Positions 1 to 38,973 of a stretch of 38,973 bases of DNA are shown piece by piece. The stretch's first letter is position 1, and each line of letters begins with the position of its first letter. The stretch is from Flavobacteriaceae bacterium (lineage in GTDB: Bacteria > Bacteroidota > Bacteroidia > Flavobacteriales > Flavobacteriaceae), in NCBI GenBank assembly GCA_029938265.1, contig JAOZVI010000008.1, positions 1 to 38,973 of the forward strand, read 5' to 3'. The notes under the pieces are model-generated. The model saw only the letters and a list, made by a program, of their open reading frames with translations. It did not search any database and was not told the DNA's origin. Position numbers and translations under genes: made by a program.

Positions 1-2
1 TA

Positions 3-641
3 GATAATAATGGTACTTTTGATTTCCAACAAGCAGGTACTGCATCTGATATTTCATCGCAACCTCAAGATATTGAAATTACTTTAGGTGATGATACTAC
101 ATTTAGCGTATCTGGAAATGCAACTTATTACAGATGGGAAATGAGCATTGACAGAGGTTCAACCTGGGAAAATGTTGAAGAAAGTAGTAAATATACAGGT
201 ACCAGAACAAGTACACTTACGATTCACGATGCACGAAGTAGAGAAGAAAGTAATTTGTATAGAGTGATACTAACCTCACCTGATTATGCATGTGATCCTA
301 ATCCTGAATTGTATTCAACAGTAGCAATGTTATCCTTCAATACTGTTTCAATACCTAACGGATTCTCACCAAATGGTGATGGTAAAAATGATTACTTTAT
401 TATTCCTGGACTAGATCAGTATCCTAACTTTACTATGGAGGTATTTGATAGATGGGGTAATAGTGTATACAGATATGAAAATAAAGGTAGTCTAGATCCT
501 CAATGGTGGGATGGAAATGCTAAAGGCAGTATGATATTGAACGATGGAGAAAGAGTACCGGCTGCTACATATTTTTATATGATAGATTTTAATGACAATA
601 ATGAAAAACCAATAAAAGGATGGGTTTATGTTAATTATTAA
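3..641 (+). CDS. C-terminal part of a T9SS type B sorting domain (gliding motility-associated C-terminal domain) protein with Ig-like region; 5' end outside window
   Basis: Frame open from window edge (DNNGTFDFQQAG...); hallmark C-terminus 'IPNGFSPNGDGKNDYFIIPGLDQYPNFTMEVFDRWGNSVYR...GWVYVNY'. Confidence 0.9.
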   Translation, partial: DNNGTFDFQQAGTASDISSQPQDIEITLGDDTTFSVSGNATYYRWEMSIDRGSTWENVEESSKYTGTRTSTLTIHDARSREESNLYRVILTSPDYACDPNPELYSTVAMLSFNTVSIPNGFSPNGDGKNDYFIIPGLDQYPNFTMEVFDRWGNSVYRYENKGSLDPQWWDGNAKGSMILNDGERVPAATYFYMIDFNDNNEKPIKGWVYVNY

Positions 642-647
642 GCTGTT

Positions 648-675
648 AGGTAGCTTGTAAATATACAAGCTACCT
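648..675 (+). terminator. Perfect 12-bp stem hairpin (AGGTAGCTTGTA-AATA-TACAAGCTACCT), likely terminator
   Basis: Exact inverted repeat just after the stop codon, followed by an AT-rich tract (gatattttaacattttt). Confidence 0.65.
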
Positions 676-794
676 GATATTTTAACATTTTTCCATAAGT
701 AATAAATAAAAATAAATATAATTTTTTGAACATTTTAATTGCTTCTGATTAAAAGCTATAGTAAATAAATGTTTTGAAAAAACACGATTGACAA

Positions 795-1721
795 ATGAAA
801 AAAATTACTCTACTCTTAGTTTTAGGATTATCATTAAGCTTTTCAGATATTTATGCCCAACAGGATCCGCAATACACACAATATATGTACAATATGAACG
901 TTGTAAATCCTGCGTATGCAGGTTCGCGAGGTACATTGAGTTTAGGATTATTGGGAAGAACACAATGGACTAGTGTAGACGGTGCTCCAAAAACCGGAAC
1001 ATTTTCAATACATGCTCCATTAGGAAAGAAAGTAGGTATGGGTTTCTCAGTAATTGCTGACCAAATTGGTCCGGTAAAAGAGCAAAATCTATATGTTGAT
1101 CTTTCTTATACTTTAAATACTTCTGATGTTGGTAGATTGGCATTTGGTTTAAAGGGTGGTGTAACTTTACAAGATATTGATTTGTTATCAATTATTTTAC
1201 CGGAAGATTCAGATGATCCGTTATTTGAAGACAATGTACACGAGACCTATCCCAACTTTGGAGCCGGTGTATTTTATTATACCAATAAATTTTATGTAGG
1301 TTTTTCGGTACCAAACATATTAAGATCAACGCACTTTGAAAAATCTGGTGGTATTATTACAGAAGCCTCTGAAGAGATGCATTATTTTCTAACAAGTGGT
1401 TATGTGTTCGATGTATCGGAAAATTTAAAATTCAAACCATCGGTGATGTTGAAAGGAGTAACTGGAGCACCTGTATCAATTGATATGAATGCAAATTTTT
1501 TAATGTATGAACGAATTGAAATAGGAGCGAGTTACAGATGGGATGATTCAATAAGCGGAGTGATCAATTTTGCGGTAACCCCTGATTTCAGAATTGGATA
1601 TGCTTATGATTATACAATTTCAAACTTTTCAGATGTAAGTCCTGGAGGTTCACATGAAATAATATTATTATACGATATTGACTTTTCAAAGAAAAACTTA
1701 AAGTCACCTAGATTTTTCTAG
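795..1721 (+). CDS. PorP/SprF family type IX secretion system membrane protein
   Basis: Signal peptide, then 'QQDPQYTQYMYNMNVVNPAYAGSRGTLSLGLLGRTQWTSVDGAPKT', the PorP/SprF N-terminal signature; follows a type B cargo gene. Confidence 0.93.
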   Translation: MKKITLLLVLGLSLSFSDIYAQQDPQYTQYMYNMNVVNPAYAGSRGTLSLGLLGRTQWTSVDGAPKTGTFSIHAPLGKKVGMGFSVIADQIGPVKEQNLYVDLSYTLNTSDVGRLAFGLKGGVTLQDIDLLSIILPEDSDDPLFEDNVHETYPNFGAGVFYYTNKFYVGFSVPNILRSTHFEKSGGIITEASEEMHYFLTSGYVFDVSENLKFKPSVMLKGVTGAPVSIDMNANFLMYERIEIGASYRWDDSISGVINFAVTPDFRIGYAYDYTISNFSDVSPGGSHEIILLYDIDFSKKNLKSPRFF

Positions 1722-1780
1722 GGAAAATTTATCTGAATATTATAGGATAAATTATTGTTAAAATATAAAAAGGGGGAATT

Positions 1781-3406
1781 ATGAAAAATTTATTTTTTTA
1801 TGCATTTATTATGTGCATAGGATTTTTATCTGCACAAGAAGGTTCAGGCAAATATTTAATCAAAAATATTGATGAAAATACCGAAAGGTCTGAATTTGGA
1901 GCTTCGTTTTATGGTGAAAATAATTTAGTATTTGCTACACCCAAAAAAGGAATTACTATAGTTAATGAAGTTTGGACGGAAAACAACCAACGTTTTTTAG
2001 AACTATACATTGCAAATATTGCAGAAGATAGTGAACTTTATAATACACATGCTTTAAAAGGAGATGTAAATACGCGTTATCACGAAGCAGATGTAGCTTT
2101 TACAAAAGACAAAAAAACAGTTTACTTTACAAGAAATAATTATTACAAGAAAAAACTTGCCAAAGATTCAAAAGAAATGACCAATTTGGCAATGTTTAAA
2201 GCAACTGTTAATGAAAAAGGTGAATGGGTTAACGTAATACCCATGCCATTTAACAATGTACAATATTCGGTAGGTCACCCCGCATTAAGTTCTGACGAAA
2301 GAACTTTGTATTTTGTTTCTGATATGCCGGGATCTTTTGGTCAGGCGGATATTTATAGTTCAAAGATTAATGAAACCGGTTATGGAGAACCCGTAAATTT
2401 AGGTTCTTATATAAATTCATCTTCAAAAGACTTGTTTCCATTTATAGATAATAATGTTCTATATTTTTCTTCAAATAGAGCTGGAGGTTTTGGTGCTTTA
2501 GATGTTTATGCAGTAGATATTTCAGAAATATACAATGAACCTGTTCTGTTAAATGAACCAATCAACTCAAATGCTGATGATTTTGCCTTTATTATAAATT
2601 CAAATACCCGTAAAGGATATGTTTCTTCTAACAGAACCGGGGGTAAAGGTGATGATGATATTTATTCATTTATTGAAGAAGAACCTGTTAGTTTTAAATG
2701 TAAACAATTAATTACTGGTGAGGTGAAAGATAAGAATACAATGGAATTAATTAAAGGTGCTAACATTGTTTTAAAAGATTCGATCAATAGTGAAATTGAA
2801 AATGTGGTTGTTAATGAAGATGGAACTTTTTCTCTTTCTGTAGAATGTGAAACGACCTATAATTTAGAAGGTCAAAAAGAAGGGTATACATCTCAAACAA
2901 AATTATTTACAACTAATAATGAAGCCAATAAAAACACAAAATTATTAATTTTATTAGGAACCGGAGATATTATTTTTGCTTCAGAAATTGTACCTGAAGG
3001 TTTACCTGACGAGTTGCCGGAAGAGATTGTGAAAGTAAGACCTAGTACTTATGTTGTTAATATTGAACCAATATATTTTGAGTTAAATTCTTCTTACCTT
3101 ACTAAAGAGGCTAAACATGAATTGGATAAAGTTGTTGATCTGATGAATAGATATCCAGATATGATCATCGAATCTGGTTCACATACAGATTCGCGTGGTA
3201 TTGAAGGATATAATATATGGTTGTCTGACCGTAGAGCTAAATCAACAGTTAATTATATCATTAATAGAGGAATTGATGCTACAAGAATTGCCGGTAAAGG
3301 TTATGGTGAAACTCAATTAATTAATCAATGTTCAGATGGTGTTAATTGTACTGAGGCAGAACACGCTAAGAACAGACGAACAGAATTCGTTATTTTAAAA
3401 ATGTAA
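1781..3406 (+). CDS. OmpA family protein with PD40 (WD40-like) repeats and carboxypeptidase-regulatory-like domain
   Basis: Signal peptide; repeated 'LYFVSDMPGSFGQADIY', 'LYFSSNRAGGFGALDVY', 'GYVSSNRTGGKGDDDIYSF'; C-terminal OmpA domain 'IYFELNSSYLTKEAKHELDKVV...SHTDSRG...RRAKSTVNYIINRGI'. Confidence 0.92.
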   Translation: MKNLFFYAFIMCIGFLSAQEGSGKYLIKNIDENTERSEFGASFYGENNLVFATPKKGITIVNEVWTENNQRFLELYIANIAEDSELYNTHALKGDVNTRYHEADVAFTKDKKTVYFTRNNYYKKKLAKDSKEMTNLAMFKATVNEKGEWVNVIPMPFNNVQYSVGHPALSSDERTLYFVSDMPGSFGQADIYSSKINETGYGEPVNLGSYINSSSKDLFPFIDNNVLYFSSNRAGGFGALDVYAVDISEIYNEPVLLNEPINSNADDFAFIINSNTRKGYVSSNRTGGKGDDDIYSFIEEEPVSFKCKQLITGEVKDKNTMELIKGANIVLKDSINSEIENVVVNEDGTFSLSVECETTYNLEGQKEGYTSQTKLFTTNNEANKNTKLLILLGTGDIIFASEIVPEGLPDELPEEIVKVRPSTYVVNIEPIYFELNSSYLTKEAKHELDKVVDLMNRYPDMIIESGSHTDSRGIEGYNIWLSDRRAKSTVNYIINRGIDATRIAGKGYGETQLINQCSDGVNCTEAEHAKNRRTEFVILKM

Positions 3407-3427
3407 TTTTTGATATCGCATTATAAT

Positions 3428-3456
3428 AAAGCCTTCGATAATTCGTTGGCTTTTTT
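3428..3456 (+). terminator. Rho-independent terminator-like hairpin (AAAGCC...GGCTTTTTT)
   Basis: Inverted repeat with T tract between the two OmpA paralogs. Confidence 0.65.
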
Positions 3457-3522
3457 ATGAAACTTAATGTGGTTAAGAATTACACTTTCATAAAAATTGC
3501 TAATTAAAAGATAACATCACTG

Positions 3523-5067
3523 ATGAAAAACTTATTTATAATTTTATTAATTATTTATTTAATCCCTGTTTCCGCACAATTAACAGCACCTAGTTATAGT
3601 GTCAAAAATTTAAGAGCAAATTCTGAATACAGTGATTTTGGAACTACTTTCTTTGGTAAGAATAAAATTGTTTTTTCTTCATCAAGAGGTAATAGTATTT
3701 CAAATAAAAAATGGGATGGAAATGGTCAACCTTTTTTAGACCTGTATATTGGGGATGTTAAACCAGACGGAGAAATTGAACGTGTTAAACCTTTTTCACG
3801 TGCCGTAAATTCAAAATATCACGATGCTTTAGTTACTTTTTCTCCAGATATGACAGAAGTATATTTTACATCAAATAATTATTTACACGGAGAATTAAAA
3901 TCGGGGAGTATAAAAATATTTAGAGCAACTATTGATAAAAATGGGCAATGGAAAAACTTCAAAACTTTGCCTTTTAATAGTGATAATTACGATACAGGGC
4001 ATCCGGTATTAAATGAAGATGGAACCAAGCTTTATTTTACTTCAAATATGCCTGGAGGTTTTGGAGATACTGATTTATACGTAGTAGCTGTAAATGAAGA
4101 TCATTACGGAGCTCCGGTAAATTTAGGGAACACTATCAATTCAAAATATAAAGAATATACTCCATATATTGATGGCAATGTATTGTATTTTTCTTCGAAT
4201 AGAAAAGGAGGATCTGGAGGTTTTGATATTTATATGACCAAACTCGATAAATCGATACCAAAACCAATAAATCTGAAAAAACCTATGAATAGCCGTAGTG
4301 ATGATATTTCTTTTATCATCAATAATGAAACTCAAAAAGGTTATTTTTCATCAAATAGATCTGGTGGTATGGGAGATGATGATATTTATTCTTTTAAACA
4401 AGAAACGATCAATCCAATTTGTGATCAGATAGCTACAGGTGTAATTGTAGATAAAATTACAGGTTTACCAATTCAAAATGCTTTTGCAACACTTTATGAT
4501 AGTGGTGGAAAGAAAATCAGAAGAATTGAAACGATGAAGGATGGTAAATTCAAATTTGAACTGGAATGTGGTGATAGTTATAAGATCACAGGAAATAAAT
4601 TTGGGTATTTTGATTTTGAGAGTATTATTGAAACCAGTCATGAGAATGGTTATAATAATGAATTGACAATTGTTTTGGATGAAAAAGAATTTGTTATTGT
4701 TAATAATAAAGAAATGTTGAATATTGTTCCGATTGAGTTTGAGTTGAATCAAGCAAAAATTAAAGAAGAATCTAAAGATGAATTGGCTAAAGTGGTCAGA
4801 TTAATGAGAAAATATCCAAAAATGGTAATTGAATTTGGTGCACATACCGATGCCAGAGGGGGAGACACATACAATTTACGTCTTACACAACGAAGAGCTA
4901 TTGAAACAGTTAATTACCTAATATCTTTAGGAGCTGATCAAAAGAAGATTACCGGAAAAGGATATGGAGAAACGGAATTGACCAATCACTGTAAGAACAA
5001 TGTAAAATGTACAGAGATCGAGCATTTACAAAATCGAAGAACTGAGTTTGTAGTGATAGCAAAATAG
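3523..5067 (+). CDS. OmpA family protein with PD40 repeats (paralog of upstream gene)
   Basis: Same architecture as the preceding ORF: 'LYFTSNMPGGFGDTDLY', 'LYFSSNRKGGSGGFDIY', 'GYFSSNRSGGMGDDDIYSF', OmpA 'AHTDARGGDTYNLRLTQRRAIETVNYL'. Confidence 0.92.
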   Translation: MKNLFIILLIIYLIPVSAQLTAPSYSVKNLRANSEYSDFGTTFFGKNKIVFSSSRGNSISNKKWDGNGQPFLDLYIGDVKPDGEIERVKPFSRAVNSKYHDALVTFSPDMTEVYFTSNNYLHGELKSGSIKIFRATIDKNGQWKNFKTLPFNSDNYDTGHPVLNEDGTKLYFTSNMPGGFGDTDLYVVAVNEDHYGAPVNLGNTINSKYKEYTPYIDGNVLYFSSNRKGGSGGFDIYMTKLDKSIPKPINLKKPMNSRSDDISFIINNETQKGYFSSNRSGGMGDDDIYSFKQETINPICDQIATGVIVDKITGLPIQNAFATLYDSGGKKIRRIETMKDGKFKFELECGDSYKITGNKFGYFDFESIIETSHENGYNNELTIVLDEKEFVIVNNKEMLNIVPIEFELNQAKIKEESKDELAKVVRLMRKYPKMVIEFGAHTDARGGDTYNLRLTQRRAIETVNYLISLGADQKKITGKGYGETELTNHCKNNVKCTEIEHLQNRRTEFVVIAK

Positions 5068-5094
5068 ATAATACTAATTATCATTAAAAATTAG

Positions 5095-5127
5095 AAAGCA
5101 TCCTTAACACATAGGGATGCTTTTTTT
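5095..5127 (+). terminator. Rho-independent terminator (AAAGCATCC...GGATGCTTTTTTT)
   Basis: 9-bp stem followed by T7. Confidence 0.85.
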
Positions 5128-5159
5128 ATTGTTTTTACTGTAAAAAGAGAGAAAATATG

Positions 5160-5167
5160 TATTTTTG
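5160..5167 (+). promoter_or_regulatory. Bacteroidota-type -7 element TATTTTTG upstream of ileS
   Basis: Matches TAnnTTTG; 25 bp upstream of the likely ATG at 5193. Confidence 0.5.
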
Positions 5168-5192
5168 CGAATTTATTAGAATTTGCAAAATA

Positions 5193-8100
5193 ATGAATAA
5201 TATTTATAGAGAATATAAAGGACTAGATCTTACAAATGTAGCAGATGAAATCCTACAATATTGGGACGATAATAATATTTTTGAAAAAAGTATCACTTCC
5301 CGTGAAGGTAATAAATCCTTTGTATTTTATGAAGGACCACCTTCTGCAAATGGTTTGCCAGGCATTCACCATGTAATGGCTCGGACTATTAAAGATATTT
5401 TTTGTCGTTATAAAACTTCACAAGGATTTCAAGTTAAAAGAAAAGCCGGATGGGATACTCATGGTTTACCAATTGAATTAGGTGTTGAAAAGGAATTGGG
5501 AATAACCAAAGAAGATATTGGAAAAACCATTAGTATTGAAGATTATAACAATGCTTGTAAAAAAGCGGTAATGCGTTATAGTGATGTTTGGGGAGATCTT
5601 ACCAGAAAAATGGGATATTGGGTAGATATGGATGATCCGTATATAACCTATAAACCAAAGTATATGGAAACGCTTTGGTGGTTGTTAAAACAAATGTATA
5701 ATAAAGGATTATTGTACAAAGGTTATACTATTCAACCCTATTCTCCAAAAGCCGGAACCGGTTTAAGTTCACATGAATTAAACCAACCCGGAACCTATCA
5801 GGACATTACCGATACTACCGTTGTTGCTCAGTTTAAAGTGAAATCACAAAGTGAGCAAGATATAGCTCTTCCCTTTGGAGCGGATTTAGGAGGAGACATT
5901 TACTTTCTGGCATGGACAACAACACCATGGACATTACCATCAAATACAGCTTTAACAGTTGGTAAAAAAATTGATTATGTAGTTGTTAAAACTTTTAATC
6001 AATACACGTTTGAACCAATAAATGTTGTATTGGCTAAAGCATTGGTAAATGCACAGTTTGATAAGAAATTTTATAGGGTTGAAAATGAAACAGAATTATC
6101 ATCCTATAAAATGGCAGGAAAAATACCCTATTATATTGTAAATTTCTTAAAGGGTAAAGATCTTTTAGATATTAAATATGAACAATTATTGCCTTATGCT
6201 TTACCTTATCAAAATGCCGAAAATGCATTTAGAGTAATAGCAGGAGATTTTGTTACAACTGAAGATGGTACTGGTATTGTTCATACAGCACCTACTTTTG
6301 GTGCTGATGATGCTTTAGTTGCAAAACAAGCAAAACCAGAAGTACCGCCAATGCTTGTTTTAGATGATAACAACAATCCTATTCCATTAGTTGATCTACA
6401 AGGCAGATTTACCAAACACATGGGAGAACATGCCGGAAAATATGTAAAAAATGAATATTATGATGAAGGCGAATCACCCGAAAGGTCAGTAGATGTTGAG
6501 TTGGCGATTAAGTTGAAAGAAGAAAATAAAGCTTTTAAAGTTGAAAGATATAAACACAGTTATCCTAATTGTTGGAGAACTGATAAACCAATTTTGTATT
6601 ATCCTCTAGATTCATGGTTTATAAAAGTTACTGATGTAAGAGATAAAATGTACCAATTAAATCAAACTATTAACTGGAAACCTAAATCAACCGGAGAAGG
6701 TAGATTTGGGAATTGGTTAAAAAATGCTAATGATTGGAATTTATCCCGATCACGTTTTTGGGGTACTCCTTTACCAATTTGGCGTACTGAAGATGGAGCA
6801 GAAGAGATTCTCATTGGATCAGTAGAAGAATTAAAGAACGAAATGCAAAAATCTGTTGAAAAAGGTTTTATGCATGAGAATGTTTTTGCTGATTTTGAAA
6901 TTGGTAATATGAGTGATGAGAATTATGAAAAAATTGATCTTCATAAAAATGTTGTTGATAGTATTGTCTTAGTATCACCTTCAGGTAAACCAATGAATAG
7001 AGAATCTGATTTGATTGATGTATGGTTTGATTCGGGTGCAATGCCCTATGCTCAATGGCATTATCCTTTTGAAAATAAAGAAAAAATAAATGAAAATTCG
7101 TTTTTCCCGGCTGATTTTATTGCGGAAGGAGTAGATCAAACAAGAGGTTGGTTTTATACTTTACACGCTATTAGCACAATAGTTTTTGATTCAGTTTCCT
7201 ACAAAAATGTTGTTTCTAATGGTTTGGTTCTTGATAAAAATGGAAAGAAAATGTCGAAAAGACTTGGTAATGCCATCGACCCATTTAAAACAATGAAAAA
7301 TTATGGTCCGGATGCAACACGATGGTATCTGATTTCAAATGCAAATCCCTGGGATAATTTAAAATTTGATCTGGAAGGTGTAAACGAAGTCAAAAGAAAG
7401 TTCTTTGGCACATTGTATAATACTTATTCTTTCTTTTCGCTATATGCCAATATTGATAATTTTACTTATAAAGAAGAAGATATTGCTTTAGAAAAACGAC
7501 CCGAGATTGATAGATGGATTTTGTCTGAATTGAATACATTAATAAAAAATTCTGAGAAATATTTTGATGATTATGAACCAACCAAAGCAGCTAGAGAGAT
7601 ACAGTATTTTGTCAGTGAAAATTTAAGCAATTGGTTTGTTAGATTAAGCAGAAGACGTTTTTGGAAAGGTGAATATCAAGAAGATAAGATTTCAGCATAT
7701 CAAACACTATTTACATGCTTGCTAAATATTGCAAAATTAGCTTCTCCTATTGCACCATTTTATATGGAAAACTTGTACAGAGATTTAACAAAAAATACTT
7801 CAAAAGATAAATTTAGTTCTGTACATTTGGCGAAATTCCCAAAAGCAGATAGTTCTTTGATAGATGCGTCATTAGAAAGGAAAATGCAAAAGGCTCAAAC
7901 CATTTCATCAATGGTTTTATCATTGCGAAAAAAGGAAATGATTAAAGTTCGTCAGCCATTACAAAGAATCATGATTCCTGTTTTGGATGAAACTGATAAA
8001 AATGACATTAAAGCTGTAAGTAATTTGATCAGTACTGAAGTGAATGTGAAGGAAGTTGAACTGATTGATGATACAACTGGTATAATCGTTAAAAGTATTA

Positions 8101-8609
8101 AACCAAATTTTAAAGTTCTAGGACCAAAATTTGGTAAAGATATGCGTTTTGTAACTGCTGAATTACAAAAGCTATCAAATGAAGATATTGCTAAGATAGA
8201 AAAGGAAGGAAGTATTCAAATAAATATTAGTGGGAAAAATGAAACCATAAGTATTGATGAAGTTGAAATTAACACTCAGGATATTGAAGGGTGGTTAGTT
8301 GCAAAGCAAGGCAATTTAACAGTAGCTTTAGACGTTACTATATCAAATGAACTAAGAAACGAAGGAATTGCTCGTGAGTTGGTTAATCGAGTTCAAAATT
8401 TGAGAAAGGATTCAGGGTTAGAAGTAACGGACAAGATCAAATTATATCTTAAAAAAGATGGAATTATAGATAAAGCTGTTAGTGATAATGCCGATTATAT
8501 TAAAAATGAAACATTAACTAAAGAGTTAATTTTAAAAGAAGAAATTATTAATGGAAGTAACATTGAATTTGATGATGTAAAGACAATGTTATTTATTGAA
8601 AAAGTTTAA
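5193..8609 (+). CDS. ileS: Isoleucyl-tRNA synthetase (type 2-like, no C-terminal Zn finger); ORF track start at 5157 is probably too far upstream
   Basis: 'PPSANGLPGIHHVMARTIKDIFCRYKT', 'WDTHGLPIELGVEKELG', 'AWTTTPWTLPSNTAL', 'GVDQTRGWFYTLHAI', 'GKKMSKRLGNAIDP'. ATG at 5193 lies downstream of a promoter-like element that overlaps the 5157 ATG. Confidence 0.97.
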   Translation: MNNIYREYKGLDLTNVADEILQYWDDNNIFEKSITSREGNKSFVFYEGPPSANGLPGIHHVMARTIKDIFCRYKTSQGFQVKRKAGWDTHGLPIELGVEKELGITKEDIGKTISIEDYNNACKKAVMRYSDVWGDLTRKMGYWVDMDDPYITYKPKYMETLWWLLKQMYNKGLLYKGYTIQPYSPKAGTGLSSHELNQPGTYQDITDTTVVAQFKVKSQSEQDIALPFGADLGGDIYFLAWTTTPWTLPSNTALTVGKKIDYVVVKTFNQYTFEPINVVLAKALVNAQFDKKFYRVENETELSSYKMAGKIPYYIVNFLKGKDLLDIKYEQLLPYALPYQNAENAFRVIAGDFVTTEDGTGIVHTAPTFGADDALVAKQAKPEVPPMLVLDDNNNPIPLVDLQGRFTKHMGEHAGKYVKNEYYDEGESPERSVDVELAIKLKEENKAFKVERYKHSYPNCWRTDKPILYYPLDSWFIKVTDVRDKMYQLNQTINWKPKSTGEGRFGNWLKNANDWNLSRSRFWGTPLPIWRTEDGAEEILIGSVEELKNEMQKSVEKGFMHENVFADFEIGNMSDENYEKIDLHKNVVDSIVLVSPSGKPMNRESDLIDVWFDSGAMPYAQWHYPFENKEKINENSFFPADFIAEGVDQTRGWFYTLHAISTIVFDSVSYKNVVSNGLVLDKNGKKMSKRLGNAIDPFKTMKNYGPDATRWYLISNANPWDNLKFDLEGVNEVKRKFFGTLYNTYSFFSLYANIDNFTYKEEDIALEKRPEIDRWILSELNTLIKNSEKYFDDYEPTKAAREIQYFVSENLSNWFVRLSRRRFWKGEYQEDKISAYQTLFTCLLNIAKLASPIAPFYMENLYRDLTKNTSKDKFSSVHLAKFPKADSSLIDASLERKMQKAQTISSMVLSLRKKEMIKVRQPLQRIMIPVLDETDKNDIKAVSNLISTEVNVKEVELIDDTTGIIVKSIKPNFKVLGPKFGKDMRFVTAELQKLSNEDIAKIEKEGSIQINISGKNETISIDEVEINTQDIEGWLVAKQGNLTVALDVTISNELRNEGIARELVNRVQNLRKDSGLEVTDKIKLYLKKDGIIDKAVSDNADYIKNETLTKELILKEEIINGSNIEFDDVKTMLFIEKV

Positions 8610-8613
8610 TATC

Positions 8614-8991
8614 ATGACAGAAAGTAAAGTAAGATATTCAGACCAGGAATTAGAAGAATTCAAAGTAATAATCGAAGAAAAAATTAAACAGGCTCAAGAA
8701 GATTTGGCATTGATCAATAGTGCGTATAAAAACGATACAAATAATGGTACTGATGACACTTCTCCTACATTTAAAGCTTTTGAGGAAGGATCAGAAACCA
8801 TGTCAAAAGAATCCAATGTTCAATTGGCAATACGGCAAGAAAAATTTTTACGCGATTTAAGTAATGCTTTATTGCGTATTGAAAATAAATCTTATGGTAT
8901 ATGCCGTGTTACCGGTAAATTAATTCAAAAAGAACGTTTGAAATTAGTTCCACATGCTACTTTGAGTATAGAAGCAAAGAGAAGACAATAA
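8614..8991 (+). CDS. DksA/TraR family protein with degenerate C4 zinc finger
   Basis: 'KDTNNGTDDTSPTFKAFEEGSETMSKE...LRDLSNALLRIENKSYGICRVTGKLIQKERLKLVPHATLSIEAKRRQ'; start set to MTESKV at 8614, just after the ileS stop. Confidence 0.85.
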   Translation: MTESKVRYSDQELEEFKVIIEEKIKQAQEDLALINSAYKNDTNNGTDDTSPTFKAFEEGSETMSKESNVQLAIRQEKFLRDLSNALLRIENKSYGICRVTGKLIQKERLKLVPHATLSIEAKRRQ

Positions 8992-8993
8992 AT

Positions 8994-9650
8994 TTGGTTA
9001 AAAGATTATTTTTATTAGTTCTTTTATTATTTGTTTTAAATTTATCTGCTCAAAATTCAATAGACAGATCGTTAATAACCAAAGCAAAACAGATATTTAT
9101 TGAGTTTGATCTAATTGATAATCTAGAGTTAATAAGTACTGATAAGGGCCAGATTGAAGTTTTTTCAAAAAATGATTTTGGTGGGTCATCAAATTTTAAA
9201 TTAGAAGAGAAAAAAGGAATTATTTATATTGAAAATATAATTGACATACCTTTAAATAATGATTTACTAGATAAAGAATGTACTGTTCAACCCAATTTCC
9301 CTTCATTTATAATCACAATACCAAAAGATAGAGAAGTTGATATTTTTATTAAAGAGGGTAATTTCTTTACACAAGAATTTGAAGGAAATATTAATTTAAA
9401 AATTGAAAAGGGAATTGTAAATGTGAATGGTCTGAAAGGAAAAATGCAAGTAAAAATTGATATTGGAAATGTTTATTGTAATTTAAAAAATACTAAATTA
9501 GATGTTCATACAAATTTGGGTTTTATCAGAACTACTACATTTTTTAATTTTATAATAAATGATGATCAACATAAAAAAGGTGTTATTGATAGGCCTGAAA
9601 ACGAATTATATATAAAAGCTATAAAAGCAAATATTTTTTTAAAGAATTAA
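8994..9650 (+). CDS. Secreted hypothetical protein (beta-rich, possibly DUF4097-like)
   Basis: TTG start 2 nt after the upstream stop; signal peptide 'VKRLFLLVLLLFVLNLSAQ'; no family firmly recognised. Confidence 0.7.
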   Translation: MVKRLFLLVLLLFVLNLSAQNSIDRSLITKAKQIFIEFDLIDNLELISTDKGQIEVFSKNDFGGSSNFKLEEKKGIIYIENIIDIPLNNDLLDKECTVQPNFPSFIITIPKDREVDIFIKEGNFFTQEFEGNINLKIEKGIVNVNGLKGKMQVKIDIGNVYCNLKNTKLDVHTNLGFIRTTTFFNFIINDDQHKKGVIDRPENELYIKAIKANIFLKN

Positions 9651-9674
9651 TACCTTAGTTAAATAAAAGTTCCG

Positions 9675-10337
9675 TTGAAGAAAGCAGTCATTTTCATTTT
9701 TATAATTTTATTAATAGATCAAATTTCTAAGATCTACATCAAAACTCATTTTGTTTTAAGCGAAGAAATAAAAGTTCTTGGATTAGACTGGTTTAGAATT
9801 CATTTTTTAGAGAATAACGGGATGGCTTGGGGCAAAGAGTTTGGTGGTGAATCAGGGAAATTATTTCTTACATTATTTAGATTGGTAGCTATAACCGGAA
9901 TAGGTTATTGGTTATACGACGCAGTAAGTAATAATTCTTCAAAAATATTAGTTACTGCGATATCTTTAATATTTGCCGGTGCTTTAGGTAATATTATTGA
10001 TTCAGTTATTTATGGTGAAATTTTTAGTGATAGCTACCGTAAAGTTGCTACATTTTTACCATCTGAAGGAGGCTATAGCTCACTTTTTCATGGAAAAGTG
10101 GTTGATATGTTATACTTCCCAATAATTGATATGACAATGCCGGAATGGATACCTTATGTCCATTTTACTTTACCGGAATGGTTACCTTTTATTGGAGGGA
10201 AATATTTTTCATTTTTTGAAAATAGAAATTTTACTTTTTTTGATCCTGTTTTTAATATAGCCGATTCTGCCATAAGTATAGGCGTTACTATTTTAATTGT
10301 ATTTAACAAAAAGGTTTTTCCTAATAAAGCTGATTAG
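9675..10337 (+). CDS. lspA: Lipoprotein signal peptidase (signal peptidase II)
   Basis: 'ILLIDQISKIYIKTHF', 'FLENNGMAWG', 'GALGNIIDSVIYG', 'FNIADSAISIGV'; TTG start. Confidence 0.95.
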   Translation: MKKAVIFIFIILLIDQISKIYIKTHFVLSEEIKVLGLDWFRIHFLENNGMAWGKEFGGESGKLFLTLFRLVAITGIGYWLYDAVSNNSSKILVTAISLIFAGALGNIIDSVIYGEIFSDSYRKVATFLPSEGGYSSLFHGKVVDMLYFPIIDMTMPEWIPYVHFTLPEWLPFIGGKYFSFFENRNFTFFDPVFNIADSAISIGVTILIVFNKKVFPNKAD

Positions 10338-11575
10338 CGAATTTCTTTAAGAGCATTTATCAATTGTAGTAAATTGTCAATTTCTACATGATCCATAATT
10401 ACAACCTTAAACCATTTATTTCCTTCACTATGTTTTTGTGGAACTAAGTGATATTTTTCTGCCATATCTTCCGGAATATATTTGGCATGTATTGTGACGA
10501 TATTCATTTTTGCTTCACGAAAATATTTTATATCTAGTTCGTCTAATTGTTTACAAAACCAATCAGTTCGCATTTGAAGAACACTTATTTTCTCGTACCA
10601 GCCGTAGGGTCCATAAGTAAATAAGATCATCCAAAAAGCTATTGCATTTGCTCCTGATCTACTTCCACAAAGTGTAAGATCCATACCTTCAACATATTCT
10701 GCTTCTTTGGTCAAAACATTTTCAATTAATCCTTTTCTACATAAATAAACCCCTGTTCCATAAGGTGCTTGCAGCATTTTATGTGCATCAATCGTAATTG
10801 AACATATTTTTGAATTGGCAAAATTGATTGTTGATTTTTTATTGCTAAACGGATAAACAAAACCGCCGTAAGCACCATCAATATGAAGTTTATAAGGCAG
10901 ATCTAATTCTTCTAATAAATCTGTATATGTATCTGGATCGTCAACAGATCCAAACATGGTAGTAGCCATATTTGAAATTACAATAAAATATTTTTTCCCA
11001 TCTTTAACAGCATTTTTAACGATTTTTTCAAGCTCAATTCTATTAATAACTCTGTTTTCAAATTCAACAGGGATAGAATATAATTTAATACTCAATACAT
11101 TAGACCCTTTTGGGATAGAATAGTGTGTGTCTTCGGAAGCTAATATTGCGATTTCACTATTTTTCGCATTGTATTTATTGATAAAATAATTTCTAAAAAC
11201 CCACATGGCCTGAATATTGGCTTCGGTACCTCCCGGAGCAATATAACCATCAAATTCATTTTCTTCAATTTTAAAAACATCTACAGCCAACACTTTTAAA
11301 ACCTCACGTTCAATTTCTTGAGTACCTTTAAAGGCAGCTTCAGAAGAGCCAAATGTGTGACAACCAATATGATTTGGATTGGCGACATAAGATTTTAAAG
11401 TAGGTGCATCTTTCAAAAACGGGGCATCACTGTAAAAAACTTTTTCATCCAATTTTGATGCTGGATATCCCAAAGAAGTATCTTGAGAAAAATCAACATT
11501 TTCTGATAATGCTTTTTCAATTTTGTCTTGACGTTCTTTTTGGTTGAGCTTTTTCCAATATTTCATTTTCGACAT
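10334..11575 (-). CDS. Group II pyridoxal-dependent decarboxylase (aromatic-L-amino-acid/histidine/glutamate decarboxylase-like)
   Basis: 'GYIAPGGTEANIQAMWVFRNYF', 'LHIDGAYGGFVYPF', PLP-Lys motif 'SITIDAHKMLQAPYGTGVYLCRK'. Confidence 0.9.
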   Translation of the reverse strand: MSKMKYWKKLNQKERQDKIEKALSENVDFSQDTSLGYPASKLDEKVFYSDAPFLKDAPTLKSYVANPNHIGCHTFGSSEAAFKGTQEIEREVLKVLAVDVFKIEENEFDGYIAPGGTEANIQAMWVFRNYFINKYNAKNSEIAILASEDTHYSIPKGSNVLSIKLYSIPVEFENRVINRIELEKIVKNAVKDGKKYFIVISNMATTMFGSVDDPDTYTDLLEELDLPYKLHIDGAYGGFVYPFSNKKSTINFANSKICSITIDAHKMLQAPYGTGVYLCRKGLIENVLTKEAEYVEGMDLTLCGSRSGANAIAFWMILFTYGPYGWYEKISVLQMRTDWFCKQLDELDIKYFREAKMNIVTIHAKYIPEDMAEKYHLVPQKHSEGNKWFKVVIMDHVEIDNLLQLINALKEIR

Positions 11576-11693
11576 TTTTAATGATTAAAATGTAATTTTC
11601 TAAAAAAATTAGGATGCAAATTTACAAATTAATAAACTCTTTTTTGTGTATTTTTACATGAGAAAGTCTTATAATAATAATTAAGAGAAAAGT

Positions 11694-12308
11694 ATGAAAA
11701 AAGTAATTATGTATATACTGGCAATATTGTTGGGATTTCTCATTGCGGAAAAAATATACAAAAAAGAAAGCAATACACACATACAAGAAGATACTCAAGT
11801 AATGATGCACAGTATTAATAATATGAGTAAATTAATTGTGTCAGAAGGGATCTTTAGTGAAGTTTATAATTATCAGGATGCAAAAAAATATTTTTATGAT
11901 ACTTTTGAATTCAGAAAAAGTGTTATTGTAACTGTTAATGCCAAAGTGCAGGTGCTTTTTGATTTAAATGAGATGGATGTTGAAATTGATTCGATCAATA
12001 AAAGAATTATTATCAAATCAATACCAAAAGAAGAAATTACAATTATTCCTCAGGTTAAATATTTTGACCTACAACAAAGCACTTTTAATACTTTTGATAA
12101 AGAAGAGCTAAATAAGATCAATAAAAAAAGTATTGATAAAATCAAACAAACTGCTGAAGTTAGTAATTTGATAGAAAATGCCAGAGAAAGATTAATAATT
12201 GAATTGACAAAAATATATCAGTTATCTAATATTTTAGGTTGGGAGGTTGTAGATGAAACAGATATGCAGTTGATGGATAATTTTGTACAGGAAAAGCCTA
12301 AATTTTGA
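11694..12308 (+). CDS. DUF4230 domain-containing membrane-anchored protein
   Basis: N-terminal TM helix; 'SKLIVSEGIFSEVYNYQDAKKYFYDTFEFRKSVIVTVNAKVQVLFDLNEMDVEID...IPQVKYFDLQQSTFNTF' resembles DUF4230. Confidence 0.8.
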   Translation: MKKVIMYILAILLGFLIAEKIYKKESNTHIQEDTQVMMHSINNMSKLIVSEGIFSEVYNYQDAKKYFYDTFEFRKSVIVTVNAKVQVLFDLNEMDVEIDSINKRIIIKSIPKEEITIIPQVKYFDLQQSTFNTFDKEELNKINKKSIDKIKQTAEVSNLIENARERLIIELTKIYQLSNILGWEVVDETDMQLMDNFVQEKPKF

Positions 12309-14086
12309 ACATAAAAGTCTTAATTAAATCTTTACCGGATGCACCCGGAGTATATCAATACTTTGATAAGGATGGAAAGATTTTATACATCGGAAAAGCA
12401 AAAAATTTAAAAAAAAGAGTTGCTTCATATTTTACCAAGAATCATGATTATGGTAAAACCAGAGTTTTAGTAAAAAAGATTTTTGATATTAAGCATATTG
12501 TTGTGGAGACAGAAACGGATGCTCTGCTGTTAGAGAATAATCTTATAAAAAAATACCAACCCCGTTATAATATTTTATTAAAAGATGATAAAACATATCC
12601 CTGGATCTGTATTAAAAATGAACCTTTTCCAAGAGTATTCTTAACCAGAAATATTTTTAAAGATGGTTCAGAATATTTTGGACCTTACACTTCAGTTAGA
12701 ACCGCTCGTGCACTGTTATCATTGATAAAAGAGTTATACCCTTTACGTACCTGTAATTATAACCTATCATCTCAAAATATTAAAAATAAAAAATACAAGC
12801 TTTGTTTAGAATATCATATTAAAAATTGTAAAGGTGCTTGTGAAGGATTGCAAAGCGAGTCTGATTATCAAAGTGATATAAAAGAAATAAGGAATATTGT
12901 TAAAGGTAGTTTTAAGTCTGCTATGCAGAAGTTTAAATTATTAATGTATGATCTTTCTGATAAAACTGAATATGAAGAAGCAGATAAGATCAAAAACAAA
13001 ATTAATTTATTAGCCAATTATCAGTCAAAATCTACTATAGTAAATCCATCGATAACCAATGTTGATGTTTTTTCAATAATTTCTGATGAATTGTATGCTT
13101 ATATTAATTTCTTAAAAATTTCTAATGGTGCGATTATTCAATCTCATACAGCCGAATTTAAAAAGAAATTAAATGAAAGTGATAAGCAATTATTAGAATT
13201 GGCAATAGTAGAGATCATGCAAAGATTTAATTCTTTTTCAAAAGAGATTTACGTTCCTTTTAAAGTTGAAGTTGGCGAAAATATTAAAGTTACTGTACCT
13301 AAAGTAGGTGATAAAAAAAGAATTGTTGATTTATCAGTAAGAAATGCAAAATATTACCGACAAGAACAATTCAAGCAAATTCAAATTATTGATCCGGAAA
13401 GACATATTAATAGAATAATGAAACAAATGCAGGGTGATTTGCGTCTAACAGGTGAGCCCAGACATATTGAGTGTTTTGATAATTCAAATATTCAGGGGAC
13501 AAATCCTGTTGCGGCATGTGTTGTATTTAAAAACGGGAAGCCCAGTAAAAAAGAATATCGGCATTTTAATATAGAAACGGTTGTTGGTGCAGATGATTTT
13601 GCATCTATGGAAGAGGTTGTACACAGAAGGTATAAAAGGCTTTTGGATGAAGATCAGGATTTGCCACAATTGATAGTGATTGATGGAGGTAAAGGGCAAT
13701 TGAATTCGGCATTAAAAAGCTTGAAGGTTCTAGGGTTAAGAGGTAAAATAGCCATAATTGGAATAGCAAAAAGGTTAGAAGAAATTTACTATCCGGATGA
13801 CCCGATACCTTTATATTTGGATAAAAAATCAGAAACATTAAAGATAATTCAGCAATTAAGAAATGAGGCGCATAGATTTGGAATCACACATCATAGAAAC
13901 AAAAGAAGTAAAAGTGCAATTCAATCTGAACTGTCAAATATTAACGGAATAGGTGAAAAAACAATAATGAATTTATTAAAAGAATATAAATCTGTTAAAA
14001 GGATTCAAGAGACTTCTTTAGAAGATTTGGTAAAAATTATTGGTAAAGATAAAGCAACCAAAATATATATTCATTATCATCAATAA
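12305..14086 (+). CDS. uvrC: Excinuclease ABC subunit UvrC
   Basis: GIY-YIG start 'LPDAPGVYQYFDKDGKILYIGKAKNLKKRVASYF', 'RHIECFDNSNIQGTNPVAACVVFKNGKPSKKEYRHFNI', 'LIVIDGGKGQLNSAL'; TTG start overlapping the upstream stop (TTGA). Confidence 0.97.
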   Translation: MNIKVLIKSLPDAPGVYQYFDKDGKILYIGKAKNLKKRVASYFTKNHDYGKTRVLVKKIFDIKHIVVETETDALLLENNLIKKYQPRYNILLKDDKTYPWICIKNEPFPRVFLTRNIFKDGSEYFGPYTSVRTARALLSLIKELYPLRTCNYNLSSQNIKNKKYKLCLEYHIKNCKGACEGLQSESDYQSDIKEIRNIVKGSFKSAMQKFKLLMYDLSDKTEYEEADKIKNKINLLANYQSKSTIVNPSITNVDVFSIISDELYAYINFLKISNGAIIQSHTAEFKKKLNESDKQLLELAIVEIMQRFNSFSKEIYVPFKVEVGENIKVTVPKVGDKKRIVDLSVRNAKYYRQEQFKQIQIIDPERHINRIMKQMQGDLRLTGEPRHIECFDNSNIQGTNPVAACVVFKNGKPSKKEYRHFNIETVVGADDFASMEEVVHRRYKRLLDEDQDLPQLIVIDGGKGQLNSALKSLKVLGLRGKIAIIGIAKRLEEIYYPDDPIPLYLDKKSETLKIIQQLRNEAHRFGITHHRNKRSKSAIQSELSNINGIGEKTIMNLLKEYKSVKRIQETSLEDLVKIIGKDKATKIYIHYHQ

Positions 14087-14113
14087 TAAAAAGCATTTTA
14101 CGTTATAAAGATA

Positions 14114-16342
14114 ATGGAGAAAAACCTTTTCATATTATTTTTACTTATTACATCATTAACTTTTGCACAACATGATTTGAAGCAAAATGATGATGTAAAA
14201 GTTGGTTTGGTATTAAGTGGCGGAGGTGCTAAAGGTTTTGCACATGTTGGCGTTATAAAAGTACTTGAAGAAGCAGGTGTTAGAATTGATTATATCGCTG
14301 GCACAAGTATGGGGGCAATAATTGGGGGCTTATATGCTTCGGGCTATAATGCAAACGAATTAGACTCAATCTTACATGTTCACGATTTTGATGTTTTAAT
14401 TAGAGATGAGAAATCACGAAAGGCAAATTCTTTCTATCAAAGAAAAAATGCAAATAAATATGCATTAACATTACCAATTCAAAATAAAAAAATTGGATTA
14501 CCAACTGCAATTTCCAGAGGTCAAAATGTTTTTAATCTTTTTTCTCAATTGACCAAACATGTTCATGATATAGAAGATTTTAGCAAACTACCAATTCCTT
14601 TTTTATGTGTTGCAACCGATTTAGAAACTGGTGAAGAAGTTATATTGGATAAAGGTTTTTTACCTGAAGCAATTAGAGCTAGTGGTTCCTTCCCGGGTTT
14701 ATTAACTCCGGCAGAAATTGATGGTAAAATGTTAGTTGATGGTGGTATTGTTGATAATTTTCCGGTTGAAAAATTAAAAGATAAAGAAGTTGATTACATA
14801 ATTGGAGTTGATGTTCAGGGAGGTTTACACAGGATGGATGATTTGGGTTCGGTACCAATGATCTTAATGCAGATAGTGGGTTTTCAGATGTATAAAGATT
14901 TTCAAGGAAAAAAAGAATTAACCGATATTTACTTAAAACCTGACATGTCAAAATTTAATGATTTTTCATTTGATGAAAAGGAAATAATTGTTAGTGAAGG
15001 TGAAAAGGCAGCTAGAGAAAAATTTGAAGAATTAAAGAATATTGCAGATAAACAAACTAGAAACAAACATCACAACTCAATTAGTACTTTTGTTTTAAAT
15101 GGTGATATTGTCATTAAAGAGATTGAAATTAACGGTAATAAACATTATACTGAAAACTACTGTATAGATAAGCTTAAATTTATTGAGGGAGAAACGATTA
15201 GCCAAAAAAAATTTATTGAAGGTATCAATGCTTTATCGGCAACCGAAAATTTTGAAAGTATTCAGTATAGATTTTTTCCAGTTCAGGGCGGAACAAAGAT
15301 CCAACTTAAATTAATTGAAAATGAAATTTCATCTTATTTACAATTTGGTATTCATTATGATGATCTGTATAAAACAGGTGTTTTGGTTAATTTTACTAAA
15401 AAACATGCACTTTTTAAAAATGATTTCTTATCGGCTGATTTTGTAATTGGAGACAACTTTAGATACAACATTGATTTCTTTTTAGACAATGGTTTTAATT
15501 GGAGTATTGGATTTAATACTAGATATAATTCATTTAGTCAGAATATTACTTCATATTTTTTACCTCAAGTAACTAAAGAAGAGGATTTGAGTCTTAGAAT
15601 TCCTGTTAACTATTCTGATTTTACAACTCAATTTTTTATTCAAAGAACTTTTACAAATAAACTTGCTTTGAGAATTGGTGCAGAAGACAAATATTTAAAC
15701 GTTAATTATAAAGAAATTATTAATGATGAAACTGTAAAAAACCATATTGATAAAAGTAATTATTTTAATGTTTTTGCTAAAGTGACTTATGATTCTTATG
15801 ACACAAAATTTTCTCCAAAAAAAGGTTTTTATTTTGATTCAAATTATAAATTATATTTAATATCATCAGATTATAATAATAAATTCAATTCTTTTTCTCA
15901 AGTTTATGGTAATATTGGTTATGCTTATACGTTTTTTAATAAATTAACATTACACGCAACTTCGGAAGCAGGAATTACTATTGGGTCTAGTGGAAATGTT
16001 GTACACGATTATCATTTAGGAGGAAATAATGAAAATTTCATCAATACATTTTTTCCTTTTTATGGTTATGAAGTAGGCGGTTTAAATGGCAGCTCTTTTT
16101 TATTATCTGGATTAACCATCCGTTATGAAGTATATAAGAAAAATTATATTTCCTTTACAGGGAATTTTGCAAGGGTAGAGGATGATCTATGGAATGGAGG
16201 TTTTATTTTTGCAGAAACAAAAACAGGATATGCTTTTGGATATGGTTTAGACACCTTTATTGGTCCCATCGAATTAAAATATTCATGGTCTCCTGAAACT
16301 AATAACAAATATTGGTATTTTAATTTAGGCTTTTGGTTTTAG
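14114..16342 (+). CDS. Patatin-like phospholipase fused to POTRA/BamA-like outer-membrane barrel
   Basis: 'VGLVLSGGGAKGFAHVGVIKVLEEAGVRIDYIAGTSMGAIIGGLYASGY' (GXSXG lipase), 'DGG' motif 'MLVDGGIVDNFPVE', then POTRA-like 'IKEIEINGNKHYTENYCIDKL' and a beta-barrel ending in aromatic F. Confidence 0.92.
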   Translation: MEKNLFILFLLITSLTFAQHDLKQNDDVKVGLVLSGGGAKGFAHVGVIKVLEEAGVRIDYIAGTSMGAIIGGLYASGYNANELDSILHVHDFDVLIRDEKSRKANSFYQRKNANKYALTLPIQNKKIGLPTAISRGQNVFNLFSQLTKHVHDIEDFSKLPIPFLCVATDLETGEEVILDKGFLPEAIRASGSFPGLLTPAEIDGKMLVDGGIVDNFPVEKLKDKEVDYIIGVDVQGGLHRMDDLGSVPMILMQIVGFQMYKDFQGKKELTDIYLKPDMSKFNDFSFDEKEIIVSEGEKAAREKFEELKNIADKQTRNKHHNSISTFVLNGDIVIKEIEINGNKHYTENYCIDKLKFIEGETISQKKFIEGINALSATENFESIQYRFFPVQGGTKIQLKLIENEISSYLQFGIHYDDLYKTGVLVNFTKKHALFKNDFLSADFVIGDNFRYNIDFFLDNGFNWSIGFNTRYNSFSQNITSYFLPQVTKEEDLSLRIPVNYSDFTTQFFIQRTFTNKLALRIGAEDKYLNVNYKEIINDETVKNHIDKSNYFNVFAKVTYDSYDTKFSPKKGFYFDSNYKLYLISSDYNNKFNSFSQVYGNIGYAYTFFNKLTLHATSEAGITIGSSGNVVHDYHLGGNNENFINTFFPFYGYEVGGLNGSSFLLSGLTIRYEVYKKNYISFTGNFARVEDDLWNGGFIFAETKTGYAFGYGLDTFIGPIELKYSWSPETNNKYWYFNLGFWF

Positions 16343-19300
16343 CTAAACGTTTATGTTTTCTTTGTTTTAATCTAAAATTGATTCTATGTTGAATAAAATA
16401 CATTACAGGTACTACAATTAGCGTTAGAAAAGTTGCAAATGTTAGTCCAAAAATGATTGTCCATGACATAGGTCCCCAAAAAGCTACATTTTCACCACCG
16501 ATATAAAACTGAGGATCAAATTCAGTGAATAAGGTCATAAAATTGATATTTATACCAAGCGCCAAGGGTAATAAACCTAAAATAGTTGTTATGGCAGTAA
16601 GTAAAACGGGTCTTAATCTTGTTTTTCCACCTTCAATAATGCTTTCGTAAACCAGATCCATATTTGCATCTTTTTCATCGATACCTTGTTCAATACTTTT
16701 TCTTTGTAATACTAAATTGGTATAATCAATTAAAACGATGGCATTATTTACTACAATTCCTGCCAAAGAAATAATTCCGATCATGGTCATCATTACAACA
16801 AACTCCATCCTAAATATAATTAACCCTAACAGAACACCTATCAAACTTAATAGAACTGAAAGTGAAATAATAATTGGTGTAGAAGTCGAATTAAATTGAG
16901 CAACCAGGATTAAAAATATTAAAAATACTGCTATTAAAAGGGCAGTACTTAAAAATGCCATTTGTTTTGCTTGTTCTTCTTGTTCACCCGTGAACGACAC
17001 TTTAATATCTTTTGGTAAATTAAAGTTAACTATTGAAGCTTTAATTTGGTCATTAATTTCTGTAGCATTATAATTTTCAATAACATTAGAAGATATTGTA
17101 ATTACTCTATTGAGGTCTTTTCTGTTTACAGCACTAAAAGTGGATGAATTTTCGATATGTGCAAAAGCCGTAATTGGAACCTGAACAATTTTACCTGTAT
17201 TTTGATTTCTAAAAGTGATTTTTTGGTTTATTAATGCGGTTTTATTGTACCTGTATTTATCCATTAATCTCAAGTTGATCGGATAATCATCTACATCATC
17301 TTTATAAGTAGATATTTCTTTACCATATAAAGCGGTTCTAATAGTACTTCCTATCTGACCGGTAGAAACATTTAACCTTCTGGCTTTTTGTCTGTCAACA
17401 ATAATTGGTAATTCAGGTTTATTCTGATCAATATCTAATTTTAATTCTTCAATTCCTTGGATATTGGATGAATTGATAAATTGCTTTAAATTTTCGGCTG
17501 TTTGGATAAGTTCCTCATAATTATCTCCACTCACTTCTATATTGATTGGAGCACCGGCAGGTGGCCCATCTTTTGGTCTGTCAACAGTTACATTCACGCC
17601 TGGATAATCTTGTAAAAGATTTCGAATTTCCATAAGAACGTCACTCGTTTGAATACCATTTCTATCAATAAATGTTACAAAATCAACAGTAATTCTTGCT
17701 TTGTTAGGTGTTGTTCCCCCTTGCGGACCACGATTTGGATCACTTGTTCCTTCACCAACCTGTCCTATTACAGAAGTTATTAAAAAATTCTTCCCATTTA
17801 CTTCATATTTTTTTAAATACTTCTGTATTTTAGTCTCTATTTCTTTTGAAAGACTATTAGTAACTTCAATATCTGTTCCAATAGGATATTCAATATAAAC
17901 GTAAACCTGTTTTGGTGGAGTGTCTGGGAAAAACAAAACTTTTGGTGGAAAAATGCCAAATAATACGATAGATAATATTAGCAAACCAAATGTGCCGAAA
18001 AAAAACTTATATACATTTTTACCTTTTAAAGCTATTTTTAAATTCTTCTCATAAACGTTTTCCATTAATGGTAAAAGCTTTTGCTGAAACCAAATTGTTG
18101 CAGGAGTTAAGAATTTTATTGTAATAATTCTTAAAATTCCTGCTAGTATTAAAAATAGCCCAATTGCATTTAAAAATTTTAATTTGGTGATAATACCGCC
18201 AATGATAAAGAAAATGCCAATTGCTATAAAAATTAAACTGTATTTCAATATTTTTTTGAAGTCGACATCATCTTCTTTAATTTTCATATAAACTGATGTC
18301 AACATCGGGTTTATAACCAAAGCAACAAATAATGATGAACCGAGAACAATTATTAAAGTAATTGGTAAAAACTTCATAAACTCCCCCATCATACCAGTCC
18401 AAAATGCGAGTGGTAAAAAGGCTGCTAAAGTAGTGGCAGTTGAGGCAATAATTGGCATAGCAACTTCACCGACACCAAATTTTGCAGCATCAATTTTTGA
18501 ATAGCCTTCATCCATTAATCGATATACATTTTCAACCACAACGATCCCATTATCAACCAGCATTCCCAATGCTAATACCAAAGAAAATAGTACCATCATA
18601 TTTAAAGTAACCCCCATCATGTTTAATAAAATGAAAGAAATAAACATTGATAGTGGAATTGCAATACCTACAAAAAGGGCATTTCTAATTCCTAAAAAGA
18701 ATAGTAAAACCACAACAACCAATATTACTCCAAGTATGATACTGTTTTCAAGATCAGATACCATAGTTTTGGTTTTATCGGTCATATCATTGGTCTTAGA
18801 AATATTAAGATTAGAAGGGAAAATACTTTTTTTTGCATCTGCAATAATCACATCAATTTGTTCAGATGCATCAATTAGATTTTCACCACCTCTTTTTGTG
18901 ACATCCAACATAACTACAGGATGAGAAAATTCACGGGCATAACTGGTTTTTTCTTGCTCTTCAAAATTTACTTTGGCAATATCTCTTAAATAAACAATAT
19001 TTCCTTTTTCTTGTTTAACAATTATATTTTTAATTTCATTTATCGATTCAAATTCTCCGATAACCCTAACGTTCCTTCTTATTCCACTTTCTAATAGATC
19101 GCCACCGGAAATAGTTATATTTTCATTTTTAATTGCTTGTTCAATATCATTGAAGCTGATTTTTGAAATTTCCATTTTGTAAAGATCAATTCCAATTTCT
19201 ACTTCTTTATCCTGGATTCCTCTGATATCAACTTTTGAAATTTCGGATATTTTTTCAATTTCATCTTCTAAGTATTCACCATATTTTTTGAGTTGATCCA

Positions 19301-19778
19301 TTGAAAAATCACCGGATAGATTAATATTCATGATCGGCATTAATTCAGCAAAATTCAATTCTTGAACAGTGGGTTCAGCTGGCAGATCTTTAGGAAAATC
19401 TTTGTCAGAAAGGGCAGCATCAACTTTGTCTTTTACTTTGCGTAAAGCCTCAGTAGGTGTAACATCAAAATCAAATTCAACCTGAATAGATGAAAAACCC
19501 TCAGAAGAGGTTGAAACAATTTCATTAACTCCTGAAATTCCATTTATTTCTTTTTCTAAAGGCTTGGTAATTAATTTTTCAATATCTAATGCTGAATTTC
19601 CAGGATAAGGGGTAGTGATAAAAATTTGAGGAACAACAATTTCCGGAAAAGCTTCTCTTGGCATACTTTGATAAGAAAATATCCCGGCAAAAATTATCAT
19701 AAAAGTTATAACAAATACAGTCATTCTGTTTTGAATAGCCCATGTTGATAATTTAAACTCTTTAAGTGTATTATTCAT
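16320..19778 (-). CDS. Efflux RND transporter permease (AcrB/HAE1-like)
   Basis: 'MPREAFPEIVVPQIFITTPYPGNSALDIEKLITKPLE', 'LVLALGMLVDNGIVVVENVYRLMDEG', 'FRMEFVVMMTMIGIISLAGIVVNNAIVLIDYTN', 'RLRPVLLTAITTILGLLPLA'. Confidence 0.97.
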   Translation of the reverse strand: MNNTLKEFKLSTWAIQNRMTVFVITFMIIFAGIFSYQSMPREAFPEIVVPQIFITTPYPGNSALDIEKLITKPLEKEINGISGVNEIVSTSSEGFSSIQVEFDFDVTPTEALRKVKDKVDAALSDKDFPKDLPAEPTVQELNFAELMPIMNINLSGDFSMDQLKKYGEYLEDEIEKISEISKVDIRGIQDKEVEIGIDLYKMEISKISFNDIEQAIKNENITISGGDLLESGIRRNVRVIGEFESINEIKNIIVKQEKGNIVYLRDIAKVNFEEQEKTSYAREFSHPVVMLDVTKRGGENLIDASEQIDVIIADAKKSIFPSNLNISKTNDMTDKTKTMVSDLENSIILGVILVVVVLLFFLGIRNALFVGIAIPLSMFISFILLNMMGVTLNMMVLFSLVLALGMLVDNGIVVVENVYRLMDEGYSKIDAAKFGVGEVAMPIIASTATTLAAFLPLAFWTGMMGEFMKFLPITLIIVLGSSLFVALVINPMLTSVYMKIKEDDVDFKKILKYSLIFIAIGIFFIIGGIITKLKFLNAIGLFLILAGILRIITIKFLTPATIWFQQKLLPLMENVYEKNLKIALKGKNVYKFFFGTFGLLILSIVLFGIFPPKVLFFPDTPPKQVYVYIEYPIGTDIEVTNSLSKEIETKIQKYLKKYEVNGKNFLITSVIGQVGEGTSDPNRGPQGGTTPNKARITVDFVTFIDRNGIQTSDVLMEIRNLLQDYPGVNVTVDRPKDGPPAGAPINIEVSGDNYEELIQTAENLKQFINSSNIQGIEELKLDIDQNKPELPIIVDRQKARRLNVSTGQIGSTIRTALYGKEISTYKDDVDDYPINLRLMDKYRYNKTALINQKITFRNQNTGKIVQVPITAFAHIENSSTFSAVNRKDLNRVITISSNVIENYNATEINDQIKASIVNFNLPKDIKVSFTGEQEEQAKQMAFLSTALLIAVFLIFLILVAQFNSTSTPIIISLSVLLSLIGVLLGLIIFRMEFVVMMTMIGIISLAGIVVNNAIVLIDYTNLVLQRKSIEQGIDEKDANMDLVYESIIEGGKTRLRPVLLTAITTILGLLPLALGININFMTLFTEFDPQFYIGGENVAFWGPMSWTIIFGLTFATFLTLIVVPVMYFIQHRINFRLKQRKHKRLAKTKSLN

Positions 19779-19808
19779 TTTAATATTTTTCAGAAATTAA
19801 GCAATAAT

Positions 19809-20945
19809 TTAATTCATTATTTTAATCAATTCACCATCTTTTACAATTCTTGAACCTTTATCTATTAAAGAGTCATTTACTTTTAAACCTTCTGTAATAA
19901 GAGATTCTTGTTTGTATTCTTTTGAAACTTTAATGATTCTTTTTGAAGCGTCAAAATCACCATTATTTTTATTGGTTACATAAACAAAATTGTATCCATC
20001 CTTACCTTTTTGGATTAGTGAAGAGGGTATTATAATGCCATTTTCTTCAAAATCTTTAATTTTTATGTCTGCTAATAAATTTGGTTTGATCAGATTATTT
20101 TTATTATCAATTTTTATTTTGGTTTTAAAACTTCGATTGTTGGGGTTGATCACATTACCCACTTGTGCAATTTCTGATTTCATTTCAATGTGAATTGAAG
20201 GAAAACTGATCAATGCTTCATTTCCTTTTTTGATATAAGGTAAATAAGTTTCGGTAACATCGGCTTCTAAATATATCTTATCTAAATTAACCAATCTTAT
20301 AACGGCAAGTTGAGGATTCACCAATTCACCTTTTCTTGGAAATATTTCATCTATAACACCTGAGAAGGGAGCTTTAATTTTCATTTTTGCAGCTTGATTT
20401 GCAATAGTATTTTTGCTCTTCTCTAAACTTTCAAATTGTGTTTTAGCTTGTAGATACTGCATTTCAGAACCAATTTTTTGATCCCATAATCTTTGCTGTC
20501 TCTCAAAGGTTGTTTTTGCCAGATTCAATTGTGTGTTCAATTCTGCTATGTTATCCTGAATGGATGAATCATCTAATTGAATTAAAACCTGACCTCTTTT
20601 TACCCTTTGTCCTTCTTTAACTAGAATATTTTTAACAGTTCCACCAATCTCAGGTCTTATCTCAATATTTTTGTCTGCTTTAACAACACCTTGAATTTCA
20701 ATATAGTGTTTAAAAACTCCTTGTTTAGGACTTGTTACTGAAACAACTTGATAATTACTTTTAGAATCTATTTTTGATATATTCAATTCAATTTTTCGTA
20801 AAACACTATTCAAACTATCAATTTTATTGATAACAGATGTTTTTTGATCCTGAAGCTCTTCTAAAGAACCTGATATTTGGTTTTCTTCTTTTTTACAAGA
20901 AAAGAATACAAGAAAAATAAAGATATATATAATTGATTTTTTCAT
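19809..20945 (-). CDS. Efflux RND transporter periplasmic adaptor subunit (MFP), lipoprotein
   Basis: Lipobox 'FLVFFSCKKEE'; 'IEIRPEIGGTVKNILVKEGQRVKRGQVLIQLDDSSIQ'; 'AAKMKIKAPFSGVIDEIFPRKGELVNP'. Confidence 0.95.
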   Translation of the reverse strand: MKKSIIYIFIFLVFFSCKKEENQISGSLEELQDQKTSVINKIDSLNSVLRKIELNISKIDSKSNYQVVSVTSPKQGVFKHYIEIQGVVKADKNIEIRPEIGGTVKNILVKEGQRVKRGQVLIQLDDSSIQDNIAELNTQLNLAKTTFERQQRLWDQKIGSEMQYLQAKTQFESLEKSKNTIANQAAKMKIKAPFSGVIDEIFPRKGELVNPQLAVIRLVNLDKIYLEADVTETYLPYIKKGNEALISFPSIHIEMKSEIAQVGNVINPNNRSFKTKIKIDNKNNLIKPNLLADIKIKDFEENGIIIPSSLIQKGKDGYNFVYVTNKNNGDFDASKRIIKVSKEYKQESLITEGLKVNDSLIDKGSRIVKDGELIKIMN

Positions 20946-20946
20946 T

Positions 20947-22290
20947 TTAAAATATATTAAGGGCGTTTTCTAATTCTACTTTTGATTGTATGATCTCTAA
21001 GATTGATTGAATATATTGCTGTTGTTGTTGATATAATTGGTTTTGGGCGTTGGTTAGGTTAAAACTGGAGCTGAGTCCCTCAAAAAATTTAATTTGTTCC
21101 TTATTAGCAATGCTTTCAGCTAAAACTAAATTTTGTTTGGATGTTTGATAGTGGTCCAATGCAAATTGATATTTATTTTTGGCTGTATCAACTTGTAATT
21201 TTAATCTTTGTGAAGTTTCGTCTAATGCAATTTCTGATTGTTCTAAACTTATTTTTGCCTGTTGTGTTCTGGCACTTCTTTGTAAACTACTAAAGATTGG
21301 TACATTTAAACTAACGCCAAGTAAGGAAGAGTTAAACCAATCTCCATTATTTCTAAAAAAAATATCATTGTCATTATTGGCATATGTTGAATAATTTATA
21401 AAAGCTCCTAATGATGGAAGTGCTTGGCTTTTTTCAAACTTTACAAGTAATTCATTTGAAACAACTGTGTTATCTGCAATTCTATAATCTATGTGGTTGT
21501 CTAAATTAAAATTTGAGTTTATCAAATTCATATCTGATGAACTTAATGCAAGTTCTTCAAGGTTTTCTTTTAAAACCACCTGTGTATCAATTGGAATGCC
21601 TAAAGTAAGATTAAACATCTTTTTTGCGATAATTTCAAGTCTATTAGCTTTATTTATCTGATTTTCTATAGTTGACAAAGTAATTTGCTGTTGTTCAAGA
21701 TCTTGTTCTTCTGCCAGGCCATTTGCCAGAATTGCCTTAGTTTCATTTAAGTTTTTTTGTAAAACAGCTCTATTTTTTTCTAATATGATAATAGATTCAT
21801 GGGCAATCAATACACTTCCATAAGCATTTATAACAGCTTCTTTTACTTTTTGATCAGTTTTTTCTTTGGCGAGTTCAGAAATTTTTAAATAAGTTTTAGC
21901 AGATTGTAACCCAACTAAATATGAACCGTCAAATAATAACTGTGTTAAGGTTAGGGTTGCATTTAAATTTTGTTTTGTACCAAAGGTTACTTCCATAAAT
22001 TCACCGGGCTCACCACCAAAAAATTCACTGGGTATTAAAGTTATTCCCTGTTTAAGCCAGTTTTGATAATCTACTTTACCATTAATTTGAGGTAATCCAA
22101 TGGTTGTAGTTTCCCATTTCTTTTTTACTGCAGCATCAATGTCTAATTTTGCTGTACGGACAGAATAATTATTTGTTAATGCATAGTTAACAGCTTCATC
22201 AATTGTAAAGGCATAAGTGACGCTCTCTTGTGCTCTTAAAGTTGAAAATATTGAAGAGATTGAGAAAATTAGTAAGAAGATCTTCTTCAT
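20947..22290 (-). CDS. TolC family outer-membrane efflux protein
   Basis: Signal peptide; 'YAFTIDEAVNYALTNNYSVRTAKLDIDAA', 'LFDGSYLVGLQSAKTYLKISEL', 'LNVPIFSSLQRSARTQQAKISLEQSEIAL'. Confidence 0.93.
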   Translation of the reverse strand: MKKIFLLIFSISSIFSTLRAQESVTYAFTIDEAVNYALTNNYSVRTAKLDIDAAVKKKWETTTIGLPQINGKVDYQNWLKQGITLIPSEFFGGEPGEFMEVTFGTKQNLNATLTLTQLLFDGSYLVGLQSAKTYLKISELAKEKTDQKVKEAVINAYGSVLIAHESIIILEKNRAVLQKNLNETKAILANGLAEEQDLEQQQITLSTIENQINKANRLEIIAKKMFNLTLGIPIDTQVVLKENLEELALSSSDMNLINSNFNLDNHIDYRIADNTVVSNELLVKFEKSQALPSLGAFINYSTYANNDNDIFFRNNGDWFNSSLLGVSLNVPIFSSLQRSARTQQAKISLEQSEIALDETSQRLKLQVDTAKNKYQFALDHYQTSKQNLVLAESIANKEQIKFFEGLSSSFNLTNAQNQLYQQQQQYIQSILEIIQSKVELENALNIF

Positions 22291-22883
22291 TTTTTAATAA
22301 TATTTTGTAGTGTTTTTAATCCTTTTTCAGTAGCAATTGCTCTAATGTGATATTCTAAATAGCTATCCATTAAATATGGAACAGAAAAATCATTTTTCGG
22401 AAATAATTCTACATTTTTAATCCCCATCATACCGTTAAAATAGAGTCTTGTAATTAAATTAATATCAATTTCTTTTCTGTAATAGCCTTTTTCTATTCCT
22501 CTGTTTAAATTTTGAGTAATACATGAATTTACAGAATCAAATTGTTTTTGTTTTAGTGTTTCGAATATTTTGGGATAATATTTTTGTAATTGATATTGGG
22601 GAGAAGATTCTTCATTTTTTAATTGCTCTAATACTAGTGATTTGACTTTGTACAACTCATCAATAGGATTATAATTTGAAGCACAAATCGTAAATATCCC
22701 TTTATTGATCTTTTCAAAAGCAAAAATTGAAGCTGCTTCTACTAATTTAGCTTTGGTTGAGAAATAAGTATAAATGGTCTTTTTTGATATAGCCAGTTCT
22801 TTAGCAATATCATCCATGGTAATACTTTTAACACCAAAGCTTAAAAATAAATCTATAGTTTTATTTAAGATCTTTTCTTTCAT
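22287..22883 (-). CDS. TetR/AcrR family transcriptional regulator
   Basis: 'ILNKTIDLFLSFGVKSITMDDIAKELAISKKTIYTYFSTKAKLVEAA' HTH; heads the efflux operon (4-nt overlap with tolC). Confidence 0.95.
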   Translation of the reverse strand: MKEKILNKTIDLFLSFGVKSITMDDIAKELAISKKTIYTYFSTKAKLVEAASIFAFEKINKGIFTICASNYNPIDELYKVKSLVLEQLKNEESSPQYQLQKYYPKIFETLKQKQFDSVNSCITQNLNRGIEKGYYRKEIDINLITRLYFNGMMGIKNVELFPKNDFSVPYLMDSYLEYHIRAIATEKGLKTLQNIIKK

Positions 22884-22890
22884 TAGTGGG

Positions 22891-22898
22891 CAAATATA
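22891..22898 (-). promoter_or_regulatory. Bacteroidota-type -7 element (TATATTTG on minus strand) upstream of tetR
   Basis: CAAATATA on + strand, 7 bp upstream of the tetR start. Confidence 0.45.
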
Positions 22899-22904
22899 AT
22901 AAAA

Positions 22905-22932
22905 GGAAACTTAAAATACTAAAATAGTTTCC
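22905..22932. promoter_or_regulatory. Inverted repeat GGAAACT-N14-AGTTTCC, candidate TetR operator
   Basis: Perfect 7-bp arms in the tetR/polyprenyl synthetase divergent intergenic region. Confidence 0.5.
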
Positions 22933-23005
22933 AAAGTATTTCATTCTTTTTATTTTCCTGGTAGTTTTGTTTTCAGAAAATATTATTTTTACAAAAAATA
23001 GTAAA

Positions 23006-23983
23006 TTGAATATAGAAGATTACAAAAATGCATTTTTACTTTATTTAGATGATAAAACTAATGCAAACAGTGTTTTAAATGAGCCAAAGAATTTATATGA
23101 GCCAATTCAATATATTTTAAATCTTGGCGGAAAAAGATTACGACCGGTTTTGACTTTATTGAGTTGTGATATCTTTAGCGGAAATTATAAAGTTGCTTTA
23201 GATGCTGCATTGGCCATTGAGATGTTCCATAATTTTACTTTGATGCATGACGATATTATGGATGAAGCATCTATTAGAAGAGGTAAAACTACAGTTCATA
23301 TAAAATGGGATATTAATACCGGAATTTTATCTGGTGACGCATTGATGATTTTGGCGTATCAATTATTTGAAAATTATGAGGGACACGTCTTTAAAAGCAT
23401 TATTTCCCTTTTTAATAAAACTGCTATTGAAGTGTGTGAAGGTCAACAATACGATGTTGATTTTGAGACTAAAAGTAATGTCTCTTTAAGTGAATATGAA
23501 AAAATGATTGGATATAAAACGGCTGTTTTAGTTGCTGCTGCTCTAAAAATGGGTGCTATTATTGCTAAAGCTGATGAAAAAGAAACAGATTTAATTTATA
23601 ATTTTGGTTATAATTTAGGAATGGCATTTCAATTGCAAGATGATTATTTAGATTCTTTTGGGTCAGAAGAGTTTGGCAAAAGGATAGGTGGAGATATTAT
23701 TGAAAATAAGAAAACTTTTTTAGTTATTAAAACTTTAGAACTCGCTTCAAAAGAAGATAAAAAAATAATTAAAGATCTTTTTTCAACAAATGATAAAAGC
23801 TTAGAGAAAATTGATAGAGTTACTAATTTTTTTAAAAAATATAAAGTAGATAAAAGTATTCAAATTGAAATTGAAAAACACACTGTGAAAGCCTTTGCAG
23901 ATGTTGAAAAACTAAACGTTTCTCAAGAAAACAAAGATAAATTGATAGAATTTGGAAATAATTTAATGAAGCGGAAATTGTAA
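23006..23983 (+). CDS. Polyprenyl synthetase family protein; start probably TTG at 23006 rather than 22967
   Basis: 'LGGKRLRPVLTLLSCD', 'FHNFTLMHDDIMDEASIRRGKTTVH', 'FQLQDDYLDSFG'. Homologs as recalled begin near 'xNIEDYKxxFLxYLD'. Confidence 0.95.
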   Translation: MNIEDYKNAFLLYLDDKTNANSVLNEPKNLYEPIQYILNLGGKRLRPVLTLLSCDIFSGNYKVALDAALAIEMFHNFTLMHDDIMDEASIRRGKTTVHIKWDINTGILSGDALMILAYQLFENYEGHVFKSIISLFNKTAIEVCEGQQYDVDFETKSNVSLSEYEKMIGYKTAVLVAAALKMGAIIAKADEKETDLIYNFGYNLGMAFQLQDDYLDSFGSEEFGKRIGGDIIENKKTFLVIKTLELASKEDKKIIKDLFSTNDKSLEKIDRVTNFFKKYKVDKSIQIEIEKHTVKAFADVEKLNVSQENKDKLIEFGNNLMKRKL

Positions 23984-24333
23984 TGCTACCTCAGGAGTTT
24001 TCAATAGAATATTTACAAGAAGCTGAAAACAAAGAATTTTTAAAAAAATTAATTCTTCAAATAAGAAAAGATGCACAAATGGTTGGTGTGGATTTTGAAT
24101 TAAATGAAGAAAGTTCTCCTATTGGATTAGTAAATTATTTACAGTATTTTTTAAGTAATTTAGTTAGAAATGATTTTGCTGCCTATGTAAATTTTTTATA
24201 CCGAGTTGATATTTCTGAAAAACAGTTAATGAATTTACAAGATTTAGAAATTAGTATTCTTGTAAATAATATTGCCATCCTTTTATTAAAAAAAGAATGG
24301 CAGAAAGTATGGTTTAGAAGTAAAAACTTATAA
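23983..24333 (+). CDS. Conserved hypothetical protein, translationally coupled to polyprenyl synthetase
   Basis: TAATG overlap with upstream stop; helical, acidic N-terminus, conserved-looking 'NDFAAYVNFLYRVDISEKQL...KKEWQKVWFRSK'. Confidence 0.75.
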   Translation: MLPQEFSIEYLQEAENKEFLKKLILQIRKDAQMVGVDFELNEESSPIGLVNYLQYFLSNLVRNDFAAYVNFLYRVDISEKQLMNLQDLEISILVNNIAILLLKKEWQKVWFRSKNL

Positions 24334-24907
24334 TAGGTGTCCAGGCTGAATTATAAGGGCTGGTTGAACTATGTAAAACATCAAATTGAAAGCCAAATGC
24401 AACATGTCCGGTAACATAAGAAGCACCCAAATATAAGCCGTTATTCCAAAAACTATCATTTGAATAATAATTATTATAATTGGAGTTTAAACCTTCATAT
24501 TCTACAGTAAATTGTAAAAAACGCATAGGTCTGAATCCAACCATTGCACTTCCTCCAAAGGAGTTTGAGCTATAGTCATAATAAATAGAGTTATAATAAC
24601 TACTGTTTTTTGAGTACATATAGGTTAATCCTACACCGGTAAAAAATTTTGGTGTAAAATGATAATATGCCTTTGGAGCAATTAATACGTTAGCGCCTTC
24701 GTTCCAAAATGAAAATCCAACATTACCACCAAAATTCCACCTGGGTTGAAAAGCAGGTTTAGTGTATTGTTTTGTAACGGTTTGTTTAGTAGTTTCATTG
24801 CCGGATTGATACTGGTAATTAGAATTATTTGGAATCACCTTTTTTTGAGCGTATAACGAATTTATTAGTAAAGTAAATATAAGTATTAAAGTAATTTTTT
24901 TAAACAT
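24314..24907 (-). CDS. Outer-membrane beta-barrel/porin-like hypothetical protein
   Basis: Signal peptide 'MFKKITLILIFTLLINSLYAQ'; alternating aromatic beta-strands 'WNFGGNVGFSFWNEGANVLIAPKAYYHFTPKFFTGVGLTYMYS'. Confidence 0.75.
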   Translation of the reverse strand: MFKKITLILIFTLLINSLYAQKKVIPNNSNYQYQSGNETTKQTVTKQYTKPAFQPRWNFGGNVGFSFWNEGANVLIAPKAYYHFTPKFFTGVGLTYMYSKNSSYYNSIYYDYSSNSFGGSAMVGFRPMRFLQFTVEYEGLNSNYNNYYSNDSFWNNGLYLGASYVTGHVAFGFQFDVLHSSTSPYNSAWTPIISFYF

Positions 24908-24961
24908 TTTATAATTTTTTTATTTAATTTTATGTCAAATATAATAAATCAAAAATAATTA

Positions 24962-24992
24962 TTGTTCAGATTGCTAAAAATTAGTAATATTG
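24962..24992 (+). promoter_or_regulatory. Putative tRNA promoter: TTG (24962-24964), 20-bp spacer, TAATATTG (24985-24992)
   Basis: Near match to Bacteroidota -33 TTG / -7 TAnnTTTG, just upstream of the tRNA. Confidence 0.4.
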
Positions 24993-25004
24993 CATTCCAT
25001 TTCG

Positions 25005-25078
25005 GGACCCATAGCTCAGTTGGTTAGAGCACCTGACTCATAATCAGGGGGTCGAAGGTTCGAGCCCTTCTGGGTCCA
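25005..25078 (+). tRNA. tRNA with CAT anticodon, probably tRNA-Met (elongator)
   Basis: Cloverleaf: acceptor GGACCCA/TGGGTCC, D-arm GCTC/GAGC, anticodon stem CCTGA-CTCATAA-TCAGG, T-arm GAAGG-TTCGAGC-CCTTC; CCA not encoded. Confidence 0.93.
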
Positions 25079-25083
25079 CATAT

Positions 25084-25119
25084 AAAACCAAAATATCTAA
25101 ATGATGTTTTGGTTTTTTT
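25084..25119 (+). terminator. Terminator after tRNA (AAAACCAAAA...TTTTGGTTTTTTT)
   Basis: 10-bp stem followed by T tract immediately 3' of the tRNA. Confidence 0.75.
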
Positions 25120-25242
25120 ATAAATACTAGAATTAGTATTTTATTAAAATAAAAAATTAATAATAGTATGTTAACCTTTTTATGAAAAAGTGATTAATAG
25201 TAAAATATTTAATAGGAATTATTATTTTCTAATTCATTTTTA

Positions 25243-25250
25243 TATATTTG
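25243..25250 (+). promoter_or_regulatory. Bacteroidota-type -7 element TATATTTG upstream of the 60-aa ORF
   Basis: Matches TAnnTTTG, 44 bp upstream of the ATG. Confidence 0.5.
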
Positions 25251-25294
25251 CAACATAATAAAAGTATTGCCGTTATAAAGGCAAAATAAATCGT

Positions 25295-25477
25295 ATGGCT
25301 AAAAAATACTCAAAAGCAATATTATTAATTTTATTAATAGTTTTTGCTAATAGTGCTTATGCACAAGGGCCTCCCCCTCCTCCTCCTCCAATTACACCAA
25401 TTGATGGTGGTGTTGTAGCTTTGTTTCTAGCTGGTGCAGCCTATGCAATTAAAAAGATTAGGGATAAGAATAAATAA
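25295..25477 (+). CDS. Small secreted Pro-rich protein with PIDGG-type (PID-CTERM-like) C-terminal sorting signal
   Basis: MAKKYSKAILLILLIVFANSAYAQ signal peptide; GPPPPPPPITPIDGG; TM segment VVALFLAGAAYAI; basic tail KKIRDKNK; own promoter-like element. Confidence 0.85.
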   Translation: MAKKYSKAILLILLIVFANSAYAQGPPPPPPPITPIDGGVVALFLAGAAYAIKKIRDKNK

Positions 25478-25479
25478 TG

Positions 25480-26067
25480 TTAATATTTATTTTGTAGTCT
25501 TGCAACATACTTTCCTATTACATCAAATTCTAAGTTTACATAAGTATTTTCTTTTATCATATGAAAATTAGTATTCTCATAAGTGTATGGTATAATAGCT
25601 ACACTAAAAGTCTTTTCTCTTGAATTTACTACAGTAAGACTTACACCATTAACAGTTATTGAACCTTTTTCTATAGTAATATTATCATATTCAGGATCAT
25701 ATTCAAAAGTATATACCCAGCTTCCTTCAAGCTCTTCAACATTAGTACACCTGCCTATTTGGTCAACATGACCTTGAACGATATGTCCATCTAATCTATC
25801 ATTGAGTTTCATCGCTCTTTCTAGATTTATTTTATCATTTATATTTATATAACCTAAATTTGTTTTGTCAATCGATTCTTTAATAGCGGTTACCGTATGT
25901 GTATTATCTTTTTGAGCTATTACAGTTAAGCAAATTCCATTATGCGCTAAACTTTGATCGATCTTCAATTCGTTAGAAATATTACTTTTTACTGTAATAT
26001 GTAGGTTTTCTTTATCCTTAATTAATTCTATAACTTCACCAAAACTTTCAATAATTCCTGTAAACAT
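25480..26067 (-). CDS. ribE: Riboflavin synthase alpha chain
   Basis: 'MFTGIIESFGEV', 'LAHNGICLTV', 'LDGHIVQGHVDQIG', 'GSITVNGVSLTVV'. Confidence 0.97.
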   Translation of the reverse strand: MFTGIIESFGEVIELIKDKENLHITVKSNISNELKIDQSLAHNGICLTVIAQKDNTHTVTAIKESIDKTNLGYININDKINLERAMKLNDRLDGHIVQGHVDQIGRCTNVEELEGSWVYTFEYDPEYDNITIEKGSITVNGVSLTVVNSREKTFSVAIIPYTYENTNFHMIKENTYVNLEFDVIGKYVARLQNKY

Positions 26068-26087
26068 AATTTATTATTTTTATTGAT

Positions 26088-26095
26088 TAACTTTG
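26088..26095 (+). promoter_or_regulatory. Bacteroidota-type -7 element TAACTTTG upstream of pdxA
   Basis: Matches TAnnTTTG in the divergent ribE/pdxA intergenic region. Confidence 0.4.
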
Positions 26096-26146
26096 TAAAA
26101 ATATTTATTTTTATTGATTCAAATTTAATGATAAAAAAATAATTGG

Positions 26147-27190
26147 ATGAACAAAACAGATAAAATAAAAGTAGGAATTTCAATAGGAGATCTTAATGGA
26201 ATTGGACTTGAAGTAATATTAAAGACTTTTGCAGACAATAGGGTTTTGGATCTCTGTACACCTGTAATTTTTGGCTCTAATAAAATTGTTAGCTATCACA
26301 AAAAGGCATTGAATATTAAAACACCGATCAATGGAATTGAACAAATTCATAAAGCCTTAGACAATAAATTAAATTTAGTCAATGTTTGGAGAGAAAATGT
26401 AACAATCGATTTGGGGAAAGCTACAGATGATTCTGGAAAGTATGCCTTTAAATCGCTCGAGCATGCAACAAATGCATTAAAAAAAGGAAACATTGATGTT
26501 TTAGTTACAGCACCCATAGATAAAAGCAATATTCAATCTGATCTTTTCAATTTTAAGGGTCATACAGAATATCTTGAAGCAAATTTATCAGGTGATAGTT
26601 TAATGATCTTGCTTACAAATGAGATCAGATTAGGATTGATTACAGGTCATATACCCATAAAGGATGTTGCCAAAACCATAACGTCCGATCTAATTCAAAA
26701 AAAGGTAGAAATCATGTACGAATCATTAATAAAGGATTTTAATATTGAAAAACCAAAAATAGCAATATTAGGTTTAAACCCTCATTGTGGTGATAAGGGT
26801 GTTATTGGGACAGAAGATGATGAAATAGTTAAGCCAACCATTGATGAAATTCAAAAATCGGGTAAATTAGTTTACGGACCTTTTGCTGCTGATAGTTTCT
26901 TTGGTTCTCAATCGTTTAAAAATTTTGATGGTGTTTTAGCAATGTATCACGATCAGGGTTTAGGGCCATTTAAAACTATGTCTTTTGGTAAAGGAGTTAA
27001 TTTTACTGCTGGTTTAAACAAAATCAGAACTTCGCCAGATCACGGTACTGCCTTTGAAATTGCCGGAAAAAATATTGCGAATCATAGTTCGTTTATGGAA
27101 GCTATTTTTACAGCGATTGATATTTTTAGAAAAAGAAAACTTTACAATGAATTAATTGAAAACCAGTTAAAAAACAATAAAGTTCAATAA
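26147..27190 (+). CDS. pdxA: 4-hydroxythreonine-4-phosphate dehydrogenase
   Basis: 'VGISIGDLNGIGLEVILK', 'TAPIDKSNI', 'GHTEYLE', 'LGLNPHCGDKGVIGTEDDEIVKP', 'YHDQGLGPFKTMSFGKGVNFTAGL'. Confidence 0.96.
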   Translation: MNKTDKIKVGISIGDLNGIGLEVILKTFADNRVLDLCTPVIFGSNKIVSYHKKALNIKTPINGIEQIHKALDNKLNLVNVWRENVTIDLGKATDDSGKYAFKSLEHATNALKKGNIDVLVTAPIDKSNIQSDLFNFKGHTEYLEANLSGDSLMILLTNEIRLGLITGHIPIKDVAKTITSDLIQKKVEIMYESLIKDFNIEKPKIAILGLNPHCGDKGVIGTEDDEIVKPTIDEIQKSGKLVYGPFAADSFFGSQSFKNFDGVLAMYHDQGLGPFKTMSFGKGVNFTAGLNKIRTSPDHGTAFEIAGKNIANHSSFMEAIFTAIDIFRKRKLYNELIENQLKNNKVQ

Positions 27191-27237
27191 TTTATAAAAA
27201 AGTGAAAAACTAATTTTCATAATAAAAGATATTTTTT

Positions 27238-27245
27238 TATCTTTG
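27238..27245 (+). promoter_or_regulatory. Bacteroidota-type -7 element TATCTTTG upstream of DUF177-rpmF
   Basis: Matches TAnnTTTG, about 18 bp before the ATG. Confidence 0.5.
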
Positions 27246-27263
27246 CGCGCTTAAATTATTTTT

Positions 27264-27803
27264 ATGATGAGACCCTTAAAAGAATACAATATTTCTTTTA
27301 CTGGCTTAAAACCGGGGGAACATCAATTTAAATATATTATTAATAAGGCGTTCTTTGAAGCTTTTAACTATGATGATTTTTTAGATTCTAACGTAAATAT
27401 AACGTTAGATTTTATTAAAAAAGATACTTTATTTGAATTGCATTTTAGTGCAAAAGGTAATGTTAAAGTACTTTGTGACATCTCTAATGAGCCATATGAT
27501 CAACCAATTCAAGGAAACTTGGACACAGTTGTTAAATTTGGTGAAGAGTTTAATGATGACAATGAGGATCTAATAATTATTCCTTTTAGTGAACATCAAA
27601 TAAATGTTGCTCAATTTATATATGAAATGATTGTATTATCTGTACCGAGTAAAAGGATTCATCCCGGAATTGAAGATGGTACGTTACAGTCGGATATTTT
27701 AGAAAAGTTAAAAGATTTACAACCAGGGAAAAGTAAAGAAAATGATAAGATCGACCCAAGATGGGCAGATCTAAAAAAGTTAATAACAAATAAAAAACCA
27801 TAG
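27264..27803 (+). CDS. DUF177 (YceD-like) domain protein
   Basis: Position immediately upstream of rpmF; '[28 protein letters not shown]...[22 protein letters not shown]'. Confidence 0.9.
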
Positions 27804-27805
27804 CA

Positions 27806-28000
27806 ATGGCACATCCTAAAAGAAAAATCTCAAAGCAGAGAAGAGATAAAAGAAGAACACATTATAAGGCAGTTGCTCCGCAAATTGCTAAAGACCCTAC
27901 AACCGGTGAAGCTCATTTATTCCATAGAGCTCATTGGCATGAAGGAAAATTGTATTACAGAGGTCAAATATTGATTGATAATGAAGAAAACATGGCCTAA
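27806..28000 (+). CDS. rpmF: 50S ribosomal protein L32
   Basis: '[27 protein letters not shown]...[21 protein letters not shown]'. Confidence 0.97.
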
Positions 28001-28013
28001 TCAAAAAGTTTGA

Positions 28014-28057
28014 AAAACATAAAAAAACCCTCTTTTTTGAGGGTTTTTTTATGTTTT
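28014..28057. terminator. Strong, bidirectional-looking terminator with perfect 19-bp stem
   Basis: AAAACATAAAAAAACCCTC-TTTTTT-GAGGGTTTTTTTATGTTTT. Confidence 0.9.
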
Positions 28058-28189
28058 CGTGTTAAAAATTGACAAAAAATGAGTTTTTTGATCTATATCA
28101 ATAATAAATTGCTTTACTTTGGAAACTGTTTTTTTTAAGTTTTTGATTTTATATTTTTTTCTTTTTAATAATAGTAAGAGGTTTTAATT

Positions 28190-29185
28190 ATGAATAAAAT
28201 TACTGCAGCAATAACAGCCGTAGGAAAATATGTTCCGGAATACATTTTAACTAACAAAGAGTTGGAAAAAATGGTTGACACAAATGATGAATGGATTATA
28301 ACAAGAACCGGAATAAAAGAAAGAAGAATTCTAAAAGGAGAGAATAAAGGCTCGTCATTTTTAGCAATTAAAGCTGCAAAAGATCTTTTATCAAAAACAA
28401 ATCTAAATCCTAAAGAAATTGAACTGATTATTGTTGCTACTGCAACTCCAGATATGCAAGCCGCATCAACCTCAGCTTTTGTAGCTTCAGAAATTGGAGC
28501 AACAGAGGCTTTTTCATTTGATCTTGAGTCGGCATGTTCCAGTTTTTTATATGGGATGTCAGTTGCTTCCAGTTATATAGAATCCGGAAAGTATAAAAAA
28601 GTATTATTGATTGGTGCTGACAAAAACTCATCAATGATAGATTACACTGACAGAACAACTTGTATTATATTTGGTGACGGAGCCGGAGCAGTTCTATTTG
28701 AACCTAACGAAGAAGGTTTAGGCTTATTAGATGAATTGTTAAAAAGTGATGGTTCAGGAAGACAATTTTTAAAAGTTGAGGCTGGTGGATCAGTTCTTCC
28801 GGCAAGTAAAGAAACAGTAGAAAATAAAATGCATTTTGTAAAACAAGATGGTAGATCTGTGTTTAAAAATGCAGTTTTTAATATGGCTGATGTATGTGAA
28901 AAAATAATTCATAGAAATAATTTGTCCAATGAAGATGTAGCTTGGTTGGCTGCACATCAGGCAAATAAACGAATTGTTGAAGCTACTGCAAAAAGAATGA
29001 AGTTGGATGATTCAAAAGTAATGATGAATATTCAAAAATATGGAAATACTACCTCGGCTACTTTACCATTATTATTAGCTGATTATGAAAGTCAACTTAA
29101 AAAAGGGGATATAATAATATTTTCAACTTTTGGAGGAGGATTTTCTTGGGGATCAATTTATTATAAATGGGCATACAATTCATAG
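28190..29185 (+). CDS. fabH: Beta-ketoacyl-ACP synthase III
   Basis: 'TNDEWIITRTGIKERRI', 'FDLESACSSFLYGMSVA', 'AAHQANKRIVEATAKRM', 'YGNTTSATLPLLL', 'STFGGGFSWGSIYYKW'. Confidence 0.97.
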   Translation: MNKITAAITAVGKYVPEYILTNKELEKMVDTNDEWIITRTGIKERRILKGENKGSSFLAIKAAKDLLSKTNLNPKEIELIIVATATPDMQAASTSAFVASEIGATEAFSFDLESACSSFLYGMSVASSYIESGKYKKVLLIGADKNSSMIDYTDRTTCIIFGDGAGAVLFEPNEEGLGLLDELLKSDGSGRQFLKVEAGGSVLPASKETVENKMHFVKQDGRSVFKNAVFNMADVCEKIIHRNNLSNEDVAWLAAHQANKRIVEATAKRMKLDDSKVMMNIQKYGNTTSATLPLLLADYESQLKKGDIIIFSTFGGGFSWGSIYYKWAYNS

Positions 29186-29206
29186 AAACAAAATAAATAT
29201 AATATT

Positions 29207-29692
29207 ATGGAATTAAAAGAGATTCAAAATCTGATTAAATTTGTTGCAAAATCAGGTGCCAACGAGGTAAAATTAGAAATGAAAGATTTTAAAATTACCA
29301 TTAAAACAGGTGCAGGAGGAAAAGTGACTTCTATTGTTCAACAAGTTCCTGCAGCAACAGTTCAAGTAGTACCACAAACTGAAATTCAGGCTATTCCTGC
29401 TACTGAACAGAAAACGGAATCTGTAAATAAAAAAACAGATGAAGCAAATTCATATATTGAAATAAAATCTCCGATCATCGGTACATTTTATCGCAAACCA
29501 TCTCCAGATAAACCGCCATTTATTAAAGTTGGTGATGATGTTGAAGTAGGGGATACAGTTTGTATCATTGAGGCGATGAAATTATTTAATGAAGTTGAAT
29601 CGGAAATATCGGGGAAAATTGTAAAGATCCTTGTAGATGATTCTTCACCGGTTGAATTTGATCAACCATTATATTTGGTAGATCCTTCATAA
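29207..29692 (+). CDS. accB: Acetyl-CoA carboxylase biotin carboxyl carrier protein
   Basis: '[51 protein letters not shown]' biotinylation motif EAMKL. Confidence 0.97.
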
Positions 29693-29774
29693 AAAGAGTC
29701 TAATTATTTATAGTTAGTTATATTGTTAAAATAGATTTTTTTGGTTTTAGATCAATTTATAATTATTGAAAATT

Positions 29775-31124
29775 ATGTTTAAAAAAATATTAATTGCCAA
29801 TAGAGGAGAAATTGCACTTCGAATAATTAGAACCTGCAGAGAAATGGGTATTAGTTCGGTGGCAGTATATTCAACTGTTGATAAAGAAAGTTTACATGTT
29901 AAATTTGCAGATGAAGCAGTTTGTATTGGTCCGGCTTCAAGTAATGATTCGTATCTAAAAATGTCAAATATTATTGCAGCAGCTGAAATCACAAATGCTG
30001 ATGCAATACATCCTGGCTATGGTTTTTTGGCAGAAAACGCCCGATTTTCTAAAATATGCGAAGAGCATGGTATAAAATTTATTGGCGCTTCGGCTGAAAT
30101 GATTAATAAAATGGGAGATAAAGCTTCGGCAATAAAAACCATGAAAGAAGCTGGAGTTCCAACAATCCCTGGTTCAGAAGGAATAATAGCATCATTTTCA
30201 GAAACTGAAAAAATTGCAGAAAAAATAGGATATCCTGTAATGTTGAAAGCAACAGCAGGAGGTGGGGGTAAAGGAATGAGAGCGGTATGGAAACCAGAAG
30301 ATCTGCAAAAGGCATGGGATTCTGCAAGAGCAGAAGCAAAAGCAGCTTTTGGAAATGATGATATGTATTTGGAAAAATTAATTGAAGAACCACATCATAT
30401 TGAGATTCAAATTATTGGAGATTCAACAGGAAATGCTTGTCATTTGTCAGAAAGAGATTGTTCAATACAACGTCGCCATCAAAAACTTACAGAAGAAACG
30501 CCGTCCCCTTTTATTACGAATGCATTACGTAAAAAAATGGGTGAGGCAGCAATAAAAGCTTCTGAATACATTAAATATGAAGGAGTAGGTACAGTAGAAT
30601 TTTTGGTTGATAAGAACAAGAATTTTTATTTTATGGAAATGAATACTCGTATTCAGGTAGAACATCCAATTACAGAACAAGTGATAGGTAACTTTGATTT
30701 GATTCGCGAACAAATTAAGATTGCAGTTGGAATACCTATAATCGGAATTAATTATTTTCCAAGTCAACATTCTATTGAGTGTAGAATAAATGCAGAAGAT
30801 CCATTTAATGATTTTAGACCATCGCCAGGTGTAATTACTACATTTCATGCGCCGGGTGGACATGGTGTAAGAATCGACACACATGTTTATGATAGTTACA
30901 TAATACCGCCTTATTATGATTCAATGATAGCAAAACTTATAGTTACTGCTCAAACACGTGAAGAAGCTATAAGTAAAATGAAAAGAGCTCTGTCTGAATT
31001 TATCATTGAGGGTGTAAAAACAACCATACCTTTTCATATGCAGCTAATGGATAATCCCGAATATGTTGCAGGGAATTATACTACAAAATTTATGGAAGAT
31101 TTTGAAATGAAACCCGAAGAATAG
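29775..31124 (+). CDS. accC: Acetyl-CoA carboxylase biotin carboxylase subunit
   Basis: '[26 protein letters not shown]', '[12 protein letters not shown]', '[20 protein letters not shown]'; ATG at 29775 preferred over upstream TTG 29766. Confidence 0.97.
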
Positions 31125-31143
31125 ATTTTACAATATACTTTTT

Positions 31144-31166
31144 AAGGATATGATTTTCATATCCTT
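31144..31166 (+). terminator. Hairpin AAGGATATGA-TTT-TCATATCCTT, likely terminator after accC
   Basis: Perfect 10-bp stem followed by TTATTATTATTA. Confidence 0.6.
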
Positions 31167-31196
31167 TTATTATTATTAATGTAAAATATTATACTG

Positions 31197-31661
31197 ATGA
31201 AAAGAGATAACTTTAAGATTGATGGTATTGATAAGATTATTTTAAAAAATTTGATGCAAGATGCCAGAACACCTATTTTGAGTATAGCTAGAGAGGTAGG
31301 GATTTCGGGTGCTGCAATTCACCAACGTTTACGCAAATTAGAAACTTCAGGATTAATATCAGGTTCGAAATTTATTATCAACCCAAAAGTATTGGGTTTT
31401 AAAACGCTGGCATTTGTAGGAATATTTTTAGATAGTTCAAGTAAATATAAAGAAGCAGTAAACAGGTTAAAGGAGATTGATGAGGTTATTGAGAGTCATT
31501 ATACTACAGGAAATTATGCAATTTTAGTAAAAATTTTATGTAAAGATAATGAGCATTTAATGCAAGTTTTAAATCATAGTATTCAAAACATTAAAGGAGT
31601 ATCAAGAACCGAAACATTTATATCTTTAGAACAACAAATTGACAGACAATTAAAAATATAA
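31197..31661 (+). CDS. Lrp/AsnC family transcriptional regulator
   Basis: 'IDGIDKIILKNLMQDARTPILSIAREVGISGAAIHQRLRKLETSGLISG'. Confidence 0.95.
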   Translation: MKRDNFKIDGIDKIILKNLMQDARTPILSIAREVGISGAAIHQRLRKLETSGLISGSKFIINPKVLGFKTLAFVGIFLDSSSKYKEAVNRLKEIDEVIESHYTTGNYAILVKILCKDNEHLMQVLNHSIQNIKGVSRTETFISLEQQIDRQLKI

Positions 31662-31664
31662 TAT

Positions 31665-32342
31665 TTATCTCCTGCTATTATAAATATTTAAATAGTACAA
31701 TAATGTAACCAATGAGCTTAATGCAGCTACTAAGTAAGTTCTTGCAGCCCATTTAAGCGCATCCTTTGCCGCCCCCTGCTCTTTATCAGTTAACATATTT
31801 TTATTTTCAAGCCAGGCCAAGGCTCTATTACTGGCATCATATTCAACGGGTAAAGTTATAATTGTAAAAATAACAGTAGCTGCAAAAAAGATGATTCCTG
31901 CAAGTAAAAGTTGAGGAAAAGAATTTACTGTAAATATCCCTGCAATCAGTAAAAATGAAGCTAATTTTGAAGAAATTCCTACAGTTGGAACCAATTTTGA
32001 ACGTAATTGAAGCCAAGGATAAGCGGTAGCATGTTGAACAGCATGCCCGCATTCATGAGCTGCAACAGCTGCAGCTGAAGCATTTTGTTGGTTGTAAACA
32101 ACTTCACTTAGATTTACAGTTTTAGTTTTGGGATTGTAATGATCAGTTAAAGAACCTTTTGTAGAAACTACTTTTACATCATTAATATTATTGTCTGCCA
32201 GCATTTTCTCGGCAATTTCTCTACCGCTTAGACCATTTTGTAAATGTAAACGGGAATAGCGTTTAAATTTACTTTTTAATTGGTATTGCACGAACATTCC
32301 AATTCCACCAATGATCAAGATTAATAAGTAAGCACCAGACAT
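31665..32342 (-). CDS. Zinc metallopeptidase, YugP-like
   Basis: HEXXH-type 'AAAVAAHECGHAVQHATAYPWLQLRSKLVP', multiple TM helices. Confidence 0.93.
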   Translation of the reverse strand: MSGAYLLILIIGGIGMFVQYQLKSKFKRYSRLHLQNGLSGREIAEKMLADNNINDVKVVSTKGSLTDHYNPKTKTVNLSEVVYNQQNASAAAVAAHECGHAVQHATAYPWLQLRSKLVPTVGISSKLASFLLIAGIFTVNSFPQLLLAGIIFFAATVIFTIITLPVEYDASNRALAWLENKNMLTDKEQGAAKDALKWAARTYLVAALSSLVTLLYYLNIYNSRR

Positions 32343-32423
32343 ATTTATATTTATTTAAATTTTAAAAATGTTTTTATATTATTGCAATAAATTTATAACA
32401 TTAACTTTTCCAAAGCAAAATAT

Positions 32424-33455
32424 ATGGCAAATATACCAAATATTCTTTTAATTTATACCGGGGGTACTATAGGTATGGTAAAAAATTATCAAACCAATGC
32501 ATTGAAAGCATTTAATTTTAATCAAATTAAAGAAAAAATACCCGAACTAAATTTATTGGATTGCCGGATAAAAACAAAAGTTTTTGATAAGCCTATTGAT
32601 TCTTCAAATATGAGTCCAAAATATTGGGTTAAAATTGTGGATATTATTGAAAGGAATTATGATAATTTTGATGGATTTGTTGTTTTAAGTGGAACTGATA
32701 CCATGTCATATACCGCGTCAGCTATCAGCTTTATGCTTGAAAACTTAAATAAACCTGTAATTTTTACAGGATCACAATTGCCTATAGGTGATTTGCGTAC
32801 AGATGCAAAAGAGAATTTGATTACTGCCATTCAAATTGCAGGTACTCAATTTAATAATAAACCTAAAATAGTAGAAGTTTGTTTGTATTTTGAGTATAAA
32901 TTGTATAGGGCGAATCGCACCACAAAAGTTAGTTCCAGCCAGTTTAACGCATTTCATTCACATAATTTTCCGCCTTTAGGAGAAAGTGGTGTTCATTTAG
33001 CTTTTAATGAATCCTTGTTGCGCAAGGCTGATCCTAAAAAAAAATTAATTGTAAGAAAAAGAATTGAAGATAATATTGTGATTTTAAAATTGTTTCCTGG
33101 AATTACAAAACAAGTTGTACAAAGCATTTTAAATATTACTGGTTTAAGAGGTGTAATTATAGAAACTTATGGATCGGGAAATGCACCTACAGATAAATGG
33201 TTTATAGATTTATTAAAAGTGAGTATAAAAAATAAAATACCTATTGTAAATGTAACCCAGTGTATAAATGGAAGTGTTCTTTTGGGATATTATGAAACGA
33301 GTAGTATTTTAAAAGAAATTGGCATTATTAGCGGGAAAGATATTACTACAGAATCCGCTATTGCAAAAATGAAATATTTATTGGGAGAAGGTATATTGTT
33401 TAAAGATTTTAAAGCTATATTCGAAAAACCATTGCGAGGAGAGATGAGTTATTAA
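32424..33455 (+). CDS. Type I asparaginase
   Basis: 'ILLIYTGGTIGMV', 'FVVLSGTDTMSYTASAISFML', 'PVIFTGSQLPIGDLRTDAKENLITA'. Confidence 0.95.
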   Translation: MANIPNILLIYTGGTIGMVKNYQTNALKAFNFNQIKEKIPELNLLDCRIKTKVFDKPIDSSNMSPKYWVKIVDIIERNYDNFDGFVVLSGTDTMSYTASAISFMLENLNKPVIFTGSQLPIGDLRTDAKENLITAIQIAGTQFNNKPKIVEVCLYFEYKLYRANRTTKVSSSQFNAFHSHNFPPLGESGVHLAFNESLLRKADPKKKLIVRKRIEDNIVILKLFPGITKQVVQSILNITGLRGVIIETYGSGNAPTDKWFIDLLKVSIKNKIPIVNVTQCINGSVLLGYYETSSILKEIGIISGKDITTESAIAKMKYLLGEGILFKDFKAIFEKPLRGEMSY

Positions 33456-33538
33456 CAAAAATGTTAATTTTTTTTGCTTTAATTTTTTCAAACAAATTTT
33501 TTTTTGTTACTTGCCGCTTAATTATCATAAACACTTTA

Positions 33539-33625
33539 GGAGAGGTGGCCGAGCGGCTTAAGGCGCACGCTTGGAAAGCGTGTTTATAAGAGATTGTAAC
33601 AAGGGTTCGAATCCCTTTCTCTCCG
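33539..33625 (+). tRNA. tRNA-Ser (anticodon GGA)
   Basis: Acceptor GGAGAGG/TCTCTCC, anticodon stem-loop CACGC-TTGGAAA-GCGTG, long variable arm, T-arm AAGGG-TTCGAAT-CCCTT. Confidence 0.95.
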
Positions 33626-33699
33626 CAGAACGTGATTTATATGATAAAAATTTATATCTTTAACCCGTTAACTAAATTATAATATAAAGATTTACAAAA

Positions 33700-34422
33700 A
33701 TGAAAAAATTATTTACTACACTGACAATTACAGGCTTAATGGTATTGAGTTCAGCACAAAGCATTTACGCACAAGCTGAACCTGTTCTTGAAGACAAAAC
33801 TTTTCACCAACTTTTAAAACAACGTTTTATCGAAGGTGGTCCATTTTTTATGGGAATAGTTTTATTAACATTAATTTTAGGTTTAGCTATTGCTATTGAA
33901 AGAATTATATATCTTAATATGGCTTCAACTAATACTGATAAATTAGTGAATAATGTAGAAGAAGCTCTAAGTAGTGGTGGAGTAGAAGCTGCAAAAGAAG
34001 TATGTAGAAATACAAAAGGGCCTGTTGCCTCAATTTTCTATCAGGGATTAGACAGGATGGATGAAGGTGTAGATGCAGCTGAAAAAGCAGTTGTTGCCTA
34101 TGGCGGAGTTCAAATGGGATTATTAGAGAAAAACACCTCATGGTTAGCTCTATTTATTGCTCTTGCACCAATGCTTGGGTTTATGGGTACAGTAATAGGT
34201 ATGATTAGTGCATTTGACTCTATTGAAGCCGCTGGTGACATTTCACCTACAGTTGTAGCAGGAGGTATTAAAGTAGCTTTATTAACAACAGTATTTGGTT
34301 TGGTTGTTGCAATTATTCTTCAAATTTTTTACAACTACATTATTTCAAAAATCGATGGTATTGTAAATAGTATGGAAGACGCTTCAATTAAATTAGTTGA
34401 TCTTTTGATCAGAAATAAATAA
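33700..34422 (+). CDS. MotA/TolQ/ExbB proton channel family protein
   Basis: 'FFMGIVLLTLILGLAIAIERIIYLN', 'APMLGFMGTVIGMISAFDSIEAAGDISPTVVAGGIKVALLTTVFGLVVAI'. Confidence 0.96.
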   Translation: MKKLFTTLTITGLMVLSSAQSIYAQAEPVLEDKTFHQLLKQRFIEGGPFFMGIVLLTLILGLAIAIERIIYLNMASTNTDKLVNNVEEALSSGGVEAAKEVCRNTKGPVASIFYQGLDRMDEGVDAAEKAVVAYGGVQMGLLEKNTSWLALFIALAPMLGFMGTVIGMISAFDSIEAAGDISPTVVAGGIKVALLTTVFGLVVAIILQIFYNYIISKIDGIVNSMEDASIKLVDLLIRNK

Positions 34423-34430
34423 ATAATATT

Positions 34431-34904
34431 ATGAATAGTAAGTTATCAAAAATATTATCATTAGTTGCAGGTGCGATTGGTATTATTGCATTTTACTTTT
34501 TGATAAGAATAATCATGGAAGGGGATGATGCATTTGATGCAGTTAATCCTGATGCAGCTAGTTTACAAGGCAGCATTATTTCACCATATATATCCTTTGC
34601 AATGGCATTGTTATATATTACTGCAGGTTTAGCAGTTGTATTTTCATTGTGGAATTTGATCAAACATCCAAAAGCGTTAAAGAAAGCATTACTCTCTGTT
34701 GGGGTCTTAGCTGCTCTGTTGATAGTGGCTTATTTTCTTTCACCAGAAAATGCAGTTACAGATGCTACAGGTACTAAAATTTTAGTAGAACAAGGTAGTA
34801 TTTCAAAATGGTCTAGCACAGGTATATGGTATGCAGTAATATTAGGAGGGATTGGATTAGCATTCTTCTTAGTTGATTTTGTTAAAGGAATTGTAAAAAA
34901 TTAA
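34431..34904 (+). CDS. Multi-pass membrane protein of unknown function in ExbB/ExbD cluster
   Basis: Four predicted TM segments; located between ExbB and ExbD with short intergenic gaps. Confidence 0.8.
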   Translation: MNSKLSKILSLVAGAIGIIAFYFLIRIIMEGDDAFDAVNPDAASLQGSIISPYISFAMALLYITAGLAVVFSLWNLIKHPKALKKALLSVGVLAALLIVAYFLSPENAVTDATGTKILVEQGSISKWSSTGIWYAVILGGIGLAFFLVDFVKGIVKN

Positions 34905-34908
34905 AATT

Positions 34909-35532
34909 ATGGCTAAAAGAGATATACCGGAAATTAATGCTGGCTCTATGGCCGATATCGCTTTCTTGTTACTAATATTTTTCTTGGTAACAACTACCAT
35001 GGATGTGGATACAGGGATATCAAGAAAATTAACTGAAAAACAAGATTCTGATATCAAACCACCTAAACTTAAGGAGAAAAATGTTTTCATCGTTACCGTA
35101 AACCGTAATAATGATCTTTTGATCGAAGGCATAAAATTTATCCAAGTTGATGAATTGCGTGAGGAAGTTATCAAGTTTATTGATAATGGGGGTGGATTAG
35201 GAAACCCTATAGATGGAGCTGAACCAGCTGAATGTGAATGGTGTGAAGGAGAAAAAGATCCTGCATCATCAGATCACCCTAACAAAGCAGTAATTTCTTT
35301 AGAAAGTGACAGGGGAACTTCGTATGGTACATATATATCTGTTCAAAATGAGTTAGTAGGAGCATACACTGATCTTAGAAACCGATTGTCTAAAAAGTTG
35401 TATGGAGTTACATACACAGAGCTTTTAAAACAATCTAAAAATGATATGCAAAACGAGTCATTAAAAGAAAAGATTAAAAATATTAAGAAGAAATATCCAC
35501 AGATTATTTCTGAAGCTGAACCAACTAAATAA
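34909..35532 (+). CDS. ExbD/TolR family protein with CEWC-containing insertion
   Basis: 'MAKRDIPEINAGSMADIAFLLLIFFLVTTTMDVDTGISRKL'. Confidence 0.94.
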   Translation: MAKRDIPEINAGSMADIAFLLLIFFLVTTTMDVDTGISRKLTEKQDSDIKPPKLKEKNVFIVTVNRNNDLLIEGIKFIQVDELREEVIKFIDNGGGLGNPIDGAEPAECEWCEGEKDPASSDHPNKAVISLESDRGTSYGTYISVQNELVGAYTDLRNRLSKKLYGVTYTELLKQSKNDMQNESLKEKIKNIKKKYPQIISEAEPTK

Positions 35533-35539
35533 TATAAGT

Positions 35540-35998
35540 ATGTCAAAGTTTAAAAAGAAGAAAAAAGGTATGCCTGGAATATCTACGGCATCTTTACCTG
35601 ATATTGTATTTATGCTATTGTTCTTTTTTATGGTTACTACAGTGATGCGTGAAACTGATCTAAAAGTTAAACAAACAATTCCTTTTGCTACCGAAGTAAA
35701 AAAATTAGAGCGCAAGAGTTTGGTAAGTTATATTTATGTTGGTAAAATTGAAGGTCAGGGTGGAGATAAAATTCAGCTGAATGACCGTATTTCAAGTGTT
35801 GAAGATATTAAATATTTTATCTTTGCAGAAAGGGAGACACACTCAGAGGATGAAATTCCTTTATTAACTACTTCTATTAAAGCTGATATCAACTCAAGTG
35901 TTGGTACGATTACTGATATTAAAGAAGAGCTAAGAAATATAAATGCTTTAAAAATTAATTACTCTACAAGAAAAGGAGACATTACTAAAAATAAATAG
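35540..35998 (+). CDS. ExbD/TolR family protein
   Basis: 'KKKKGMPGISTASLPDIVFMLLFFFMVTTVMRETDLKVKQTIP'. Confidence 0.94.
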   Translation: MSKFKKKKKGMPGISTASLPDIVFMLLFFFMVTTVMRETDLKVKQTIPFATEVKKLERKSLVSYIYVGKIEGQGGDKIQLNDRISSVEDIKYFIFAERETHSEDEIPLLTTSIKADINSSVGTITDIKEELRNINALKINYSTRKGDITKNK

Positions 35999-36017
35999 TA
36001 ATTAGTAAATTAATTTT

Positions 36018-36058
36018 AAAGGCAATCAAACTTAATAAAAAGTTTGATTGCCTTTTTT
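36018..36058 (+). terminator. Strong Rho-independent terminator after ExbB/ExbD operon
   Basis: AAAGGCAATCAAACT-TAATAAAA-AGTTTGATTGCCTTTTTTT (15-bp stem). Confidence 0.92.
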
Positions 36059-36070
36059 TATTTAAAAAAG

Positions 36071-36078
36071 TATCTTTG
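36071..36078 (+). promoter_or_regulatory. Bacteroidota-type -7 element TATCTTTG
   Basis: Matches TAnnTTTG, just upstream of the 36101 ORF and after the terminator. Confidence 0.5.
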
Positions 36079-36100
36079 ATAAAATATATTTTCAAATAAA

Positions 36101-36760
36101 ATGGAAATGAATAAGACAACTATTTTTTTTCTGCTTTTTTTTTCAATTTTGCATGCACAGGATGAAGAATATACGATTGACCAAAAATATTTAGAAGATC
36201 AAATATATATAACTGCCGTATATCAAAAATTAATAAACTTACCGGATGAAATATCTGGTACTGGGTTTCCTTATGGCATTGGCTTAGGTGTTATTAAAGA
36301 TCTTCCACTTAATAAAAATAGAAATGTTGGTTTAGGTATTGGTCTTGGATATGCATTTGATGTCCATTATTTTAATGTAAAAGAATTTGTGATACCGGGT
36401 GAAGAAGATAAAGAAATCAAAAGTAATAAAATTGCATTACATATGGTAGATCTTCCAATAGAGTTTCGTTTTCGAACTTCTACTCCGCAAAAATATAAAT
36501 TCTGGAGATTTTATCCGGGTTTTAAATTCTCTTATGCCTTTGCACAAAACTCTGAATTAAAGCAAAGCGAAGATTTTGAAGTGGAAAAGGTTATTGAAGT
36601 AAATGATTTTCAATATGGTATAACTCTCTCTGCGGGTTTTAATAAATGGAATCTACATGTTTATTACGGTCTAAGTGAATTATTTAAAGAAGCTGAGAAT
36701 AATAGCTTTCAAATTGCGCCACATGAATTAAAAATTGGAATAATCTTTTATCTTTTATAG
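36101..36760 (+). CDS. Outer-membrane beta-barrel protein (PorT-family-like)
   Basis: Signal peptide; 'NRNVGLGIGLGYAFDVHYFN...IALHMVDLPIEFRFRTSTPQKYKFWRFYPGFKFSYAF'. Confidence 0.8.
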   Translation: MEMNKTTIFFLLFFSILHAQDEEYTIDQKYLEDQIYITAVYQKLINLPDEISGTGFPYGIGLGVIKDLPLNKNRNVGLGIGLGYAFDVHYFNVKEFVIPGEEDKEIKSNKIALHMVDLPIEFRFRTSTPQKYKFWRFYPGFKFSYAFAQNSELKQSEDFEVEKVIEVNDFQYGITLSAGFNKWNLHVYYGLSELFKEAENNSFQIAPHELKIGIIFYLL

Positions 36761-37357
36761 AAATTGATAGCTTAAAAATTGCGTGATTATTCCTAAGAAA
36801 ACACCTAAGTAGACTTCTTTGGGTTGATGTGCATTTAATTTTAATCTGGAAGTTGCTATAAAGCCAAAGGCTATTGTTAAAATTGTAGTCAATAGAGTCA
36901 GGTTGATTTGGTATTCTATGCTCATTACCATTATTAAGCCAATTAATGAGCCAATTCCCAGAGTGTGTAAACTAGTTTTAATATTAAAAGAGAATAATAA
37001 AAAAATAATTATAAATGCAATGCTTCCTCCATAAAAAGAAAGTCCTAATATGCTAACAATTTTTGTACTTAAAAGCATTTTCCCAAGCATAAAAGTTAGG
37101 ATAATTAAAAATAAAATGGGAAATTTCCTTTCTTCAATGGTTTTTAATTTAAAAGATTGAATCAATTTTAATTTTTTTAGAATTATTAACAAGAATAAAG
37201 GGAGAACACAGGTACTGATAAATATTACAGCAATTATAATTTTTTTATACTTATCTGGAATATACTGTGGAGATATAATAAAATAGAGTAAAGTTCCTAA
37301 CGTTGAAAAAAATATTGGATGAAAAACAAATGAAATAATTTTATAGAATGCAGTCAT
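36755..37357 (-). CDS. Small integral membrane protein (PAP2-like)
   Basis: Six or so TM helices, 'LKLNAHQPKEVYLGVFLGI'; 0-nt gap to rpoN. Confidence 0.75.
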   Translation of the reverse strand: MTAFYKIISFVFHPIFFSTLGTLLYFIISPQYIPDKYKKIIIAVIFISTCVLPLFLLIILKKLKLIQSFKLKTIEERKFPILFLIILTFMLGKMLLSTKIVSILGLSFYGGSIAFIIIFLLFSFNIKTSLHTLGIGSLIGLIMVMSIEYQINLTLLTTILTIAFGFIATSRLKLNAHQPKEVYLGVFLGIITQFLSYQFL

Positions 37358-38812
37358 TTACAATATCTCTTTTCGTAATCTAGCTACAGGAATATCTAAT
37401 TGTTCTCTGTATTTTGCTACAGTTCTTCTTGCGATCAAATAGCCTTTATCCTTCAAAATAGAAGATAATTTCTCATCGGTTAAAGGGATTTTTTTATTTT
37501 CATTTTCTATAACGGTTTGAAGTATTTTTTTTATTTCTTTAGTAGAGATATCCTCTCCCTTTTTATTTTTCATGGATTCAGAAAAATATTCTTTTAAAAG
37601 TTTTGTTCCATAAGGTGTATCGACGTATTTGCTGTTTGCAACTCTAGAAATGGTTGAAATATCCATATCAATTTCATCAGCAATATTTTTTAAAATCATG
37701 GGTTTTAACTTTCGCTCATCACCAGTTAAAAAATATTCTTTTTGATATTGCATAATAGCATTCATTGTGAGTAATAGTGTTTGCTGACGTTGTTTAATAG
37801 CATCTATAAACCATTTTGCGGCATCTAATTTTTGTTTGATGAACATAATGGCGTCCTTTTGAGCTTTAGACTTATCTTTTGATTCAGCATACCCTTGCAG
37901 CATATCATTATAATCTTTTGAAATATGTAGATCGGGTGCATTTCTTGCATTTAATGATAAATCAAGATTTCCTTCATTAATTTTTATTGTAAAATCAGGA
38001 ACTATTTGCTCAACATTACTATTGCTCCCTGAATAGGATCCTCCAGGTTTAGGATTCAATTTTTCAATTTCATGAATAGCTTCTTTCAAGCTTTCTTTTG
38101 AAATATTTAATTTTTGGATTAATTTTTTATAATGTTTTTTTACAAAAAGATCAAATGAATTTTGAATAATATCAATTGCAGTTTTTCTTTCGGTAGTTTC
38201 TTTTTTTTGATTTAATTGAATTAATAAACTCTCTTTCAAATTTCTAGCTCCAACTCCCGGAGGATCTATTTGTTGTACTGTTTTTAAAACTTTTTCAATT
38301 TCATCCTCTGTAGTATAGATATTTTCTGAAAAGGCTAGATCATCAACAATATCTTCAATAGATCTTCTTATATAGCCGTTACCATCAATATTACCAACTA
38401 AAAATTCGGCAATTTGTGTTTCTTGATCAGATAGTTTAAAGGTATTTAATTGACTCAATAAAAATTGATTGAATGAGATACCGGCAGAATAGGGAATACG
38501 ATTATCATCTTCATCACTGTTATAGTTGTTGGATTGTAATTTATAACTGGGTGTTTCATCATCACTCAAATAATCATCAATATTTATTTCAGTTTCAATA
38601 GTATCAGTACCTGAATCATCATAATCATCTGTATTGTCATTTGAAAACTCGTCAGAATTATCTTTTCCTATTTCTAAAGCAGGATTTTCTTCAATTTCAT
38701 GTGCTAATTTTTGTTCAAAAGCCTGTGTGGGTAACTGAATTAACTTCATCAACTGAATTTGTTGGGGAGATAATTTTTGTTGTAACTTTTGTTGTAAACT
38801 TTGTTTGAGCAT
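37358..38812 (-). CDS. rpoN: RNA polymerase sigma-54 factor
   Basis: 'LSPQQIQLMKLIQLPTQAFEQKLAHEIEENPALE', 'VQQIDPPGVGARNLKESLLIQL', 'DISTISRVANSKYVDTPYGTKLLKEYFSE', RpoN box 'ARRTVAKYREQLDIPVARLRKE'. Confidence 0.97.
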   Translation of the reverse strand: MLKQSLQQKLQQKLSPQQIQLMKLIQLPTQAFEQKLAHEIEENPALEIGKDNSDEFSNDNTDDYDDSGTDTIETEINIDDYLSDDETPSYKLQSNNYNSDEDDNRIPYSAGISFNQFLLSQLNTFKLSDQETQIAEFLVGNIDGNGYIRRSIEDIVDDLAFSENIYTTEDEIEKVLKTVQQIDPPGVGARNLKESLLIQLNQKKETTERKTAIDIIQNSFDLFVKKHYKKLIQKLNISKESLKEAIHEIEKLNPKPGGSYSGSNSNVEQIVPDFTIKINEGNLDLSLNARNAPDLHISKDYNDMLQGYAESKDKSKAQKDAIMFIKQKLDAAKWFIDAIKQRQQTLLLTMNAIMQYQKEYFLTGDERKLKPMILKNIADEIDMDISTISRVANSKYVDTPYGTKLLKEYFSESMKNKKGEDISTKEIKKILQTVIENENKKIPLTDEKLSSILKDKGYLIARRTVAKYREQLDIPVARLRKEIL

Positions 38813-38973
38813 AAGAAAATTCTAATTGTATAAAAATACAAAAAACAAATAAAAGATAATAAACAAAAAAAGCAAAGTATTGTTTGTTAAGAATAACACT
38901 TCGCTTAATAGTGCCCGGTCGGAAATAGACGAATTTTATAAATCGGAATATTTTTGAAGGAATTTCAGTTTTC

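What the first reader, a model, noticed from the sequence alone, without database searches (positions are those of the whole stretch)
25295..25477. Minimal 60-aa protein consisting almost only of signal peptide, seven prolines and a PIDGG C-terminal sorting-like signal
MAKKYSKAILLILLIVFANSAYAQ|GPPPPPPPIT|PIDGG|VVALFLAGAAYAI|KKIRDKNK has the tripartite layout (short motif, TM helix, basic tail) of exosortase-type sorting signals such as PEP-CTERM. The PIDGG variant is one I recall from Bacteroidota (PID-CTERM). There is almost no passenger domain: if both the signal peptide and the C-terminal tail are removed, only about 10-15 residues of poly-Pro remain. It could be a tiny processed peptide, a substrate or decoy for the sorting enzyme, or a minimal membrane protein. 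It has its own promoter-like element and no operon partner in the window.
Basis: partly seen in the sequence, partly recalled or inferred. Interest (0 to 1): 0.72.

Follow-up and report, generated by a model that had tools for sequence, protein, structure and literature searches.

The report
Passenger-less mini-substrate of an exosortase
A real 60-residue exported mini-protein, little more than an export signal, a proline-rich stub and a tail tag; it very probably is a substrate of the membrane sorting enzyme XrtF, whose targets were unknown, and across the phylum its relatives are usually encoded directly after a cell-surface protein of the type IX secretion system.

Summary
In detail: 25295-25477 (+) encodes the stated 60-aa protein, and its tail matches NCBIfam NF046080 PID_CTERM (44.6 bits, cut-off 26). 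It is the genome's only clear PID_CTERM, and the only exosortase detected there is XrtF, triad intact, followed by its usual partner TIGR04127.
In 295 genomes of the order, 85 of 86 with a PID-like tail carry XrtF; none of 14 XrtF-negative genomes of the window's family has the tail. Beyond the order it is 48 of 49. In 11 genomes a mini-gene lies directly before an exosortase gene.
The missing passenger is a family trait: signal peptide (A|Q), Pro-rich linker (median 11 aa; often QPxxPxxPx), PID, helix, basic tail. Elsewhere in the phylum the gene usually follows a type IX secretion (T9SS) cargo gene (42/47 and 30/37 neighbours; background about 5% or less). In the window's family it is a solo locus convergent with ribE.
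Best reading: an XrtF mini-substrate that yields a short Pro-rich peptide for surface functions; cleavage, acceptor and T9SS role are inferred. Signal and enzyme are catalogued; the T9SS pairing and conserved mini-peptide were not found in the papers searched.

The parts
25295..25477 (+). 60-aa PID-CTERM mini-protein (CDS with stop)
   Evidence: ORF; NF046080 44.6 bits, cut-off 26
25295..25363 (+). Predicted Sec signal peptide, residues 1-23 (MAKKYSKAILLILLIVFANSAYA), cleavage AYA|Q
   Evidence: n/h/c layout and hydropathy; A|Q also in most homologues and the Bacteroidetes Q-rule (PMC5837995); cleavage itself inferred
25364..25396 (+). Whole 'passenger': QGPPPPPPPIT (11 residues)
   Evidence: Sequence; median linker length in homologues is 11, mode 9
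25397..25411 (+). PIDGG sorting motif
   Evidence: NF046080; P, I, D invariant among 12 ribE-convergent homologues
25412..25450 (+). Hydrophobic helix VVALFLAGAAYAI
   Evidence: Mean hydropathy 2.35; AAGAAYG-type helix in homologues
25451..25474 (+). Basic tail KKIRDKNK
   Evidence: 5 K/R (as counted) of 8 residues
25243..25250 (+). TANNTTTG box (TATATTTG), possible Bacteroidota -7 element, 44 nt before the ATG
   Evidence: Pattern match only
25005..25079 (+). tRNA-Met (CAT) upstream, followed by an AT-rich inverted repeat with T run (about 25084-25119)
   Evidence: ARAGORN; repeat read directly, not reported by the scanner
25480..26067 (-). ribE (riboflavin synthase) converging on the mini-gene; conserved neighbour in the family
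   Evidence: ORF; same arrangement in 23 other genomes; the name rests on sequence knowledge

Best explanation
The gene encodes a substrate of the exosortase XrtF that has almost no passenger. Inferred path: Sec export; signal peptidase I cuts AYA|Q; the new N-terminal Gln is cyclised to pyroglutamate; the C-terminal helix holds the stub in the inner membrane with its PID motif on the periplasmic side; XrtF (Cys-Arg-His) cuts at or near PID(GG) and passes the roughly 13-16-residue Pro-rich peptide to an acceptor, or releases it, leaving helix and basic tail behind. The processed peptide then serves cell-surface attachment. In most of the phylum it is encoded directly after a T9SS cargo gene and probably helps that cargo to be displayed or anchored; in the window's family one solo copy beside ribE probably does the general job. 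Shown: the gene, its conserved parts, the XrtF partner, co-occurrence, exosortase adjacency and T9SS-cargo adjacency elsewhere. Inferred: cleavage, transfer, acceptor and the surface role.
For: NF046080 match 44.6 bits. XrtF in the same genome, 185 bits, followed by TIGR04127, keeping the EGC, NLLR and H residues conserved in 20 other XrtF; it is the only exosortase found there. Co-occurrence: in the order 85 of 86 PID+ genomes are XrtF+ against 43 of 209 PID- (Fisher 4e-40); within the family 33 of 33, and 0 of 14 XrtF- genomes are PID+ (2e-9); beyond the order 48 of 49 (2e-39); these p-values ignore kinship. Adjacency: a mini-gene directly before an exosortase gene in G131, G156, G231, G286, G122, G279, G397, G335, G537, G359, G323. 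All listed tails at E <= 1e-3 lie in short open frames, at most 201 codons; linker pattern QPxxPxxPx in 32 of 32 nine-residue QP-linkers. T9SS cargo directly upstream: 42 of 47 and 30 of 37 neighbours. Deleting xrtF or its partner in F. johnsoniae reduces colonisation and biofilm and abolishes zorbs, like porU or porV deletion, and the authors leave the substrates open (PMC10936215).
Against: No cleavage, transfer or acceptor has been shown. In this genome the gene is next to neither XrtF nor a T9SS cargo gene. G026 has a strong PID tail and no exosortase found, on a native-looking contig; G431 is a marginal second exception. 43 XrtF+ genomes of the order lack a detectable tail at E <= 1e-3. 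In many relatives the GG is lost (PIDEN, PIDQN, PINEN), so the motif core is PID or looser. T9SS domains are present in every genome checked, PID+ or not, so T9SS presence alone discriminates nothing. Outside the order the adjacent enzymes are XrtX or XrtY rather than XrtF.
Confidence: 0.74

Rival explanations
1. Minimal membrane protein: it stays as a single-helix protein with a short periplasmic polyproline segment and works as such, for instance as an accessory subunit of XrtF or a helper for a T9SS cargo during export. XrtF does not cut it.
For: Short segment, helix and basic tail would make a stable bitopic protein; co-occurrence and adjacency would fit a partner as well as a substrate; only one copy in this genome.
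Against: The C-terminal tripartite tail matches exosortase substrates in layout; conservation centres on the PID motif; genomes with several copies and one exosortase fit many-to-one enzyme-substrate pairing better than subunits.
Confidence: 0.15
2. Secreted signalling peptide: signal peptidase and XrtF release a free, pyroglutamate-capped Pro-rich peptide that acts outside the cell as a species signal.
For: Fixed length and regular prolines in one large group; near-identical linkers in several copies within one genome.
Against: Only the prolines of the linker are conserved in the window's family; pairing with diverse T9SS cargo genes points to a structural role. No receptor candidate was looked for.
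Confidence: 0.06
3. Decoy or relic of the sorting system without a product of its own.
For: There is almost no passenger; four XrtF+ genomes of the family lack a detectable copy.
Against: Retention at the ribE position in 24 genomes, often with a changed motif, and phylum-wide presence of the same mini-architecture.
Confidence: 0.04
4. Chance ORF in the gap between tRNA-Met and ribE.
For: It is short and lies in an AT-rich gap.
Against: NF046080 match, homologues at the same place, and homologous genes starting within a few bases of an upstream stop codon elsewhere.
Confidence: 0.01

Closest known systems
PID-CTERM domain, NCBIfam NF046080
   Same: The tail of the window protein is a full-length match to this 25-position model, well over the cut-off.
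   Different: The model covers the tail only; whether its text states the mini-protein architecture or a T9SS pairing could not be read here. Diverged members (PIDEN, PIDQN, PINEN, PFGF, PIPG) fall below its cut-off.
Exosortase XrtF system (TIGR04128 with TIGR04127; Fjoh_1448/Fjoh_1449)
   Same: The same genome has this pair in order; in the window's family PID-like tails occur only with XrtF.
   Different: The XrtF gene is not adjacent to the mini-gene in the window's genome; its substrates are left open in the published work (PMC10936215).
Exosortases XrtX and XrtY (NF046081, NF046083)
   Same: They lie next to PID-CTERM mini-genes outside the order; their accession numbers follow that of PID_CTERM, which suggests that NCBI curators built the models together.
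   Different: No second exosortase was detected in the window's genome.
PEP-CTERM/EpsH and LPXTG/sortase systems
   Same: Motif, helix, basic tail at the C-terminus; enzyme-substrate co-distribution (PMC3237569).
   Different: Their substrates normally carry a passenger domain (general knowledge); here the tail sits on mini-proteins.
GlyGly-CTERM / rhombosortase
   Same: A Gly-Gly in the motif; adjacency of enzyme and target in single-target genomes (PMC3237569).
   Different: The linked enzyme here is an exosortase; the GG is dispensable in relatives.
T9SS type A cargo (TIGR04183)
   Same: Partner genes of most PID-CTERM mini-genes outside the window's family.
   Different: The mini-protein has no T9SS C-terminal domain, and in the window it has no such neighbour.

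Membership tests
PID-CTERM (NF046080) | Match over the curated cut-off | tested here: met
   44.6 bits against 26
PID-CTERM (NF046080) | Located at the extreme C-terminus | tested here: met
   Residues 34-58 of 60
Exosortase (XrtF) substrate | N-terminal signal peptide | tested here: met
   Basic n-region, 11-residue hydrophobic core, AYA|Q; by pattern, no trained predictor was on hand
Exosortase (XrtF) substrate | Motif, helix, basic tail at the C-terminus | tested here: met
Exosortase (XrtF) substrate | Exosortase with Cys-Arg-His in the same genome | tested here: met
Exosortase (XrtF) substrate | Co-distribution of tail and enzyme across genomes | tested here: met
   85/86 in the order, 33/33 against 0/14 in the family, 48/49 beyond the order
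Exosortase (XrtF) substrate | Adjacency of gene and enzyme gene in the window's genome (supporting, not required) | tested here: not met
   Contigs C24 and C143; adjacency is seen in 11 other genomes
Exosortase (XrtF) substrate | Cleavage and transfer by XrtF | not testable with these tools
   Needs mass spectrometry and mutants
PEP-CTERM | Match to a PEP-CTERM model | tested here: not met
   The only NCBIfam hit at E <= 10 is PID_CTERM
GlyGly-CTERM / rhombosortase | Match to a GlyGly-CTERM model | tested here: not met
   Not among hits at E <= 10
GlyGly-CTERM / rhombosortase | Rhombosortase in the genome | not tested
   No search with a rhombosortase model was made
T9SS cargo | C-terminal sorting domain TIGR04183 on the protein itself | tested here: not met
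   No hit
T9SS-cargo-paired PID mini-gene | T9SS cargo gene directly upstream on the same strand | tested here: not met
   Neighbours in the window are tRNA-Met and ribE; met for 42/47 and 30/37 neighbours elsewhere

The most novel reading that the evidence does not exclude
A phylum-wide device in which an inner-membrane exosortase (XrtF/X/Y) makes small proline-rich conjugates from passenger-less precursors, and each conjugate is a dedicated part needed to display or anchor a T9SS cargo protein encoded just upstream; the ribE-linked copy in the window's family is the general-purpose version. That would join two surface-sorting systems so far treated as separate and explain why xrtF deletion resembles T9SS sortase and shuttle deletions in F. 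johnsoniae.
Probability: 0.35. Interest if true: 0.82.

Novelty: new variant of a known kind. Interest (0 to 1): 0.62.

Why it matters
XrtF is needed for normal surface colonisation, biofilm and zorbs in Flavobacterium johnsoniae, and the published work leaves its substrates to future research (PMC10936215). This work names candidates: a mini-gene convergent with ribE in the window's family, and mini-genes behind T9SS cargo genes elsewhere. The question becomes directly testable with one small deletion. If the T9SS coupling is real, it adds an unrecognised part to how Bacteroidota build their surface.

Tried and rejected
Chance ORF: rejected by family match and homologues. Large PID-tailed proteins: none among the listed matches at E <= 1e-3, where open frames are at most 201 codons; longer frames (1037 and 555 aa) appear only at E > 1e-3 and match only the helix and tail positions. 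More targets in the window's genome: the next hits are E = 0.035 and worse. G026 exception as contamination: not supported, tetranucleotide make-up fits its own genome. T9SS presence as discriminator: rejected, all 68 genomes checked have it. Common domain in the T9SS partners: none apart from the sorting domain. Solved structure of an XrtF relative: none by phmmer.

Full report
Observation. The ORF 25295-25477 (+) is exactly as described: 60 residues, signal peptide with AYA|Q, a linker QGPPPPPPPIT, PIDGG, a 13-residue hydrophobic stretch and the tail KKIRDKNK. It lies between tRNA-Met (25005-25079) and ribE (25480-26067, minus strand), which converges on it with a 2-bp gap. One TANNTTTG box lies 44 nt before the start codon. 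The generic promoter scan lists no same-strand site between the tRNA and the ATG, so a promoter of its own is plausible but unproven.

Identity. NCBIfam has a curated model for this tail: NF046080, PID_CTERM, 44.6 bits against a cut-off of 26, the only hit at E <= 10; Pfam has none. No paper in the library contains the term PID-CTERM.

The genome. The window's genome (2.73 Mb in 255 contigs, about 90% complete) has one PID_CTERM protein; a wider profile adds only hits of E = 0.035 and worse. It has one detected exosortase, XrtF (TIGR04128, 185 bits; Pfam's exosortase model finds only the same place). The next gene is the XrtF partner TIGR04127. The residues EGC, NLLR and H, which are the catalytic positions by general knowledge of exosortases, are kept, and are conserved in 20 other XrtF proteins.

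Co-occurrence. In 295 genomes of the order, NF046080 finds tails in 55 genomes, of which 54 have XrtF. A wider profile (A1), built from those tails without use of exosortase data, finds 86 genomes at E <= 1e-3; 85 have XrtF. In the window's own family all 33 positives have XrtF and none of 14 XrtF-negative genomes is positive. Beyond the order, 48 of 49 positives have an exosortase of this clade. Fisher p-values (4e-40, 2e-9, 2e-39) ignore kinship, and the negative total of the last table was partly reconstructed from truncated output. The exceptions are G026, a strong tail on a native-looking contig without any exosortase found, and G431, a marginal hit. Beyond the order most hits to TIGR04128 are under its cut-off, and those examined near mini-genes are XrtX-like (five, one of them about 700 bp away) or XrtY-like (one). 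The statement that holds across the phylum is therefore 'XrtF/X/Y clade'; in the window's genome it is XrtF.

Adjacency. In eleven genomes (G131, G156, G231, G286, G122, G279, G397, G335, G537, G359, G323) a mini-gene lies directly before an exosortase gene on the same strand. Haft and Varghese used co-distribution and adjacency in single-target genomes to pair rhombosortase with GlyGly-CTERM (PMC3237569); the same kinds of evidence are present here.

No passenger. Full-length relatives are mostly 50-120 residues long: signal peptide, short linker, PID core, helix, basic tail. Linker length has median 11 and mode 9 (cleavage sites were set by pattern, and a few were set wrongly). All 32 nine-residue linkers that begin QP follow QPxxPxxPx; shuffling gives on average 0.7 of the 21 distinct ones. 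The linkers were chosen for QP, so only the prolines at 5 and 8 are evidence, and most come from one family. The A|Q cleavage site fits the Bacteroidetes Q-rule, by which the new Gln is cyclised to pyroglutamate (PMC5837995); that paper notes that inner-membrane proteins were not tested.

T9SS pairing. Outside the window's family the mini-gene usually follows, most often within 35 bp or with overlap, a gene for a protein with a T9SS type A sorting domain: 42 of 47 such upstream neighbours in the order and 30 of 37 beyond it. By contrast only 2 of 16 more distant or other same-strand neighbours match. The order's neighbours were split into a near group (gap up to about 130 bp, with two tandem copies added) and a distant group after their C-termini had been seen, so the 42/47 is somewhat favourable; pooled it is 44 of 63. 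The set beyond the order was not split, so its 30 of 37 is the cleaner figure. Binomial p at 5% is 3e-49 and 7e-33, again ignoring kinship. The partner proteins share only the sorting domain (propellers, beta repeats, Gly-rich, fibronectin type III). All genomes checked have T9SS domains, PID or not.

The window's family. Here the gene is mostly a solo locus convergent with ribE: 12 genomes by NF046080, the window included, and 12 more, mostly of one large genus, where the motif has drifted (PIDEN, PIDQN, PINEN and others). A few genomes of the family have T9SS-paired copies instead (L007, L089, L097, L100). tRNA-Met is next to the locus in four of 11 relatives checked. So the locus outlives the GG of the motif, which suggests that P-I-D is the core.

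Function. In Flavobacterium johnsoniae deletion of xrtF or its partner reduces sand colonisation and biofilm and abolishes zorbs, as deletion of the T9SS genes porU and porV does; the authors leave the substrates to future research and expect them to differ from PEP-CTERM (PMC10936215). The mini-proteins are the best candidates. The proposed path is in the best explanation; cleavage, transfer and acceptor are inferred, and the surface role rests on that phenotype and on the T9SS pairing.

Novelty. The tail family and the enzymes are catalogued, and NF046080 to NF046083 (PID_CTERM, XrtX, an XrtX-associated protein, XrtY) are consecutive accessions, so NCBI curators probably paired them. The mini-protein architecture with its regular linker and the pairing with T9SS cargo were not found in the papers searched, which exclude most subscription journals. 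I rate it a new variant of a known kind.

Noticed in passing
G026:C96 (L004, L173): A strong PID_CTERM mini-gene in a genome where no exosortase was found; its sister genome G014 has no XrtF either. Either the enzyme gene is missing from the assembly or another enzyme serves.
   Followed up: partly
L061/L013 (G043:C23), L063 (G241:C63), G554:C109, G470:C1: Neighbouring PID-CTERM mini-genes within a few hundred bases to a few kilobases of each other, in some cases two copies behind one T9SS cargo gene.
   Followed up: no
L079, L087, L088, L090, L114, L028, L075: In one genus (g69) the linker is about 35 residues with a shared motif SFEGMFE / FxGMFE, behind T9SS cargo and, for one copy, directly before the exosortase gene.
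   Followed up: no
L102, L104, L109, L111, L093, L094, L095: Mini-proteins with the same layout behind T9SS cargo genes but with PFGF or PIPG in place of PIDGG: diverged motifs below the NCBIfam cut-off.
   Followed up: no
window 24314-24907 (-): 197-aa protein with a signal-peptide-like start on the other side of tRNA-Met; looks like an outer-membrane beta-barrel by eye.
   Followed up: no
L089 (G095:C1), 2992-8184: XrtX-like exosortase followed by a weak match to the XrtX-associated protein, about 4 kb from a PID-like mini-gene that overlaps the end of a 1045-aa T9SS-type protein.
   Followed up: partly
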